Shown here: piece by piece, positions 1-64,000 of the stretch
Layout of the letters: each line of letters opens with the position of its first letter
Position numbering within the stretch: position 1 is the first letter of the stretch
NCBI RefSeq assembly: GCF_024300825.1
Contig: NZ_CP101323.1
Span: 2,046,001-2,110,000, forward strand
DNA length: 64,000 bases
Source of the DNA: Natronomonas gomsonensis
GTDB lineage: Archaea; Halobacteriota; Halobacteria; Halobacteriales; Haloarculaceae
Reading direction: 5' to 3'
Program-made: the position numbers and the translations under genes
The notes under the pieces: model-generated
The model's database searches: none
Seen by the model: only the letters and a program-made list of their open reading frames with translations
Told to the model about the DNA's origin: nothing

Positions 1-2
1 GG

Positions 3-920
3 TGCGAAGAAGAGGGCATCACGGACCTCAACGACGTGTCTGGTCGGGACCTGTACCGCTATCGAGTGTGGCGGCGAGAAGGCGGCTACTCCGGGCAGGA
101 ACTCAAGACGGTCACGTTGCGCGGCGACCTGAGTACGCTCCGGGCGTTCCTGCGCTTCTGTGCTGACATCGACGCCGTTCCGGGCGACCTGTACGAACAG
201 GTCCCACTGCCGACGACATCGGGCGCGAACGACGTGAGCGATTCGACGCTCGACGCCGACCGCGCGCTGGAGATTCTGAAACACCTCGAAACCTACGAGT
301 ACGCGAGCCGGCGGCACATCGTGGTGCTGCTTCTGTGGCACACCGGCTGTCGGGTCGGTGCGCTCAGGGCGCTCGACCTCGGTGACCTCGACCTCGACGG
401 CGACCGTCCCCGAGCGAACGGTCCCGCGGTTCGGTTCGTCCATCGACCCGAGAAGGACACCCCGCTGAAGAACGCCGAGGGAGGTGAACGGTGGAACTCC
501 ATCGGCGGCGGTGTCGCCCAAGCGGTGAAGGACTACATCGACGGCCCCCGCGTGGAGGTGACCGACGAGTACGGCCGCCCGCCGCTGGTGACGACGGAAC
601 ACGGCCGGATTGCGACCTCGACGGTTCGCTCTGAGTTGTACCGGGTGACTCGTCCCTGCTGGCGCGGGGCGACGTGTCCGCACGACCGCGACCCGGAGAC
701 GTGTGAGGCGACCGAGTACGCCCAGATGAGTACGTGCCCGTCGGCCCGATCTCCGCACGACGTGCGGAGTGGTCGGGTGACGGCGTTCCGGCGACAGGAC
801 GTTGACCGGGCGTTGGTCTCCGAACGACTCGACGCGAGCGAGGAGATTCTGGACAAACACTACGACCGCCGGAGCGAGCGCGGGAAGGCGGAGCAACGCC
901 GGAGGTTCTTCGACCTATGA
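3..920 (+). CDS. Tyrosine recombinase/integrase, 5' partial
   Basis: This is a site-specific tyrosine recombinase of the haloarchaeal phage/plasmid integrase type, which cuts and rejoins DNA through a phosphotyrosine. The frame is open from the window edge, and residues before the first internal GTG (position 36) still look like coding sequence (GITDLND), so the true start lies upstream and the core-binding domain is incomplete. Visible catalytic positions are the first Arg in HTGCRVGAL, an HxxR box in SPHDVRSGR and the nucleophilic Tyr in DKHYDRR near the C-terminus. A Cys/His-rich patch (CWRGATCPHDR, then ETCEATEY) sits between the Arg boxes, as is common in haloarchaeal members. It is the only mobile-element gene in the window, and what follows is ordinary chromosome, so this may be one edge of an integrated element. 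The family call is firm; the element it serves is not visible. Confidence 0.9.
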   Translation, partial: CEEEGITDLNDVSGRDLYRYRVWRREGGYSGQELKTVTLRGDLSTLRAFLRFCADIDAVPGDLYEQVPLPTTSGANDVSDSTLDADRALEILKHLETYEYASRRHIVVLLLWHTGCRVGALRALDLGDLDLDGDRPRANGPAVRFVHRPEKDTPLKNAEGGERWNSIGGGVAQAVKDYIDGPRVEVTDEYGRPPLVTTEHGRIATSTVRSELYRVTRPCWRGATCPHDRDPETCEATEYAQMSTCPSARSPHDVRSGRVTAFRRQDVDRALVSERLDASEEILDKHYDRRSERGKAEQRRRFFDL

Positions 921-1088
921 CGCGAACGCCCAGCGACCGGTCCCGACATCCGCGAAACCGGGTTCGGGGAGGGCGGACTTTTCCTGCGAACGGAGTGAGA
1001 GGCTCGTTTTCGCGAGCGACGAAGCCGCGAGCGTTTTCCAGTCGAATCGTGGCAGAACGCCTACGGTCGACCGCCGCGACTCGCGAGT

Positions 1089-1790
1089 ATGTCCGACAGC
1101 CACTCGATACCCGTCGACGGCGAGTCCGTCGCCGCCGAACACCACCCCGCCGCCGGCGACCGCTGGCTCGTCTTCTGTCACGGCTTTCTGAGCGATAAAA
1201 GCGGCAGCTACGAAGCCCGCTGTGAGCGGGCCGTCGAGGAGGGATACGACGCGGTCCGGTTCGACTTCCGGGGCAGCGGCGACTCCGACCGACCGTTCGT
1301 CGAGTCGACGTTGAGTACGCGACTGGCCGACCTTCGAGCGGTCGTCGACTACTTCGAACCCACCTCCTATGCGCTGTTCGGCTCCAGTTTCGGCGGGAAG
1401 GTCGCACTCCATGCCGCGACCGACGACCGCGTCGAGGCCGTCGCCAAGCGGGCGCCCGTAACCTACAACCGCGCCTTCGACGACTACCGCGCCGCCGTCG
1501 CCGATGCGGGCGAACTCCGCATCGACGACGGCCACGCTATCGACGGCCGGTTCTTCGATGACTTCGAGCAGTATCCCTTCGCCGACGTCTCCGACGCCAT
1601 CGACGTGCCCGTGGCGATGTTTCACGGCGCGTCGGACACCTCGGTCCCGATAGCGGACACCTTCGAGGCGGCGGCGACGCTCGACACCGACGTGATGGTC
1701 TCGAAGTTCGACGGGGAGGGCCACCGCTTTTCGGCGGCGGCCGAACGGCGACTGTTGGACCGACTGTTCGCGTGGCTCTCCGAGCGGTAA
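1089..1790 (+). CDS. Alpha/beta hydrolase
   Basis: This is a 233-residue cytoplasmic alpha/beta-hydrolase-fold enzyme, probably an esterase or lipase-like hydrolase; the substrate is unknown. The oxyanion-hole HG is at residues 31-32, the nucleophile elbow GSSFG places the serine at 100, the acid is probably Asp183 in HGASDTS, and the base is His212 in GEGHRF. The length is normal for a single-domain hydrolase without a large lid. It lies 168 bases downstream of the integrase on the same strand and has its own intergenic region, so it is unlikely to share an operon with it. Neighbours give no metabolic clue. Confidence 0.85.
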   Translation: MSDSHSIPVDGESVAAEHHPAAGDRWLVFCHGFLSDKSGSYEARCERAVEEGYDAVRFDFRGSGDSDRPFVESTLSTRLADLRAVVDYFEPTSYALFGSSFGGKVALHAATDDRVEAVAKRAPVTYNRAFDDYRAAVADAGELRIDDGHAIDGRFFDDFEQYPFADVSDAIDVPVAMFHGASDTSVPIADTFEAAATLDTDVMVSKFDGEGHRFSAAAERRLLDRLFAWLSER

Positions 1791-1949
1791 TCCTGTTCAC
1801 GAACGTGTACAAAGCCGTCGCAATCGGCCGATTTGAAACGTCGTAGGATATTATATGCAGGCCGTTGGAACCGTCGTGTGAGGCCACGACCGGAAGCCAC
1901 GTCGGGGAACGTGGGACGCCGTACCGCTCGGTCTCGGGAGGAACCAGAT

Positions 1950-2096
1950 ATGCCACTGCTAACGCGCGTCCGACAGATGTTCGGAACGTCACACGTCATC
2001 CACGAGTGTCGACGCTGTGGAACGAAACTCGACGGCGAGTTCGACACCTGTTCGAACTGCGACTCCGACGACATCGCCCGCTACGACATCGGATGA
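1950..2096 (+). CDS. Zinc-ribbon microprotein
   Basis: This is a 48-residue protein with two Cys-x2-Cys pairs (CRRCG, then CSNCD) about 14 residues apart, the pattern of a zinc ribbon. No other domain is present. The ATG at 1950 was chosen because the ribbon starts shortly after it and the upstream in-frame residues are Arg-rich and look non-coding. An AT-rich stretch (GGATATTATATGC, about 1846-1858) could hold a promoter for a leadered transcript. Such small zinc-binding proteins are common in haloarchaea and are generally uncharacterised. Function unknown. Confidence 0.7.
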   Translation: MPLLTRVRQMFGTSHVIHECRRCGTKLDGEFDTCSNCDSDDIARYDIG

Positions 2097-2162
2097 GAGA
2101 CGGTCGTTCGAGCGTCGGAGCCACCACAAGACATATTCTGTCGGTCGAACACGACAAGTTCG

Positions 2163-3437
2163 ATGCCCGCCCTCCATCGGTTGTGGGCACGCCGCCAGCG
2201 ACAGCCACGGTTCGTCGCCGCGTCGCTGGCCGTGCTCGCCGTCCTGCTCGCGTATCCGGCGATACAGTGGTGGCTCCAGTCGGCCGGTATCGCCGGCGAG
2301 TTTCGCTTCTATGACCTCGGCGCCTACCGCAGCGCCGTCAGCGCGTGGCACGCCGGAGACCCCCTGTACGTGCCGAACGACGACGGCGGCTACCACGGCA
2401 GTTACCTCTACCCGCCAGTGTACGTCCTGCTGTTCGCGCCGCTGTCGGAACTGCCGTTCCGGCAGGCCGGCGTCGCCTGGAACGCCCTCTCGGTGGCGCT
2501 GCTGTGGGGTGGCTTGCAGGCCGTCGTCGCCGCCTACGGCTGCCGGTTGGCGTGGTACGAACGCGGTCTGCTCCTGTGGGCCATCCTCGGCTTTCATCCC
2601 GTCATCCTCTCGATGCGACTCGCACAGGTGTCGGTGTTCCTCGCCGGCGTCCTGTCGGTCGCGCTTGCGGCACTCATCTACGCCGACCGCGACGACGGGG
2701 ACCAACGGCTCCAGTACCTCGCTGGCGCCGCGACGGCGGTCGCCGGAACGGTGAAACTCGTCTACGCTCCCACCGGCGCACACCTCCTCGCGAATCGCCG
2801 CCGATTCGCCGCCGCCGTCCTCACGGGGGTGGCGCTTTTGGCCGTCTCGCTTGGCGTCTTCGGCGTCGATACCCACCGCGCGTACCTCGATGTGCTCGCG
2901 TGGGGGAAGGGGTGGGGCGGCGGCCGCCCGCCGAGCCTGTGGCTGCCGGCGTACTTCCGGCCGCTGTACGTCCTCGGCGGGACGCTTTCGCTTGTCGTCA
3001 AACTCGGACTGTCGGCCGTCGTCGCCGCGCTCGCGTGGCTGGCGGCCGGCGAGGGAGTCGACGACACGGTGTTCGGCCTCGGTGTCGGCGCGACGCCGCT
3101 TCTCGCACCGCGACTCTACACACAGGACCTCACGCTCGTGTTACCGGCCGCCGTCGTCGTCCTGGCGACCGAACTCCGACGCGACGGCGGCTACCCGACC
3201 GTGCCGGTCCTCGCCGTGGGACTGGCCGCCGTCCACGCCTACGGCCTCTATCTCCTCGTGGAGGTGCTCCCCGACAGACTCCCGTTCGGGGAGACGCTGC
3301 TCGACGCCGCACCGATGTTACAGCCCGGACTCTGGGCGGCGGTGCTGCTCGCCGTCTTGGCCGGGTGGCGAATCGCCGAATCCGCCGATTTCGGCCGGCT
3401 GAGATACGGTTTGGATTCGAATCGGTCACACAGTTGA
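2163..3437 (+). CDS. GT87/DUF2029-type membrane glycosyltransferase
   Basis: This is a 424-residue polytopic membrane protein with roughly ten hydrophobic segments, typical of GT-C fold polyprenyl-phosphate-dependent mannosyltransferases (DUF2029/GT87). The first extracellular loop carries the family pattern of an acidic residue followed by a Tyr/Gly-rich stretch (YDLGAY, then AGDPLYVP), where the catalytic acid would sit. A charged loop with GDQRLQ and the LANRRRF segment are typical cytoplasmic connections. The likely role is transfer of a sugar from a dolichol-phosphate carrier to a lipid or protein-linked glycan on the outer face. It is monocistronic, with a histidine-kinase gene 44 bases downstream. 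The substrate cannot be inferred. Confidence 0.75.
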   Translation: MPALHRLWARRQRQPRFVAASLAVLAVLLAYPAIQWWLQSAGIAGEFRFYDLGAYRSAVSAWHAGDPLYVPNDDGGYHGSYLYPPVYVLLFAPLSELPFRQAGVAWNALSVALLWGGLQAVVAAYGCRLAWYERGLLLWAILGFHPVILSMRLAQVSVFLAGVLSVALAALIYADRDDGDQRLQYLAGAATAVAGTVKLVYAPTGAHLLANRRRFAAAVLTGVALLAVSLGVFGVDTHRAYLDVLAWGKGWGGGRPPSLWLPAYFRPLYVLGGTLSLVVKLGLSAVVAALAWLAAGEGVDDTVFGLGVGATPLLAPRLYTQDLTLVLPAAVVVLATELRRDGGYPTVPVLAVGLAAVHAYGLYLLVEVLPDRLPFGETLLDAAPMLQPGLWAAVLLAVLAGWRIAESADFGRLRYGLDSNRSHS

Positions 3438-3481
3438 ATTGCCCAATACGCTTAACATCAACGCTATCGCAGTGTACGGTT

Positions 3482-6070
3482 GTGACGTCGGGGATTCGGG
3501 TCCTTCACGTGGACGACGACGACGCCTTCCGCGATTTGACACAGCGATATCTCGAACGGGAAGGGATAGATGTCGTCGACGCAGAGAGGGCCGCCGACGC
3601 ACTCGACCGGCTCGACGAATCGGTCGACTGCGTCGTCTCCGACTACGACATGCCGAACACCGACGGGTTGGAGTTGCTCGAATCGGTTCGCGAGCGCGAC
3701 TCCGACCTCCCGTACATCCTCTTTACTGGGAAGGGAAGCGAGGAAATCGCGAGCGACGCCATCAGCGCGGGCGTGACGGATTACCTCCAGAAGGACGCCA
3801 GCGCCGAGCAGTTTACCGTCCTGTCGAACCGCATCGAACACGCCGTGACCAAGCGCCGGACCAAAGCCGCACTCGAAGAGAGCGAGCGGATGCTGTCGAC
3901 GCTCGTCTCGAACCTCCCCGGCATCGTGTATCGCTGCCGCAACGAGCCGGAGTGGCCGATGGAGTACATGAGCGGCAACGTCGCCGAGTTGACCGGCTAC
4001 GACGCCGAGACGTTCCTCAAGGGCGACCTGAAGTGGGCCGATATCATCAGAGACGACGAAGAGCGGCTCTGGAACACCGTCCAATCGGCCCTCGACGACC
4101 GCGAGCCGTTCGAGACGACCTACCGCATCGCCGACGCCGACGGGGAGACGCGGTGGATGTGGGAGCAGGGTCGCGGCGTCTTCGAGGACGGTGAGTTGGT
4201 CGCCTTGGAGGGGTTCATCACCGAGGTGACCGAGCGGAAACGCCACGAGCAGGAACTCGCCAAGTACGAGCGGTTGGTCGACGCGATGGGAGACCCGGTG
4301 TACACCACCGACGCCGACGGCTACGTCACGACGTTCAACAAGCGAGCGACGGCGCTGACCGGCTACGAGGCCGACGACATCGTCGGCGAGCACGTCGAGA
4401 TGCTGCTCACACCCGAGGACATCGAACGTGGTCGGGCCGTCGTCCGCGAGTTACTCGACTCCGAAGGGGCCGACACCGCGACCTACGACATCACGATTCG
4501 AGCGGCCGACGGCGAGCACCTCGAATTGGAAAATCACGTCGCCCTGCTCGCGGACGGCAGCGAGTTCCGCGGCACCGTCGGCGTCCTCCGGAGCAGCGAA
4601 GACCGAACCGACAACCGACTCCGCCGACTCCACGAGTCCGCTCGCGAGTTGATGAGCGAAGGCGACCGCGACCGCATCGCGTCGTTGACCACCGACGCGG
4701 CAAAGGAGATACTCGGCCAGCCGATTACGACGGTCCGTCTCGAAGCCGACGGCGCGCTTCTGGTGGCGTCGACGACCGAAGAAGCCGAGGAGACACTGCC
4801 CGAACGACCGCGAGACGTCTCCGGGGACACCCCGGCCGGAGCGGCGTTCCGCGAGGGGGAACCACGCGTCGAGGACGACCTCTCGGAGTACGACGACTTC
4901 GACCGTGGCAGCGTCAGCTCGGCCGCGTACTTCCCGCTCGGCGACCACGGCGTGTTGATAATCGGCGCCATCCAATCCGACGCCTTCGACGCACGGGACA
5001 TCCAGTTGGCGACGATACTCGCCGCCAACGCCGAGGCCGCACTGGACCGTGCCGCAAAGGAGGAGGCGCTCCGACAGGAGCGCGACGACCTCCAGGCGCT
5101 GTTCGAGAACATCCCCGACCCGACGGTCGAGACGGTCATTCGCCGTGGCGAGGCGGTCGTCGAGCGAGCGAATCCGGCCTTCGAGGACGTGTTCGGCTAC
5201 GACGAAGCCGCGGTGACCGGCGGGAACCTCGATGAGTTCATCGTTCCCACGGAGTCCAGAAACGAAGCCGTCCAGTACAACGAACGGATACGCGAAGGCG
5301 AGGGGTTCCACGGCGAGGTCCGTCGACTCACCGACGACGGCCTCCGGGATTTCATCCTCCACGTCGTCCCACACGACGTCACCGGCGAGTCGACCCGTGG
5401 CTACGCCATCTACACCGACATCACCGAACAGAAGCAACGCGAGCGGGAACTCGCCCGGCAGAACGAACGCCTCGACCAGTTCGCGAGCGTCGTCTCCCAC
5501 GACCTCCGGAACCCCCTGTCGGTCGCCCGCGGGCGCGTCGAACTCGCGCGAATGACCGGCGATGAGAAACACTTCGAGGCGTTGGAGCGCGCCCACGACC
5601 GCATGGAGGAACTCATCGAAGGGTTGCTCGCGCTGGCACGACAGGGGGAGTTGACCGGCGACCCCGTCGCCGTCGAGTTGGAGAGCGCCGCCGAGGCGGC
5701 GTGGGAGACCACTGACACGGACGACCTCACGCTCGAACTCGACGAAACAACGACCCTCGAGGCCGACCCCGAGCGACTCCGACAACTGCTCGAGAACCTC
5801 TTTCGGAACGCGGTGGAACACGGCGAGGAGGTCTCGACGCTCGTCGTCGGCAGCCTACCCGATGGCTTCTACGTCGAAGACGACGGCGTCGGCATCCCGG
5901 ACGACGAGCGTGAGTCGGTGCTCGAATCCGGCTACTCCACCGCCGGCGGCACCGGCTTCGGTCTCGCAATCGTCGACACCATCGCCGAGGCCCACGGCTG
6001 GGAGGTGTCGGTCACCGAAAGCGATTCCGGCGGTGCCCGCTTCGAGTTCCACGGCGCCACAGCGGAGTAA
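3482..6070 (+). CDS. Multidomain sensor histidine kinase with N-terminal receiver domain
   Basis: This is an 862-residue soluble signalling protein with no membrane segments. Order: receiver domain 4-122 (phospho-acceptor Asp54 in VVSDYDMP, acidic cluster DDDD at 11-14), PAS about 133-253, PAS about 258-373, GAF about 381-523, PAS about 531-650, HisKA about 660-722 with phospho-acceptor His673 in SHDLRNP, and HATPase_c about 760-860 (N box NLFRNAVEH, G boxes DDGVGIP and GTGFGLAI). The GTG at 3482 was chosen because the receiver domain begins immediately after it; the frame is open further upstream but that part overlaps the glycosyltransferase. A receiver in front of a kinase suggests it is itself controlled by phosphotransfer. 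No separate response regulator is adjacent. It ends directly against the convergent deacylase gene. The signal is unknown. Confidence 0.92.
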   Translation: MTSGIRVLHVDDDDAFRDLTQRYLEREGIDVVDAERAADALDRLDESVDCVVSDYDMPNTDGLELLESVRERDSDLPYILFTGKGSEEIASDAISAGVTDYLQKDASAEQFTVLSNRIEHAVTKRRTKAALEESERMLSTLVSNLPGIVYRCRNEPEWPMEYMSGNVAELTGYDAETFLKGDLKWADIIRDDEERLWNTVQSALDDREPFETTYRIADADGETRWMWEQGRGVFEDGELVALEGFITEVTERKRHEQELAKYERLVDAMGDPVYTTDADGYVTTFNKRATALTGYEADDIVGEHVEMLLTPEDIERGRAVVRELLDSEGADTATYDITIRAADGEHLELENHVALLADGSEFRGTVGVLRSSEDRTDNRLRRLHESARELMSEGDRDRIASLTTDAAKEILGQPITTVRLEADGALLVASTTEEAEETLPERPRDVSGDTPAGAAFREGEPRVEDDLSEYDDFDRGSVSSAAYFPLGDHGVLIIGAIQSDAFDARDIQLATILAANAEAALDRAAKEEALRQERDDLQALFENIPDPTVETVIRRGEAVVERANPAFEDVFGYDEAAVTGGNLDEFIVPTESRNEAVQYNERIREGEGFHGEVRRLTDDGLRDFILHVVPHDVTGESTRGYAIYTDITEQKQRERELARQNERLDQFASVVSHDLRNPLSVARGRVELARMTGDEKHFEALERAHDRMEELIEGLLALARQGELTGDPVAVELESAAEAAWETTDTDDLTLELDETTTLEADPERLRQLLENLFRNAVEHGEEVSTLVVGSLPDGFYVEDDGVGIPDDERESVLESGYSTAGGTGFGLAIVDTIAEAHGWEVSVTESDSGGARFEFHGATAE

Positions 6071-7159
6071 TCAGTCCACCTCGCCCGCCCGCCAGCGGCC
6101 GCCGTTGGCGCGGTAGCCGTCGAATTCGCCGCGCTCGATTTCCGCCTGGATTTCCTCACAGGTCGCGTCGTCGACCGCCGCGAGGTGACACAGCGGGTGC
6201 CCCGGCAGTGCGACCGGGTTCTCGAGGACGCCGACGAGCAGACCGGTGAACGGCGCCTCGACGGCGTGTTCTTCCTCGCCGAAGTGGTCCGTGATGGTGC
6301 AGATGGTCTCGCCGGCCCGGACCAGGGGGTAGGGGCCCCACTGCATGTCGACGAGGCCGCCGGTGTCCGCCCGGAGCCACGACTTCTCGGTGTCGTCGCC
6401 GATGACCCGACGCCACCCCGGATGCAACACCGAGTGTCCGGGCAACATGTCGTACTCCGCGAGCACCGACTCGACGCCCGCAACCGCCTTCTCGATGAGC
6501 GCCGGTTGAAACCGGTGGGCCTTCCCCATCTCGACGGCGACCGTTGGCGTCCCCGACGCCGTCGCGACGGCCCGGAGCGACCCGTTGTCGCCGGTCCCCG
6601 AGAGGACGAGGTTCGCGCCGAAGGCCCGCGTCAACCGCTCGACGGCCGGATCCGAGACGTTCGCGCGGGCGTGATACATCGTCGTCCGGTTGCGAGTCGA
6701 GGTGTGGAAATCGAGACAGAGGTCACACGGCTTCACGAACCGCTCGAACACCTCGTGGGCCATCCGTGAGGCCGTGTTACCGCTCTCTTGGCCCGGGAAC
6801 GAGCGATTGAGGTCCTGGTCGTAAATCGGGATGTAGCGCTGTTGGGCCTGATACCCCGGCACGTTGACGACGTGGACGACGACGACCGTTCCGTGGATGT
6901 CGGCCGGGGAGTAACGTCCGGCGACCTCCTGACACACCTTCACGCCGTTGAGTTCGTCGCCGTGAATCGCCGCGGTCAGACAGAGTCGTGGCCCCGGTTC
7001 GGACCCGTTGATGACGGTGACCGGCACCTCGACCGGGTCGCCGAGGTACGTCTCGCTGATTTCGTACCGGAAGTGTCGCTTCTCGCCGGGCGGGACTTTC
7101 CCGTCGTACCGGAAGGGGCGGGACGCCTCGGGGACGTCGATGGCCGTCGCGTCGGACAT
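6071..7159 (-). CDS. Succinylglutamate desuccinylase/aspartoacylase-family deacylase (DoeB-like candidate)
   Basis: This is a 362-residue zinc carboxypeptidase-fold deacylase of the AstE/AspA family. Visible zinc ligands are His66 and Glu69 in AIHGDE and His152 in LDFHTST; the substrate-binding DLNRSFPG motif is also present. The ATG at 7159 was preferred over an upstream in-frame start because similarity and acidic composition begin there. Family members remove acyl groups from amino acids: N-acetylaspartate, N-succinylglutamate, or N-acetyl-L-2,4-diaminobutyrate in ectoine breakdown (DoeB/EutE). It is transcribed divergently from an M24-fold protein across a 98-base gap, a pairing that recalls bacterial doeA/doeB. 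The enzymatic family is clear; the substrate is inference. Confidence 0.88.
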   Translation of the reverse strand: MSDATAIDVPEASRPFRYDGKVPPGEKRHFRYEISETYLGDPVEVPVTVINGSEPGPRLCLTAAIHGDELNGVKVCQEVAGRYSPADIHGTVVVVHVVNVPGYQAQQRYIPIYDQDLNRSFPGQESGNTASRMAHEVFERFVKPCDLCLDFHTSTRNRTTMYHARANVSDPAVERLTRAFGANLVLSGTGDNGSLRAVATASGTPTVAVEMGKAHRFQPALIEKAVAGVESVLAEYDMLPGHSVLHPGWRRVIGDDTEKSWLRADTGGLVDMQWGPYPLVRAGETICTITDHFGEEEHAVEAPFTGLLVGVLENPVALPGHPLCHLAAVDDATCEEIQAEIERGEFDGYRANGGRWRAGEVD

Positions 7160-7257
7160 GGGGGTGCCACACACGCGGCAACCAAGGTAGTTTCGTGGAA
7201 CTCGCTGACCCCCCGCTCTGACGAACCCTTTTGACCGAGAGCGACCCAGACTGACGC

Positions 7258-8457
7258 ATGACCACACGGCTCCCAGAGTCGGAATTCGACGACCGCCTCG
7301 CCGCCGCCAGGGAACGAATCGACACCTCGGATGCCGACGCCGGCGTCTGGTTCGGCGCGACTTCGATAGAGTACCTCACCGGCTTCGCACACATCCAAAC
7401 CGAGCGGCCGGTCGTCCTCGCTGTGACCGACGACACGGTCGCGCTGACCGTCCCCCGACTGGAAGTCGAACGCGCCGAGGCCGTCGACTCAATCGACCGC
7501 GTCGACTCGTACTTCGACTACCCCGGTGGCAATCCCATCGAGACGGCCGCCGAAACCCTGTCGGACCTCGGCGTCGAGTCGGTCGCCGCCGACGGCGACG
7601 GCGCCCCCGGCGTGATGGGGTATCAGGGGCCGCCGCTGAGCGAGTTCCTCGCCGTCGACACCCAAGACTGGGTGAGTCGGATGCGGTGGGCGAAAAGCGA
7701 CGCCGAAATCGAGTTGATACGGGAGTCCGCGGAGTGGGCGAACCTCGGCCACCGGTATCTCGCCGACTACACCGAGGTCGGCGCCCACCCGGCGACGGTT
7801 AGCCAGCGGGCCTCGACGGACGCCTCCCGGGCGATGCTCGACACGTTGGGTGACCGCTACGTCGAGCGCGCCCGCGGGGACGGCCCCGTCCACGCCGGCT
7901 ACATCTCCGCCGAGGAGACCGCCCTCCCGCACGGCCACACGCCGAATCAGCGACTCCGCGAGGGCGACGTACTGATTACGGGTGCGACCGCCAACGTCGA
8001 CGGCTACTTTTCGGAACTCGAACGGACGATGTTCGTCGGCGAACCCAGCGACCGACAGCGCGAGTGCTTCGAAATCATGCTCGAAGCCCAGACGATAGCC
8101 ATCGAATCGCTCGGTCCCGGCGTCGCGCTGGAGTACGTCGATAGCGAGGTCATAGCCTACTTCGAAGAGCAGGGCGTCGCCGACCTCGCCCAACACCACG
8201 TCGGCCACAACATCGGCTTGGGCGCCCACGAACCACCCTACATCGACCGCGGGTGGAGCGACCACTGCGAGGCCGACCACACGAACTACGACGCCGCTGA
8301 CGCGTCGATGGAGCCGGGGCACGTCTACACCATCGAACCCGGCATCTACACCGACACGGATGGGTACCGCCACTCCGACACCATCGCCATCACCGACGAC
8401 GGTATCGAGTGGCTCACCTACTACCCGCGGGAACTGGAGGCGAACGTGATTCGCTGA
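7258..8457 (+). CDS. M24-fold (creatinase/aminopeptidase P) protein lacking acidic metal ligands
   Basis: This is a 399-residue protein with an N-terminal creatinase-type domain (about 1-140) and a C-terminal pita-bread M24 domain. Conserved M24 marks are LPHGH (His225), HHVGHNIG (His314/His317) and TIEPGIY (Glu360). The positions that are normally Asp, Asp and Glu metal ligands read Gly (in ITGATA), Glu253 (GYFSEL) and Ser373 (YRHSDT), so a classical dinuclear metal centre is unlikely. That makes it closer to creatinase or ectoine-hydrolase (DoeA/EutD)-like hydrolases than to proline peptidases. The ATG at 7258 is preceded by a TATA-like CCTTTTGA about 30 bases upstream, fitting a leaderless transcript. 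It shares its promoter region with the divergent deacylase. The substrate is not established. Confidence 0.85.
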   Translation: MTTRLPESEFDDRLAAARERIDTSDADAGVWFGATSIEYLTGFAHIQTERPVVLAVTDDTVALTVPRLEVERAEAVDSIDRVDSYFDYPGGNPIETAAETLSDLGVESVAADGDGAPGVMGYQGPPLSEFLAVDTQDWVSRMRWAKSDAEIELIRESAEWANLGHRYLADYTEVGAHPATVSQRASTDASRAMLDTLGDRYVERARGDGPVHAGYISAEETALPHGHTPNQRLREGDVLITGATANVDGYFSELERTMFVGEPSDRQRECFEIMLEAQTIAIESLGPGVALEYVDSEVIAYFEEQGVADLAQHHVGHNIGLGAHEPPYIDRGWSDHCEADHTNYDAADASMEPGHVYTIEPGIYTDTDGYRHSDTIAITDDGIEWLTYYPRELEANVIR

Positions 8458-8529
8458 CGGCCGGCCCCAAGGGCCGACCGGCCGCCGGAGCCAAACGCTT
8501 GAAGTCGTCTGCCACGATAGCACCGCCCA

Positions 8530-9150
8530 GTGACAGTCTCTTTCGACCTCTTCGGGACGCTCGTCGACTGCGATACGCCCGCCGACCCGGCGGCGGCCGT
8601 CGCCGCAGAACTCCGCGAACGCGGGGTTTCGGTTCCCGAGGACTTCGGCGACGCCTACCGAGAGGTCCACATCGACGCCCCGGACGGCGCGGAGGTACCG
8701 CTGCCGGCACACGTCTCGGCGGCGCTTGCCTCCCGCGGCGTCGACGCGCCGAACAACGCCGCCAGGCGGTCGGTCGTCGCCGCCTTCGACCCCGACGTGA
8801 CGCGACGCGATGGCGCTCGCGAGGCCATCGCCGCCGCACGCGAGTTCGGCCCGGTCGGCGTCTGCTCGAACTGCAGCGTCCCGGAGTTGGCCCGTCGGAC
8901 CCTGATTCGTGCAGACCTCCACGAGGCCTTCGACGCCGTCGTCACGAGCGTCGGTTGTGGCTGGCGAAAGCCCGACCCAAGAGCCTTCGAGACGGTCGCC
9001 CGCCGCCTCGACACCACCGCCGAGAGCCTCGTCCACGTCGGCGACGACCCCGCGACCGACGGCGGCATCGAGGAGTTGGGGGGCCGGTTCGTGGATGTCG
9101 ACGAGGTGCCGCTGTCGGCGCTCGAATCGCGGCTGGAGGCCCGACGGTGA
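8530..9150 (+). CDS. HAD-superfamily hydrolase, first gene of the cobamide operon
   Basis: This is a 206-residue haloacid-dehalogenase-fold hydrolase. Motif I is FDLFGTL with nucleophile Asp6; motif II Ser is in CSNCS; motif III Lys is in WRKPDP; motif IV is VGDDPATD. The residue two after the nucleophile is Phe, where most HAD phosphatases have the general-acid Asp and dehalogenases have an aromatic residue. The start is GTG at 8530. Its TGA stop overlaps the GTG start of cbiB (GTGA), so it is translationally coupled to the cobamide-salvage genes. This suggests a role in that pathway, for example removing a phosphate from an alpha-ribazole or cobalamin phosphate, although the altered motif I argues for caution. 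The fold is sure; the role is inferred from context. Confidence 0.82.
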   Translation: MTVSFDLFGTLVDCDTPADPAAAVAAELRERGVSVPEDFGDAYREVHIDAPDGAEVPLPAHVSAALASRGVDAPNNAARRSVVAAFDPDVTRRDGAREAIAAAREFGPVGVCSNCSVPELARRTLIRADLHEAFDAVVTSVGCGWRKPDPRAFETVARRLDTTAESLVHVGDDPATDGGIEELGGRFVDVDEVPLSALESRLEARR

Positions 9151-10064
9151 CGGACGTTCCGCTCGGCGTCACCGTCGCCGTCCTGCTGGCGGCGGGACTG
9201 GACTGGACGCTACGGGAACCGCCCGCGGAGTACCACCCGGTGACGCTGTTCGGCCGCCTCGTCGATTCGGTCGATGCCGAGTACGACGACCCGAAACGCG
9301 CTGGCGTCGCCGTCGCCGCTATCCTCCCGATTGCCGCCGCCGTGGCCGTCTATGCGGCCCTGTGGCTGACGACCCCGCTCCCGGGCATCGTGACGGCCGT
9401 CCTCGCCGGCCTCGTCCTGTGGTCGACGTCGAGTCTCCGACTACTCATTGATGCCGCCGAGCAAGCCATCGAAGAAAGCGAGACCGACCCCGAGGCCGCC
9501 CGCGAGGTACTGCCGGCGCTGGTCGGCCGCGACACCGCCGACCTTCCGCCGGAACTCCTCCGGAGTGCGGCCGTCGAAAGCGCCGCGGAGAACTTCTCCG
9601 ACGGCTTTCTCGCGCCGATTCTGGCGTTCGCGCTGTTCGCGCTCGTCTCGCTGCCCGCCGCCGCGGCCGCCGCGACGTACGTCAAATGCGTCAACACGCT
9701 GGATTCGATGCTCGGCTACCCCGGGCCGTTCGGTTGGGCCAGCGCCCGCCTCGACGACTTCGTGATGTTCGTTCCGGCCCGACTCAGTTCGGTCGTCCTC
9801 GGCCTGGCTGCAGGCGACCCCGACGCCCCGGGACGGGCACGCCGGTACGCCTCAGTTCCGGATTCGCCGAACGCCGGATGGCCGATGGGGTCGGTCGCCG
9901 CCGCCCACAACCTCCGACTGGAGAAGCCTGAGACGTACGTCCTCAACGAGGTGGCTGATTTCCCGACGGTCGCCGAGGGACACAACGCCATCCGGACGGT
10001 CACGAGAGCCGGCATCGCAACCTACGTTATCGTCGCACTCCTCGGGGTGATACTGTGGCTCTGA
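9147..10064 (+). CDS. cbiB: Adenosylcobinamide-phosphate synthase CbiB
   Basis: This is a 305-residue integral membrane enzyme of the CbiB/CobD family. It attaches the (phospho)aminopropanol linker to adenosylcobyric acid, giving adenosylcobinamide phosphate. Family marks visible are DWTLREPPAEYHPVTLFGRL near the N-terminus, the AVESAAENFSDG motif, YVKCVNTLDSMLGY, and several hydrophobic segments. The GTG at 9147 overlaps the stop of the HAD gene, and the 3' end overlaps cobS by 10 bases, indicating a tightly coupled operon. Its substrate comes from CbiP (encoded at 27.7 kb) or from CbiZ-mediated salvage (last gene of this operon). Length is normal. Confidence 0.93.
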   Translation: MTDVPLGVTVAVLLAAGLDWTLREPPAEYHPVTLFGRLVDSVDAEYDDPKRAGVAVAAILPIAAAVAVYAALWLTTPLPGIVTAVLAGLVLWSTSSLRLLIDAAEQAIEESETDPEAAREVLPALVGRDTADLPPELLRSAAVESAAENFSDGFLAPILAFALFALVSLPAAAAAATYVKCVNTLDSMLGYPGPFGWASARLDDFVMFVPARLSSVVLGLAAGDPDAPGRARRYASVPDSPNAGWPMGSVAAAHNLRLEKPETYVLNEVADFPTVAEGHNAIRTVTRAGIATYVIVALLGVILWL

Positions 10065-10813
10065 GCGACCTCCCCGGCGCCGTCCGCGGCGGCGTCGCCT
10101 TCTGCACCCGACTCCCGCTTTCGGGGTCCGAACGCGACTGGCTGCGGTTCCAGGAGATTCCCGCGGCCTTCCCCGCGGTCGGCTACCTCGTCGGCCTGTT
10201 GCTGGCGGTTCCCTTCGTCGTCCTCGATGGCCCGGCGGCCGCAGTCGCCGCCGTCTATCTGTTCGCCGTCTACCTCCTGACGGGCGTCAACCACCTCGAC
10301 GGCGTCGCCGACCTCGGCGATGCCGCCGCGATACACGACGGCGACGACCGCCGCGAGGCCCTGAAGGACACGACGACCGGCGTCGGCGCCGTCGGGGCGG
10401 TCGCCGTCGTCGTCGCCGCCCTCGCACTCGGCGCCGTGGCCGTGGCGGGCCTGCCGGTCGGCGCCGTCTTCCTTCTCGCGGTGGTCCTCGCCGCGGAGGT
10501 GAGCGCGAAACTCGCGATGGCGACCGTCGCCTGTCTCGGCACCGCCGCCCACGAGGGCCTGGGGTCGCAGTTCACGCGCAACGCCGACCCCGCGCTGTTG
10601 CTCGGGCCGGCCGTCGTTTCGGTCCCCGCCGCGCTTTTCGGCGGCGTCCCGACCGTCCTCGCCGTCGCGGCCGGGCCGCTCGTCGCCTACGGCCTCGTCC
10701 GCTGGGCCGAGGCCGCGCTGGGCGGCGTCAACGGCGACGTCTTCGGTGCCGCCAACGAACTCGCCCGGGTCGTCGCGCTCCTCGTGGGGGTGATAGCGTG
10801 GACGCAGTTCTGA
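10055..10813 (+). CDS. cobS: Adenosylcobinamide-GDP ribazoletransferase CobS (cobalamin synthase)
   Basis: This is a 252-residue polytopic membrane protein of the CobS family. It joins adenosylcobinamide-GDP to alpha-ribazole (phosphate) to complete the nucleotide loop of adenosylcobalamin. Diagnostic residues are FCTRLP near the N-terminus, the acidic LTGVNHLDGVADLGDA motif and DTTTGVGA, followed by Ala/Val-rich membrane segments. The GTG at 10055 overlaps the end of cbiB, and the 3' end overlaps cobY by 16 bases. The product probably acts in the membrane together with CbiB. No deviation from the family is visible. Confidence 0.93.
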   Translation: MALSDLPGAVRGGVAFCTRLPLSGSERDWLRFQEIPAAFPAVGYLVGLLLAVPFVVLDGPAAAVAAVYLFAVYLLTGVNHLDGVADLGDAAAIHDGDDRREALKDTTTGVGAVGAVAVVVAALALGAVAVAGLPVGAVFLLAVVLAAEVSAKLAMATVACLGTAAHEGLGSQFTRNADPALLLGPAVVSVPAALFGGVPTVLAVAAGPLVAYGLVRWAEAALGGVNGDVFGAANELARVVALLVGVIAWTQF

Positions 10814-11358
10814 TGTGTGGCGGCCGCGGAACCCGCCTCGACCGCGGCGAGAAACCGCTGTTCGAAATCGCCGGCGAACCGATGGTCGACCGCGTTCTCG
10901 GAGCCCTCACGGAGAGCCGAATCGACACCGTCCATGCCGTCACCTCCCCGCACGTCCCCGAGACGACCGCCCACCTCGGGGGACGTGTCCCACTGATAGA
11001 GGCCCCCGGCGACGGGTACGTCGAGGACCTCGGCACGGCGCTGGAGACCGTCGAAGAGCCCGTTCTCACGGTCGTTTCCGACCTCCCGCTTCTGGCCGGC
11101 GAGGTCGTCGACCGAACCCTCGACGCCCACGACTCCGGGTCGCTGACGGTGTGTGTCCCAACCGCGCTGAAGGAGGCCCTCGGCGTCAGTTCGGACACCA
11201 CACGCGCCCACGGCGGTCGCGAGTGCTCCCCGACCGGACTGAACGTCGTCGGTGGCGACGCGGAGACCATCCGCGTCAGCTACGACGCCCGACTTGCGGT
11301 CAACGTCAACCGCCCCGGCGATGCCGAACTCGCGGAGGTGCTCGCAGATGGACCCTGA
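10798..11358 (+). CDS. cobY: GTP:adenosylcobinamide-phosphate guanylyltransferase CobY
   Basis: This is a 186-residue nucleotidyltransferase with the N-terminal signature MCGGRGTRL and a lysine in GEKPLFEI. It activates adenosylcobinamide phosphate with GTP to give adenosylcobinamide-GDP. It is the archaeal, non-orthologous replacement for the bacterial CobU kinase/guanylyltransferase, so it marks archaeal-type cobamide salvage. Other visible marks are the acidic metal-binding VVSDLPLL and the C-terminal LAVNVNRPGD. It starts at GTG 10798 inside the end of cobS and overlaps the aminotransferase gene by 11 bases. Confidence 0.93.
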   Translation: MDAVLMCGGRGTRLDRGEKPLFEIAGEPMVDRVLGALTESRIDTVHAVTSPHVPETTAHLGGRVPLIEAPGDGYVEDLGTALETVEEPVLTVVSDLPLLAGEVVDRTLDAHDSGSLTVCVPTALKEALGVSSDTTRAHGGRECSPTGLNVVGGDAETIRVSYDARLAVNVNRPGDAELAEVLADGP

Positions 11359-12361
11359 CAGCGTCGCCGACGCCGAACGGGTACCCCACGGCTCCAGCGA
11401 CGACCCCGACGTGCTCGATTTGAGCGCGAATATCAACCCCCGCGTCCCCGACGGGACAGGCGCAGTCTACGACGACGCCTTCGAGGCGGCCCGCTCGTAT
11501 CCGAACGACGACTACCCGGAGTTCCGGGCGGCCGCCGCCGACTACGTCGGCTGTTCGCCCGAATCGGTCGTCCCGACAGCTGGCGGTCTGGCGGCCATCC
11601 GTCTCGCAATCGGCGTCACCGTCTCTCCCGGGGAGGACGTACTCGTTCCGTACCCTTCCTTCGGCGAGTACGCCCGCGAGGTCGAGTTGGCCGGCGGCCA
11701 CCCGCAGTTCGTCGCCCACGACGAACTGCTCGACCGTGACCCCTCGGAGTACGCGATGGCAGTCGTCTGTACGCCGAACAACCCCACGGGCGACCTCTAC
11801 GGGGAGGACGCCCTTGCCGAGTTCGCCGACCGCTGTGCGGCGGCCGGCACCGTCCTGTTGGCCGACGAGGCGTTTCTCGGCTTCACCGACCGCGACTCAC
11901 TGGCCGGTCGCGAGCGATGTATCGTCGCTCGCTCGCTCACCAAACTGTTCGGCTTGCCCGGCCTCCGCGCCGGGTTTGCCGTCGCCGGCGGCGAACTGCG
12001 CGACCGACTCGAAACCGCCCGGCCGGCGTGGTCGCTGGGCGGTCCCGCCGCCGCCGTCGGTGCCCACGCCATGCGCGATACGGCGTTCGTCGTCGAGACC
12101 CGTCGTCGCGTCAAGCGCGAGCGCGCGTACCTCCGGGCGGAACTGACCGACCGCGGCTTCGACGTTCGGCACTCCGACGCGCCGTTCGTCCTCGTCGAGG
12201 TCGGCGAGGACCCCACCGACCTGCTGGACGCCTGCCGGGACCGCGGCGTCGTCCTCCGCGATGCGACGACGTTCCGGGGCCTCGCCTCTCACGTCCGCAT
12301 CGCCGTTCGGGACCGAGAAGCGACCGACCGCCTGCTTTCGGTCCTCGACGAGGTGCGATAG
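11348..12361 (+). CDS. cobD: PLP-dependent L-threonine-phosphate decarboxylase-like protein (CobD/HisC family)
   Basis: This is a 337-residue fold-type I PLP enzyme of the histidinol-phosphate aminotransferase family. The cofactor lysine is in SLTKLFGLPGLRAG and the substrate-binding region is CTPNNPTGD. The N-terminal LDLSANINP is typical of CobD, which decarboxylates threonine phosphate to the (R)-1-amino-2-propanol phosphate used by CbiB. Its place between cobY and cbiZ supports that assignment over histidine synthesis. The ATG at 11348 overlaps the end of cobY; a longer in-frame extension into cobY was rejected. The stop is one base before the cbiZ start. A HisC activity cannot be excluded from sequence alone. 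Confidence 0.87.
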   Translation: MDPDSVADAERVPHGSSDDPDVLDLSANINPRVPDGTGAVYDDAFEAARSYPNDDYPEFRAAAADYVGCSPESVVPTAGGLAAIRLAIGVTVSPGEDVLVPYPSFGEYAREVELAGGHPQFVAHDELLDRDPSEYAMAVVCTPNNPTGDLYGEDALAEFADRCAAAGTVLLADEAFLGFTDRDSLAGRERCIVARSLTKLFGLPGLRAGFAVAGGELRDRLETARPAWSLGGPAAAVGAHAMRDTAFVVETRRRVKRERAYLRAELTDRGFDVRHSDAPFVLVEVGEDPTDLLDACRDRGVVLRDATTFRGLASHVRIAVRDREATDRLLSVLDEVR

Positions 12362-12362
12362 C

Positions 12363-13061
12363 GTGTTCGAGTTCGACCGCACCGACGACCGACTCACGCT
12401 CCGTCGGCCGGAAACCCGCTGGCTCTCGAACGGTTTCGACGGCGGATATCACGACGCCGACGCCGCCCACAACCTCACCGTCAAGGAGGGGTTCGACCGC
12501 ACCGACCTCGCGGCCTACGCCGCCGAACGCCTCGGCGGCCGACCCGACGGCCCCACGCTTCTGACCGGCGTCTCACAGCGCCACGCCCGCGGCGCCCGCC
12601 GCGGCCCCGTCGAAGCCGTCGTCACCGCCGGCGTCTCCAATCCCGCCGAACTGCCGATGGGGCCGGAGGGCGTTCGACCCGAAACAGGGGGCGACTCCGC
12701 AGGGGCGTGGCGTCCCGGCACCGTCAACGTCTTCGTCGGGACGACGCGAGCGCTCGACGACGGCGCCCTCGCTGGGTTGCTCGCCACCGCCGTCGAGGCG
12801 AAGGCCGCGACGCTCCTGGATGCCGTCGACGTTCCGGGGACCACGAGCGACGCCGTCGTCGTCGGGGCGGACCCGACGGGCGACTCCTCGGAGTTCGCCG
12901 GCAGCGCGACCGAGGTCGGGGCGGCCGCCCGTGCCTGCGTCCGCGAGGCCGTCCGCGCGAGCCTCGAGTCCCGATACGACGACGAGGACCCACCCACCGC
13001 CGCGGAAGCCCGCTACGGCGTCTCGACAGAGGAGCGGGCGAACGTGTTCGACCTCGGTTGA
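12363..13061 (+). CDS. cbiZ: Adenosylcobinamide amidohydrolase CbiZ
   Basis: This is a 232-residue protein of the CbiZ family. CbiZ cleaves the aminopropanol side chain from scavenged adenosylcobinamide or pseudo-cobalamin to give adenosylcobyric acid, which re-enters the pathway at CbiB. Recognisable segments are RWLSNGFDGGY near the N-terminus, a stretch of Ala/Val/Thr with AVVTAGVSNPAE, and GTVNVFVGT. The start is GTG at 12363, one base after cobD. It ends the salvage operon; 68 bases separate it from the next gene. With CbiB, CobS and CobY it gives a complete route from imported incomplete corrinoids to finished cofactor, apart from base activation (CobT), which is not in the window. Confidence 0.92.
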   Translation: MFEFDRTDDRLTLRRPETRWLSNGFDGGYHDADAAHNLTVKEGFDRTDLAAYAAERLGGRPDGPTLLTGVSQRHARGARRGPVEAVVTAGVSNPAELPMGPEGVRPETGGDSAGAWRPGTVNVFVGTTRALDDGALAGLLATAVEAKAATLLDAVDVPGTTSDAVVVGADPTGDSSEFAGSATEVGAAARACVREAVRASLESRYDDEDPPTAAEARYGVSTEERANVFDLG

Positions 13062-13129
13062 GTCGTCAGCGGACGCCGGGGGCTCGGGTCACCGACGCCG
13101 TCTTGGCCAACGAACCACAATCCCGGCCA

Positions 13130-13813
13130 ATGCGCGAAATCGTCTTCACCGTGGTCCACGAACCCGGGATGAACCCGGTCGCGGACCTGCTCGCCGAGTA
13201 CCCGAGCGCCCGCATTCGCTCGCTGGCGTGTCACGTCACCGAATCGGCGCTGTGGCGGGTCGACCGCGCCACCGGCCCCGGAGCGGCGCTGGACGAACTC
13301 GAAGACCTCGCCGGGGCGCGGTACTTCACCGACTGTCTCGTTCGCGACGGCTGTGACGGCGACTGGGAGACCACGGTTCTGGACCGCTCGGAGAGTTCGC
13401 TCGTGTTGTACTCCTACTGGGAGCGGACGGCGAGTTGTGACTCCGTGCCCCATCTTGCCCGCGAGCACTTCGGCGACGGCATCGTCTTGGACGAAACGTG
13501 GCGCGGCCGCCGCCAGCGCTGGCGGGCGCTGGCACCCGACGGCCCCGTCGGCGCCTTCGTCGAGGACGTTCGAGCGGTCGCCGACGCCGACATCGAGTTC
13601 GAACGCGTCTCCGACCCCGACCCGGACCCCGACGCCGAGTTGTCCCCGAAGCAGGCCGACGCGCTGGCCGCCGCCGTCGAGGCCGGCTACTACGAGACAC
13701 CGAGAGAGATAGAGACCTACGAACTCGCCGAGCAGTTGGGGATTCCGGGGTCGACGCTGTCGTATCGCCTCCGTCGGGCGGAGGCGTGGCTGGCAAAGCG
13801 GTACGTCGAGTAG
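13130..13813 (+). CDS. Bat/HTH_10-type transcriptional regulator
   Basis: This is a 227-residue DNA-binding protein of the haloarchaeal bacterio-opsin-activator class. The C-terminal 55 residues form the HTH_10 domain (LSPKQADALAAAVEAGYYE to GSTLSYRLRRAEAWL). The N-terminal two thirds are an uncharacterised small-molecule or input domain with five cysteines. A short acidic repeat (DPDPDPDAE) links the two. The ATG at 13130 was chosen over an upstream open frame running through cbiZ. It sits between the cobamide operon and a heavy-metal ATPase gene, with a perfect inverted repeat just after its stop codon, so it may control one or the other. Target unknown. Confidence 0.85.
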   Translation: MREIVFTVVHEPGMNPVADLLAEYPSARIRSLACHVTESALWRVDRATGPGAALDELEDLAGARYFTDCLVRDGCDGDWETTVLDRSESSLVLYSYWERTASCDSVPHLAREHFGDGIVLDETWRGRRQRWRALAPDGPVGAFVEDVRAVADADIEFERVSDPDPDPDAELSPKQADALAAAVEAGYYETPREIETYELAEQLGIPGSTLSYRLRRAEAWLAKRYVE

Positions 13814-13820
13814 CCCGAGA

Positions 13821-13836
13821 GTTGGTACACACCAAC
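13821..13836. repeat. Perfect inverted repeat upstream of the P1B ATPase
   Basis: GTTGGT, four bases, then ACCAAC form a perfect 6-bp inverted repeat in the 60-base gap between the Bat-type regulator stop (13813) and the ATPase ATG (13874). The position would suit an operator for a metal-responsive or Bat-type regulator. A weak stem-loop at the end of the regulator transcript is the alternative; there is no following T-run. Confidence 0.6.
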
Positions 13837-13873
13837 CGAGACGCTATCCGGGCCGGACGCGTAGGACGAATCA

Positions 13874-16096
13874 ATGAGTACGGAACGCGTCGAGCTGTCG
13901 GCCCCCGAGATGGACTGTTCGTCCTGTGCCGGGAAGGTGCACTCGGCGATAGAGGGTATCGACGGCGTCGTCAACGTAGAGACCCGCCCGACCGCCGGCG
14001 TGGTCGTCGTCGAGTACGACGGCGACGCCGTCGACGTCGGGGCGCTCGTCTCGAGCATCGAAGCAGCTGGCTACGAAGTGACCGACACCGAGGGACGACT
14101 GACCGAAGGCACCGCCGTCTGGCGGAGCGACCGCGCCTACGCGACTTACGCCGGCGCCGTGGCGCTCCTCGTCGGCGCAATCGTCAGCGTCGGCCCGGTT
14201 CCGGACCCGCTCGTCGTCGACGTCCTCCGGGAGACGACGCTGTCGGACGTGCTGTACGTCCTCGCCGCGGCCGTCGCCGGGGTGCCGGTCGTCCGGGCGG
14301 GCTATCGCTCCGCGAAACTCAGGGAACTCGACATCGACCTGCTGATGGGCGTCGCCATCCTCGCGGCGCTCGGCGTCGGCTACTACGTCGAGGCGGCGAC
14401 GCTGGCGGTGCTTTTCAGCCTCGCCGAACTGCTGGAGGCCCACGCGATGGACCGCACGCGGGAGTCGATGCGAGAGTTGCTGGCGCTGTCACCCGACACG
14501 GCGACGGTGAAACGCGGCGACAGCGAGGAGACGATTCCGGCCGCCAACGTCGAGGTAGGCGACGTAGTCGTCGTCCGCCCCGGCGAGCGCGTCCCGGTCG
14601 ACGGCGAAGTCGTTTCCGGGGAATCGGCCGTCGACGAGTCACCAATCACTGGCGAGTCCGTCCCCGTCGACAAGGGCGAGGGCGACGAGGTGTACGCCGG
14701 GTCGGTCGTCGAGGGGGGGTACCTCGAAGTGCTTGCGACCGCCGCCGGCGACGAGACGACGCTCGCACGCGTCATCGACCTCGTCGAGGAGGCCGAATCC
14801 AGACAGACCGACGCCGAGCGGTTCGTCGACCGCTTCTCGGGGTACTACACACCGGTCATCGTCGCCGGTGCGCTGGCGACCGTGTTCATCCCGCCGCTGT
14901 TCTTCGCCGGCGACTGGGGAACGTGGTTCGTCCGCGGACTGACGCTGCTGGTCGTTGCCTGCCCCTGTGCGTTCGTCATCTCGACGCCGGTGACCGTCGT
15001 CTCGGGGCTGACGAGCGCCGCCCGCAACGGCGTCCTCGTGAAGGGCGGCGACCACCTCGAACGGATGGGCGAGGTCGACACGGTCGCCTTCGACAAGACG
15101 GGAACGCTGACGACCGGCGAACTCTCGGTGACCGACGTGGTGCCGGCGGCCGACAGGGACGCCGACGAGGTGCTCCGAATCGCCGCCGCCCTCGAACGGT
15201 ACAGCGAACACCCCATCGGGAAGGCCATCGTCGACCGCGCAGAGGACGACGGCGTCGAAGTGCCGGAGGCCACGGGCTTCGAGAACCTCACCGGCCGCGG
15301 GGTCCGCGGCGACATCGAAACCACCTACTACGTCGGCAAGCCCGCGCTGTTCGAGGAGTTGGGCCACGACCTCGGCCACGCCCACGTCCGAACCGACGGC
15401 GGCGCCTCGGTCGCCGAACGGGCCGACCCCGACTGCGACCGGCCGGGCTGTGTCGACCTCCGTGGGGACACCATCGCCGACCTCCAGTCCGACGGTAAGA
15501 CGGTCGTCATCGTCGGAACCGACGAGGAACTACTCGGCGTCGTCGCCGTCGCGGACACGATTCGACCGGAAGCCGAGGGCGTCGTCGCGACCCTGGAGAC
15601 CGCCGGCGTCCGGACGGTCATGCTCACCGGCGACAACGAGCGGACCGCCCGCGCCGTCGGCGAATCGGTCGGTATCGACGAGGTCCACGCCGACCTGCTG
15701 CCGGAGGAGAAACTCGACCGCATCGAGCGGTTGACCGAGACGGACACCGTCGCGATGGTCGGCGACGGCGTCAACGACGCCCCCGCCCTCGCTCGCGCCG
15801 ACGTGGGCATCGCGATGGGCGCCGCCGGCACCGACACCGCCCTCGAAACCGCCGACATCGCGCTGATGGCCGACGACCTCGACGGCGTCCCCTACTGTCT
15901 CCGATTGGCCCGGCAGGCCAACGGCGTCATCAAGCAGAACATCCTCGCCAGCCTCGCGGTGAAAGCCGTCCTCGCCGCCGGCGCACCGCTCGGCTACGTC
16001 ACCGTCATCGTCGCCGTCGTCGTCGGCGACATGGGGATGAGCCTCGCGGTGACGGGCAACGCCCTCCGACTCGGCCGCGTCGAACCGGAGGAGTGA
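13874..16096 (+). CDS. Heavy-metal P1B-type ATPase, Zn/Cd-exporter class
   Basis: This is a 740-residue cation pump. An N-terminal HMA domain carries MDCSSC (Cys15, Cys18). The membrane metal motif is C363-P-C365, the phosphorylated residue is Asp407 in DKTGTLT, and TGES, MLTGDN and GDGVNDAP are all present. The late membrane segments read NILASLAVK and GDMGMSLAVTGNALRL; a Lys and a D-x-G at these sites mark the Zn2+/Cd2+/Pb2+ exporters (P1B-2) rather than Cu+ pumps. The nucleotide-binding domain has an inserted acidic stretch with Cys521 and Cys526 (PDCDRPGC). It is flanked by a Bat-type regulator upstream and a NikR-family gene downstream. The likely role is zinc or cadmium efflux. Confidence 0.92.
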   Translation: MSTERVELSAPEMDCSSCAGKVHSAIEGIDGVVNVETRPTAGVVVVEYDGDAVDVGALVSSIEAAGYEVTDTEGRLTEGTAVWRSDRAYATYAGAVALLVGAIVSVGPVPDPLVVDVLRETTLSDVLYVLAAAVAGVPVVRAGYRSAKLRELDIDLLMGVAILAALGVGYYVEAATLAVLFSLAELLEAHAMDRTRESMRELLALSPDTATVKRGDSEETIPAANVEVGDVVVVRPGERVPVDGEVVSGESAVDESPITGESVPVDKGEGDEVYAGSVVEGGYLEVLATAAGDETTLARVIDLVEEAESRQTDAERFVDRFSGYYTPVIVAGALATVFIPPLFFAGDWGTWFVRGLTLLVVACPCAFVISTPVTVVSGLTSAARNGVLVKGGDHLERMGEVDTVAFDKTGTLTTGELSVTDVVPAADRDADEVLRIAAALERYSEHPIGKAIVDRAEDDGVEVPEATGFENLTGRGVRGDIETTYYVGKPALFEELGHDLGHAHVRTDGGASVAERADPDCDRPGCVDLRGDTIADLQSDGKTVVIVGTDEELLGVVAVADTIRPEAEGVVATLETAGVRTVMLTGDNERTARAVGESVGIDEVHADLLPEEKLDRIERLTETDTVAMVGDGVNDAPALARADVGIAMGAAGTDTALETADIALMADDLDGVPYCLRLARQANGVIKQNILASLAVKAVLAAGAPLGYVTVIVAVVVGDMGMSLAVTGNALRLGRVEPEE

Positions 16097-16239
16097 CACG
16101 GGAACCGAGGCGACGGCGGCCGCGGCACCGGGTACTAACGACGACCGGCGCCGTCGTCATCGAAAAACGAAGCGAGTGAGCGACCACTCGACCCAGATGT
16201 TACGTAATCTTTAACAGAATATACCCACTATTTTAATAT

Positions 16240-16665
16240 ATGACCGTCGTAAGCGTCTCGATGCCGGAGTCGTTGCTGGACCGCCTCGACGAGTTCGCCG
16301 ACGAGCACGGCTACACCGGCCGCAGCGAAGTCGTCCGAGAGGCTTCCCGGAACCTGCTGGGGGAGTTCGAAGACCAGAAACTGGAGGGACGGGACCTGAT
16401 GGGCGTCGTCACCGTCGTCTTCGACCACGAGACCTCCAGCGCCGAACAGCGGATGATGGAGATTCGCCACGAACACGAACACACCGTCGTCTCGAATGTC
16501 CACAACCACGTCGGCGACCACTACTGCATGGAACTGTTCGTCCTCGAAGGCGAACTCGACGAAATCTCGACGTTCGTCGGGAAGATTCGCGCGACCAACG
16601 ACGTGCTGTCGGTCGATTACTCCGTCATCCCCGTCGACGACTTCGAGATGGCGCTGACCGGGTAA
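16240..16665 (+). CDS. nikR: NikR-family nickel-responsive ribbon-helix-helix repressor
   Basis: This is a 141-residue regulator with an N-terminal ribbon-helix-helix DNA-binding domain ([16 protein letters not shown]) and a C-terminal ACT-like metal domain. The residues equivalent to the four square-planar nickel ligands of E. coli NikR are all present with an offset of one: His77, His88, His90 and Cys96. The protein should therefore bind Ni2+ and repress nickel uptake genes, but no nickel transporter or urease lies in this window; the nearest gene is a Zn/Cd-type exporter. The start at 16240 has a TATA-like CTTTAAC about 25-31 bases upstream, suggesting a leaderless mRNA. TTACGTAA at 16200-16207 is a possible operator half. 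Confidence 0.9.
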
Positions 16666-16730
16666 CTCCGGAGCGTCTCCGAACCACCCGACGACGACAG
16701 GACCTTGTGCGGCCGCGACAACACTCGGCC

Positions 16731-17396
16731 ATGACCGACCGGAACACGCCCGGCAAGGGACGGCCTCCGGAGGCCCGCGACATCGAACCCGCCGCACCCG
16801 AGGAGTTCGGCCTCACGCAGGTGTGGTGGGGCGACGGCAAGGGAAAGACGACCGCGACGCTAGGGATGGCGTTTCGCGCTGCCGGCCACGGCTTCCGCGT
16901 CCACGTCCTGCAATTCATGAAGGGCGGCGCCGACAGCGTTGAGGACGTCCGCGGGGAGTACAACGCGATGGCCGCCATGCCCGGCCTCACCTACGAGAAT
17001 CTGGGCCACTACGGCTGGCACGCGATGAACGACGGCACCGAGGAACGCGACCACGCTGCCGAGGCCCAAGCCGGGTTCGAGCGCGCCCAGGAACTCCTCG
17101 AAGGCGCCGCGGCCGCCGACCTCACGACGCCGTTTTCGCCCGACTCGGACCCCGACGAGGGGGTCCACATGCTCGTCCTCGACGAACTGCTGTACGCCGC
17201 CGACCGCGGCCTCGTCGACCCCGAGTCCGTCATCGAGTTCGTCGAGACGAAACCCGACCGACTGGAGTTGGTGCTGTCGGGAAGCCACGAGCGACCCGAG
17301 TACCTCCTCGATTCGGTCGACCTCGTGACGAACGTCCGCAAGGAGAAACACCCCATCGACGCCGGCCAGCGGGCCCGAAAGGGCACCGAATACTGA
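16731..17396 (+). CDS. cobA: Cob(I)yrinic acid a,c-diamide/cob(I)alamin adenosyltransferase CobA
   Basis: This is a 221-residue P-loop ATP:corrinoid adenosyltransferase of the CobA/BtuR type, which attaches the 5'-deoxyadenosyl group from ATP to cob(I)alamin or precursors. The P-loop GDGKGKTTA is at about residues 34-42, and FMKGG, VLDELLYA and LSGSHERPEYLLDSVDLVTNV are the other family blocks. A Pro/Glu-rich N-terminal extension of about 30 residues precedes the core. The ATG at 16731 was chosen because upstream in-frame sequence is short and non-coding in character. It lies 3.7 kb from the salvage operon but supplies the adenosylated substrate for CbiB and CobY. Confidence 0.93.
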   Translation: MTDRNTPGKGRPPEARDIEPAAPEEFGLTQVWWGDGKGKTTATLGMAFRAAGHGFRVHVLQFMKGGADSVEDVRGEYNAMAAMPGLTYENLGHYGWHAMNDGTEERDHAAEAQAGFERAQELLEGAAAADLTTPFSPDSDPDEGVHMLVLDELLYAADRGLVDPESVIEFVETKPDRLELVLSGSHERPEYLLDSVDLVTNVRKEKHPIDAGQRARKGTEY

Positions 17397-17572
17397 CCCC
17401 TTCGAAGCGCCAAAACCGCAAGACGGCGCGACAGACAGCCGTCAGACACGCGACCGACAGGAGCACAAAGCCCATTACGGGGCCACCCCCATCGACGCTT
17501 GGAGGATGGGTGGGCGCACGCTCCTTCCCCTTTGCGCTCTCCCCTTTCGTCACGCCCCGAGCGACTGCCCTG

Positions 17573-17971
17573 TCACTCCAGCAGGTCGGTGTCGTACTTG
17601 ACGTAGTTGCCGAGCCAGCCGCCGACGGCACCCAATCCGACGGTGTAGACGGCCGCGACGATGAGTCCGAACACGACGACGAACAGCAGTAAGACGGTCC
17701 CACCGACGGCACCGCTGCCACCGCCGCCCGGACCGGCGGCGAAGATTCCGAACACACCGAAGACGAAGACGGCGAACACAAAGAACAGCGCCAGCGGGAT
17801 CGCCGCGACGACGCCCGAGTACGCGCCGACGCGCAGGCCGTCGTTTCGAGAGCCGCCCTGCAGATACCCCGCTATCGCACCGCCCAGCACCGGCGACAGC
17901 GGGATAAACGAGAGAACTATCGCGGCGACGCCGCCGACGAGTGCGTTGATGAGAGTGTCTCCTTCGGCCAT
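17573..17971 (-). CDS. DUF5518-type membrane protein
   Basis: This is a 132-residue membrane protein with about four hydrophobic helices and Gly-rich turns (LGGAIAGYLQGGSR, GPGGGGSGAVGG). The first half matches the haloarchaeal DUF5518 pattern of a short cytoplasmic N-terminus followed by paired helices with the G-A-I-A-G-Y motif. The start at 17971 was preferred to one three residues upstream. It faces cobA convergently and lies about 100 bases downstream of the stress-protein gene of the acetate operon. Function unknown. Confidence 0.75.
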   Translation of the reverse strand: MAEGDTLINALVGGVAAIVLSFIPLSPVLGGAIAGYLQGGSRNDGLRVGAYSGVVAAIPLALFFVFAVFVFGVFGIFAAGPGGGGSGAVGGTVLLLFVVVFGLIVAAVYTVGLGAVGGWLGNYVKYDTDLLE

Positions 17972-18068
17972 ACGCGCCACTGGGCGACGCGAGCGAATAA
18001 AAATGCCCCCGCGAGTTGCGGAGAAAAGAGCCGAACCCGAGGTCAGTCAGCCGTGTTCGGGCCGAGCG

Positions 18069-18530
18069 TTACTCCTCTTCTCGCACGTCAACGACCAACA
18101 CGGGGACGTGCGTCGAGCGCAGGGTGCGCTCGGTGACGCTCCCGAGCAGCGCGCGCTTGACGCCCGAGCGACCGTGTGAGCCCATCACCACGAGGTCGAT
18201 GTCGTGGTCCTCGGCGTACTCGGCGACCACGCCGTGGGGTTGGCCCCCTGCGATGTGTTCGACCGTTTTGAGGCCGTGTGCGCGGGCGCGATCGGCGACG
18301 TAGCCGGTCGCCTCCTCGGCTTTGGCCTTCACCTCTTCCATCTCGTCGAACTGCCCCTGCTGGAGTCGGTCGACCTGTTCGGCGCCGAGACTCAGGCTCA
18401 TCGAGTCCACGTCGACGACGTACAGCGCGTGCACTTCGGCGCCGTACTTCTCGGCGAGGTCGAGAGCGTGCTCGACGGCGTTTTCGGCCGTATCGCTACC
18501 GTCCGTCGGAACGAGTATTTTTTCGTACAT
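18069..18530 (-). CDS. Universal stress protein (UspA family)
   Basis: This is a 153-residue UspA-fold protein. The N-terminal ILVPTDGSD and the C-terminal ATP-binding pattern GSHGRSGVKRALLGS (G-x2-G-x9-G-S) place it with the nucleotide-binding USPs. It is the last gene of an apparent operon acs, DUF4212, SSS symporter, uspA, three bases after the symporter stop. Stand-alone USPs next to sodium:solute symporters are common in haloarchaea and probably modulate transport or sense energy state, but this is inference. No membrane segment is present. Confidence 0.92.
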   Translation of the reverse strand: MYEKILVPTDGSDTAENAVEHALDLAEKYGAEVHALYVVDVDSMSLSLGAEQVDRLQQGQFDEMEEVKAKAEEATGYVADRARAHGLKTVEHIAGGQPHGVVAEYAEDHDIDLVVMGSHGRSGVKRALLGSVTERTLRSTHVPVLVVDVREEE

Positions 18531-18533
18531 TGT

Positions 18534-20210
18534 TCAGTCGTCCGCGGGGGTCTCGCCCCCGTCGGTGCTGACGACGTCTTCTGCGGTCTGTTGCTGTCGC
18601 ATCGGTTCGGGACTGTGACACTGCCGGACCAACCGCTTTGTCTCCAGCGGCGGTTCCGGCGTCGCAAGCGAGACGGCGATGGTCACGATGAACACCACCG
18701 GCGTGCCGATGAGCGCCGCCCCGATTGGCGGGACGTACTGTGCGTAGATGGGCACGATGGCGCCGCCTTCACCGGCGATGGCCGCCAGCGAGTCGATGTA
18801 GCTCGGCAGCACGCTGTTGATAATCGACGTAATCCAGATGAGCAGCCCGACGGTCATGCCGGCCAGCGCACCCTGTCGGTTGGTGTTCTCCCACCACAGC
18901 CCGAGGAAGAACATCGGGAACAGCACGATGCCCGCAAGTGAGAACGCGTAGGCGACCAACTCGCCGATGAGCGCCGGCGGGTTGAACGCGGTGACGGTCA
19001 CCAGCGCACCGATACCGACGATGGTCGCACGGCCGATGAGGACCTGTTGACGCTGGGTCGCATCGGGGTTGATGAGTTCCGTGTAGATGTCGTGGGCGAC
19101 GGCCGACGATGCCGTGATGAAGAGGCCCGCCGTCGTCGCAATCGCGGCGGCCATCCCGCCGGCGGCGACCAGTCCGACGAACCACGCCGGCAGGTCCGCG
19201 AACTGGGCAGCGAGGACGACGATGACGTCACCCTCCGCGCCGGTCATGGCGGCCTCGCCGCTGAACACCGCTTCGGGAGAGATGCCGTTGACCTGCGCGA
19301 AGAGGTCGACGCCGAAGGCCGCCATCGCGGGAGCGGCCCAGTACAGCAGACAGATGAAGAACAGCCCCGAGACGGTCGACCAGCGGGCGGTCCGCTCGTT
19401 TTCGACCGTGTAGAACCGCACGAGCACGTGCGGGAGCCCGCAGGTGCCGACGATGAGCGAGAACGCCGTCGCAACCCACAGGTAGTAGCCGTTGCCCCCG
19501 ATGAACGGCTCGGAGAACTGTCGGCCCAGCTCGCTGAACAGCGCGCCGTATTCGACCTGCGGTAGAATCGTCGAGTACCCCTGCGTGAAGCCGACGACGT
19601 AGACGCCGGCGAGGAACGCCACGATGAGGATGACGTACTGGACGGCCATGTTCTTCGTCGCGCCCAACATGCCCGACAGCGCGAGGTAGCCGACGGTAAT
19701 CGTCATCATCACCACAATCATCGGGATGATGTCGAGTCCGAAGACGTACTGGCCGACCAGTCCCATCCCGCGGGCCTGTCCGACCGAGTAGACGTAAGCG
19801 ATGAGCAGCGTCGTGAACGCGCCCAACGCGCGTGCCGTCGAGGAGTTGAACCGGTCACCGACGAAGTCGGGTGCGGTGTACTTCCCGAAGCGGCGCATCT
19901 GTGCCGCCAGGAAGATGAGCAGGATGAAGTACCCCGTCGTCCAGCCGACGATGAACGCCAGTCCGTAGAAGCCCGCGAGGGCGACCAGACCGGCCAATCC
20001 GAGATACGACGCGGCCGACATCCAGTTGGCGCCGATGGCCATCCCGTTTTCGATGTTCCCGATGCCACGGCCGGCGACCCACATGCCCTCGGTGTCGGCG
20101 ACCTTGAACACGTAGCCGATGACGAGGAACGACGCCATCATCAGGAAGACGATGATGGCGGGCAGCAGTTTGAACGAGATGTCGAGCGCTTCCGCCTGAA
20201 GCGGGAACAT
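18534..20210 (-). CDS. Sodium:solute symporter, large subunit (acetate/lactate-permease type)
   Basis: This is a 558-residue polytopic transporter of the SSS family, ActP/VC_2705 subgroup, with about 13 membrane segments. Typical stretches are GRGIGNIENGMAIGANWMSAASYLG in the first helices (sodium and substrate site region) and SVGQARGMGLVGQY. It overlaps its small partner (DUF4212) by one base (TAATG arrangement) and follows acs in the same operon, so uptake of acetate or a related short carboxylate is the natural inference. The C-terminus ends in a hydrophilic tail of about 45 residues. Energy coupling to Na+ would suit a halophile. Confidence 0.9.
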   Translation of the reverse strand: MFPLQAEALDISFKLLPAIIVFLMMASFLVIGYVFKVADTEGMWVAGRGIGNIENGMAIGANWMSAASYLGLAGLVALAGFYGLAFIVGWTTGYFILLIFLAAQMRRFGKYTAPDFVGDRFNSSTARALGAFTTLLIAYVYSVGQARGMGLVGQYVFGLDIIPMIVVMMTITVGYLALSGMLGATKNMAVQYVILIVAFLAGVYVVGFTQGYSTILPQVEYGALFSELGRQFSEPFIGGNGYYLWVATAFSLIVGTCGLPHVLVRFYTVENERTARWSTVSGLFFICLLYWAAPAMAAFGVDLFAQVNGISPEAVFSGEAAMTGAEGDVIVVLAAQFADLPAWFVGLVAAGGMAAAIATTAGLFITASSAVAHDIYTELINPDATQRQQVLIGRATIVGIGALVTVTAFNPPALIGELVAYAFSLAGIVLFPMFFLGLWWENTNRQGALAGMTVGLLIWITSIINSVLPSYIDSLAAIAGEGGAIVPIYAQYVPPIGAALIGTPVVFIVTIAVSLATPEPPLETKRLVRQCHSPEPMRQQQTAEDVVSTDGGETPADD

Positions 20211-20641
20211 TACTCCTCAACACCTCCGTCGGCGGCGGTCGCTTCGCCGCTGGGTTCACTTTCGACGGTTCCGTGCTCGATGCCGTACTTGTCGTCGAGT
20301 CGGTCCCGCGAGCGGGCGTACACCGCCGCCAACACGAGCGCGCCGGTCGGCCCGCCGAGGGCGACGAGGAAGTAGTGCAGCGGGAACCCCAACACGGTGA
20401 GGGAAGTCATCGTCTCGGGGGCGAGTCGGGTCAGCGTCACCGGCCCCCACACGATGAGCGTCCAGGCGATGAACGTCCCCCAGACGAGTTTCAGATGGTC
20501 CCGCATGAACGGCGTACTCGGCTTCAACAGGTTCACTTCCCTGTCGAGGTAGTCCGTCTCCCGGTGCTTCTGTGCGTTCGTTACCGTACCACCGTCGGTC
20601 TCTACCGCAGAGCCGTCAGTGTGCGTGTCTTTTTCTGTCAT
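20210..20641 (-). CDS. DUF4212 small subunit of the sodium:solute symporter
   Basis: This is a 143-residue protein with a Thr/Asp-rich N-terminal tail, two membrane helices (about 55-77 and 85-110) and a charged C-terminus. The core matches the DUF4212 small subunit that is regularly encoded just before VC_2705-type symporters. Residues such as YLDREVNLLKPS and FPLHYFLVALGG are characteristic. The stop codon overlaps the symporter start by one base. It lies 53 bases downstream of acs. It presumably assembles with the symporter in the membrane; its precise role is unknown. Confidence 0.88.
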   Translation of the reverse strand: MTEKDTHTDGSAVETDGGTVTNAQKHRETDYLDREVNLLKPSTPFMRDHLKLVWGTFIAWTLIVWGPVTLTRLAPETMTSLTVLGFPLHYFLVALGGPTGALVLAAVYARSRDRLDDKYGIEHGTVESEPSGEATAADGGVEE

Positions 20642-20694
20642 AGTCTCCTGTCTGTAGTGTCGTGGATAGCGTTCGTTTCGAAAACGGGAGTCGC

Positions 20695-22668
20695 TCAGTC
20701 CCCGCTGACCTTTCGCTCGATGTCGTCGACGATTTCGGGGTTTCGGAGCGTGCTCGTGTTCCCCAACTCGTCACCGTTCGCGATGTCCTCCAGCAGCCGC
20801 CGCATGATTTTCCCGGACCGAGTCTTCGGCAACTCGGGTGTGAAGATTACCTCCTCGGGCCGGGCGATGGGTCCGATGGCGTCTTCGACACCCTCGATGA
20901 TGCGCTCGGACATCTCCTCGCTTTCCTCGTAGCCGTCCTCGAGGATGACGTAGGCGTAGACGGCCTCGCCTTTCAGGTCGTGGTCGCCGCCGACGACGGC
21001 GGCTTCCGCGACGCCCTCGACGCCGACGATGGCGGATTCGACCTCCATCGTCCCCAGCCGGTGGCCGGAGACGTTGATGACGTCGTCGACGCGGCCGAGG
21101 ATGGTGATGTAGCCGTCCTCGTCGATTTTCGCGCCGTCCTCGGGGAAGTACACCCACTCGTCTTCGTCGCCGTCGGAGTACTCCTGCCAGTACTCGTTGA
21201 GGAACCGCTCGTCGTTTTTGTACAGCGTCCGGAGCATGCCGGGCCAGGGCTTGTTGACCGTCACGTAGCCGGCCTCGCCGGGGCTGATTTCGTTGCCCTC
21301 GGTGTCGACGACCCGTGCGTCGATGCCGGGCAGCGGCGGCCCCGCCGTCCCCGGCTTCATCGTCCCGATGGCGGGCAGGGTCGTAATCATCATCCCGCCG
21401 GTTTCGGTCTGCCACCACGTGTCGACGACCGGGCAGGATTCGTCACCGATGTGTTTGTAGTACCACTTCCAGGCCTTCGGGTTGATGGGTTCCCCGACCG
21501 TCCCGAGCAATCGCAGGCTGGAGAGGTCGTGCTGTTCGGGGTACTGACTGCCCCATTTCATGAACGCGCGGATGGCCGTGGGCGCGGTGTACAGTTGGTT
21601 GACGCCGTAGGACTCGACGATGTCCCACATCCGGTCTTTGTCGGGGTAGTCGGGCGTGCCCTCGTACATGACGCTTGTCGTCCCCAGCGCGAGCGGCCCG
21701 TAGACGATGTAGGAGTGTCCCGTAATCCAGCCGATGTCCGCCGAACACCAGTAGGTGTCCTCCGGTTTCACGTCGAGGACCGCATGCGAGGTCCACGACA
21801 CGTAGGAGAGATACCCACCCGTGGTGTGTTTGACGCCCTTCGGCTGGCCGGTCGTCCCCGACGTGTACATGAGGAACAGCATGTCCTCGGCGTCGCGGGT
21901 GACCGGGTCGACTGTGGCGCCTTCGTGGTCGGCAACGAGGTCGTCGTAGTCGAGTTGGTCGTCCGTGAGGTCGTGGTCGAGGTCGTCGCCGAGGCGGTCG
22001 ACGACGACCGTCGTCGTCTCGTGGTCGACGCCACCCAGTCCCTCGTTGGCTTTCGAGATGTGGTCGAGTGCGTCGCCGCGGCGATAGTAGCCATCGCAGG
22101 TGACCAGATACTCCGACTCGGCGGAGTTCATCCGCGTGGCGAGTGCGTCCGCCGAGAAGCCGGCGAACACCACCGAGTGCGGCGCGCCGATGCGGGCACA
22201 CGCCAACATCGCGACCGGCAGTTCCGGAATCATCGGCATGTACATCGTCACCACGTCGTCTTCCTCGACGCCGAGGTCGCGCAGTGTGGCCGCGAACTCG
22301 TTTACCTCCCGGTGGAGTTCCTCGTAGGTGTACTCGCGTGTCTCGCCCAACTCACCTTCCCACTGGATGGCGAGTTCGTCGCCGCGGTCGTCGAGATGCC
22401 GGTCAAGACAGTTCGCCGACGCGTTGAGTTCGCCGCCGGTGAACCACTCGTAAAACGGCTCCTCGTCGTCGACGAGTACCTCGTCGTACTCCGTCTCCCA
22501 ATCCAGCAACTCGGCGGCGCGCTCCCAACACTCCGGCCAGTTCTCCTCGAACTCCTCGTAGATGGAGGAGTCCGAGACGTTCGCTTGCTCGACGAAGGAC
22601 TCCGGTGGCTCGAAGGCCTCCTGTTCGGCAAGCCGTGACTCCAGTTGTGTATCCTCGGGGTCGGACAT
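20695..22668 (-). CDS. acs: Acetyl-CoA synthetase (AMP-forming), first copy
   Basis: This is a 657-residue ANL-superfamily ligase that converts acetate, ATP and CoA to acetyl-CoA, AMP and PPi. Present are the P-loop-like YTSGTTGQPKG, the adenylate-binding YWCSADIGWITGHSY, DTWWQTETG, and the C-terminal PKTRSGKIMRR with the catalytic lysine that is often acetylated. Length is normal for Acs. A TATA-like CTTATTAG lies 26-33 bases before the ATG at 22668, with a palindromic AGCATGCT just upstream. It heads the operon with the DUF4212/SSS acetate-type transporter and a USP, so uptake and activation of acetate are co-transcribed. A second copy lies at 25560-27548. Confidence 0.94.
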   Translation of the reverse strand: MSDPEDTQLESRLAEQEAFEPPESFVEQANVSDSSIYEEFEENWPECWERAAELLDWETEYDEVLVDDEEPFYEWFTGGELNASANCLDRHLDDRGDELAIQWEGELGETREYTYEELHREVNEFAATLRDLGVEEDDVVTMYMPMIPELPVAMLACARIGAPHSVVFAGFSADALATRMNSAESEYLVTCDGYYRRGDALDHISKANEGLGGVDHETTTVVVDRLGDDLDHDLTDDQLDYDDLVADHEGATVDPVTRDAEDMLFLMYTSGTTGQPKGVKHTTGGYLSYVSWTSHAVLDVKPEDTYWCSADIGWITGHSYIVYGPLALGTTSVMYEGTPDYPDKDRMWDIVESYGVNQLYTAPTAIRAFMKWGSQYPEQHDLSSLRLLGTVGEPINPKAWKWYYKHIGDESCPVVDTWWQTETGGMMITTLPAIGTMKPGTAGPPLPGIDARVVDTEGNEISPGEAGYVTVNKPWPGMLRTLYKNDERFLNEYWQEYSDGDEDEWVYFPEDGAKIDEDGYITILGRVDDVINVSGHRLGTMEVESAIVGVEGVAEAAVVGGDHDLKGEAVYAYVILEDGYEESEEMSERIIEGVEDAIGPIARPEEVIFTPELPKTRSGKIMRRLLEDIANGDELGNTSTLRNPEIVDDIERKVSGD

Positions 22669-22693
22669 TCCATTCGATGAAATATCTCCGGTA

Positions 22694-22701
22694 CTAATAA
22701 G
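22694..22701 (-). promoter_or_regulatory. TATA-like element of acs
   Basis: CTTATTAG on the minus strand lies 26-33 bases upstream of the acs ATG (22668). That is the distance expected for a haloarchaeal TATA box of a leaderless or nearly leaderless transcript. An AGCATGCT palindrome (22713-22720) lies immediately upstream and could be a regulator site. Confidence 0.55.
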
Positions 22702-22875
22702 CGGGGATTCTAAGCATGCTAAACTTCGACACCAGTCCGAACCGGATTCGGGCCACAGACGCGCCGAGAACCCCCGTCAGACCGACCCGAATTATCAATA
22801 GTCGCAAAAAGTAATCATTCGATTGACACTCTGAAGCGGGGGGCACCGCGGAGTTCGACCCCCGAGTCGAACTGT

Positions 22876-25392
22876 TTAGCCCGGGTGGGGGGCCTCGGCG
22901 CCGATGTGGTCGCGGGTGTGCTCGAAGAACGACGACAGCAGTTTGCGCTCGGCCTTCCGGAGGTGGTTGTGCAGCGTCGGCGAGGAGACCCCCATCGAGT
23001 CGGCGACTTCCTCCGCGGTCGACCCCCGCGGCCAGTCGAAATAGCCCGCGAAGTACGCCGCTCGCAGGGCCGCCCGCTGTTTGTCGGTGAGTTTCTCGGC
23101 CAGCGAGTCCTGGAACTCCGCGACGGTCTCGACCGGTTGGTCGACGGCCTGTTTCGCCCTGAGGTCGGTGTCGGGGAACTCGGCCTGTAACCCCTCGACG
23201 ACGCTTCGAACGTCGGTCTCGCGGGCGATTTCGGCACCCAGCGTCGCCTCGCCCGACTCGACGACCGCCGAGCGAATCGTCGCGCCGCGTTCGGTGAGCG
23301 TGAGTGCGGGAGAGTTCCCCTCGACGGTGAACTCCAGAAGCGAGCGGTCGTCGTACTCGCGGATGTAGCGGGCGTCGACGACGCCGTCGGCGGTCATCGC
23401 GGCGTCGAGGAACGGGTCCGGCGGCGCGTCGGTCAGCGTCACGTAGAACAGAAGCGCCGTCTCGGAGACGGGGACGACAGCCTCCAGCGTACACGCACAG
23501 TCGTGTTGGCGGGTCGCCGCAACGAGGAAGGCGCTGTCGTCGGTGCAACTGAACTCCAACTCGACGACCGTGTCGGCCAAAAGCAGCGTTCGGCGCTCGA
23601 TGGCCGTCACCGCGTGGCCGATGCGGGCGCCGAGGTCAGCGAGGAGGGTCCGCTCGCGGTCGCCGAAGGCGGTCGCCCGGTCGGTGAAGACGACCAACAC
23701 CCCGTAGGTCGTCTCCCCGTAGGCCAGCGGGACGATACCCGCCGACCGAACGTCGGCGAGGGCGCTCCGGTCGAACGGCCCGAGCACGTCGTCGGAAAAC
23801 TCCCCGCCGACGACGCGAGGCGTCTCGCCGTCCATCGCCGCCTCGATGGCGGCGGTTTCGACGGTGACGGCCCCGCCCTCTCCCGAGAGGCCAGCCCACT
23901 CGTTGGGGCGAATCCGCGGGTCGCCGGGGTCGGTCGCGCCCACCCACGCGCCGACGTAGGCGTCGCTGTCGGCCAGCGATTCGCAGACGGCGGCCTCGAT
24001 TTCCTCCCGCGTCGAGGCGTCGATGAGTTCCCGACCGGCGGCGTTGATGTCGGCGACGAGGGCTTCGAGGCCCTCCAGCGTCTCACACCGTCGCGCGAGC
24101 GCGCGCTCGCGACGGACGCGCTCGGTGATGTCCGTCGAGACGCCGACGACGAATGATACCTCGCCGTCGCCGCCGGTGACGGGAGCGACGGTCTGTCTGA
24201 CGTGAACCCGCTCGCCGCTCTTCCGGCGGGTCGTCAACTGTCCCCGCCACGTCTCGCCGTCCAGCACCGTCTCGCGTAACTCCTCGTAGAAGGCGTCGGC
24301 GTTCTCGCCGGAACTGAGCAGTTCCTCGGCGGTGCGGCCGACGGCCTCCCCCTGGGTGTATCCGGTCAACTCCTCGAAGGCGGCGTTGGCGTACTCGATT
24401 TCGCCGGTCAGCGAGGCGAGACACATCGGCTGGCCGGCGGCCTGGATGGCTCGCTGGAACGCGCCGGCGGCGAGTCCGCCGTCGGCCTCGGCCGACCGGA
24501 TGACGGCCGTAAACCCCGAGAGGTCGCCGTCGGTGCGGCGCGCACAGACGAGCGCCGGCAGCCGTGTTCGGGTGCCGTCGCCGCACCGGAACCAACACTC
24601 CGCGACGGCCACGTCGTCCCGCCCCGCGTTGGCGAGCAGTTCCTTCGGGCGGCCACGCTCACGGGCCGGGTCGGTGAACAGCGTCGCGAACGGCTCGCCG
24701 CGGAGCGCGTCGGCGGGTCGGTCCAACAGCGCGCCGACGGCGCCCGAACGTCCGACGATTCGGCCGTCGGCGTCGAGTTCGAGCGCGGCCGCACCGACGG
24801 CGTTCCGGAAGGGCGACGACTCCCCCGGCGGTGACCGCTCGTCCCGTGAGAACGCCGCCGCGACCGTCGCGTCGTCGACCGAATCGACGTAGGCGTCCAG
24901 CGCCGCCAGTCCGTCCCAGCCACCGACCGACTGGACGACCCGAGGATCGACGCTCTCCTCGGCGAGCAGTCGCCGAGCGAAGTACCGCCGGAGGTCGCCG
25001 CTGGAGACGCCCGCCAGGTGGTCGTCGCCGGTGCGGTCGGCGGCGGCCTCGGCCACCTCGGCGACGAGCATCTGGACTCGCCGCGGCGAGAGGTCCACGA
25101 GCGGTTCGTCGGGGTCGGTGCCCGTCGTCGCAGCGTACTCGTCGATGGCGCTGGCGACATCCTCGGGGAGGTAGGCCCGTCTGTCGGGGTCGCCGTCGGC
25201 GTCGCGAACCGACAGGAAGTGATGCGTCCGGCCGTCGAAGTGCCGACGGTCGACATCTGAGGGCCGGATTCGGACCACTTCGGCGGGTCGGACGCCCACC
25301 TCGGCGGCCAACCGCACCACCAGTCGCTTTCTGACCGTCGTCGCGGCGTCCCGAAGCCGCCGGTAGTCCTCGCGGTGCAGTTGTGCCGGCAT
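22876..25392 (-). CDS. Large Bat-type regulator: integrase-like domain, PAS, PAS, GAF, BAT, HTH_10
   Basis: This is an 838-residue regulator. Order: a tyrosine-recombinase-like catalytic fold (about 1-190), a degenerate PAS (about 194-297), a clear PAS (about 310-427, ending in the usual DITERVRRERA linker), GAF (about 447-597), bacterio-opsin-activator domain (about 602-757) and HTH_10 (about 767-822). The recombinase-like part keeps Arg35 (GVRPAEV), Arg135 (GDLRRYF), Trp159 (GGWD) and Tyr168 (LDAYV) but has Gly in place of the HxxR histidine. The start at 25392 was preferred to one 28 codons upstream because a TATA-like TATGATTT lies 23-30 bases before it. Standing between two acs genes, it may sense energy or redox state and control acetate use. 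Confidence 0.88.
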   Translation of the reverse strand: MPAQLHREDYRRLRDAATTVRKRLVVRLAAEVGVRPAEVVRIRPSDVDRRHFDGRTHHFLSVRDADGDPDRRAYLPEDVASAIDEYAATTGTDPDEPLVDLSPRRVQMLVAEVAEAAADRTGDDHLAGVSSGDLRRYFARRLLAEESVDPRVVQSVGGWDGLAALDAYVDSVDDATVAAAFSRDERSPPGESSPFRNAVGAAALELDADGRIVGRSGAVGALLDRPADALRGEPFATLFTDPARERGRPKELLANAGRDDVAVAECWFRCGDGTRTRLPALVCARRTDGDLSGFTAVIRSAEADGGLAAGAFQRAIQAAGQPMCLASLTGEIEYANAAFEELTGYTQGEAVGRTAEELLSSGENADAFYEELRETVLDGETWRGQLTTRRKSGERVHVRQTVAPVTGGDGEVSFVVGVSTDITERVRRERALARRCETLEGLEALVADINAAGRELIDASTREEIEAAVCESLADSDAYVGAWVGATDPGDPRIRPNEWAGLSGEGGAVTVETAAIEAAMDGETPRVVGGEFSDDVLGPFDRSALADVRSAGIVPLAYGETTYGVLVVFTDRATAFGDRERTLLADLGARIGHAVTAIERRTLLLADTVVELEFSCTDDSAFLVAATRQHDCACTLEAVVPVSETALLFYVTLTDAPPDPFLDAAMTADGVVDARYIREYDDRSLLEFTVEGNSPALTLTERGATIRSAVVESGEATLGAEIARETDVRSVVEGLQAEFPDTDLRAKQAVDQPVETVAEFQDSLAEKLTDKQRAALRAAYFAGYFDWPRGSTAEEVADSMGVSSPTLHNHLRKAERKLLSSFFEHTRDHIGAEAPHPG

Positions 25393-25414
25393 TTCGCGAA
25401 ACCGAAGAACTCCG

Positions 25415-25422
25415 AAATCATA
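25415..25422 (-). promoter_or_regulatory. TATA-like element of the large Bat regulator
   Basis: TATGATTT on the minus strand lies 23-30 bases upstream of the proposed ATG at 25392. It supports a leaderless transcript from that start and argues against the upstream in-frame ATG at 25476. Confidence 0.5.
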
Positions 25423-25559
25423 GTGTTTTCGGGGAACGCCCCCGAGAGCGAAACTGAGCACGTACCCGCGAGTCATCCCTTGAGAGACCCGCTACGCCAG
25501 AGTTACCAAATCAAGCGACCATTCCAGCCTATTTCGAGTTCAAAAACAAAAGCGAAACG

Positions 25560-27548
25560 CTACTCCTCCGGTTCGAGGTACGACCGCGTTTCGCCGGCGA
25601 GTCTGGCACGGAGTTCGCCGACGATTTCGGGGTTCCGAAGCGCGCTGATGTCGCCCAACTCCTCGCCGGTGGCGATGTCCTCCAGCAGTCGACGCATGAT
25701 TTTCCCCGACCGCGTCTTCGGGAGTTCCGGCGTGAACACGATGTGGTCGGGAACCGCCACCTCGCCGATGTCGGCCTCGATGCCCGAGACGACGGCCGAC
25801 CGGAGGGCGGCGTCGCCGGTGTGGCCCTGTTCGGTGCTGACGTAGGCGAGTACCTCACCGCCCGCGCCGACGATGGCGGCCTCGGCGACGCCCTCGCATC
25901 CGACGATTGCCGACTCCAGTTCCATCGTCCCGATTCGGTGGTCGCCGATACTGATGACGTCGTCGACTCGGCCCAACAGCGTGATGTAGCCGTCCTCGTC
26001 GATTTTCGCGCCGTCGCCGGCGGAGTAGGTCCACTCTCCGGCATCGGGGTCGGAGTACTCCCGCCAGTACTCCTCGACGAAGCGGTCGTCGTCGCCGGCC
26101 AGTCCGCGCAACATCCCGGGCCACGGCCTCTCGACGACGAGATACCCCGCCTCGCCCGGGGCGACCGCCTCGCCGTCGGGGTCGACGACTTCGGCGTCGA
26201 TGCCGGGCAGCGGCGGCCCCGCCGTCCCCGGCTTCATGGTCGAAACGCCCGGCAGTGTCGTCACCATCATCCCGCCCGTTTCGGCCTGCCACCACGTGTC
26301 GACGACCGGACACTCCCCGCCGCCGATGTGTTTGTAGTACCACTTCCAAGCCCGCGGGTTGATGGGTTCCCCGACCGTCCCCAGCAGACGCAAACTGGAG
26401 AGGTCGTGCGATTCGGGGTGTTCCGGACCCCACTTCATGAACGCTCGAACCGCCGTCGGCGCGGTGTAGAAGGTGTCCACGTCGTAGCGTTCGACCACCT
26501 CCCAGATGCGGTCCTTCTCGGGGTAGTCGGGCGTCCCCTCGTACATCATCGTCGTCGCACCCAACGCGAGCGGTCCGTAGACGATGTAGGAGTGGCCCGT
26601 AATCCAGCCGATGTCAGCCGAACACCAGTGGGTGTCGTCGGGTTCGAGGTCCAACACGGCGTGGGAACTCCAGGCGACGTGGGAGAGATACCCTCCTGTG
26701 GTGTGTCGGACGGCCTTCGGTTCGCCCGTCGTCCCCGAGGTGTACATCACGAAGAGGTCGTCCTCGCTGTCGCGGACGACCGGGTCGACCTCGGCGTTCA
26801 GATGCCGTTCGGTCAACTCGTCGTAGTCGTGTTGGCTCTCCCCCAGCGAGTGCGGCAGCCCCCCACCGAGGCGGTCGACGATGACCGTCTCCACATCTTG
26901 GTCCAGTCGGCGGACCGCCCGGTCGGCCTTCCCCTTGTGGTTCAGGGCGTCGCCGCGGCGGTAGTAGCCGTCACACGTCACCAGATACTCCGAGTCGGCG
27001 TTGTCCATCCGGGTGGCGAGGGCGTCCGCCGAAAAACCCGCGAAGACGACGGAGTGTGGGGCGCCGAGACGCGCACACGCCAACATCGCCACGGGGAGTT
27101 CGGGTATCATCGGCAGATACAGCGTCACCACGTCGTCCTCGCCGACGCCCAACTCCCGCAGTGCCGCGGCGAACGCCTCGGTCTCCCGTTTGAGGTCGCC
27201 GTAGGTGTAGGTCTCCGTCTCCCCGCGTTTGCCCACCCATCGGATTGCGGCGCGGTTCTTCCGGCCCGCCTCGACGTGACGGTCGACGCAGTTGTAGGCG
27301 GCGTTGAGTTTCCCGTCGACGAACCAGCGGTACCGCGGCGCATCGCCCTCGTCCAACACCGCATCCCAGCGGCGGTCCCAATCGAGTAAGTCGGCGGCCC
27401 GCTCCCAACAGGCAGGCCAGTTCTCCTCGAACGCCTCGTAAATATCGGGGTCGGAGACGTTCGCCTGCTCGACGAACGCCTCTGGCGGCTCGAACGTCTC
27501 ACGGCTTTCGAGCCACGCCTCCAACTCCACGTCGACCCCGTCGTCCAT
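25560..27548 (-). CDS. acs: Acetyl-CoA synthetase (AMP-forming), second copy
   Basis: This is a 662-residue acetyl-CoA synthetase paralogue closely similar to the copy at 20695-22668 through most of its length. It shares YTSGTTGEPKA, WCSADIGWITGHSY, DTWWQAETGG and PKTRSGKIMRR, so all catalytic parts are intact. The ATG at 27548 was chosen because the acidic family N-terminus begins there and a TATA-like TTTATCCG sits 24-31 bases upstream; an 83-codon upstream extension is Arg/Ser-rich and non-coding in character. It is monocistronic and divergent from cbiP. Two Acs copies around a Bat regulator suggest different expression conditions or different acyl preference (acetate versus propionate), which sequence alone cannot decide. 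Confidence 0.93.
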   Translation of the reverse strand: MDDGVDVELEAWLESRETFEPPEAFVEQANVSDPDIYEAFEENWPACWERAADLLDWDRRWDAVLDEGDAPRYRWFVDGKLNAAYNCVDRHVEAGRKNRAAIRWVGKRGETETYTYGDLKRETEAFAAALRELGVGEDDVVTLYLPMIPELPVAMLACARLGAPHSVVFAGFSADALATRMDNADSEYLVTCDGYYRRGDALNHKGKADRAVRRLDQDVETVIVDRLGGGLPHSLGESQHDYDELTERHLNAEVDPVVRDSEDDLFVMYTSGTTGEPKAVRHTTGGYLSHVAWSSHAVLDLEPDDTHWCSADIGWITGHSYIVYGPLALGATTMMYEGTPDYPEKDRIWEVVERYDVDTFYTAPTAVRAFMKWGPEHPESHDLSSLRLLGTVGEPINPRAWKWYYKHIGGGECPVVDTWWQAETGGMMVTTLPGVSTMKPGTAGPPLPGIDAEVVDPDGEAVAPGEAGYLVVERPWPGMLRGLAGDDDRFVEEYWREYSDPDAGEWTYSAGDGAKIDEDGYITLLGRVDDVISIGDHRIGTMELESAIVGCEGVAEAAIVGAGGEVLAYVSTEQGHTGDAALRSAVVSGIEADIGEVAVPDHIVFTPELPKTRSGKIMRRLLEDIATGEELGDISALRNPEIVGELRARLAGETRSYLEPEE

Positions 27549-27566
27549 CGGTCGTGTGTCCGGGAG

Positions 27567-27582
27567 ACGTTCGGATAAACGT
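27567..27582. promoter_or_regulatory. Inverted repeat around the TATA-like element of the second acs
   Basis: ACGTT, six bases, AACGT form a perfect 5-bp inverted repeat. The TATA-like element (TTTATCCG on the minus strand, 27572-27579, 24-31 bases before the ATG) is inside it. A protein bound here would block TBP/TFB access, so this is a candidate repressor site. Confidence 0.5.
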
Positions 27583-27657
27583 TCCTCCTCTGTGGGGTTT
27601 CGACGCCCGCACCGCCGACGCGAAAACGGTTTGCCCCCGCGACTACCAACGTGAGCC

Positions 27658-29139
27658 GTGAGTTCCGCCCGCACCGTCCTCGTCGCCGGCACTGCGAGCC
27701 ACGTCGGCAAATCGACCGTCGCCGCCGGGCTCTGTCGACTGCTCGCCGACCGCGGCGTCGATGTCGCCCCGTTCAAGGCCCAGAACATGTCGAACAACGC
27801 CCGGGCGGTCCCGACGGCGACGGGTAGCGGCTTCGGCGAAATCGGCGTCTCACAGTACGTTCAGGCGCGGGCCGCCCGAACGCCGGCGACGACCGACCAC
27901 AACCCCGTGCTTCTGAAGCCACGCGGTGGCGGCGAGTCACAGCTCGTCGTCGACGGCGAGGCCGTCGGTCACTTCGCCGCCGGCGAGTACTACGAACGCC
28001 ATTGGGAGACCGCACGTGAGGCCGCCGAAGCCGCCCACGCGCGCCTCGCCGAGGACCACGAGGTCGTCGTCGCCGAGGGTGCCGGCTCCATCGCCGAAAT
28101 CAACCTCCATCACCGCGATTTGGCGAACCTCGAAACCGCCCGGTTCGCCGGTGCCGACGTGCTGCTCGTCGCCGACATCGAACGCGGCGGCGTCTTCGCG
28201 TCGCTCGTCGGCACGCTCGAACTGCTCCCCGAGGATGTCCGCGACCGCGTCGCAGGCGCGGTCATCACGAAGTTCCGCGGCGACCGCTCGATTCTCGAAG
28301 ACGGACTGGACGCCTTCGAGGAGCGAACCGGCGTCCCCGTGGTCGGCGTCCTCCCCTACGACGACCCCGGACTGCCCGAGGAGGACAGTCTCGCGCTCCC
28401 CGCAGACGGCGAGACGGCCGTCGTCGGTGACGACGACGCGCCCACAGACCGGACGGTCACCGTCGCTGTCCCACGGCTGCCGCGGGCCTCGAACGTCACC
28501 GATGTGGCGCCGCTGGCCGGCGTTCGGGGCGTCCGCGTCCGTTTCCAGCCGCTCGACGCCGGATTGGACGCCGACGCCGTCGTCCTCACCGGCACGAAGA
28601 ACACCGCCGACGACGCCGTCGCCGCCCGCGACGCCGGCCTCTACGAGGAACTCCGGTCCTTCGATGGGCCGGTGGTCGGACTGTGCGGCGGCTATCAACT
28701 GCTCGGCGAACGCCTCCTCGACGCCGACGTGGAATCGACCGGCGAGACGGCGACCGTCGGAGGCGCCGGCCTGCTTCCCGTCGAGACGCGCTTTTCACAC
28801 GAGAAAACCGTCGAAGCGGTCGAGCGTCACCTCGCCGGTTGTGGACCGCTGGCCGGCGCCGCCGGTACCGTCTCCGGCTACGAGATACACATGGGCGACA
28901 GCCGCCTCACCGCCGACGCCGACCGCCCCTTCGACGGCGACGGTGCTGCCCGAGGCGACGTTCTCGGAACCTACCTCCACGGCCTCTTCGAGAATCCCCC
29001 CGCTCGCGAGGCGTTCGTCGACCGCGTCTACGAGTCGGCGGGTCGCGTTCGACCCGGAACGGGGGACGACGGCGGGTCGCCGTACGACCGCGCCGCCGCG
29101 TTGGTCGCCGAGTTGGACCTCGACCCGGTCGGACTCTGA
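27658..29139 (+). CDS. cbiP: Adenosylcobyric acid synthase CbiP (glutamine-hydrolysing)
   Basis: This is a 493-residue amidotransferase that amidates four carboxylates of adenosylcobyrinic acid a,c-diamide to give adenosylcobyric acid, the substrate of CbiB. The N-terminal synthetase domain has the P-loop-like [10 protein letters not shown] and [10 protein letters not shown]; the C-terminal class I glutaminase-like domain has the nucleophile Cys in [11 protein letters not shown], and YEIHMG. The GTG at 27658 begins right at the conserved domain. It stands alone, far from the salvage operon, divergent from acs. A CbiP gene suggests the organism can make cobyric acid from earlier precursors or salvaged cobyrinate, although the early corrin-ring genes are not in the window. 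Confidence 0.94.
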
Positions 29140-29268
29140 ATCGAGTGAATCGGCATTCGCCGTCCACCCGACGACCTGACGGACTGAAAGGGCGTAGTAG
29201 TCGCCGTGTAGCGTCCGAAAAAGGGCGAAGGACGGCACGACAGGGCCGTCGAGATGCCATTCTTCGGA

Positions 29269-29299
29269 GTGAGCAACTTTTTGCCCGCCAGTTGCTCAC
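29269..29299. repeat. Perfect 9-bp inverted repeat before a small membrane-protein gene
   Basis: GTGAGCAAC, 13 bases beginning with TTTTT, then GTTGCTCAC form a perfect 9-bp inverted repeat ending 8 bases before the ATG at 29308. The T-rich spacer could be the promoter, making this a candidate operator. Alternatively, if transcribed, it would form a strong stem-loop over the translation start region. Confidence 0.7.
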
Positions 29300-29307
29300 C
29301 GACACGT

Positions 29308-29475
29308 ATGCCGCTCACGACATTCGTTACGCAGGTCGGCTACGGTGGCGCGGCAATACTGGTCGGCCTTGCGGTGCTAGCCGGTGCGTACGGCGAGACG
29401 ATGACTGGTATCGTCCTTGCTATCATCGCGATTATCGCGGCGCTGTTTGGCGTGTTCAGTGAACGCACACTTTAG
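29308..29475 (+). CDS. Two-helix membrane microprotein
   Basis: This is a 55-residue protein made almost entirely of two hydrophobic helices (about 11-28 and 32-48) joined by a short AGAYGETM loop, with a C-terminal SERTL. The ATG at 29308 was chosen over an in-frame start 18 codons upstream because that extension would read through the inverted repeat at 29269-29299 and its residues look non-coding. Base composition in the gene is less GC-rich than its neighbours. Function unknown; similar small two-helix proteins are frequent in haloarchaea. Confidence 0.65.
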   Translation: MPLTTFVTQVGYGGAAILVGLAVLAGAYGETMTGIVLAIIAIIAALFGVFSERTL

Positions 29476-29571
29476 GAGCCCTGTATCGACCGCAACCGGT
29501 TGAGAGGTAACTGCTGAGGATTGCGACAGAGACGGCGCAACCGCTTTCACCGGCGGCGAACACGACCCGGT

Positions 29572-30417
29572 ATGGACTGGCGGCTCATCAAAGAGGAGAT
29601 GCTGCCCGGAGCGAAGGCGATGGCCTACGACGAGGTTGCCGCCGAAACCGTCGCTTCGGGTGGCCCCGCGACCGTCCGGCTGTATCGGTGGCTCCCGAGT
29701 ACGCTGTCGCTGGGGTATGCGACCGACCCCGACGCCATCGACTGGGAGTTCTGCGAGGAGTGGAACATCGACGTGACGCGCCGACCGACCGGCGGGGGCG
29801 CGATCTATCACGACACCGCCGGCGACGTGGCCTACTCCATCATCGCCCCCGCAGAGGCGTACCCCAGCGACGTGACCGAGTGTTACAGAGAATTCCTCGA
29901 ACCAATCATCGACGCCTTCCACGAAGTCGGCGTCGACGTGACCTTCGCCGACGAGGAGCGCGAGGCGCTGTACGACCCCGCCTGCTACCTCCGGGCGCTT
30001 GACCCCGCCCACGATCTCGTCGGTCCCGATGGCCGGAAAATCGCCGGCAACGCCCAGTACCGCACCCGCGATGCGGTCGTCCAACACGGCTCGTTGACCT
30101 TCGACGTGAACGCCGAACGCCACCTCGAATGCTTCGCCGACCCGCCGGTGACGGCCGAGGAGTTCGAAGAGCGGGTCTGCGGCATCGAGGAGTTCATCGG
30201 CTACGACGACACCGTCGAAACCGGCCTCGGCGCCTTCGGCGGCTACGACCTCCATCGCTCGCAGTTCGTCGCCGCCGTCGAGGAGTCCCTCGCCGAGTGG
30301 GCCGACGCCGAGGAAGGCGAGTGGACCGACGCCGAGCGGGAACGCGCTGCAACGGTAACAAACGAGAAGTACGCTGCCGACGCGTGGGTTCGCGACCGGA
30401 CCGACCCCCTGGAGTAG
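29572..30417 (+). CDS. Lipoate-protein ligase A/octanoyltransferase LipM-type enzyme
   Basis: This is a 281-residue member of the BPL/LPL catalytic family that attaches lipoyl or octanoyl groups to lipoyl domains of 2-oxoacid dehydrogenases or GcvH. The substrate-binding [12 protein letters not shown] is at about 70-81 and the catalytic lysine 156 is in [10 protein letters not shown] cysteine at 138 (DPACYLRA) lies shortly before that lysine, at the place where LipM-type octanoyltransferases keep their acyl-thioester Cys; classical ATP-dependent LplA ligases lack it. The C-terminal KYAADAW block also fits LipM-like proteins. The ATG at 29572 begins the domain. No partner gene (LipA or an LplB-type domain) is adjacent. 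It may be an octanoyltransferase rather than a ligase. Confidence 0.82.
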
Positions 30418-30493
30418 CCCGACGCGACCAATCCACGCCGACCCCGACCGCCGATTCCGAAGCCCCTATTTTCCCGCTTCTCGGAGTACGCGT

Positions 30494-31327
30494 ATGGTTA
30501 GAGTCGGCGCACACACCTCCATCGCGGGGGGCGTCTACAACGCGGTCGAGGAACAACTCGAATACGAGGGCAACTGCGGGCAGATTTTCACCCACTCCCC
30601 GCAGGTGTGGCAGGACCCGAACATCGGCGACGAAGAGGCCGAGCGGTTCCGCGACCTCACCCAAGACAACGGCGTCGCACCGTGGATGATTCACACATCC
30701 TATCTCGTCAACCTCTGTACGCCGAAAGACGACCTCCGCGAGAAGTCCCTGGACTCGATGCAGAAGGAGTGTGACGCCGCCGCGAAACTCGACGTTCCCT
30801 ACGTCAACGTCCACTTGGGCGCCCACACCGGCGCCGGGGTCGATGGGGGCCTGGACAACGCCGCCTCCGTACTCGACGAACTCGACGTGCCCGACGGCGT
30901 GACGATTCTCATCGAATCCGACGCCGGCAGCGGAACGAAACTCGGCGGCACCTTCGAGGAACTCGCCGGCGTCTTAGACCGCAGCGAACAGGACCTCGAC
31001 ATCTGTCTGGACACCGCCCACATGTTCGCGGCCGGCTACGACCTCTCGACGCCCGAAGGCGTCGCCGAAACCTTCGACGAGTTCGACGCACAGGTCGGTC
31101 TCGAACACCTCGAATACGTCCACCTCAACGACTCGAAACACGAGTGCGGGACGAACAAGGACGAACACGCCCACATCGGCGAGGGACTCATCGGCGAGGA
31201 GGGCATGCGCGCGTTCGTCAACCACGAGGCAGTCGCGGACGTGCCGTTCGTCCTGGAGACCCCGACGGAGAACGGCAAGTCCTTCGCCTGGAACATCCAG
31301 CGCGTCCGGGAACTGCGCGAGGAGTAG
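30494..31327 (+). CDS. nfo: Endonuclease IV (AP endonuclease)
   Basis: This is a 277-residue deoxyribonuclease IV of the Nfo family, which cleaves 5' to abasic sites in base-excision repair and uses three zinc ions in a TIM barrel. Family blocks visible are [10 protein letters not shown] at the N-terminus, [43 protein letters not shown] with the metal-binding His/Asp residues, and HIGEGLIG. Length is normal. A TATA-like TATTTTCCC preceded by CGAAGCCCC lies about 26 bases before the ATG. It is followed after 45 bases by a methyltransferase gene on the same strand. Confidence 0.95.
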
Positions 31328-31372
31328 CACGGACCGACCACGTTTTAACCGGCCACCGATTTATCGCGACCA

Positions 31373-32152
31373 ATGCGGCAGTTCTCCGCGGAGTACCTGC
31401 GCGAGACGCGGCGAGGGATGTGGGCAGAGAGCCGGGAGGCACTCGACCCGCTGGAACTCGGTTCCCGTAAGCGCATCCTCGATGTCGGCTGTGGTGAGGG
31501 CGCGCTGACCCGCGTCCTCCGAGAGGAGTCCGATGCCGAGGTGGTCGGCTGTGACCGCGACGCCGACCTGCTGGCCGAACTCGAAGGGCCGACGGTCCGG
31601 GGCGACGCCTACCACCTGCCGTTCCCCGACGACACCTTCGACCTCGTCGTCTGTCAGGCGCTGCTCATCAACCTTCCCGACCCCGATCGGGCGCTTCGGG
31701 AGTTCACTCGGGTCTCCAGCGGACGGGTAGCGGCCATCGAACCCGACAACAACGCCGTCTCGGTCGTCTCGACGGTCGACGCCGAAGGCGAGTTGGCCCG
31801 GCGGGCGCGACGGCGGTACCTCAGCGGTGTCGACACCGACGTGGCGTTGGGCGCCGACACCGCCGACCTCTTCGAATCGGTCGGCCTTTCGGGGATTACG
31901 ACGAGGCGATACGACCAGACGCTCGTGGTCGAACCGCCGTACAGCGACCGCGACGTGCGCGAAGTCGGCCGGAAGGCAAGCGGCGCCGGTCTCCGCGAGC
32001 GTCGGGAGACGATGGCCGGCACCGACGCCGAACTCGACGCGCTCAGAGCCGAGTGGCGCGAGATGGGTCGGGAGGCCGTCCGGCAGGTCCAAAACGAGGA
32101 GTATCGCCGCCGTGAAACCGTCCCGTTCTACGTCGTCGTCGGGACGGTGTGA
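31373..32152 (+). CDS. Class I SAM-dependent methyltransferase
   Basis: This is a 259-residue Rossmann-fold methyltransferase. Motif I is ILDVGCGEGALT, the acidic residue of motif II is in GCDRDADLL, and LVVCQALLINLPDPDRAL is the motif IV region seen in UbiE/Methyltransf_11 enzymes. The C-terminal 100 residues are charged and helical. The substrate cannot be inferred; co-orientation with nfo 45 bases upstream may reflect simple clustering. It meets the threonine synthase gene convergently. Confidence 0.88.
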   Translation: MRQFSAEYLRETRRGMWAESREALDPLELGSRKRILDVGCGEGALTRVLREESDAEVVGCDRDADLLAELEGPTVRGDAYHLPFPDDTFDLVVCQALLINLPDPDRALREFTRVSSGRVAAIEPDNNAVSVVSTVDAEGELARRARRRYLSGVDTDVALGADTADLFESVGLSGITTRRYDQTLVVEPPYSDRDVREVGRKASGAGLRERRETMAGTDAELDALRAEWREMGREAVRQVQNEEYRRRETVPFYVVVGTV

Positions 32153-32164
32153 ACCGCCGGCGGG

Positions 32165-33370
32165 TCAGCGGTCGGCGAACTCCGCGAGTCGGCCGTCGAG
32201 GGCAGCGAGGTCGACGGCCGGAGCCGATACGTCTGCCGACGCCTCGGTGAGGCCGGTGCCGGTGGCGACGACCGCAACGTCGTCGTCTTCCGTGATGACG
32301 CCGTCGGCGACCAACTGCTTCGCGCCAGCGAGGGCGACGGCGCCGGCGGTCTCGACGCTCACGCCGGCTTCGGTCGCCAGTTCCCGCTGGGCGGCCCGGA
32401 TGGCGTCGTCGGCGACGGCGATGGCGGCTCCGCCGGTGTCCCGGACCGCCCGCAACGCCCGATTTCCGCTCGGCGGGTCGGCGTTGGCGATGGAGTAGGC
32501 GATTGTCTCGCCGCCCTCGACGGACGACACCGTCTTCGCGCCCGCGGCGAAGGCCTCGGCGATGGGCGCACAGGCGGCGGCTTGAACGAGATACAGCGCC
32601 GGCAGGTCATCGATTGCGCCCGCCGCCCGAAGTTCTCGGAGGGCCTTCCAGACGCCGCTGGCGTGGCCGCCGCTGCTGACCGGCAGGACGATTCCGTCGG
32701 GAACCGACGGCACAAAGGCCTCACACAGCTCCAGTGCCGTCGTCTTCTGTCCCTCGACGCGGAGCGGCGAGTCGGAGTTGACGAAGCGGATGCCGTACTC
32801 CGCGCCGAGTTCCAGCGACCGCTCGTACAGGCGGCCGTAGTCGCCGCGAACCCGGAGTATCGTCGGGTCGAACTGCCCGATGACACCGAGCCGTTCGGGG
32901 GGGATATCGTCGGGGACGAGAACGACACACAGGCGGTCGAAGGTGGCGGCGAAGGCGGCGGTGCTCATCGCCATGTTGCCGTGAGAGACCGTCCCGATGG
33001 CGGTTTCGCCATCGCCGCCGACCAGTCCGGCCTCCATCGCCGCCAACGCGAGGGCACTGCCGCGGTCCTTGAAACTCCCCGTCGGCTGTTGCCCCTCAAG
33101 TTTCAGGTGGACCGACGCGCCGACGAACGAATCGAGGGCGTCGTCGCGGAGCAGCGGCGTCCCGCCGGCGGCTGCAGCGAGGCTCGGTGGATTCGGAAGC
33201 GGGGCCGGCAATAGCGGTTCGTAGCGCCACAGCCCCGGCGCGTCGACGGTGTCATCCCAGTCGAACGCGCCGGGCGATGTGTCGAGCCACAACGGTTCGC
33301 CACAACCACACCGACCGCTGCCGTCGCTACCCCGAGAGCCACAGTCGTAACAGACGTATTGAAGCGGCAT
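32165..33370 (-). CDS. thrC: Threonine synthase-like PLP enzyme
   Basis: This is a 401-residue fold-type II PLP enzyme. The cofactor lysine is Lys101 in GSFKDRG, and the phosphate-binding Gly/Ser-rich loop is LPVSSGGHASG. A short N-terminal zinc-ribbon-like segment (Cys7, Cys10, Cys21, Cys23) precedes the catalytic fold, as in many archaeal threonine synthases. The reaction would be O-phosphohomoserine to threonine plus phosphate. Other enzymes in this family (for example cysteate synthase) share this layout, so the exact substrate is probable rather than certain. It lies 14 bases downstream of the 2-hydroxyacid oxidase gene on the same strand. Confidence 0.85.
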   Translation of the reverse strand: MPLQYVCYDCGSRGSDGSGRCGCGEPLWLDTSPGAFDWDDTVDAPGLWRYEPLLPAPLPNPPSLAAAAGGTPLLRDDALDSFVGASVHLKLEGQQPTGSFKDRGSALALAAMEAGLVGGDGETAIGTVSHGNMAMSTAAFAATFDRLCVVLVPDDIPPERLGVIGQFDPTILRVRGDYGRLYERSLELGAEYGIRFVNSDSPLRVEGQKTTALELCEAFVPSVPDGIVLPVSSGGHASGVWKALRELRAAGAIDDLPALYLVQAAACAPIAEAFAAGAKTVSSVEGGETIAYSIANADPPSGNRALRAVRDTGGAAIAVADDAIRAAQRELATEAGVSVETAGAVALAGAKQLVADGVITEDDDVAVVATGTGLTEASADVSAPAVDLAALDGRLAEFADR

Positions 33371-33384
33371 CGGCTCCCGACGCC

Positions 33385-34560
33385 TCAGAGGTCGTCTTCG
33401 TGGCGCAGGGAGTCGCGGTTGACTTTCGACACCGAATCCCGGCCGGCCAGCCCCATCGTGAGGTCGAAGTCCGCGATGAGGTTCTCTAAGACGTGGTGGA
33501 CGCCCGCCTGGCCGCCGAGCGCCAGTCCGTAGATGAACGGCCGGCCGATGAGACAGGCATCGGCGCCGAGCGCCAGTGCCTTGTACATGTCCGACCCGCG
33601 GCGGATGCCCGAGTCGAAGGTGATGGTGGCCTCGTCACCGACCTCGTCGACGATGTCCGGCAGCGCCTCGATGGCGGTGATGGAACCGTCGACCTGTCGG
33701 CCGCCGTGAGTGGAGACGCCGACGCCGTCGGCGCCGTGTTCAACCGCCAGTCGGGCGTCCTCGGGGTGGAGAACGCCCTTGATGAGCACCGGCAGGTCGG
33801 TGTTCTCGAAGACGAACTCGAGGTCGTCCCACGTCAGCGAGGAGTCACCGAAGATGTCGAGGAAGTGGTCGACGGCGGCCTGTGGGTCCTCCTCCGGCGG
33901 ATCGTCGAGTTGGCTGCGGAACTCGGGGTCCGAGAAGTAGTTCGCGACGCCCTCGCCGTCGAGGAAGGGGTAGTAGCCGCGCTCGATGAGGCGTTCCCGC
34001 CAGCCGAGCGTCGGCGCGTCGACGGTGACGACGATGGCGTCGTAGCCGGCGTCCTCGGCGCGATTGAGGAACGAGCGAGCGATGTCCTCGTCCGAGGACC
34101 AGTAGAACTGGAACCACTTCGGCGTATCACCCAACTCCTCGGCGACTTCCTCCATCGGCGTCGAGGACAACGACGAGAGGATGAAGGGGACGTTCAGTTC
34201 GTCGCAAGCCGCCGCCGTCGCAAGTTCGGCGTCGTCGTGGACGAGCGACTGGACGCCAAGCGGCGTCACCATCGCGGGGTAGTCGATTTCTTGGCCCATC
34301 ACCTCGGTCGTCAAATCCCGGTCGGCGACGCCCTGCAGCATCCGCGGGACGATGCGCCACTCCGAGAAGTCCTGCTCTTTGCGGAACGTCTCCTCGGCGC
34401 CGGCGCCGCCGTGGATGTACGCCCGCGCGGTGTCGTCCATCGCCTCGTGGGCGGTCTCGCGTAAATCTTCGTAGCTGACGGGGAATTCCGACGATTTCCC
34501 CTCGTGCATTCCCTCGCGGTACACGCGGTTGACTTTCCGATTACCGAACTGCTCGGACAT
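33385..34560 (-). CDS. FMN-dependent alpha-hydroxy-acid oxidase/lactate monooxygenase-like
   Basis: This is a 391-residue TIM-barrel flavoprotein of the FMN-dependent alpha-hydroxy-acid dehydrogenase family, which oxidises L-2-hydroxyacids such as lactate or glycolate. The substrate/FMN-binding HGGRQVDG, the phosphate-binding TFDSGIRRGSD and ALALGADACLIGRPF are clear, as are AIVVTVDAPTLGWRERL and the N-terminal YIHGGAGAEETF. The ATG at 34560 was preferred over one nine codons upstream. It could provide pyruvate from lactate and would fit a carboxylate-using organism. Oxidase, monooxygenase and dehydrogenase activities cannot be separated from sequence. Confidence 0.87.
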   Translation of the reverse strand: MSEQFGNRKVNRVYREGMHEGKSSEFPVSYEDLRETAHEAMDDTARAYIHGGAGAEETFRKEQDFSEWRIVPRMLQGVADRDLTTEVMGQEIDYPAMVTPLGVQSLVHDDAELATAAACDELNVPFILSSLSSTPMEEVAEELGDTPKWFQFYWSSDEDIARSFLNRAEDAGYDAIVVTVDAPTLGWRERLIERGYYPFLDGEGVANYFSDPEFRSQLDDPPEEDPQAAVDHFLDIFGDSSLTWDDLEFVFENTDLPVLIKGVLHPEDARLAVEHGADGVGVSTHGGRQVDGSITAIEALPDIVDEVGDEATITFDSGIRRGSDMYKALALGADACLIGRPFIYGLALGGQAGVHHVLENLIADFDLTMGLAGRDSVSKVNRDSLRHEDDL

Positions 34561-34631
34561 AGTAGGGCGGTTATCTCCCATCTGCAAAGAGTTGTGGGAG
34601 TCGGCGAAGCCGGTCAGTTCGGCTGACAGAA

Positions 34632-35363
34632 TCAGGGCAGCGTCTTCCGGTCGAGTCGCTCGACGGTCCGGTCGGCGACCGTCCTGAGGTTCACCGCGTC
34701 TTCCCGATTATACGAGACGAGCGTCTCCAGCGAGCCGTCGACGCCGCGTTCGTGTTCCCGCCACAGCCGAACCGCGTCCTTTCCGGAGATGTCGGGGCGG
34801 TCCCGCTCGACGCCGACCTCTGGTTCGATGGCCTTCAGCCCGCCCGACAGCCCCACGCGCTTGCAGGGGTACATCAGGTCGAGATGTGGGATGTCGATAG
34901 AGAGGTCGAAGGACTCCTCGAGGAACGGCACGTCGAAGCGCGCGCCGTTGAACGTGACGAGCAGCGGCGAGTCGAGCAGCGCCTGAAGGTTCTCGCGAGT
35001 GAGGTCGTCGCCGGAGACGAGCGTCTCGGTGTCGCCGCCCTGATGGAAACTGACGCAGGTCACTTCGTTTTGGGAGTGGTCCAGTCCCGTCGTCTCGATG
35101 TCGAAGAAACACGCCTCATCGCGGAAGTTCTCGTACAGTCGCCACCGCTCGCTGGAGGGCAACTGACGGGCGAAAAAGTCCGAATCGCCCGAATCGAGGC
35201 GCGGGCGGGCGGTGTCGATGAACGATTCGATGCGGTCGGCAGTCGTCGACCCACACAGCGAGGGGTCGAACTCCGACCAGGTCCGGGCGCCGCGCTCCCA
35301 GAGGTTTCGCTCGGTCGTCTCTCCCACCCCGTCGACGGCGATGTATGTATTCTCCAGTCGCAC
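34632..35363 (-). CDS. RNase H-like 3'-5' exonuclease domain protein (YprB-like)
   Basis: This is a 243-residue protein whose central part is a DEDD-type RNase H-like nuclease: CFFDIETTGLD (D-x-E), TFNGARFDVPFLE, and the late acidic motif in SYNREDAVNL. The first 40 residues (DGVGETTERNLWERG) resemble a helix-hairpin-helix DNA-binding unit. This order is seen in YprB-type predicted exonucleases. The start is GTG at 35363; the frame stays open further upstream but there the sequence is Ser/Arg-rich shadow of the neighbouring gene. It probably acts in DNA or RNA processing; the substrate is unknown. Confidence 0.8.
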   Translation of the reverse strand: MRLENTYIAVDGVGETTERNLWERGARTWSEFDPSLCGSTTADRIESFIDTARPRLDSGDSDFFARQLPSSERWRLYENFRDEACFFDIETTGLDHSQNEVTCVSFHQGGDTETLVSGDDLTRENLQALLDSPLLVTFNGARFDVPFLEESFDLSIDIPHLDLMYPCKRVGLSGGLKAIEPEVGVERDRPDISGKDAVRLWREHERGVDGSLETLVSYNREDAVNLRTVADRTVERLDRKTLP

Positions 35364-35388
35364 GGCAGTCCCTCCGTCGTCAGGGTTC

Positions 35389-35970
35389 CTAAATCGCTCG
35401 CTCGTACTCCAACTCGCGGGCGACCGACTCGGCGACCGACTCGCCGCACTCTCTGGCGACGATGTGGAGTGCGAGGTCGAATCCCGAGGTGATGCCGCCG
35501 GCCGTGAGCACGTCGCCGTCGTCGACGACACGTTCCTCAACGACGTTCACACCCAACTCACGGAGGTCCGCAACTGCGGTGTGGTGAGTCGTCGCCGGGC
35601 GACCGTCAAGTAGGCCGGCCTTCGCGAGTAGCAACGCGCCGGTACAGACCGACGCGACGGTCATCCCCTCGGCGTGTAATCTGGCGAGGCTCTCGGGGAT
35701 TTCGCCGCGGTCGTACTCGACGCGGACACCCGGTCCGTCGTCGTTCCAGCCACCACCGGGGACGACGACGAGGTCGGCCACGGAATCTTCGAGCGTCCCG
35801 TGCGGCTCGATTCGCATGCCACTGCGGGCGACGACGCGGTCCGTCGGGGTCAGCGTCACCAACTCCGCCGACATATCACAGCCGTATCGCCCCGCCAACT
35901 GGAACACCTCGTAGGGACCGACCGCATCCAGTTCGTCGAATCCCTCGAAAACCAGAATTTTGACCGTCAT
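35389..35970 (-). CDS. DJ-1/PfpI-family protein
   Basis: This is a 193-residue flavodoxin-like DJ-1/PfpI protein. The nucleophile elbow is SVCTGALLLA with the conserved Cys, and the partner Glu is in GPYEVF near the N-terminus. The sequence is closest in pattern to the isonitrile-hydratase/AraC-type DJ-1 subgroup (VPGGGW, ATTHHT, TAGGITSGFDLALHIV). The ATG at 35970 was chosen over one 21 codons upstream, because TATA-like TTTATACGG (about 36022-36030) falls inside that longer frame and would serve a short leader. The substrate is unknown. Confidence 0.87.
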   Translation of the reverse strand: MTVKILVFEGFDELDAVGPYEVFQLAGRYGCDMSAELVTLTPTDRVVARSGMRIEPHGTLEDSVADLVVVPGGGWNDDGPGVRVEYDRGEIPESLARLHAEGMTVASVCTGALLLAKAGLLDGRPATTHHTAVADLRELGVNVVEERVVDDGDVLTAGGITSGFDLALHIVARECGESVAESVARELEYERAI

Positions 35971-36504
35971 ACGTCGGTTTCGCAGCGTGGAGGCATGAGC
36001 GTACGGGTGGGTCGTGAGTCCCGTATAAATCATATGCCACTATATCAAATCGTTCGGTAACGGTTGAGACAGCGTGGGGTTTAGAGCGTTTGGGACGTGT
36101 AGAACGGACGAAGACACCGGGTACTGCCGATTGTCGTCATAGCTGACATGACCTCCGTGCATCCTTCCAGCGCGTGGACTGAACGGTGTACGAACGAACT
36201 TCGGCTTCTCCGATGCGGTCGGCAGGAGGAATGCTTCGACAGCCGGTCGCTAGTCCAGCGCGGTGTAGACGAATTCCCTTCACGACTCGACGGCATCAGC
36301 GAAACGGTATCACCCGCCGCTTCGACGACCGCCATCGCGAGTGCTCAGAGAATGCCACGGAGTCACCGGGGAGAGTCCCGAATCCGTATTCCGCCAAGAG
36401 ACTGGCGAACGCGTTCGGGGACAGAACCACCGACTTCGTGACCTCGGTGGAGTGAACCAAGTGAGAATCAGAGTACTTCGAATAACCGAGACGAGATTAC
36501 CCGT
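35971..36504. other. Gene-poor gap (534 bases)
   Basis: No convincing gene was found. The first part holds the promoter of the DJ-1 gene (TTTATACGG on the minus strand near 36022-36030). Open frames of 70-100 codons exist on both strands between 36080 and 36455, but none has a recognisable domain, acidic haloarchaeal composition or a promoter. On the minus strand, two stretches in a single frame (LSPNAFASLLAEYGFG, then a stop, then ADRIGEAEVRSYTVQ) look more protein-like, so this may be a decayed gene. Confidence 0.5.
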
Positions 36505-36891
36505 TCAGTCCGCACCCGGTGGCGTGTTTTCGGCCGACCCCGACGGCGTGTTCAGATAGAGGTAGAGCAACACGAGTATCAGCACGACCTGAACCGCCTT
36601 GTCGACGTAATCGACCACTCCGTACTCCGACTTGACCACGAGCCAGAGGGGGATTTGGATAGCCGTGTATGGAATCCCGACGAGGTAGAGGAGTCGCCGT
36701 CGGTAATCGAGGAAGAACAACACGAGTACACCGGCGTAGCCAACACCTGCGAGTGCAACCGGGACTCGACCCTCGACGACGCCTGCATACACGTGGAGCA
36801 CACCAGTGATGACGGCCAATACGACCGCCAGCCACTGGAGTTGGGTAAGTGAATCTCTCTGACCTGTCGAGTTATTTTGCTTATTTTTCAC
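36505..36891 (-). CDS. Small four-helix membrane protein
   Basis: This is a 128-residue membrane protein. A Lys/Asn/Gln-rich N-terminus (MKNKQNN) is followed by about four hydrophobic helices (19-38, 43-60, 66-84, 92-112) and a short Pro/Ser/Gly tail. Charged loops contain DYRRRLLY, giving an inside-positive pattern. The low-GC start region and 287-base AT-rich gap upstream suggest an independent promoter. It resembles haloarchaeal conserved hypothetical membrane proteins; I do not recognise a function. Confidence 0.72.
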   Translation of the reverse strand: MKNKQNNSTGQRDSLTQLQWLAVVLAVITGVLHVYAGVVEGRVPVALAGVGYAGVLVLFFLDYRRRLLYLVGIPYTAIQIPLWLVVKSEYGVVDYVDKAVQVVLILVLLYLYLNTPSGSAENTPPGAD

Positions 36892-37178
36892 AATACTACC
36901 TACTGCTTAGGAGAGCATAAGTCATGTTATTACCCAACTCATTTCCACGTTGTGCAGCACTTGACAAGGTAGAGGATATTCTTTATTTGTGATTTCTATC
37001 GCTACAGTAGTTCGTAGAAAGTGATTTTATACACACATCTAATCCGTTCGGTTGTCGGCGGTACATCGGGGTCGAAGCAGCCCTCGGAAACAGATTTCTA
37101 TATCGCGATAATTGGTTTATTGTACTCGTCGGTCGCACGCGAGGCGCTTTTGGGTGTCCGGCCGCTACAGGAAGCGAG

Positions 37179-38084
37179 ATGGTCCAGAACGTCGCCGCGC
37201 AGATGGCCGAGTTGGAGCCCGAGGACTTCCACCTGCTGTCGGGGCTCGAACACGGGATGCGCTTTTCGCGGTGGGTCGCAGTCGAGAAGCTCCCCGAGTT
37301 CTCACGGCTCGACGAAGAGGAGGTCACCTACCGCGTCGACCGCTGTATGGACCGGGGGCTGGTCGAGCGGAAGACCATCCAGTACACCGGCTACCGACTC
37401 ACCTTCGAGGGGTACGACGCGCTGGCGTTGCGAACCTTCTCGGAGCGAGACACCATCGACGGCGTCGGCGCCCCCCTCGGCGTCGGCAAGGAAAGCGACG
37501 TCTACGAGGCACGGTCGTTCCAGCCGTTGGCGCTGAAGTACCACCGTGAAGGGTACACGAACTTCCGGGAAGTCCAGAAGGAACGGGAGTACACCGCCGA
37601 CAACGAACACCGCTCGTGGCTCTACACCGCGCGCAAGGCCGCAGAGCGTGAATACGAAGCCTTAGAGTCGCTGTATCCGGAGGTTCGCGTTCCTCGGCCG
37701 GTCGACCAGAACCGCCACGCTATCGTCATGGAGAAACTCGACGGCGTCGAACTCTCCCGTGCGAAACTCGACTCCGAGCAGGTCGTCGGGGTCGTCGATT
37801 TGATTTGCGAGGAGATGGCGGCGGCCTACGATGCCGGCTACGTCCACGCCGACATGAGCGAGTACAACGTTTTCGTCTCCAGCGAGGGCGTGACGATTTT
37901 CGATTGGCCGCAGGCGGTTCCGACGGAACACGAGAACAGCGAGGAACTACTGGAACGGGACGTGGAGAATCTGCTGGGGTATTTCGAACGAAAGTACCCC
38001 AACGAGACGCCCGATGTCGACCGGTCGTCGCTGACGGCGGCGCTCACCGAAGACACCTTCGAGACGGTGCGCAACTTCGCCTGA
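37179..38084 (+). CDS. rio2: RIO2-type serine/threonine protein kinase
   Basis: This is a 301-residue atypical kinase of the RIO2 family, involved in late small-subunit ribosome maturation in archaea and eukaryotes. An N-terminal winged-helix domain (about 10-90) is followed by the kinase domain: the RIO P-loop GVGKESDVYEA, the ATP-binding lysine in ALKYHREG, the catalytic loop HADMSEYNVF, and the metal-binding IFDWPQ. Length and order match archaeal Rio2. It is monocistronic. The upstream 287 bases (36892-37178) are AT-rich and hold no visible gene. Confidence 0.95.
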   Translation: MVQNVAAQMAELEPEDFHLLSGLEHGMRFSRWVAVEKLPEFSRLDEEEVTYRVDRCMDRGLVERKTIQYTGYRLTFEGYDALALRTFSERDTIDGVGAPLGVGKESDVYEARSFQPLALKYHREGYTNFREVQKEREYTADNEHRSWLYTARKAAEREYEALESLYPEVRVPRPVDQNRHAIVMEKLDGVELSRAKLDSEQVVGVVDLICEEMAAAYDAGYVHADMSEYNVFVSSEGVTIFDWPQAVPTEHENSEELLERDVENLLGYFERKYPNETPDVDRSSLTAALTEDTFETVRNFA

Positions 38085-38303
38085 AACGGGCGGTACGGGA
38101 CGTTTTAAGCGATTTCGTGTGTTCGGGTGAAACATCGCCACACCACCTCGATAAATCACTATTGGCGATACCAAATCGGGTGCGTGGGGCATACCGCAGC
38201 AGGGGGGGGCATCGAACGACCAGAGCAACGAACTGCATCGGGAGCGGACGGATAATCCCATATAACACAACAAAAATCCAGATTCTCGGCGTATTCCCGA
38301 CCG

Positions 38304-38319
38304 TTCGAAGCCCTTAAAC
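38304..38319 (+). promoter_or_regulatory. BRE/TATA-like promoter upstream of narK
   Basis: TTCGAAGCCCTTAAAC combines a BRE-like CGAAGC and a TATA-like CTTAAA. The first 14 bases are identical to the element upstream of rpl15e (39851-39864). Transcription would start about 25 bases downstream, near 38341, well before the transporter ATG at 38530. Confidence 0.55.
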
Positions 38320-38353
38320 ACAGGATATTCGATTCCAGATTGCCGTTCCGTCA

Positions 38354-38391
38354 ATCTCGAAAGCGAGATAACCCCGTGTTTGTCAACGGGT
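38354..38391 (+). ncRNA. Two adjacent stem-loops in the putative narK leader
   Basis: The first stem is a perfect 6-bp hairpin with a 4-base loop (38354-38369). The second, at 38371-38391, pairs ACCC-GT with AC-GGGT around one bulged C and an 8-base loop. They begin about 13 bases after the predicted transcription start. They could be a regulatory leader or the 5' end of a small RNA; no known family is recognised. Confidence 0.4.
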
Positions 38392-38517
38392 ATTGTTTAG
38401 GAAATTCGAATCATCCGACTTATCCGAATAGATGTTTCCAAGCATCCAAGAAAATGCAAAAGAGGTTGAGGATACTGTATGGTGGTGTGCGGACAGTGAC
38501 CGCCCAATCAGTCTTCC

Positions 38518-38522
38518 GGAGG
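38518..38522 (+). promoter_or_regulatory. Shine-Dalgarno site of narK
   Basis: GGAGG seven bases before the ATG at 38530 is a full match to the haloarchaeal anti-SD. Because most neighbouring genes look leaderless, its presence supports a leadered narK transcript and fixes the start. Confidence 0.7.
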
Positions 38523-38529
38523 TATCAGG

Positions 38530-39840
38530 ATGGGAGTGATACGGATGACGAAGTGGCGGACGCTCGTCCTCGCCACCGTCGGGTTCAACTTCTCGTTTCT
38601 CATCTGGTTCTCGTTTGCGCCGTTCACTGGGCCGATGGCCGAGGAGTTCGGACTGTCGCTGGCGGAAATCGGCATCCTCGCGAGCGCGGCCATCTGGCTG
38701 GCACCGTTCGGTCGCATCCTGACCGGCTGGCTCTCCGATAAGTTCGGCGCGCCTGCGGTGTTCGCCATCGTGTTGGGCTACGTCGGGGTGTTCTCTATCG
38801 CGAGTGCCTTCGCGGAGAGCTACGGCGTGTTCTTCGTCACGCGACTCATCGTCGCGACGGCAGGCATCACGTTCGTCATCGGCATCCAGCACGTCTCCGA
38901 GTGGTTCGAAGAGGGACAACTCGGTACCGCCGAAGGCATCTACGCCGGCATCGGCAACGCTGGTGCCGCCGGCGGCGCACTCGTTTTACCACGAATCTTC
39001 GGTACGGGCTGGAACGGTCCCATCTTCTCGACGAACTGGCGGGCCGCCTTCTTCTACACCGGCATCGTCTCGATTCTGTTGGGCGTGACCTACTACGCGC
39101 TCGGCGAGGCTGCAAAGAGCGACGAGAAACGGCAGGCGACGAAGGACGGCGCGACGCTGAAACAGTGGGTTCACACCGCGACCCGCTACGGGACCGTCGT
39201 GTTGGCGCTGGCGTACGTGATGAGCTTCGGCCTCGAACTGTCGATGAACGGGTGGCTCGCGACGTACTACCGCGAGGGGTTCAACACGAACAACCTCGTG
39301 TTGGCGAGTACGTTCGCGGCGACGTTCTCGGTTGCGGCGGGACTGCTTCGTCCCTTCGGCGGCTACATGAGCGACCGTCTGGCCCGCAACGAGACGAACA
39401 TCCTCCCGTTCTTCGAGGGACGCTACCGTGAGCAGTGGACGTTCCTCTCTCTGTGTTTCATCGTTGTGGCAATGTTCGGGATGACGCTCGCGGGCCTGAG
39501 CGGGCAGGTTCTCGTGGCCGTCGGTGCGGGCTTCGTCGTCGGGATGGCGTGTGCGTTCACCGAGGGTGCCATCTTCGCACAGGTGCCCGCAATGTTCCCG
39601 AACAGTTCCGGCGCCGTCGCGGGCGTCGTCGGCGGGGTCGGCACCGTCGGCGGTATCGTCTACCCGCTCGTCTACGCCGCGCCGCTGCTGCCGGACCTCC
39701 ACACCGGCTACTCGGTCGTCGCCGTCTCGATGGTCCCCATCGTGCTGTTGGCGGCGTGGGTGTTCCAACCCCACGTCGCCGAGGAAGCGACCACGAGTGG
39801 CATCGTCGACAGCGGCGGACCGGCACCGAGCGACGACTGA
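38530..39840 (+). CDS. narK: NarK-type nitrate/nitrite transporter (MFS, NNP family)
   Basis: This is a 436-residue major-facilitator protein with 12 predicted membrane helices. Two glycine-rich signature motifs of nitrate/nitrite porters are visible: [15 protein letters not shown] in the first half and [16 protein letters not shown] in the second. The MFS loop motif [15 protein letters not shown] follows helix 2. The likely role is nitrate uptake or nitrate/nitrite exchange. No nitrate reductase genes are in the window. The ATG at 38530 is preceded by a good Shine-Dalgarno site and a long structured upstream region. A later Met (MTKW) six codons in is a possible alternative. Confidence 0.88.
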
Positions 39841-39850
39841 CGCGAGCGGT

Positions 39851-39866
39851 TTCGAAGCCCTTAACC
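39851..39866 (+). promoter_or_regulatory. BRE/TATA-like promoter of rpl15e
   Basis: TTCGAAGCCCTTAACC is a promoter-like block about 140 bases before the rpl15e ATG. Its first 14 bases match the element upstream of narK. Transcription would start near 39888, giving a leader of roughly 115 bases. Confidence 0.55.
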
Positions 39867-39917
39867 ACGGCCCTGTCGAATTTCCGCTAACTCGCTGGAC
39901 GACGGGCACCAGCGGGC

Positions 39918-39994
39918 ACCTGTCTACGCAGGTCGGGATGTGATTCCCCTCGCGGGTGGCCGCGATGGGAATTGAACCACGCAACGCCCGTGGT
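39918..39994 (+). ncRNA. Four-hairpin leader of rpl15e
   Basis: Four short hairpins follow each other: ACCTG/CAGGT (39918-39933), GGGA/TCCC (39935-39948), CGCG/CGCG (39951-39964) and ACCACG/CGTGGT (39976-39994). The last and strongest (6 bp, 7-base loop) ends inside the Shine-Dalgarno GGTGA (39992-39996), so it would hide three of its five bases. This is the layout expected of a translational autoregulatory leader for a ribosomal protein. No known RNA family is recognised. Confidence 0.5.
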
Positions 39995-39996
39995 GA
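39992..39996 (+). promoter_or_regulatory. Shine-Dalgarno site of rpl15e
   Basis: GGTGA, complementary to the haloarchaeal 16S 3' end, lies 6 bases before the ATG at 40003. Its first three bases are paired in the terminal leader hairpin. Confidence 0.6.
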
Positions 39997-40002
39997 ACAC
40001 AT

Positions 40003-40593
40003 ATGGCACGAAGCTTCTACTCCCACATTCGGGAGGCGTGGAAAACGCCGAAGGAAGGAAAGCTCGCGGAACTACAGTGGCAGCGCCAACAGGACTGGCG
40101 CGACCAGGGCGCAATCGAACGCGTCGAACGACCGACCCGCCTCGACCGAGCCCGCTCGCTCGGCTACAAGGCCAAACAGGGCGTCGTCGTCGCCCGGGTG
40201 TCGGTCCGGAAGGGCAGCGCCCGCAAACAGCGCTTCAAGGCCGGCCGTCGCTCGAAGCGACAGGGTGTCAACAAGATTACCCGCCGGAAGAACCTCCAGC
40301 GCATCGCCGAGGAGCGCTCGAGTCGTCGCTACCGCAACCTGCGCGTGCTGAACTCCTACTGGGTCGGGGAAGACGGCTCCCAGAAGTGGTTCGAAGTCAT
40401 CCTGCTTGACCCCGAACACGGCGCGATTCAGAACGACGACGACCTGAACTGGATTTGCGACGACAGCCACAAGGGCCGGGCCTACCGTGGCCGCACCTCC
40501 GCCGGCCAGCGCGGCCGCGGCCAGCAGAACCGCGGCACCGGCGCCGAGAAGGTCCGCCCGAGCATCCGCGCCAACGACAAGCGCGGCAAGTAA
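40003..40593 (+). CDS. rpl15e: 50S ribosomal protein L15e
   Basis: This is a 196-residue basic ribosomal protein of the L15e family, present in archaea and eukaryotes only and part of the large subunit. The N-terminus [13 protein letters not shown], the central [14 protein letters not shown] and [11 protein letters not shown], and the very basic C-terminus are characteristic. It stands alone rather than in an S10/spc-type operon, with its own promoter and a hairpin-rich leader. Length is normal. It is notably Arg/Lys-rich against an acidic proteome, as expected for an rRNA-binding protein. Confidence 0.97.
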
Positions 40594-40806
40594 CGACCCG
40601 GTTCCGTTCTTTCGAACGTACTCACCCATCGAGCGACGCCTTCGAGTACACTCTCTCCGCGCCGCTCGTCGATAGCCACCACACACGTCAACCCACAGTA
40701 CTCTTCGGAGGGCGAAACACTACTGGTGAGGTTTTATCATTCCAGCCGGCGGATGGCAATTCATGGCACGGGAGCAACTGACCGGCAGCACGGAGGTCGG
40801 AGAACA

Positions 40807-40989
40807 GTGAGCGGCGCGACGTTCGAACTGTACGAGGACGAGGCGAACCAGTACCGCTGGCGTCTCGTCCACGACAACGGGAACATCATCGCCGACTCCG
40901 GCGAGGGGTACGCCAGCCCACAGAAAGCCAAACAGGGCATCGAGAGCGTCAAGCAGAACGCACCGGATGCGGACATCGAGCGGAAGTGA
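40807..40989 (+). CDS. DUF1508/YegP-like protein
   Basis: This is a 60-residue protein consisting of one DUF1508 (YegP-like) unit. The pattern FELYEDEANQYRWRLVHDNG, then ADSGEGYASPQKAKQGIESVK, matches the family, whose members are small beta-alpha proteins often linked to stress but without a proven function. The GTG at 40807 was chosen because GGAGG and GGAG motifs lie just upstream; an in-frame ATG at 40753 would add 18 residues that do not resemble the family. Bacterial YegP usually has two units; only one is present here. Confidence 0.82.
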   Translation: MSGATFELYEDEANQYRWRLVHDNGNIIADSGEGYASPQKAKQGIESVKQNAPDADIERK

Positions 40990-41050
40990 ACCGATGAGCA
41001 ACGCACCCTCCGAAATCGACGGGACCGCCGAGAAGCCACAGTAAACCCGA

Positions 41051-42871
41051 ATGGTCAGCGTCGACACGCTCGTCGTCTTCGGGCTGATAGCGGTCGCACT
41101 CGCCTTCTTCGTCACCGAAACGCTCCCGACTGACATCACCGCCATTGGCGTCCTCGTCTCGCTGGTCGTCCTCGAACCGTACACCGGCGTCGACACGGCC
41201 GCCGCACTTCAGGGATTCGCCAGCCCCGCGACAATTACCATCGTCGCGATGTACGTCCTCAGCGCCGGCGTCGAAAAGACGGGACTGGTCGACCGCCTCG
41301 GCGTCGCGTTGGGACGGCTCACCCACGGCGACGAACGGCAGTTGCTCGGTGCGACCATCGGCACGACCGGCCTCACCGCCGGGTTCATCAACAACACGCC
41401 CGTCGTCGCGGTGTTCATCCCGATGGTGTCGGGACTGGCCGAGCGCGCGGGCGTCTCGCCGTCGAAATTGCTGTTGCCGCTGTCGTACGCCGCGATGTTG
41501 GGCGGGACGCTGACGCTCGTCGGAACCGCGACGAACCTGTTGGCCAGCGACGTGGCCCGACGACGCCTCGGCGAACCGCTTTCGATGTTCGAGTTCACGC
41601 CCGTCGGCATCATCGTCTTCCTCGTCGGTGCAGCGTATCTGCTGACGGTCGGCTATCGCCTGACGCCCGCACGGATACCCGTCAGCGGGGACCTCACGGA
41701 AACGTACGACCTCGAAGACCACCTCTCGCGGCTCCGGGTGCGGTCGGCGTCGCCGCTGGTCGGCCGACCGGTCACCGAGGCGTTCGCTAACGCCGAGTCC
41801 GACGTGACCGTCGTCCAGTTGATTCGGGACGGCGAAACTGCAGGCAACGACCGAACAATCGAAGCCGACGACGAACTCGTCGTCCGGGGGACGCTGCAGG
41901 CGACCAACGCCGTCGCCGAGCGTCTCGAACTCCGGCAACTCCACCGCGAGACAGTGACCGGCGCGGACCTCTCGGCGCCGACCGAAACGATTATCGCCGA
42001 ACTCGTCGTCCCCGCCGAGGCCCGCGCTCGGGGGAAATCCCTCGCGGAACTCCGGTTGGGCGAGCGCTACGCCGCGACGGTGCTGGCGGTCCGTCACGGA
42101 AGCGAGACGTTCCGGTCGGGACTCGACGACGTGACGCTGTCGGCCGGGGATACCCTCTTCGTCCGGACGACCGAGGCGGGACTGGAGCACCTCGAAGACG
42201 CCGAGGGACTGCTCGCGACCGATGTCGACGACGCCGAACCAGGGGCGAAGCCGCTGGAACTCCCGCCGCTGTCCCCGAAGACGCCCGTCGTCGTGGCGAC
42301 GCTGGCCGCCGTCGTCGCCGTCGCCGCGCTCGGCTACTACCCAATCGTCATCACGGCACTGGCGGGCATCGTCGCGTTGGTCGCGACGGGGTGTCTCCGG
42401 CCCTCGGAGGCCTACGACGCCGTCTCCTGGAACGTCGTGTTCCTGTTGGCGGGCGTCATCCCGCTGGGGGCGGCGCTGCGGAACACCGGTGGCGATGCAC
42501 TCGTCGCCAGCGCCATCGTCGAGAGCGCGACGCTACTGCCGCTTTTCGCCGTCGTGGTCGTCGTCTACCTGCTGACGGGGCTGTTGGCGAACCTCATCAC
42601 GCCGGTGGCGAGCATCGTCCTATTGTTGCCCGTCGCCGTCGACGCTGCCGCCCGCATCGGCGCGAGTCGCTACGCCTTCCTGCTTGCGACGATGTTCGCC
42701 GCCTCGACGGCCTTCATGACGCCCGTCGGCTACCAGACGAACCTGATGGTGTACGGGCCCGGCGGCTACCGCTTCACCGACTTCCTCCGGGTCGGCGCGC
42801 CGCTGCAGTTGTTGCTGTCGGTCGTCACCGCCGCGGCTATCGCGGTCGTCTTCGGCCTCCGGCCGGCCTGA
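41051..42871 (+). CDS. SLC13/CitT-type permease with two central RCK_C domains
   Basis: This is a 606-residue membrane transporter of the DASS/SLC13 (ion transporter superfamily) type. Two hydrophobic halves (about 1-205 and 415-606) carry the paired hairpin motifs with conserved NTP (FINNTPVVAVF) and the later TGLLANLITPVASIV. Between them are two RCK_C (TrkA-C) ligand-binding domains (about 215-300 and 310-395), which in related proteins bind small ligands and gate transport. Possible substrates are di/tricarboxylates, sulfate or other anions; the sequence does not decide. The ATG at 41051 starts right before the first helix. It is probably sodium-coupled. Confidence 0.88.
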   Translation: MVSVDTLVVFGLIAVALAFFVTETLPTDITAIGVLVSLVVLEPYTGVDTAAALQGFASPATITIVAMYVLSAGVEKTGLVDRLGVALGRLTHGDERQLLGATIGTTGLTAGFINNTPVVAVFIPMVSGLAERAGVSPSKLLLPLSYAAMLGGTLTLVGTATNLLASDVARRRLGEPLSMFEFTPVGIIVFLVGAAYLLTVGYRLTPARIPVSGDLTETYDLEDHLSRLRVRSASPLVGRPVTEAFANAESDVTVVQLIRDGETAGNDRTIEADDELVVRGTLQATNAVAERLELRQLHRETVTGADLSAPTETIIAELVVPAEARARGKSLAELRLGERYAATVLAVRHGSETFRSGLDDVTLSAGDTLFVRTTEAGLEHLEDAEGLLATDVDDAEPGAKPLELPPLSPKTPVVVATLAAVVAVAALGYYPIVITALAGIVALVATGCLRPSEAYDAVSWNVVFLLAGVIPLGAALRNTGGDALVASAIVESATLLPLFAVVVVVYLLTGLLANLITPVASIVLLLPVAVDAAARIGASRYAFLLATMFAASTAFMTPVGYQTNLMVYGPGGYRFTDFLRVGAPLQLLLSVVTAAAIAVVFGLRPA

Positions 42872-42919
42872 CGCGACCGGACCCGACGGTTCAAATCGGA
42901 TGCCGCGGCCACGACGCCC

Positions 42920-43456
42920 ATGGGCCATCGAACGCTCGTCGCCTACGACCGCGACGGCTACGACCTCCACGAGGCACACTGGGGTGTCGACCCCGATCGA
43001 ATCACCCCGGAGACACCCTTCGGCGGGCCGCCAGACGACGACTGGGCGCAAGCCGCCGCGACGGACCTCATCGACCCCGGTCGAATCGAAGGCGGGGAGT
43101 TGACCGAGCGCCGCCGGACCGCCGTCGACTCCGACCCCATCGCTACGGGACTGTCCTTTGCGGACGTGTGTAACCGCATCGACCCACTCGAACACGAGGC
43201 GCTGTACGTCGTATCGAGCGATTTCTCGGTTCGAACCTACCTCGTCTTCGCGCTCCGACGGCCGGACGACGAGGGGTGTCGGACGAGCGCCGCCCTCGTC
43301 GGCTACGACGGCGAGAGCGACGCCACCTATCTCCGCGGGTGGCTCGCCGGCGCCCGCGCCGCCCGGGATACGGACGGCACCGTCGTCGGCGCGCTCCGGT
43401 GGCTCGACCCCGAGCGCGGGACGGTGGTGTATCTCGACGACGAGCGCGGCGTTTAA
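42920..43456 (+). CDS. Conserved haloarchaeal hypothetical protein (DUF6735-like)
   Basis: This is a 178-residue soluble acidic protein with no membrane segment. The N-terminus (MGHRTLVAYDR, DLHEAHWGVD) and the ending (DPERGTVVYLDDERGV) resemble a conserved haloarchaeal family usually called DUF6735. No catalytic motif is visible. It stands between the SLC13 permease and nucS, co-oriented with both, 25 bases before nucS. It may be co-transcribed with nucS, but nothing shows a functional link. Confidence 0.72.
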   Translation: MGHRTLVAYDRDGYDLHEAHWGVDPDRITPETPFGGPPDDDWAQAAATDLIDPGRIEGGELTERRRTAVDSDPIATGLSFADVCNRIDPLEHEALYVVSSDFSVRTYLVFALRRPDDEGCRTSAALVGYDGESDATYLRGWLAGARAARDTDGTVVGALRWLDPERGTVVYLDDERGV

Positions 43457-43481
43457 GCGCGAGAGGGCGCTACCCCGTGGC

Positions 43482-44243
43482 GTGAGAGACGACGAGGCCG
43501 TCGAAGCGACCCACCCGACCGACGGCGTTCGAACCCGCGTGAACCCGACGGCCGCGGAGGCCGCCGAACTCGCCAGCGACGGCATCGACAGCGGCGCACT
43601 CGTCACGCTGTTCGGGCGCTGTACCGTCGATTACGAGGGCCGTGCCGCCTCGGAGTTGGGGTTGGGCGACCGCCACGTCATGCTGAAGCCCGACGGCGCC
43701 GCCTTGGTCCACACAGACGAGGGCCAACAGCCAGTCAATTGGCAACCCCCGGGGTGTGAGCACGACTGTCGAATCGACGACCAACACCTCGTCGTCGAGA
43801 GCCACCGCAGTTCGCCCGAGGAATCCCTCGTCGTCCGCTTTTCGTCGGTCGCCCACGCCGCCGCCTTCGCCGCCGACGACCCCGAATCGCTCGACGTGGT
43901 GGGTACCGAGGCCGACCTCAAAGAGCGAATTCTCGCCTCGCCGGAACTGGTCGAGTCGGGGTTCAGACCGCTGGTGACCGAACGCGAGACGCCGGCCGGC
44001 GCCGTCGACATCTACGGCGAGGACCGCGACGGTCGAACCGTCGTCTTGGAGTTGAAACGGCGGCGTGTCGGCCCCGACGCGGTGGGACAACTCTCCCGCT
44101 ACGTCGAGGCGCTGCAGCGGGACCTCCACGCCGACGCCGACGTTCGGGGCATCCTCGTCGCCCCCTCCGTCACCGAACGCGCCGAGGCACTGTTGGCCGA
44201 AAAGGGACTGGAGTTCGTCTCGCTGACGCCGCAGGGCGAGTAG
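43482..44243 (+). CDS. nucS: Mismatch-specific endonuclease NucS
   Basis: This is a 253-residue RecB-like nuclease of the NucS/EndoMS family, which makes double-strand breaks at mismatches and cleaves branched DNA, usually with PCNA. The N-terminal half is the DNA-binding/dimerisation domain (LFGRCTVDYEG, VMLKPDGAALVH, NWQPPG). The C-terminal nuclease has the catalytic set in AGAVDIYGED, VVLELKRRR and AVGQLSRYVE. The start is GTG at 43482, the only suitable in-frame start near the domain. It ends 8 bases from the end of the convergent mutS gene, so two different mismatch-repair nucleases or sensors are side by side. Confidence 0.93.
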   Translation: MRDDEAVEATHPTDGVRTRVNPTAAEAAELASDGIDSGALVTLFGRCTVDYEGRAASELGLGDRHVMLKPDGAALVHTDEGQQPVNWQPPGCEHDCRIDDQHLVVESHRSSPEESLVVRFSSVAHAAAFAADDPESLDVVGTEADLKERILASPELVESGFRPLVTERETPAGAVDIYGEDRDGRTVVLELKRRRVGPDAVGQLSRYVEALQRDLHADADVRGILVAPSVTERAEALLAEKGLEFVSLTPQGE

Positions 44244-44251
44244 CGCGGCGC

Positions 44252-46855
44252 TTACTCCACCCGCTTCTGCAACCGCGACAGCAGGTTGAGCGCCTCCAGC
44301 GGCGTCGTATCCGCGAGGTCGACCGCCCGGAGTTCCGCCAGTAGCTCTTCGGGGAGTTCGCCGCCGTCGGTCGAGGCGTCCGCGGTGGGGGGCGTTCGAC
44401 CCGAAACGGGGGTGTCTTCCGGCGCGGCGACGGCCCCCGTTTCCTCGGCCAACAGCGCCGCGGCCCGCTCGACGACGGGGTCGGGGACGCCCGCGGTTTC
44501 GGCGACCTCGACGCCGTAGGAGGCCGTCGCCGCACCCGCACGGAGGTCGTGTTCGAAGGCGACGCCGTCGGGCGTCCGGTCGGCCGAGAAGTGGTAGTTC
44601 CGCGCCCGCGGGAGGTCGGCGGCAACCTCGGTCAGTTCGTGGTGATGCGTCGCGAACAGGGTGTAGGCGCCCACCTCGTCGTGGAGGTACTCGGTGGCCG
44701 CCTGAGCGATGGCGTAGCCGTCGGTCGTCGAGGTGCCGCGACCGACCTCGTCCAACACGACCAGCGAATCCTCCTCGGCCTCTTCGAGGATGGCCGCCAA
44801 CTCGGTCATCTCGACCATGAACGTCGAGCGGCCGCCGGCGATGTCGTCGGAGGCGCCGACGCGGGTGAACACCCGGTCGACTATCGGCACCTCGGCGCTG
44901 CGTACGGGGACGAAACTGCCGACCTGTGCCATCACACAGAGGAGCGCCACCTGCCGCATGTACGTCGATTTGCCCGACATGTTCGGCCCAGTGATGACGG
45001 CCATCGGCCGCTCTCGTGGCAGTTCGGTCGGGTTGGGGACGAACGCCTCCTCGGTGCGCTCGACGACGGGGTGGCGGCCGCCATCGACGAAGATTCCGTC
45101 GGCACCGACCGTCGGCCGCGCGTAGTCGTACTGGGCGGCGACGGTCGACAGCGAACACAGCGCGTCGAGTTCCGCGACGGCGCTCGCAGTCTCCTGTATC
45201 CGTTCGGTCGCTTCGGCCACCTCGCTTCGGACCTCCCGAAAGAGGTCGTACTCCCGTTCGTCGGCGCGGGCTTCGGCGTGGACGATTTCGTCCTCCCGCT
45301 GTTTCAACTCGGGTGTGACGAACCGCTCGGAGTTCTTCAGCGTCTGTCGACGCTGGTAGTCGTCGGGCACCCTATCGAGGTTCGGGTTCGTCACCTCGAT
45401 GTAGTAGCCGTGGACGGAGTTGTGGCCGACCTTCAGCGAGTCGATACCCGTCCGCTCGCGCTCGTCGGCTTCGAGGTCGTCTATCCACGCTTTCCCCTCG
45501 CGTTCGGTTTCCCGGAGGCCGTCCAGCGTCTCGTCGTATCCGTCGCGGATGACGCCGCCTTCGGTGATTTCGATGGGCGGCGACTCCGCGATGGCGCGGT
45601 CGATGAGGTTCCGAACGTCGGGGCAGTCGTCGAGACGCGCCTCGATGTCGGCGAGTTTCGCGCTGTCATCGGTCGCCTCCGAAATGCAGTCTCGGAGGTC
45701 GGGGACCACCGACAGCGTCGCCGCCAGCGCCCGCAAGTCGCGGGCGTCCGCCCGACCCCGAGAGACACGGGCGACCAGTCGTTCGAGGTCGTAAACGTCG
45801 GCAAGCAACTCGCTCGCGCGTTCGCGCTCGCCGACGCGGGCGAGAAGCGCCTCGACGGCGTCGAGGCGGTCGTCGATGCGGTCTTCGTCCAACAGCGGTC
45901 GGCGGAGCCAATCGCGAAGTTTCCGACCGCCCAGCGCGCTCGCCGTCTCGTCGAGAGTCTCCACCAGCGCCGCCCCCTCCAGTCCGTGGACGTGGCGCGG
46001 TTCGAACACCTCCAGCGAACGCAACGCGACGGCGTCCAACAGCATGTACTCCCGTGGGTCGTAGCGCGTGAGGTGGTTGATGTAGTCGAGTTCTTCGAGG
46101 TCGCCGTCAGTACTCACGCCGCGGGCGTACTCGGCGTAGGCCAACAGCGCACCGCAGGCCCGAACTTCGGCCTCGGCGGCCAGCGAGGTCGACCCGAAGT
46201 ACGACTCGACTTTCTCGCGGGCAGTCGCGAGGTCGAACGCCGAGCGCTCGTATGGCGTCACCATACACCCCGAGTCAAAGGGGTCGGTCGGCGCCTCGGG
46301 ACCGACGACTGCCTCGGCGGGGTCGAACCGCTCGAGTTCGTCCTCGACGGCCTCGAGACGGTCGAGTTGCGTCGCGAAGAAATCGCCCGTCGACACGTCG
46401 AGTAAGGCCAGTCCGTACCCCTCGGTCAGGCAGGCGACGAAGTTGTTGTCGGCGTCGGCGAGCAGTTCGGTCTCCGTCAGCGTCCCGGGCGTCACCACCC
46501 GGGTCACGGCGCGGTCGACGAGTCCCGACGTCTCCTCGGGTTCCTGCACCTGGTCGGCGACGGCGACGCGATAGCCGGCCTCCAGCAGCGTCTCGATGTA
46601 GGACTCCGCCGAGTCGATGGGGATGCCGGCCATCGGGTAGGTACCCGTCGAGTCCTCCCGCTGTGTGAGCGTGATTTCGAGGATTCGGGCGGTCGCCTCG
46701 GCGGCCTCACAGAACGTCTCGTAGAAGTCCCCGACCTGAAAGAGCACGAGCGCGTCGTCGTAGCGCTCACACAACTCGAAGTACTGCGACAGCATCGGCG
46801 TCAACTCCTCGGCCTTCTCGGCCATCGCGGGCGGCGGCCCCAGCGCCTCGTCCAT
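44252..46855 (-). CDS. mutS: DNA mismatch repair protein MutS
   Basis: This is an 867-residue MutS1-type protein with all domains. The N-terminal mismatch-binding domain keeps the Phe-x-Glu region ([13 protein letters not shown]), followed by connector, lever and clamp, then the ABC ATPase with Walker [10 protein letters not shown] and Walker [14 protein letters not shown], and a C-terminal helix-turn-helix tail. The ATG at 46855 is preferred to one 28 codons upstream because a TATA-like TATTTGA lies 24-30 bases before it, implying a leaderless mRNA. It should recognise mismatches and recruit MutL, which is not in the window. It converges on nucS. Confidence 0.94.
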
Positions 46856-46878
46856 GTAGCGGGCAAGCGCCTCGTCGG

Positions 46879-46885
46879 TCAAATA
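46879..46885 (-). promoter_or_regulatory. TATA-like element of mutS
   Basis: TATTTGA on the minus strand, 24-30 bases before the ATG at 46855. It supports the shorter MutS start, since it would lie inside the longer coding frame. Confidence 0.5.
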
Positions 46886-46981
46886 CTCACCGACCTCCGG
46901 GGCGACCGACGGCCCCGAGGCGGGCCGAAGGGCGGGCAAAAAAGCAATACGAACGGTGCGTGTAAATAGACATCACGAACC

Positions 46982-47710
46982 GTGACAAAAAGTAGCAAAG
47001 AGCCGAAATCGACACGGGAGGACGGTCGCCCCGGACAGGCGGAGAGCGTCGTCGAGGTCGAGTTCACGCTACACGATTCGAAGTACCCGTTCGTCGGCGC
47101 CTCCGAGAGCGAGGCCTGCAGGGTCGAACTCGCAGATATGGTCCCTCGACCCGACGGGCGGTACGCGGAGTTCTTCAACGTCGTTGGGGTCGCTCCCGAC
47201 CGGATAGCCGGTCTCGGCGCCGACTACGACACCGTCGAGGTGTCCGTCCTCCGGGAGTCGGAGCGCGGCGGCCTGCTGGAGTTCCTCGTCTCCGGCGACT
47301 GTCCGGCCTTCAGCCTCGCCGAACGCGGCGCACTTCCCCGGGAGGTCGTCGGCGTCGACGGGGCGGGCCGAATCGTCGCCGAAATCCCGCCACAGCACGA
47401 CCCGGCGGCGGTCGTCGGCACGTTCCTCAAGGAGAACCCCGACGCGGAACTCGCCGCAAAGCGGGAAGTCGACGGCGTCACGCCGATGTTCACTCGCTCG
47501 GCGGCACCGCAACTGCTCGAGACACACCTCACGGACAGACAGCGCGAAGTGCTTCAGGCCGCCTTCGAGGCGGGCTACTACGAGTGGCCGCGGGAGAGTA
47601 CGGGCAAAGAGGTCGCCGAGGCCCTCGGTATCACGTCGGCGACGTTCTCCGAACACATCCACGCCGCCGAGCGCAACCTTCTCACCGCCCTGCTGGATGG
47701 GGTACGCTGA
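46982..47710 (+). CDS. Bat/HTH_10-type transcriptional regulator
   Basis: This is a 242-residue regulator with a BAT-like N-terminal ligand domain (about 20-170, beginning VVEVEFTLHDSKYPFVGASE) and a C-terminal HTH_10 domain (LTDRQREVLQAAFEAGYYEWPRES to SATFSEHIHAAERNLL). The start is GTG at 46982. It is divergent from mutS, with the two genes sharing an intergenic region of about 125 bases. This places it well to regulate mutS or itself, though that is inference. The HTH_10 domain closely resembles those of the other two Bat-type regulators in the window. Confidence 0.87.
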   Translation: MTKSSKEPKSTREDGRPGQAESVVEVEFTLHDSKYPFVGASESEACRVELADMVPRPDGRYAEFFNVVGVAPDRIAGLGADYDTVEVSVLRESERGGLLEFLVSGDCPAFSLAERGALPREVVGVDGAGRIVAEIPPQHDPAAVVGTFLKENPDAELAAKREVDGVTPMFTRSAAPQLLETHLTDRQREVLQAAFEAGYYEWPRESTGKEVAEALGITSATFSEHIHAAERNLLTALLDGVR

Positions 47711-47761
47711 CCGCCGAAACGGGATTCGGAGGGGACAGGGAGGTGGGTCCCGATGGCCGCC

Positions 47762-48097
47762 TCACCGCCGAAAGACGACTGTCCGGCCGTCGGCGTAGAC
47801 GGTCACGTGACACCCCTCGTACCGAAACGAGACGCTGGTCGAGGGGTATCGGCTGGCCGCCCCGGAACTCGGGGCGAAGGTTCGGTCGAGCGCATCGGTG
47901 TCGATTACCTCGGCGAGCGGTCGGAGTTGTTCTACTGGCGTCTCCGTCGCTGCCGCGACGGTCGCGGCGACGCTGAGAGACGGCGTCTCACCGTCCGTCC
48001 AGTTCGAGCGTCTGCTGTACGTTCCCGTATCCGGGTCGTACGTCACCTCTTCGTGGGGTTCGCCGACGTCCTCGTTGGAGTCGTTCAGTTGTACCAT
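47762..48097 (-). CDS. HalOD1-domain protein
   Basis: This is a 111-residue protein consisting almost only of the HalOD1 output domain (about 38-111: SLSVAATVAAATETPVEQLRPLAEVIDTDALD, then VSFRYEGCHVTVYADGRTVVF). HalOD1 is a haloarchaea-specific output module, often found stand-alone or behind receiver domains in signalling proteins. No other domain is present. It converges on the neighbouring Bat-type regulator. The target or ligand is unknown. Confidence 0.87.
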   Translation of the reverse strand: MVQLNDSNEDVGEPHEEVTYDPDTGTYSRRSNWTDGETPSLSVAATVAAATETPVEQLRPLAEVIDTDALDRTFAPSSGAASRYPSTSVSFRYEGCHVTVYADGRTVVFRR

Positions 48098-48241
48098 GGG
48101 GTGTCACCATCGCCACGACCGTCCAGTAGACGACGACGCCCCACGGGCTTATTCGTTGGCCCTACACCTCAAGGGAGGCCCGGAGAGCCACGGAGACTCG
48201 ACAGCCACGAGTTATTTACCCCCGCCACGGAACGACCACGC

Positions 48242-48538
48242 ATGGCCGACGACGACGACCAGCGACCGCTCATCGACCCTAAACTGTTCGCCCCCAGCGA
48301 GTTCATCGGAGAGGACATGGACCACAACGTCGACGTGACGGGCAACACCACCATCGGCGTCGAACACGACATCGACCTCGACCTCCCCATCCGACGCATC
48401 GAGTTGGGCGTCCTCGCCTTCGCCGTCCTGGTCGTCGGTCTCGGCACGCAGACGGCGGTCGGTCCGACGGTACAGGTGGCCGGCGCGCTCGGCGTCGTGT
48501 TGGTCGTTGACCTCCTCTTCCGACTGCTGGGGCGATAG
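48242..48538 (+). CDS. Small membrane protein before the MgtE halves
   Basis: This is a 98-residue protein with an acidic soluble N-terminus (about 1-55, including LFAPSEFIGEDMDHNVDVTG) and two hydrophobic helices (about 57-75 and 79-95). No family is recognised. It lies 55 bases upstream of the first MgtE half-gene on the same strand and may be co-expressed, but the gap allows a separate promoter. The ATG at 48242 was chosen; the upstream open frame is a shadow of the opposite-strand HalOD1 gene. Confidence 0.65.
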   Translation: MADDDDQRPLIDPKLFAPSEFIGEDMDHNVDVTGNTTIGVEHDIDLDLPIRRIELGVLAFAVLVVGLGTQTAVGPTVQVAGALGVVLVVDLLFRLLGR

Positions 48539-48593
48539 CCGCGAACACGCCCCGAAAGTAGCTTTTATCCCCGAACCGCCACACAGCCACGGT

Positions 48594-49169
48594 ATGGACG
48601 CCCGCCGAGAGGTTTGGCGCATCTACCGAGAGTCCATCGGCATTCTCGGCGTCAGCCTCCTCGGCGGCCTCTTCGCCGGATTAGTGTTGGGTAGCGACGC
48701 GATGCGGGCCGCGTTCGCCGATTTTCCGGGATTGCTGTTGCTGTTGCCCGCGTTTCTCGCCACCCGCGGCAACGTCTACGGCGCCTTCGGCGCCCGCATC
48801 TCCTCGGGACTCCACCAGGGACTCATCGACCCCGAATTCGAGTTCGACGAGCGCCTGTTGAACGCCGTCGTCGCCTCTTTCGCCAACGGCATCGGCGTCT
48901 CGGTGTTCATCGGCTTCCTCTCGTGGGGGATTCTCCAAGCCCTTGGACGCGAATCCGCCCGTCTCGCGGAGTTGGTCGGCATCACCTTCCTCGCCGGCGT
49001 GCTCACCTCCATCGTCCTCGTCTTCGGCCTGCTCGTGTTGGTCTTCGGGAGCTACGAGTCCGGCTACGACCCAGACAACCTCATCGGCCCCATCGTGACG
49101 ATGCTCGGTGACGTCTTCGGCGTCGTGTTCCTCTACGTCGCAATCGTCGTCGTCGGGGTGGTGCTGTGA
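48594..49169 (+). CDS. MgtE/SLC41-type divalent cation transporter, first half
   Basis: This is a 191-residue membrane protein equal to one MgtE transmembrane domain of about five helices, without the N-terminal and CBS regulatory domains of bacterial MgtE. The pore-region signature PAFLATRGNVYGAFGARISSG matches the first conserved block of MgtE/SLC41. Its stop overlaps the GTG of a second half-gene (GTGA), so the two are translationally coupled and presumably assemble into one transporter, as the fused double domain does in animal SLC41. The likely substrate is Mg2+. The ATG at 48594 has a TATA-like TTTTATCC about 25 bases upstream. Confidence 0.86.
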   Translation: MDARREVWRIYRESIGILGVSLLGGLFAGLVLGSDAMRAAFADFPGLLLLLPAFLATRGNVYGAFGARISSGLHQGLIDPEFEFDERLLNAVVASFANGIGVSVFIGFLSWGILQALGRESARLAELVGITFLAGVLTSIVLVFGLLVLVFGSYESGYDPDNLIGPIVTMLGDVFGVVFLYVAIVVVGVVL

Positions 49170-49729
49170 CCGACGACCTCGGGACGTGGCGGTTCCGAAC
49201 CATCATCGTCACGATGTTCCCGATTTTGATTGCGCTGTCGGTACTGGAGATGGGGTCGGGGTACGTGCTGGAATCGCTCGAAGCGACGTATCTCGACAAC
49301 CCGACGCTTTTGATTCTCGTGCCCGTGATGATAGGGATGGGCGGCAATCTCGGCGCGATTCTCTCCTCGCGGCTCTCGACGCGACTTCACCTCGGGACAC
49401 TGGAGTTCTCCCCACGCGACGAGCAGTTGTGGACGAGCATCGCCGCAATCATGCTGTTGGCTGCGACGGTGTTCGGTGCCCTCGGCGTGGCTGCGTGGGT
49501 GCTCGGGCGGGTGATTGCCGAACCGATGGCGCTGGTCGACCTGCTCGTCATCTCCGTCGGGAGCGGAATGCTGTTGGCGTGCCTCGCGGTCATCCTCTCG
49601 GTGGCCGCGACGTACGTCTCCTACCAGCAGGGACTGGACCCCGACGACACGACGATTCCGGTCGTCACGAACGTCTGTGACATCCTCGGTGTGGTCGTCC
49701 TCTCGGCGGTCGCCATCGCGGTGCTGTAG
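49166..49729 (+). CDS. MgtE/SLC41-type divalent cation transporter, second half
   Basis: This is a 187-residue membrane protein with about five helices, homologous in pattern to the first half (VPVMIGMGGNLGAILSSRLSTRLHLG corresponds to its GN block). Cytoplasmic regulatory domains are absent here too. It starts with GTG inside the stop of the first half, which favours equal synthesis of the two subunits. Together they would make the ten-helix pore of an SLC41-like Mg2+ channel or exchanger. A histidine-kinase gene follows after 114 bases. Confidence 0.86.
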   Translation: MTDDLGTWRFRTIIVTMFPILIALSVLEMGSGYVLESLEATYLDNPTLLILVPVMIGMGGNLGAILSSRLSTRLHLGTLEFSPRDEQLWTSIAAIMLLAATVFGALGVAAWVLGRVIAEPMALVDLLVISVGSGMLLACLAVILSVAATYVSYQQGLDPDDTTIPVVTNVCDILGVVVLSAVAIAVL

Positions 49730-49843
49730 GCCCCTCGGAAGCCGCCACACCGTTCGAGTGAACCGAAAGAGGCAACATTCGGCCGTCGAAAGAACTGACA
49801 ATCCAGTCTGCAAGAGCCGTACCCGAACGCAGCGCCTCAACCG

Positions 49844-51484
49844 ATGATGGAATCACTCCTCTCCGGTAGCCCGTCACGGGCCATCTACGTCGTCGTCTTC
49901 GGTCTCGCCGCGGTTGCGTGTGTCGCCAGTCTCCGCCGAGCGAGGCGCATCGACGACGCCGACACCCGACGGGGGCTGGAGTGGTTCCTCCTGTTGAGCG
50001 GCGGGTGGGCGGCCGCACACGTCGCCTACCTGCTGGCGCCTTCGACACGCCTCAGCCTCACGGCGTATCTCGTCGGCCTCACGGTCGGCTTCGCCGCCGT
50101 CGGCGCGTGGCTGTACTTCTGTTCGGCCTACACCGGCCGGAGCCTCCACGAGGACGCGACCTACAGGCGGGCCGCCGTCGTCGTCTTCGTCTTCGTCGTC
50201 GGACTGAAACTCACGAACCCGCTTCACGGACTCTACTTCACCGCCACGCCGACGGCGACGCCGTTTCCCCATCTGGCCGTCGAACACTCGCTTCTGCACT
50301 GGGCGTCGATGGGGCTGGCCTACGCGCTCAGCGCCGTCGGCTTCTTCATGCTGTTCGAGTTGTTCACGCAGGTCGGTCACGACACGCGGCCGCTGGCGGT
50401 GCTCGTGAGTCTCACGGGGCTGCCGCTCGTCTTCGATATCGTCGGCACCGCCAGCCCGCGGTTCATCGATATGACGTACGAACCGATTGGCGTCGCCCTG
50501 TTTTCGGTCGGGACGCTGTTTCTGTTCTTCGAGCGGTTCCAGACCGTCCGGTTGGCCGGCAACGTCGACAGCCCGGTCGTCTTCCTCGACGAGGACGACG
50601 AGATACGCGACAGCAACGCTCCGGCGCGCCAACTGTTTCCGAATCTCGACGACGCGGTGGGCGAACCACTAGAGGAGGCGCTTCCCGCCGTCGCCGAGCG
50701 GTTGGCGTCCGACGATAACGTTCTCGAGTTGTCACGAGACGGCGAGTCGCGGTACTACATGGTCGCGACGAACCCCTTTACGTTCGGCAACACCCGCGTC
50801 GGTCGGATGCTGTTGTTCACCGACGTGACCCAGACCGAGCGGTACCGCCAGGAAATCGAACGGCAGAACGAACGCCTCGGGCGGTTCGCGAGCGTCGTCT
50901 CCCACGACCTCCGGAATCCGCTGTCCGTCGCCCATGGCCGCATCGAGTTGGAGCAGGAAAGACAGGCCACGGAAAACGAGAACCTGACCGCGGCCGCCGA
51001 CGCGCTCGACCGAATGGGACGGCTCATCGAGGACGTATTGACGCTGGCGCAGGCCGGCGACGACATCGACGACCGCCAGCCCGTATCGCTGTCGTCGATA
51101 GCCGAGCGGGCGTGGGAGACCGTCGACGCCGATGGCGGCGACCTCCGAATCGAGAGCGACGTGACGGTCGAAGCCGACCCCGAGCGACTCCGGCAGGCAC
51201 TGGAGAACCTCTTTCGAAACAGCGTGGAACACGCCGGTCCGGACGTGGTGGCCACGGTGGGCGGTCTCGACGACGAGACGGGATTCTACGTCGAAGACGA
51301 CGGGCCCGGGATCCCCCCGTACCTCCGCGAACAGGCCTTCGAGTGGGGCGTCTCCGGAGAAGGCGGGTCCGGCCTCGGCCTCGCCATCGTCGAGACCATC
51401 GTCAAGGGTCACGGCTGGGAGATAACGGTCGAGGAGTCCGCCAAGGGCGGCGCTCGGTTCGAAGTGACGGGCGTCCGCGCCTGA
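49844..51484 (+). CDS. Membrane histidine kinase with 7TM N-terminal sensor
   Basis: This is a 546-residue sensor kinase. The first 225 residues form about seven hydrophobic helices of the histidine-kinase 7TM type, followed by a PAS-like domain (about 235-330), HisKA with phospho-acceptor His354 in SHDLRNPLS, and HATPase_c (about 440-545; NLFRNSVEH, EDDGPGIP, GSGLGLAIV). The C-terminal third is strikingly like that of the kinase at 3482-6070, with the same EADPERLRQ and HGWE motifs. It lies between the split MgtE genes and a PhoU-TrkA_C protein, so a link to cation homeostasis is possible. No response regulator is adjacent. Confidence 0.9.
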   Translation: MMESLLSGSPSRAIYVVVFGLAAVACVASLRRARRIDDADTRRGLEWFLLLSGGWAAAHVAYLLAPSTRLSLTAYLVGLTVGFAAVGAWLYFCSAYTGRSLHEDATYRRAAVVVFVFVVGLKLTNPLHGLYFTATPTATPFPHLAVEHSLLHWASMGLAYALSAVGFFMLFELFTQVGHDTRPLAVLVSLTGLPLVFDIVGTASPRFIDMTYEPIGVALFSVGTLFLFFERFQTVRLAGNVDSPVVFLDEDDEIRDSNAPARQLFPNLDDAVGEPLEEALPAVAERLASDDNVLELSRDGESRYYMVATNPFTFGNTRVGRMLLFTDVTQTERYRQEIERQNERLGRFASVVSHDLRNPLSVAHGRIELEQERQATENENLTAAADALDRMGRLIEDVLTLAQAGDDIDDRQPVSLSSIAERAWETVDADGGDLRIESDVTVEADPERLRQALENLFRNSVEHAGPDVVATVGGLDDETGFYVEDDGPGIPPYLREQAFEWGVSGEGGSGLGLAIVETIVKGHGWEITVEESAKGGARFEVTGVRA

Positions 51485-51490
51485 CTGCCC

Positions 51491-52690
51491 TCAGGCCGCC
51501 AGTTCCTCGAATTCGCCCGACGACGTTCGCGTCCCTTTCGCGATGATGACGTCACCCGCCCGGAGCGTCGCGTCGGCGTCAGGAGCGAGCATCCAGTCCT
51601 CCCCGCGTCGGATGGCGAGGACGTTCATCCCGAGTTCCGCCGCCGGGACGCCATCCGCGACACGTTCGCCATCGAGGGCGCTGCCTTCGCCGACGACGAC
51701 GCGGGTGAGTATCTCGTCGGATTCCTGGACTGCGAGTTCGACGACGGGGTGGACCGACAGCCCCCTGAGGACGCCCTCGCTGATGTCGAGGGCGGCGTCG
51801 CTTATCACCTCCGTCGAGACGCCGAGGTGAATGAGGCCTCGCAACACGACGGGGTCGTCGGCGTCGGCCGCCGCACGCAACAGCCACGCCTCGAACCGCG
51901 AGCGGAGGGCGTCGACCTCGACTTCGAGGTTGCGAACTTCGGCTGCGAGGTCCTCGTTGTCGAAGAGGATGCTGCCGTAGGCGAGGTCGACTGCCAACTC
52001 CGAGAGGTTCTTCATCAGGACGATGGAGTCGACGGCGCGTTCGAGGTCGTCGACCTCCGAGTCGGGCGGTGCGGGGGCGTCGTACTCCTCGCCGGTCACT
52101 GCCTCGTACACCTCGCCGACGGTTCGTTCCGGCCCGCGCAGGATGAGGCGGTCCTCGGCGGTGATGGTCGTCTCCGGGCCGGGGTTGAGTATCCAGTCGT
52201 CGCCGCGGTGGATGGCGATGACGCGGACGCCCGTCTCGCTTTCGAGGTTGATGTCCAGAAGCGTCCGGTCGGCGTACGGCGAGTCCGCGACGAGGGTGCC
52301 GCGAACGAGCGTCTCGATGGCCTCCGGAAGCGCCGCCCGCATCGCCTCCGGCAGGCCGATGTCTTCGAGGACGATTTTGGCGATGTCGCCGGCGGCGTCG
52401 CTGATTCGGTCGGCGCCCGCGGCGAGGCCCAGAACCGGCGCGAGTGCCTCCACTTCGTCGGGGTTGCGGGCCGCCATCATGAGGCTCATCCGGGCACGCA
52501 ACTGCAGTACGTCCATCTTCTCTTCGAGGGCCAACACCTCGCGAGCGATGTCCTCGCTGCCGTGTAACACCGCCGAGTACGCGAGGTCGATGAGGAGTTC
52601 CGAGGTGTCTTTCATCTCGACCAACAGCTCCTTGACGCTGACCGGCTCGTACGCGACGGTCTTCGGTTGCGACCCCTCGAAACCTGCCAT
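51491..52690 (-). CDS. Tandem (PhoU-TrkA_C)x2 regulatory protein
   Basis: This is a 399-residue soluble protein built as an internal duplication. The first copy has a PhoU-like helical bundle (about 13-110) and TrkA_C/RCK_C domain (about 130-195); the second has PhoU-like (about 217-310) and TrkA_C (about 325-395). Matching segments include SELLIDLAYSAVLHGSEDIA with SELAVDLAYGSILFDNEDLA, and IAIHRGDDWILNP with LAIRRGEDWMLAP. No channel or NAD-binding domain is attached. TrkA_C domains bind small ligands and control cation transporters in trans. Next to split MgtE genes that lack regulatory domains, this protein is a plausible detached regulator. The ATG at 52690 was preferred to one nine codons upstream. 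Confidence 0.85.
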   Translation of the reverse strand: MAGFEGSQPKTVAYEPVSVKELLVEMKDTSELLIDLAYSAVLHGSEDIAREVLALEEKMDVLQLRARMSLMMAARNPDEVEALAPVLGLAAGADRISDAAGDIAKIVLEDIGLPEAMRAALPEAIETLVRGTLVADSPYADRTLLDINLESETGVRVIAIHRGDDWILNPGPETTITAEDRLILRGPERTVGEVYEAVTGEEYDAPAPPDSEVDDLERAVDSIVLMKNLSELAVDLAYGSILFDNEDLAAEVRNLEVEVDALRSRFEAWLLRAAADADDPVVLRGLIHLGVSTEVISDAALDISEGVLRGLSVHPVVELAVQESDEILTRVVVGEGSALDGERVADGVPAAELGMNVLAIRRGEDWMLAPDADATLRAGDVIIAKGTRTSSGEFEELAA

Positions 52691-52741
52691 ACGGCGCTTA
52701 TACGGACGGGCCGACAAAAGGGTTGTTGCGCCGTCAGCGCG

Positions 52742-52750
52742 TTTTTATCC
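52742..52750 (+). promoter_or_regulatory. TATA-like element of the PHP gene
   Basis: TTTTTATCC lies 22-30 bases before the ATG at 52772, the spacing of a leaderless haloarchaeal transcript. It supports that start over upstream in-frame alternatives. Confidence 0.55.
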
Positions 52751-52771
52751 GTCGAGCACGAACGAACGGTG

Positions 52772-53530
52772 ATGAGTGGGCCAACGAACCTCGAGGTGGA
52801 CCTCCACGTCCACAGCGAGGCCTCATACGACGGCCACGAGCCGGTGGAGTTGATACTGGAACACGCCGCCGACATCGACCTCGACGCCGTGGTCATCACC
52901 GACCACGATGTCATCGGTGCCTCACTCGAAGCCGCCGAACGCGCCCGCGAGTACGGGCTCATCGGCATTCCCGGCGCCGAAATATCGACGGCCCACGGCC
53001 ATCTGCTGGGCATCGGCATCGAGGAACTCCCCGAACGTGGCCGGCCGATGGGCGAAACCATCGAGGAGGTCCGCGAGTTGGGCGGCGTCGCCGTCGTTCC
53101 ACACCCCTTCCAGCGCACCCGCCACGGCATCCGCAAGCGCCGACTGAAACGGCTCGACCCAGACGCAATCGAGACGTTCAACGCGTGGCTGTTCACCGGC
53201 TACCGGAACCGCCGTGCGCGGCGCTACGCCCGTCGCTACGGCTACCCATCCGTCGGCGGCAGCGACGCCCACTCGCTTTTGACCGTCGGGCGCGCCTACA
53301 CCGAAATCCGCGTCGACCAGCCCATCCCCGACATCGAGAGCGACGACGTGGTCGCGGCCATCCGTTCGGGCGACACCGCCATCCAAGGGCAACGAGCGTC
53401 GCTGAAACGCTCTACCGGCCACTACGCCAAGGCGGCCGGGCGGAAAACCGCGTGGGGCGCCAAGACGGCGGCCAAGAAGAGTTCCAACGGCGCACAGTGG
53501 GCCGTGACGACCGCGATTCCCTTCCTGTGA
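52772..53530 (+). CDS. PHP-domain phosphoesterase
   Basis: This is a 252-residue polymerase-and-histidinol-phosphatase (PHP) fold metalloenzyme. Metal ligands are visible in DLHVHSEASYD (His12, His14), ITDHD, GAEIS, VVPHPF and GGSDAH, so a trinuclear site appears complete. The substrate could be a nucleotide, a sugar phosphate or the 3' end of nucleic acid. The last 50 residues form a basic, low-complexity tail (Lys/Ala/Ser) of unknown role. It is divergent from the PhoU-TrkA_C gene and lies 44 bases before the CorA pair. Confidence 0.87.
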   Translation: MSGPTNLEVDLHVHSEASYDGHEPVELILEHAADIDLDAVVITDHDVIGASLEAAERAREYGLIGIPGAEISTAHGHLLGIGIEELPERGRPMGETIEEVRELGGVAVVPHPFQRTRHGIRKRRLKRLDPDAIETFNAWLFTGYRNRRARRYARRYGYPSVGGSDAHSLLTVGRAYTEIRVDQPIPDIESDDVVAAIRSGDTAIQGQRASLKRSTGHYAKAAGRKTAWGAKTAAKKSSNGAQWAVTTAIPFL

Positions 53531-53574
53531 GAGGCTGAGGAACGCTTTTGGTCGGCCGCCGAGAGGGGCGTGAT

Positions 53575-53745
53575 ATGGATTCACTCGCGACCCTCGGACC
53601 GCTGCTCGTGGTCGTCGGGGTGGCGGGGTACGTCGTCGGTATCGCCACCCCCTATCCGGGTCGGTCGTTCGCGCTGACGGCGCTGATGGTTGGAGTTACG
53701 CTGCTGGTGGTCCGACCCCCCTCGGCAGCGGGAGGGGCGCCGTGA
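53575..53745 (+). CDS. Two-helix membrane microprotein coupled to corA
   Basis: This is a 56-residue membrane protein with two hydrophobic helices (about 4-22 and 30-47) separated by a short TPYPGRS loop. Its stop overlaps the GTG start of corA (GTGA), implying translational coupling. The ATG at 53575 was chosen because the hydrophobic core begins there. It may be an accessory subunit or small regulator of CorA, as small membrane proteins are for some bacterial Mg2+ transporters; this is inference. Confidence 0.65.
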   Translation: MDSLATLGPLLVVVGVAGYVVGIATPYPGRSFALTALMVGVTLLVVRPPSAAGGAP

Positions 53746-54722
53746 CCGTCAGCGCCGTCGTCTACAGCGAGGCAGGTATCGAGGAGTACGACGACCTCGC
53801 GGCCGCGAAGGCCGCCGAGGGGACGACGTGGGTGCGAGTCCACGAGGCCGACGACGACGAAATTTCGGCCGTCGCCGACACCTTCGACATCCACCGCCTC
53901 GCTGTAGACGACGTGGTCAACGAGGTGCGGCCGAAAACCGAAGAGTTCGCGGCGTACACGTTCGTCCTCGTCAAAACCGCGGAGTTGACCCGCGGGGAGA
54001 CGACCTTCGATGAGGAGATTCGCGAGGACCCCGTCGGGGTGTTCTTCGGCACCGACTGGGTACTCACGCTTGCGCCGCGTGCGGACGACCCCATCGGTCG
54101 GGTGTGGAACGCGGTCGTCCGGGGGGACGAACGACTCCTCCAGCGCGGCCCCGACTTCACCGCCTACCGAATCATCGACGTAATCGTCGACGAGTACTTC
54201 ACCTTACTCGACCGTATCGGCGACGGCATCGAAGCCATCGAGGAGGAGGTGCTCACGACGACAGATATCGAGGTACTGGAGGCCATCAACACCGTTCGCC
54301 GGGACCTGCTGTCGTTTCGGAAACTGGCGTGGCCGACCCGGGAGGCGCTGTCGGTGCTGGCCCGCGGCGACTCCGGCTACGTCGGTGAGGCGACCGAGAA
54401 GTACTTCCGGGACGTGTACGACCACCTCGTCCACGTCGTCGACCTCGTCGAAACCTACCGTGACCTCGTCTCCGGCGCCCGCGACATCTACCTCAACACC
54501 CTCTCACAGTCCAGCAACGAGGTCATGAAGGTGCTGACGGTCATCGCGACGGTCTTCCTCCCGCTGACGTTCATCGCCGGCGTCTACGGGATGAACTTCA
54601 GTGGCGGCCCCTACAACATGCCGGAGTTGGGCTGGACGTTCGGCTATCCCGCGGTGATGCTCGGCATGGCGCTGGTCGGCCTCGTGATGGTGTGGGCGTT
54701 CCGCGAGCGCGGCTATGTCTGA
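53742..54722 (+). CDS. corA: Magnesium/cobalt transport protein CorA
   Basis: This is a 326-residue CorA channel subunit. A large cytoplasmic domain with a long helix (about 1-260) precedes two C-terminal membrane helices; the signature YGMNF selectivity loop follows the first. Length is typical and the pentameric funnel architecture is expected. The GTG start is inside the stop of a two-helix microprotein gene. CorA mediates Mg2+ (and Co2+/Ni2+) influx. With the split MgtE genes 4 kb upstream it makes this a divalent-cation region. A strong inverted repeat 19 bases after the stop may terminate transcription. Confidence 0.94.
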   Translation: MTVSAVVYSEAGIEEYDDLAAAKAAEGTTWVRVHEADDDEISAVADTFDIHRLAVDDVVNEVRPKTEEFAAYTFVLVKTAELTRGETTFDEEIREDPVGVFFGTDWVLTLAPRADDPIGRVWNAVVRGDERLLQRGPDFTAYRIIDVIVDEYFTLLDRIGDGIEAIEEEVLTTTDIEVLEAINTVRRDLLSFRKLAWPTREALSVLARGDSGYVGEATEKYFRDVYDHLVHVVDLVETYRDLVSGARDIYLNTLSQSSNEVMKVLTVIATVFLPLTFIAGVYGMNFSGGPYNMPELGWTFGYPAVMLGMALVGLVMVWAFRERGYV

Positions 54723-54740
54723 GTTCGAGCAAAACGAATC

Positions 54741-54760
54741 CCTCCTGATTTTTCAGGAGG
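54741..54760. terminator. Perfect 8-bp hairpin downstream of corA
   Basis: CCTCCTGA, TTTT loop, TCAGGAGG form a perfect 8-bp stem, followed by TTTCG. It lies 19 bases after the corA stop and about 45 bases before the TATA-like element of the next gene. It resembles a factor-independent terminator or an mRNA 3'-end stabiliser, although the T-run is short. Confidence 0.55.
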
Positions 54761-54805
54761 TTTCGTGCGTCAAACCGCAACACGGGAGTCGAATTATAAC
54801 GCCGC

Positions 54806-54815
54806 TTTTTTATAC
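54806..54815 (+). promoter_or_regulatory. TATA-like element of the TSUP permease
   Basis: TTTTTTATAC lies 28-37 bases before the GTG at 54843. It supports that start and a leaderless or very short-leader transcript. Confidence 0.55.
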
Positions 54816-54842
54816 TCATGTCCCCCACCCTCGGCAACTCCA

Positions 54843-55937
54843 GTGACCCGCTCGTTGTCCCAAGATTCAGTCGTCAAGAGGTTTCTGAAGTATCAGCACG
54901 TCCTCGTGTTCCTCGCGCCGGTCGTGTTCGTCGCGTTCGTCTTCACGATGGCGCCGACCGAAACCGCGAATCCGGGGGCCGATTACTGGCTCGAATACTG
55001 GTGGCTGTTCCCCTTCTTCCTTCTGGGAGCCACCATCGTCAACACCGTCGGCATCAGCGGTGCGGCGCTGTTCGTACCGTTCCTCATCTTCATCTTCCCG
55101 GTGTTGGCTGGCCACTCGCTGGACGCCGAAACCATCGTCAAGGTCGGCCTCATCAGCGAGTCGTTCGGCCTCTCCAGTTCCGCCCTGGCGTTCATTTCGT
55201 ACGGACTGGTCGACCGCCGACTGGCCGCCTCGCTCGTCGCCGGCGCGCTGCCGTTCGTCATCGGCGGCGCCTTCCTGTCGTTTTTCATCCCCGAAGCGCT
55301 GTTCCAGTTCCTTCTGGCGGTGCTTCTGATACTGTCGTCGTACATCCTGTTCAGAGCCGACATCGGCCACGAGGAACCCGGCGCTGATGCCGAACCGCAG
55401 GCAGCGACCGACGGTGGGACCACCGGCGCACTTCCCGACGACGCGGCGAAACTCGGCCCCGCCGGCGTCGTCACCAGCGACGAGGGCAACGTCACCCGCG
55501 TCGACCGCGACGGCAACGACTACCGCTACGACCGCGGTGGCTACCTCGAACGGTTCGCCGTCTACGGCTTCGGCGGTGTCTTTCAGGGGCTGGCCGGCTT
55601 CGGCATCGGCGAAATCGGCATCGTCTCGATGCTCCGGTCGTCGATTCCGGTCCGCGTCGCCATCGGCACCAACCACATCGTCGTCGCGACGACGGCCATC
55701 GTCGCGTCGCTGACCCACGTCTTCGGCGGCGGCCTGGTCGGCGGCCACAGCATGAACCTCGCATTGACGCCGTGGAACATGGTCATCTTCACCGTCCCGG
55801 CGACGGTAATCGGCGGCCAGATAGCACCTTACGTCGCCGCCGCCCTCGATACGGACACGCTGAAACGCTTCGTCGCCTTCGTGTTCGCGGTCATCGCGAC
55901 CGCGCTGTTCGTCCTCGTCGGACAAGCGGTGCTGTAG
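54843..55937 (+). CDS. TSUP-family permease (TauE/SafE type)
   Basis: This is a 364-residue membrane protein with about eight to nine helices in two homologous halves, separated by a long acidic hydrophilic loop (about 175-235). Each half has the TSUP glycine-rich entry: NTVGISGAALFVPFLIF and QGLAGFGIGEIGIVSMLRSS. Family members export or import sulfite, sulfoacetate, taurine-derived or other sulfur or carboxylate anions. The GTG start at 54843 is supported by a TATA-like element; an ATG at 54818 is out of frame. Neighbouring genes give no substrate. Confidence 0.85.
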   Translation: MTRSLSQDSVVKRFLKYQHVLVFLAPVVFVAFVFTMAPTETANPGADYWLEYWWLFPFFLLGATIVNTVGISGAALFVPFLIFIFPVLAGHSLDAETIVKVGLISESFGLSSSALAFISYGLVDRRLAASLVAGALPFVIGGAFLSFFIPEALFQFLLAVLLILSSYILFRADIGHEEPGADAEPQAATDGGTTGALPDDAAKLGPAGVVTSDEGNVTRVDRDGNDYRYDRGGYLERFAVYGFGGVFQGLAGFGIGEIGIVSMLRSSIPVRVAIGTNHIVVATTAIVASLTHVFGGGLVGGHSMNLALTPWNMVIFTVPATVIGGQIAPYVAAALDTDTLKRFVAFVFAVIATALFVLVGQAVL

Positions 55938-55996
55938 GCCGCGGCCGCTCCCGCCGCGAGGCCTGTGCTTTTGTCCGTTGAGCGCCGAGTCGCCGT

Positions 55997-56629
55997 ATGA
56001 GCGAAACCCAGTCCACGGAAGCCGTCACGGTGTACGCCGACTACGTCTGCCCGTTCTGCTATCTCGGCTACGCCTCCTTCGACCAGTACCGAGAGGCCCG
56101 CGACGAGTCGCTGGACACCGACTGGCACCCCTTCGATTTGCGCGCCAGCAAGCGCCGCGCCGACGGAACCATCGACCACTCCGTCGACGACGGGAAGGAC
56201 GAATCCTACTTCGAGGAGGCGAAAAAGAACGTCCGCCGACTCGCCGACCGCTACGGCGTCGAGATGGAGTTGGACCTCAGCCGGGAGGTCGATTCCTACG
56301 ACGCCCAGCGAGTCGCGTTCCGCGCCCGCGAGGACCACCCCGAGGCCTTCGAGGCGTTCCACCGCGGCGTCTTCGATGCACTGTGGGAAGAGGGCCGTGA
56401 CATCGGCGATGGTGATGTGCTCGAAGACATCGCTACCGAAGCGGGACTGCCGGCCGGCTACGTCGAATCGGTCCTCGACGACGAGGCCAGCGCCGAAGAA
56501 CTGGAATCCGCCTTCGAGGCCGCCCAACAGCGCGGCATCACGGGCGTGCCGACGTTCGTCTCCGACGACCACGCGGCCCGCGGTGCGGTTCCGCCGGAGC
56601 AACTGAAGCGACTCGTCGAAGGCGTCTAA
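55997..56629 (+). CDS. DsbA-family (FrnE-like) thiol oxidoreductase
   Basis: This is a 210-residue thioredoxin-fold protein of the DsbA/FrnE/2-hydroxychromene isomerase group. The active site is Cys18-Pro-Phe-Cys21 directly after the first strand (YADYVCPFCYLG), and the cis-Pro loop is GITGVPTFV. There is no signal peptide, so it is cytoplasmic. FrnE-like proteins act in disulfide chemistry and oxidative-stress tolerance. It converges on and overlaps by 4 bases the end of a peroxiredoxin gene. Confidence 0.9.
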   Translation: MSETQSTEAVTVYADYVCPFCYLGYASFDQYREARDESLDTDWHPFDLRASKRRADGTIDHSVDDGKDESYFEEAKKNVRRLADRYGVEMELDLSREVDSYDAQRVAFRAREDHPEAFEAFHRGVFDALWEEGRDIGDGDVLEDIATEAGLPAGYVESVLDDEASAEELESAFEAAQQRGITGVPTFVSDDHAARGAVPPEQLKRLVEGV

Positions 56630-57072
56630 CTGACGTATTTTTCGCGCGTCTCGGTCAACACTTCGCGGGCGTGCCCGGAGGGGTCGGCCATCTCGGGGTC
56701 GTAGACGGCGACGACCTCGCCGCCGGCGAGGACGAACGTCAGTCGGTCCGTATAGCCCTCGGAGGTGTCGAGGCCGAACGCCTCGGCGACCGCGCCGTCG
56801 GTGTCGGCGAGCAACTCGAAGTCGATGCCTTCCTCGTCGGCGAAGTCGGCGTGGGTATCGACGTCGTCCATCGAGACGCCGTAGACGGTGATGCCGGAGT
56901 CGCGGAACTCCGGGAGGGCGTCCTGAAAGTCGTTGGCTTCGATGGTACAGCCGCCGGTGAAGTCCTTCGGGTAGAAGTACACCACCGTCGGCTCCTCGAA
57001 GTCGGGAGAGACCGACTCGCCGCGTTGGTTCGGTGCGCTGACTGCCGGTGCCGAATCGCCGGGTTCGAGCAT
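56626..57072 (-). CDS. bcp: Peroxiredoxin (Bcp/PrxQ type)
   Basis: This is a 148-residue AhpC/TSA-fold peroxidase that reduces hydroperoxides. The peroxidatic cysteine is Cys42 in PKDFTGGCTIEA, with the Thr and Gly positions of the active site close to the PxxxTxxC pattern (usual Pro replaced by Gly41). No other cysteine is present, so it must use an external resolving thiol; the CxxC oxidoreductase encoded convergently is a possible partner, though not shown. The ATG at 57072 begins the conserved domain, and the upstream open frame is not coding in character. Confidence 0.9.
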   Translation of the reverse strand: MLEPGDSAPAVSAPNQRGESVSPDFEEPTVVYFYPKDFTGGCTIEANDFQDALPEFRDSGITVYGVSMDDVDTHADFADEEGIDFELLADTDGAVAEAFGLDTSEGYTDRLTFVLAGGEVVAVYDPEMADPSGHAREVLTETREKYVS

Positions 57073-57230
57073 AGCGGCCGTTCGAGAGCCGTCGGTAAAC
57101 GCGTTCGGGTCGCGGACGCGGCATCTCGTCCCGCCAGAGAAGAAACCATGAACTTGGTTCGAGTTCCCACGTATAACTCTCCACACATAGACGGCGTAAC
57201 ACATTGGTCGAACAGTACGCGTGGGACGGT

Positions 57231-59726
57231 ATGGTAGACGACGAACGAACGAGCATCCACCGACGGACGCTTCTACGGGCGGCGGCAGCGGGGGCCGGTG
57301 TGGGGCTGACTGGCGCCGGCACCGTGGTAGGGACGGACGGGCCGACGAACGACGCGCTACGGCGGGCGAACACACAAGCAGCACGGGGGCCGCGGTACGT
57401 CCTCGATTATCAGGACGAGTTCAGCGAGACCCTCCGACGGACCATCGAGACGTTCCCCGGAATCGAGCAGTGTGTCTACCCGAACGCCGACCGCGAAATC
57501 TACGGCCCGACGGACGTGAACGCCCAGACCGCAAACGGCGGATTGGCCGTGGCGTTCAACGACCGCGGGACGATGACGGTGTGTAAGTGGCCAAACCCGT
57601 CGTACTACGACCACGTGAAGTACTTCGCGGAGGACCGAAGCGCCGACCATTACGGCGCGGCCCCAAACGAGGGCGCGTTTCTCGGCCTCGCGGTCGAGAC
57701 AACGGAGGGAACGGAGACGGCGTGGCTTCGGGAGTGGGAGACGACCCAACATCACCCCGAGGGACTGACCGACGTGGTGGTGACCGAACACCGTTCGGAC
57801 CACTTCGGACTGACCGTCACCGTCGAGGACGTCGTCGACGCTGACGAGGACGTGTTGGTCAGGGACGTGACCGTCGAACGGGACGACGATTCGCCGGTCG
57901 AGAAAGCACGCCTCCTCGCCTTCGAGAACCTCTCGTTGAACGTCTCGAAACTCCCCTTCCTGCCGGTGACCGACGCCTGTCTGGAGGAGGGTAATGCGGA
58001 TTTCGCCACCTACGACCGCGCTGTTGACGCCATCGTCCACGCCAGACAGGGTGTCGACGTCTCGACGGGCGAGCAAGCAAGCGTCGCCGTCGGCATGGGC
58101 TTTCGGGAACCGAGCACCGACCACCAGGTCGGTGGCGACGCCTTCGAGTCGGCCTCGACGCCCGACGAGGTCGCCCTCGATGCCGGGAGTGCGGTATTCG
58201 AGGGGGTGGAGGAGGTGCCCGAAAGCGGCCCGCTGACCGGCGCCGTCGGTGGCCTCCGGGAGGCGACGTACGGGAACGCCCTTGCTCGGGACGCCTATCT
58301 CGATGCCACCGAGTCCGTCGAGTTGGCCGGCAACGACAGTTACCTCGGGCAGACGACGGGCGTCCTCTCCCGGGTGCTGTCCTTCGAGGGCGATACGGCG
58401 ACTGCGACGGTGTACTTCGCCGCCGGAGCCAACGCCGCCGTCGTCGGCGAACGTCTCGGGTCGGCGCGAGAGCGAGACCCGGCCGCGATTCGAGCCGAGA
58501 AGCGGGCGTGGCTCGAAGGGGTTCTGTCGGACGCACCGATGCCCGACACCGACGACGAGGATATCCTCGCGCTGTGTCGGCGTGCGCTGGTGACGCTGGC
58601 GACGACGTACGACCCCGACTCGGGCACCATCGTCGCTTCCATCGCCACGCAGTCGCCCTACGGCGAGGACTGGCCTCGCGACGGGGCGTACTTCAATCAC
58701 CTCCTGGAGGCCATCGGCCGCCACGATTGGGTCGAGAAGCACAACCGCTTCTACGTCGAGAATCAACAATCCGTCGAGAACCCGCAACTACCCGACCTCG
58801 TGCCGCCGGGCAACTGGGCGATGAACTACTACGCCGACGGCGTCCCCGGCGGGCCGATACCGTACGAAATCGACGAGACGGGTTACGGCATCTGGACGCT
58901 GTGGGACCACTACGACGCCACCGGCGACGAGGCGTACCTCCGGGAGGTGTATCCGGCCATCAAGCGGGCGGCCGACTACCTCGTCGACTGTGCGGACCCC
59001 GAAACCGGCCTCCACTGTCCGGCCTGGGAGGACGACCGGCCGATGCCACAACAGACCGCCGTCGGCGCCCTCACCGTCTGGCTGGGCCTCGACAGCGCGC
59101 GGAAGGCCGCCGACGCGCTCGGTCGAAGCGAAGACCGGACCCGATGGACGGTCCGCCGGAACGAACTCGCCGAGGGCATCGAGGCGGAATGTTACGACGA
59201 GGCCACCGGCTACGGCGCGAAAGCCGGATTCACCTTCGCCGAGACGGTGTGGCCCGTCGGCTACCGTCCGGAGGTCGGGTCGGGAGACGGAACGCTCGAC
59301 CATCCGCGTATCGAGAACACCCTCGACCGGGAATGGGCGGAACTGGAGACCACCTTCGCCGAGCCCGAAGCGGGCGAACGCGACGGGGGACTCTACGAGT
59401 CGAAGGGGCTGCTCGCGTTGGCGAAGGCCCGACGGACCGAGGAACCGGGCAGTATCGACGACGTTCGGAATGGACTTCGGTGGGTCGCGACCGAACACGC
59501 CACCGAAGGAACACACGTCCTCGGGGAGGTGTGGATGGCCGAGGAGAACGACGACGGCGAACGGGAAATCGTCTCCGCCGTCTCACAGCCCCACGTCTGG
59601 GAGCAGAGCCTGTTCTACCTGGCGGCGCTGGAGGCTTGGCCGCCGGAGGGACTCGAGTTCGACGCCGATTCGCTGGGCGGCGTCATCGAGGCGCTTCGGG
59701 AGCGAAACGCCCCGGGTCAGTCGTAA
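57231..59726 (+). CDS. Glycoside hydrolase family 15 glucoamylase, Tat-exported
   Basis: This is an 831-residue enzyme with an N-terminal Tat signal (HRRTLLRAAAAG, Arg11-Arg12, then a hydrophobic stretch). Tat export is the rule for secreted haloarchaeal enzymes. An N-terminal beta-sandwich domain (about 60-400) precedes the (alpha/alpha)6 catalytic barrel with SPYGEDWPRDGAYF and the acidic CPAWEDDRPM, typical of archaeal-type GH15. The likely reaction is release of glucose from starch, maltodextrin or related alpha-glucans; trehalose or dextran are alternatives in this family. The ATG at 57231 was chosen because the Tat motif follows closely. The 3' end overlaps the convergent SDR gene by 10 bases. 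Confidence 0.88.
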   Translation: MVDDERTSIHRRTLLRAAAAGAGVGLTGAGTVVGTDGPTNDALRRANTQAARGPRYVLDYQDEFSETLRRTIETFPGIEQCVYPNADREIYGPTDVNAQTANGGLAVAFNDRGTMTVCKWPNPSYYDHVKYFAEDRSADHYGAAPNEGAFLGLAVETTEGTETAWLREWETTQHHPEGLTDVVVTEHRSDHFGLTVTVEDVVDADEDVLVRDVTVERDDDSPVEKARLLAFENLSLNVSKLPFLPVTDACLEEGNADFATYDRAVDAIVHARQGVDVSTGEQASVAVGMGFREPSTDHQVGGDAFESASTPDEVALDAGSAVFEGVEEVPESGPLTGAVGGLREATYGNALARDAYLDATESVELAGNDSYLGQTTGVLSRVLSFEGDTATATVYFAAGANAAVVGERLGSARERDPAAIRAEKRAWLEGVLSDAPMPDTDDEDILALCRRALVTLATTYDPDSGTIVASIATQSPYGEDWPRDGAYFNHLLEAIGRHDWVEKHNRFYVENQQSVENPQLPDLVPPGNWAMNYYADGVPGGPIPYEIDETGYGIWTLWDHYDATGDEAYLREVYPAIKRAADYLVDCADPETGLHCPAWEDDRPMPQQTAVGALTVWLGLDSARKAADALGRSEDRTRWTVRRNELAEGIEAECYDEATGYGAKAGFTFAETVWPVGYRPEVGSGDGTLDHPRIENTLDREWAELETTFAEPEAGERDGGLYESKGLLALAKARRTEEPGSIDDVRNGLRWVATEHATEGTHVLGEVWMAEENDDGEREIVSAVSQPHVWEQSLFYLAALEAWPPEGLEFDADSLGGVIEALRERNAPGQS

Positions 59727-60628
59727 CTGACACCCGTCAGTTCCTCGGAGACCGACCACAGCCGTTCGGCGGTGTCCTCGTCGTAGGAACGCTTGCTGGA
59801 GCGTTGGGTCTCGGGCGCGCCGCGCATGTTCTTGAAACCGCCGGGGCCGACGTAGTCGCCGCCCTCGACATCCTCGGCGGTCGCGGCGTACAGCATCGGC
59901 AGCGCGCCCGCCTCGGCCGACTGGGCGAAGATGCGGTTTGCGAGTGCCATCGCCGCGAGTTTGAGCCGCGACCCCTCCTGTTCGGGGCCGCGACGCTGGA
60001 GGTTCGTCGCCGCGTAGCCGGGGTGACAGCCGACGCTCGTCAGTTCGTCGCCGTAGCGGCGGTCGAGTTCGTAGGCGAAGAGCAGATTCGCGAGTTTGCT
60101 CTGGGCGTAGGCGCCCCACTTGTCGTAGTCGTCGGTACTCTGTAGGTCCTCGAAGTCGATTTCCCCGTTCGCGTGGATGCCGCTGGACTGGGTGACGACC
60201 CGTGGGTCGGGCGCCGCCCGGAGGGAATCGAGCAACAGACCCGTCAGCGCGAAGTGGCCGAGGTGGTTGACGCCGAACTGCGTCTCGAATCCGTCGGCCG
60301 TTTCGCTGCGTGGAATCGCCATCACGCCGGCGTTGTTGCACAGAACATCGATACGACCGAGGTCGGCGACCGAATCGGCGAAGGCTCGAATCGAGTCGAG
60401 GTCCGCGAGGTCGAGTGCCTCGACGGTCAGCGACGCACCAGGGGCCTCCTCGCGAATCTCCTCGCGTGCGTCCGCTGCTGCGTCAACGTCCCGGCAGGCC
60501 ATCACGACGTGGGCGCCCTCCCTGGCGAATGCGCGGGTCGCTTCGAGACCGAGGCCACTGTTTGCCCCTGTTACGACGACGGTTCGACCCGACAACTCCG
60601 GCATGTCTTCGAGCGTCCAGTTCGGCAT
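59717..60628 (-). CDS. Short-chain dehydrogenase/reductase
   Basis: This is a 303-residue Rossmann-fold SDR of the retinol-dehydrogenase/WWOX-like group. The cofactor motif is TGANSGLG, followed by NNAGVM, the catalytic Ser in TQSSGIH, and YAQSK. An Arg in MACRD after the second strand suggests NADP preference. Substrate unknown; proteins of this type reduce many carbonyls. It overlaps the glucoamylase 3' end convergently by 10 bases. Length is normal. Confidence 0.9.
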   Translation of the reverse strand: MPNWTLEDMPELSGRTVVVTGANSGLGLEATRAFAREGAHVVMACRDVDAAADAREEIREEAPGASLTVEALDLADLDSIRAFADSVADLGRIDVLCNNAGVMAIPRSETADGFETQFGVNHLGHFALTGLLLDSLRAAPDPRVVTQSSGIHANGEIDFEDLQSTDDYDKWGAYAQSKLANLLFAYELDRRYGDELTSVGCHPGYAATNLQRRGPEQEGSRLKLAAMALANRIFAQSAEAGALPMLYAATAEDVEGGDYVGPGGFKNMRGAPETQRSSKRSYDEDTAERLWSVSEELTGVSYD

Positions 60629-60691
60629 ACTGGTAGAACCGGCGGGAGCGACATACGTGTTCGGTCATCGTCCAACGAAAATTTAGTTGAA

Positions 60692-60700
60692 TATTTATAC
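60692..60700 (+). promoter_or_regulatory. TATA-like element of the secreted-protein gene
   Basis: TATTTATAC, flanked by GTTG and CAAC as a short inverted repeat, lies about 54-62 bases before the ATG at 60754. Transcription would start near 60725, giving a leader of roughly 30 bases. Confidence 0.5.
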
Positions 60701-60753
60701 AACCGTACATCGTCGGCAGAACGCAGATTTGTGGGGCGACGGGATGACCGTCC

Positions 60754-61260
60754 ATGCGACCGAACAGTACACGAGTGCTGCTTGTGACCGCGGTGTTGTG
60801 TCTCGCAGCCGTCGCCTTCGTCGGCGTCGGCGCCGCCGCAGAGGACCCGACCGATGGAACGACAATCGACGTGAACATCGACGTTGACGCAGACGGCGAG
60901 GGCGGCGACGGGAGCGTCGTCTGTACCGGTGCGGTGACCGACCACGACTGCGACAAAAGCGGCGAACTCGACGCCGGCCCGACGAGCGTCGAGTACGACG
61001 GCTTCAACGACGACAGCCTCGACGAGCGGTCCTCTGCCTTCGGCGACACCTTCGTCGTGACGGCCGGCAACGAGTCGGCGACAGTCGGCTTCACCTGTGA
61101 ACTCGGCCTCGAACCGTCCGCGGAGAACCCCTGTCCGGTCGAGGCTTCCCAAGGTGACACCACCGAAGACGGCGACGAGCCGAGCAACGACGAATCCCAC
61201 CCAAGCGAGAACGGCGAAGGTGACGGAAACGCACCCGAACACGCAAACGGCCCGCAGTAA
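60754..61260 (+). CDS. Secreted acidic protein with four cysteines
   Basis: This is a 168-residue protein with an N-terminal Sec-type signal (LLVTAVLCLAAVAFVGVGAAA, cleavage near residue 28). The mature part is very acidic, with four cysteines in two groups (VVCTG and DHDCDK; FTCELG and NPCPVE) that could form two disulfides. The C-terminal 40 residues are a Glu/Asp/Gly/Asn-rich low-complexity tail. No domain is recognised. It lies 68 bases before an ABC-transporter pair on the same strand and may be expressed separately. Function unknown. Confidence 0.7.
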   Translation: MRPNSTRVLLVTAVLCLAAVAFVGVGAAAEDPTDGTTIDVNIDVDADGEGGDGSVVCTGAVTDHDCDKSGELDAGPTSVEYDGFNDDSLDERSSAFGDTFVVTAGNESATVGFTCELGLEPSAENPCPVEASQGDTTEDGDEPSNDESHPSENGEGDGNAPEHANGPQ

Positions 61261-61328
61261 CGCATCGGCCGACTCACCGAACTGAACCGCCGCAGGGTAT
61301 AGGCCCCCTCGCGTCGAAGCCGCCACGA

Positions 61329-62072
61329 ATGGCTGCCATTCGGACGCGCGAGTTGTCGAAACGATACGGCGACGTGGTGGCGCTGGACTCGCTGTCGCTG
61401 ACCGTCGACGACGGCGAGTGCTACGGGTTTCTCGGCCCCAACGGCGCCGGCAAGTCCACGACCATCAACATCCTGACGGGCCAACTCGTCCCCGATAGCG
61501 GCGAGGCCCGCGTCGCGGGCGTCGACCCCGTCGAGACGCCCGTCGAGGCGCGGCGACATGTCGGCATCTTACCGGAGAGCGGCCGGCCACCGTCGTTTCT
61601 GACGGTTCGTGAGTACTTCGAGTTCGCCGCGGCCACTCGCGACATCGAGGAGGCGACGCTGACCGAACGGGTCGACCGCTGGGCGGAGCGACTGGAGTTC
61701 GTCCACAAACTCGACACGCTGTGTACTGACCTCTCGCAGGGGGAGCGACAGAAGGTGCTCATCACGCAGGCGTTCCTCCACGAACCGAAGGTCGTCTTCA
61801 TCGACGAACCGCTGACGAACCTCGACCCGATTATGCAGGAACGGGTCAAGAAGTTCTTCGAGACCTACCGCGACGCCGGCAACACGCTGTTTCTGTCGAC
61901 GCACTTCGTCGAGACGGCCGCCGAGGTGTGTACGCAGGTGGGCATCCTGAACCGCGGTCGCCTGCTTGAGGAACTCCGGCCCGGTGGAATGGACGGCGAC
62001 GCACTGCTCGACCAGTTCTTCGCGTCGGTCGAAGAGGACGTACAAGAGGCGGAACTGCAACGCACGCCATGA
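61329..62072 (+). CDS. ABC transporter ATP-binding protein
   Basis: This is a 247-residue ATPase subunit of the ABC-2/CcmA-like exporter class. Walker A is GPNGAGKST, the signature is LSQGERQ, Walker B is VVFIDEPLTNLDP, and the switch histidine is in STHFVETA. Its stop overlaps the ATG of the permease gene (ATGA), so the two are translationally coupled and form an exporter. The substrate is unknown; such pairs often export lipids, peptides or antibiotics. Confidence 0.93.
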   Translation: MAAIRTRELSKRYGDVVALDSLSLTVDDGECYGFLGPNGAGKSTTINILTGQLVPDSGEARVAGVDPVETPVEARRHVGILPESGRPPSFLTVREYFEFAAATRDIEEATLTERVDRWAERLEFVHKLDTLCTDLSQGERQKVLITQAFLHEPKVVFIDEPLTNLDPIMQERVKKFFETYRDAGNTLFLSTHFVETAAEVCTQVGILNRGRLLEELRPGGMDGDALLDQFFASVEEDVQEAELQRTP

Positions 62073-63496
62073 CGCTGTCGACCACCTATCTGCTCCGAGT
62101 GATGGCCAGAGAGGAGTTCCGCCTCCACGGCCGAATGTTCGGCGGGAAGCGCTTCGCGATGTTTCCCGTCTTCGTCGCCACGGTCGCCGGCGGCACGGCC
62201 GCGTTTTTCGCGCTCGCCAACGCCGACACCGGCCTGCTCATCGCCGGCCTTCATCTGGTCGTCGCCACCCTCGGCCTGCAGGTCGGCACCGTCGGATTGG
62301 TGGGGCGGGACGCTCTCGAAGACCTGCTGGGGGAGACGACGCTGCTGCTGTTTTCTGCGCGTACCCTGCCCGTTGAGCCGAAGAAACTGCTCGTCGCCTT
62401 CCTCGTGAAGGACGTGGGCTACTACGCCGTCCTCTTCCTGTTGCCGCTGACCGTCGGCTTGGTGCCGCTAGTCGTCATGGCCGACGTTCCCGCCGCTCGC
62501 CTGCCACTTTTGTTCCTCACGAGTGTCGGGATGTTCGCCCTCGGCGTGGCCGCGAGTTTCGCGCTCGTCGGCGTCCACACGCGCTCGCGGACGGCCTCCA
62601 TCGCCGTGGTCGTCGCCGTCGTCGCCGCGCTCCTCCTCGATGGCTCCCGAGCGCTCGCGGTGACCCCGTACGGCCTGCTGTCGGAAATTCGGCCGCTGAC
62701 CGTCGCCGGGAGTCTGCTTTTGCCCGTCTTCCTCGGCGTCGTCGGCGTCGTCGCCTTCCGGTTCGACCGCCGGACGCCCTCCCGGACGGCCGCCAACCGC
62801 TTCGGGTGGCTCCACCGGAAGCTGGGGGCCGCGGACGAACAGGGACTGCTTGCCAAATCGCTGCTCGACGTGGTGCGTTCCTCCGGTGGCCTCTGGAAGG
62901 TCGTCTTCTCGCAGGGGTTGGTCTTCGCCGTCCTCGCGGTCCTCTTGGCGTTCCTGCCCGACGTGGTTCCGGTCCGGCCGGAACCGGGCCTCACCATCGC
63001 CGCCGTCCTCGCGCTGGGTTCGTTTACCACCTACAACTGGCTCTGTCAGTTCGACGATACGGCCTTTTACCTCCGGCATCCCGTCTCGCTGTCGGCGGTG
63101 TTCCGGGCGAAGCTGCTCGGGTTCTGTCTGCTCGCGTTGCCCTCGGGGTTGGCTTTCCTCGTGCTGGGCGCGGTCGTCTTCGGCACCGGGACGATGGCCG
63201 TCGGCATCGCCGTCTTCGCGCCGCTGTGTCTGTACGTCTTCGGCGTGACGGCGTACGTGGCCGGCCTCGAACCGACAGAGTTGCTCTTCGACACGCCCGT
63301 CTTCGCCGGGTTCACGGTAGCGATGATGGTCGTCCTTATCCCGCTGGTGGTCGCCGCCATCGCCTTCACGCTGTATCCGACCGGTCTCGCGCTCGGGAGC
63401 GTCGGCTACGCGTCGCTGTCCGGACTCGCGGGACTCGGCCTGTATCGGCGGGCCGGAACGAGGTGGGAAGGGCGGGCGCTGGACGGAACGGACTGA
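62069..63496 (+). CDS. ABC transporter permease, partner of the upstream ATPase
   Basis: This is a 475-residue polytopic membrane protein with about twelve hydrophobic helices. No cytoplasmic ATPase domain is present. It begins at ATG 62069 inside the stop codon of the ATP-binding gene, which strongly indicates partnership. The two halves (about 1-230 and 265-465) are separated by a basic loop (RFGWLHRKLG). It is larger than the usual six-helix ABC-2 permease and may be an internally duplicated form. Substrate unknown. Confidence 0.83.
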   Translation: MTLSTTYLLRVMAREEFRLHGRMFGGKRFAMFPVFVATVAGGTAAFFALANADTGLLIAGLHLVVATLGLQVGTVGLVGRDALEDLLGETTLLLFSARTLPVEPKKLLVAFLVKDVGYYAVLFLLPLTVGLVPLVVMADVPAARLPLLFLTSVGMFALGVAASFALVGVHTRSRTASIAVVVAVVAALLLDGSRALAVTPYGLLSEIRPLTVAGSLLLPVFLGVVGVVAFRFDRRTPSRTAANRFGWLHRKLGAADEQGLLAKSLLDVVRSSGGLWKVVFSQGLVFAVLAVLLAFLPDVVPVRPEPGLTIAAVLALGSFTTYNWLCQFDDTAFYLRHPVSLSAVFRAKLLGFCLLALPSGLAFLVLGAVVFGTGTMAVGIAVFAPLCLYVFGVTAYVAGLEPTELLFDTPVFAGFTVAMMVVLIPLVVAAIAFTLYPTGLALGSVGYASLSGLAGLGLYRRAGTRWEGRALDGTD

Positions 63497-63578
63497 CCTA
63501 CAGCCTGTATCGACAGCCCGGGAGCAGTGAACGAGGAAGTGGTGAAAATCTAATACATTGGATTAAATTACATTATAT

Positions 63579-63989
63579 ATGGAGGAGACAAAAGAACGTG
63601 ATTCGGGGGTACTCTTCGAACGTATCATTGCCGCAGTAATCGACCTACTGGTGATGATTCCTCTGGTCGCAACGATTGCAGCAATTTTGGGCGTCGGAAC
63701 CCAATCCGAGGCCGTCTTCGTCTCGGCAGTTCTCGTCGGATATTTTTCGTACTACATCGTTCCGGAGTGGCTGTACGGTCGGACGCTGGGAAAGCAACTA
63801 CTCGGAATAATCGTCATTCGTTCGGACGGTCGAGTTCCGTCGCTCGAACAGGCCGTGCTGCGTAACCTGTTGCGAATCATCGACGGAGCGGGAGGATACC
63901 TGTTTGGACTGCTCGTAATCCTGTTCACAAACAAGAATCAACGGGTCGGCGACCTCCTCTCGGGAACGGTCGTCGTTTCTAGGGAGTGA
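63579..63989 (+). CDS. RDD-family membrane protein
   Basis: This is a 136-residue membrane protein of the RDD family. It has three hydrophobic segments, with an RxxAAxIDLL entry (ERIIAAVIDLLVMIP) in place of the strict Arg-Asp-Asp, then GRTLGKQLLGI and the closing NKNQRVGDLLSGTVVV. RDD proteins are poorly understood; some act in ion transport or osmotic responses. The gene is less GC-rich than its neighbours, and the upstream 80 bases are AT-rich with a TATA-like TCTAATAC about 23-30 bases before the ATG. It ends 11 bases from the window edge. Confidence 0.85.
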   Translation: MEETKERDSGVLFERIIAAVIDLLVMIPLVATIAAILGVGTQSEAVFVSAVLVGYFSYYIVPEWLYGRTLGKQLLGIIVIRSDGRVPSLEQAVLRNLLRIIDGAGGYLFGLLVILFTNKNQRVGDLLSGTVVVSRE

Positions 63990-64000
63990 TTACAGTTCGT

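Follow-up and report, generated by a model that had tools for sequence, protein, structure and literature searches.

The HAD-fold gene at the head of the cobamide operon in the Natronomonas window (the whole 64,000-nucleotide stretch of DNA analysed here) probably encodes a haloarchaea-specific, Mg-dependent C1-cap phosphatase of cobamide nucleotide-loop assembly, standing in for CobC and CobZ. Its most likely reaction would be removal of the 5'-phosphate from adenosylcobamide-5'-phosphate, the product of CobS, and/or from alpha-ribazole-5'-phosphate. The HAD reading frame begins with GTG, encodes 206 residues and leads a run of cobamide genes on the same strand:

8495–8510, + strand: promoter-like element AACGCTTGAAGTCG, picked out by eye about 20–35 nt upstream of the HAD start (putative function)
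8530–9150, + strand: HAD hydrolase, with nucleophile D6, F8 replacing the second Asp, S113, K147 and D172/D177
9147–10064, + strand: cbiB, adenosylcobinamide-phosphate synthase (Pfam/NCBIfam)
10055–10813, + strand: cobS, cobamide-phosphate synthase, overlapping cbiB by 10 nt (Pfam/NCBIfam)
10798–11358, + strand: cobY, adenosylcobinamide-phosphate guanylyltransferase type, overlapping cobS by 16 nt (Pfam/NCBIfam)
11348–12361, + strand: cobD, threonine-phosphate decarboxylase (TIGR01140 above cut-off; probable ATG start at 11348, from the ORF translation)
12363–13061, + strand: cbiZ, adenosylcobinamide amidohydrolase (Pfam/NCBIfam; probable GTG start at 12363, from the ORF translation)

The HAD reading frame ends in TGA (9148–9150) and overlaps cbiB, whose GTG start lies at 9147, by four nucleotides (GTGA). 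This overlap and the gene order HAD, CbiB, CobS, CobY-type NTP transferase, CobD, CbiZ, both described in an earlier note on this DNA, are confirmed by the ORF reading and the Pfam and NCBIfam assignments, as is the absence of CobC and CobZ from the operon. The same note spoke of a cobamide-salvage operon; cobamide is correct, and salvage is too narrow since de novo assembly of the nucleotide loop draws on cbiB, cobS, cobY and cobD as well. Because a promoter-like stretch (GATTCAAGT/CTTGAAGTC) is found by eye in the window, in L008 and in eight Natronomonas relatives, each time about equally far from the HAD start, the HAD gene is probably the start of the transcript. Upstream lies an M24 peptidase-like gene (7258–8457), and the M24-HAD neighbourhood persists in several genomes that lack cbiB to cbiZ (L059, L100, L101, L105), which suggests that the older order was M24-HAD-cbiB. 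At the other end, an HTH_10 regulator (13058–13813; PF24281 HVO_2928_N and PF04967) seems to share 4 nt with the end of cbiZ and is possibly the last gene of the operon or its regulator; such a regulator also follows cbiZ in the N. gomsonensis relative. A heavy-metal P1B-type ATPase (13874–16096) lies directly downstream of the operon and regulator.

A phosphatase role for haloarchaeal proteins of this kind has been predicted before. Haloferax volcanii HVO_0586 is listed as "prediction, EC 3.1.3.73" in Table 3 of Pfeiffer and Dyall-Smith 2021 (PMC8305020), and Rodionov et al. 2003, as quoted there, predicted the Halobacterium NRC-1 protein HSL01294/VNG_1577C to be an alpha-ribazole/cobamide phosphatase. 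Like the window HAD, these genes lie directly upstream of cbiB, and we liken them by synteny; they differ in belonging to other species and in being predictions only. In Halobacterium sp. KA-4 (L031) the order is cbiP-HAD-cbiB (the cbiP-like gene was identified from its translation), matching the NRC-1 locus-tag order VNG_1576-1577-1578, and the HAD is 60% identical to the window protein. By gene position, directly upstream of cbiB in a cob cluster, the window HAD thus belongs with the predicted haloarchaeal phosphatase. The proposal of the earlier note, that this gene is a candidate for the missing phosphatase, was therefore an independent rediscovery, as the 2003 prediction was already listed for the syntenic HVO_0586/VNG_1577C; it gains from the linkage, co-occurrence, CobZ absence and active-site decay described below, although the idea was already published and the role is a predicted one. 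We found no experimental test of the predicted haloarchaeal HAD phosphatase in the open-access literature searched.

The linkage of HAD to cbiB is general. In nearly all relatives read, the HAD heads the operon beside cbiB, from the closest relative, N. gomsonensis (HAD 96% identical), to the basal family f5 (G021/L112), which retains HAD-cbiB-cobS-cobY-cobD with a HAD of 39% identity, so the linkage is old. At all 74 analysed loci where HAD is linked to cbiB, the two genes are neighbours in one orientation, and the HAD stop lies a median of 37.5 nt, and at most 125 nt, from the first aligned cbiB codon. An in-frame cbiB start compatible with the 4-nt overlap is present at 31 of these loci; the exact overlap is therefore common but not universal. 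The check proposed in the earlier note, conservation beside cbiB in haloarchaea without cobZ, thus returns strong linkage in other genomes. Among 392 Halobacteria genomes, HAD is present in 348 (E≤1e-12; a few matches, G258, G136 and G042, are weak and may be paralogs or fragments) and cbiB in 347. Comparing the two presence lists by hand gives 329 genomes with both genes and 26 with neither; cbiB occurs alone in 18 and HAD alone in 19 (Fisher p=3e-17, uncorrected for phylogeny). When 345 genomes sampled from the phylum are searched with the HAD profile, every hit at E≤1e-14 falls within the window's own order, with no relative outside Halobacteria at that threshold; among the genomes sampled, the family is confined to haloarchaea. 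Two departures from the usual arrangement were seen: G306, in which HAD lies far from its own cob operon, and G121 (L057), a reduced cluster in which HAD is directly followed by cobD, with cbiB, cobS and cobY gone.

The protein is a member of the HAD superfamily (PF00702, 54.7 bits against a cut-off of 26.4) and has no match to the CobC histidine phosphatase domain (PF00300, TIGR03162) or to the CobZ/PgpA domain PF04608. Its AlphaFold model (pLDDT 95.4) consists of a HAD core and a small C1-type cap. Motifs II–IV are present (SN with S113, K147 and GDDPATD), while motif I, FDLFGT, has Phe at the position of the canonical second Asp. D6, F8, T10, H61, S113, K147, D172 and D177 are invariant in 74/74 cbiB-linked HADs, most of them from genomes with both genes among the listed best matches, a sample that leans to conserved copies. 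The loss of the motif I acid, remarked on in the earlier note, is therefore real, and the protein is not a canonical DxD phosphatase. Non-canonical motif I is not unique to the operon HAD, since other HADs of the same genome have D-x-D, D-x-G or D-x-Y. The cap carries a conserved motif, E45-x-H47-x-D49 ... E55-x-P-L-P-x-H61, in which H47 (71/74) and E55 (72/74) are near-invariant.

With the C1-cap phosphatases phosphoglycolate phosphatase, NANP and YihX, the window HAD shares the fold, the nucleophile Asp, the Ser, the Lys and a Mg-type motif IV; YihX also lacks the second Asp. No orthology to these enzymes was detected, and the cap motif with H61 is the family's own. Foldseek places them among its PDB neighbours together with dehalogenases, and many close neighbours are dehalogenases or proteins of unknown activity. 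A dehalogenase-type or other non-phosphatase hydrolase might thus be proposed, as the D-x-F motif I resembles that of L-2-haloacid dehalogenases, several of which are among the fold neighbours, and fluoroacetate dehalogenase 4A, the best PDB sequence match (E=3.8e-8), likewise lacks the second Asp. Dehalogenases lack Mg-binding acids in motif IV and work metal-free, whereas D172 and D177 are kept in 74/74 orthologs; the score against TIGR01428 (HAD type II), 28.2 bits, is far under the cut-off of 125.4, and cobamide assembly is not known to be connected with dehalogenation. We consider this reading scarcely credible, and reject a dehalogenase on motif IV and the TIGR01428 score. The GDD...D pattern, as read from sequence, is of the Mg-binding type and argues for a phosphatase. 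Of the alternatives raised in the earlier note, an unusual mechanism or a different role, we favour a phosphatase with another acid/base; strict retention of the nucleophile and of a Mg-type motif IV makes a different role the less likely of the two.

In such a phosphatase, attack of D6 on the phosphate would give an aspartyl-phosphate, the phosphate group being held by T10, S113 and K147, and Mg2+ would be bound by D172/D177 together with the residue 8 backbone. In HAD phosphatases the residue at +2 in motif I gives its backbone carbonyl to Mg, so F8 would keep metal binding and remove the usual acid/base. With the usual Asp general acid gone, protonation of the leaving group and activation of water would have to come from elsewhere, for example from the invariant cap residue H61, from H47, or from substrate or solvent. 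Going by conservation, H61 is the best candidate for the replacement.

The fate of the active site where the pathway has been lost bears on function. Among 13 full-length HADs from genomes in which cbiB was not found and intact cobS is absent (in G142 and G249 the sole cobS match is weak or partial), three have lost the nucleophile, D6 being replaced by A, G and A in G109, G259 and G274, respectively, along with other catalytic motif losses. The difference from 0/74 beside cbiB has a Fisher p of 0.0027, falling to 7e-5 once the fragments G042 and G258 are included; both values are indicative, as the test was framed after erosion had been noticed and ignores shared ancestry. An enzyme working in the pathway would be expected to behave in this way, losing its nucleophile only in genomes without the pathway and never beside cbiB. 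Two further copies, G156 and G159, were considered as pseudogenes and rejected as such, their reported in-frame stops being normal C-terminal stops. A catalytically complete HAD is kept in about 10 genomes without cbiB and intact cobS, and three of these, from g35, have NG86 dN/dS of 0.27–0.31 (rough values), within the 0.10–0.46 of cbiB-positive pairs, so that the HAD may serve some other purpose or be a slowly fading remnant. These intact copies, together with the distant HAD of G306, are what would be expected if the protein worked outside cobamide metabolism and were only a passenger in the operon; the strength of its co-occurrence with cbiB and the confinement of nucleophile loss to genomes without cbiB make this very unlikely.

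Known phosphatases for the step are of other kinds. CobZ (Methanosarcina mazei MM2058) and CbiS (Methanopyrus) are archaeal alpha-ribazole-phosphate phosphatases and non-orthologous replacements of CobC, according to references given in PMC9561151 and PMC3223730. They share with the HAD an archaeal origin and the proposed reaction; CobZ is PgpA-like (PF04608) rather than HAD and practically absent from Halobacteria, and the match of the window CbiZ to CbiS is limited to the amidohydrolase part. Salmonella CobC acts at the step proposed for the HAD, with an unrelated fold and a His nucleophile. A genome-wide search found no PgpA/CobZ (PF04608), so a CobZ elsewhere in this genome is rejected; across Halobacteria, PF04608 occurs in 2/392 genomes, and the same search is positive in Methanosarcina and Methanocaldococcus.

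The single histidine phosphatase found genome-wide (L073, G000:C1:2436391-2436969) lies outside the cob operon, beside an ORF whose translation resembles 6-phosphogluconate dehydrogenase. Its best NCBIfam match is the alpha-ribazole phosphatase CobC (TIGR03162), at 114.6 bits, below the curated cut-off of 162.9, while PMC8305020 reports no CobC homolog in haloarchaea. This protein could be the real phosphatase, leaving the HAD to do something else, and its orthologs do occur in six g37 genomes without HAD; however, the score is sub-threshold, the gene is not beside cob genes, and it is missing in 9/16 sampled genomes with HAD and cbiB as well as from HAD-less g5, g17, G002 and G320. Being patchy and below cut-off, it is rejected as a general solution, and we think it improbable that it displaces the HAD here. 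The earlier note had named two findings that would weigh against its proposal, a CobZ or CobC elsewhere and a lack of linkage to cob genes in other genomes: CobZ is absent from this genome and a CobC-like histidine phosphatase is present outside the operon, and linkage is strong, yet 18 cbiB-positive genomes (g5, g17, g37, G002, G383, G320, G020) have no HAD ortholog.

In these HAD-less genomes no replacement phosphatase was recognised by eye near cbiB (15 loci, L045–L056 and L062–L064), the ORFs upstream of cbiB looking BtuF-, CbiA/CobB- and CobT-like; in g5 a CobT-like gene lies between cobY and cobD. A relocated, diverged HAD was rejected on the readable best hits (all except L081, L082, L090 and L094), which have a D-x-D motif I or lack the family cap motif and are ordinary paralogs. 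Another phosphatase must serve the HAD-less cbiB-positive genomes (genera g5, g17, g37 and others); together with the intact cbiB-minus copies and the CobC-like protein, these genomes argue against a sole, essential role for the HAD. They would also suit a dispensable clean-up enzyme, that is, a cobamide-pathway phosphatase acting outside the obligatory step on another compound, such as aminopropanol-phosphate, threonine-phosphate or adenosylcobinamide-phosphate, and the coupling of HAD with cbiB instead of cobS, and its retention before cobD in G121 without cbiB-cobS-cobY, point the same way. Such a role would, however, leave the obligatory step without an assigned enzyme in almost all haloarchaea, where CobZ is absent and the CobC-like protein patchy, and presence in 329/347 cbiB-positive genomes is more than one would expect of a dispensable enzyme; we hold it to be rather unlikely and prefer a phosphatase of nucleotide-loop assembly itself.

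The 2003 prediction gains new support from an active site that is preserved in genomes retaining the pathway and in some cases eroded in those without it. The haloarchaeal cobamide phosphatase step is an open point of the pathway in PMC8305020, filled by prediction only, and the pattern of conservation and decay puts the HAD candidate on firmer ground, narrowed to one gene and two substrates. It also poses the mechanistic question of how a HAD phosphatase can function when Phe takes the place of the acid/base Asp. There is, in our estimate, an even chance that the enzyme used by haloarchaea is, next to CobC and CobZ, a third nucleotide-loop phosphatase of independent origin: a HAD restricted to their class that works without the canonical general acid of motif I and may rely on H61 or on substrate assistance.
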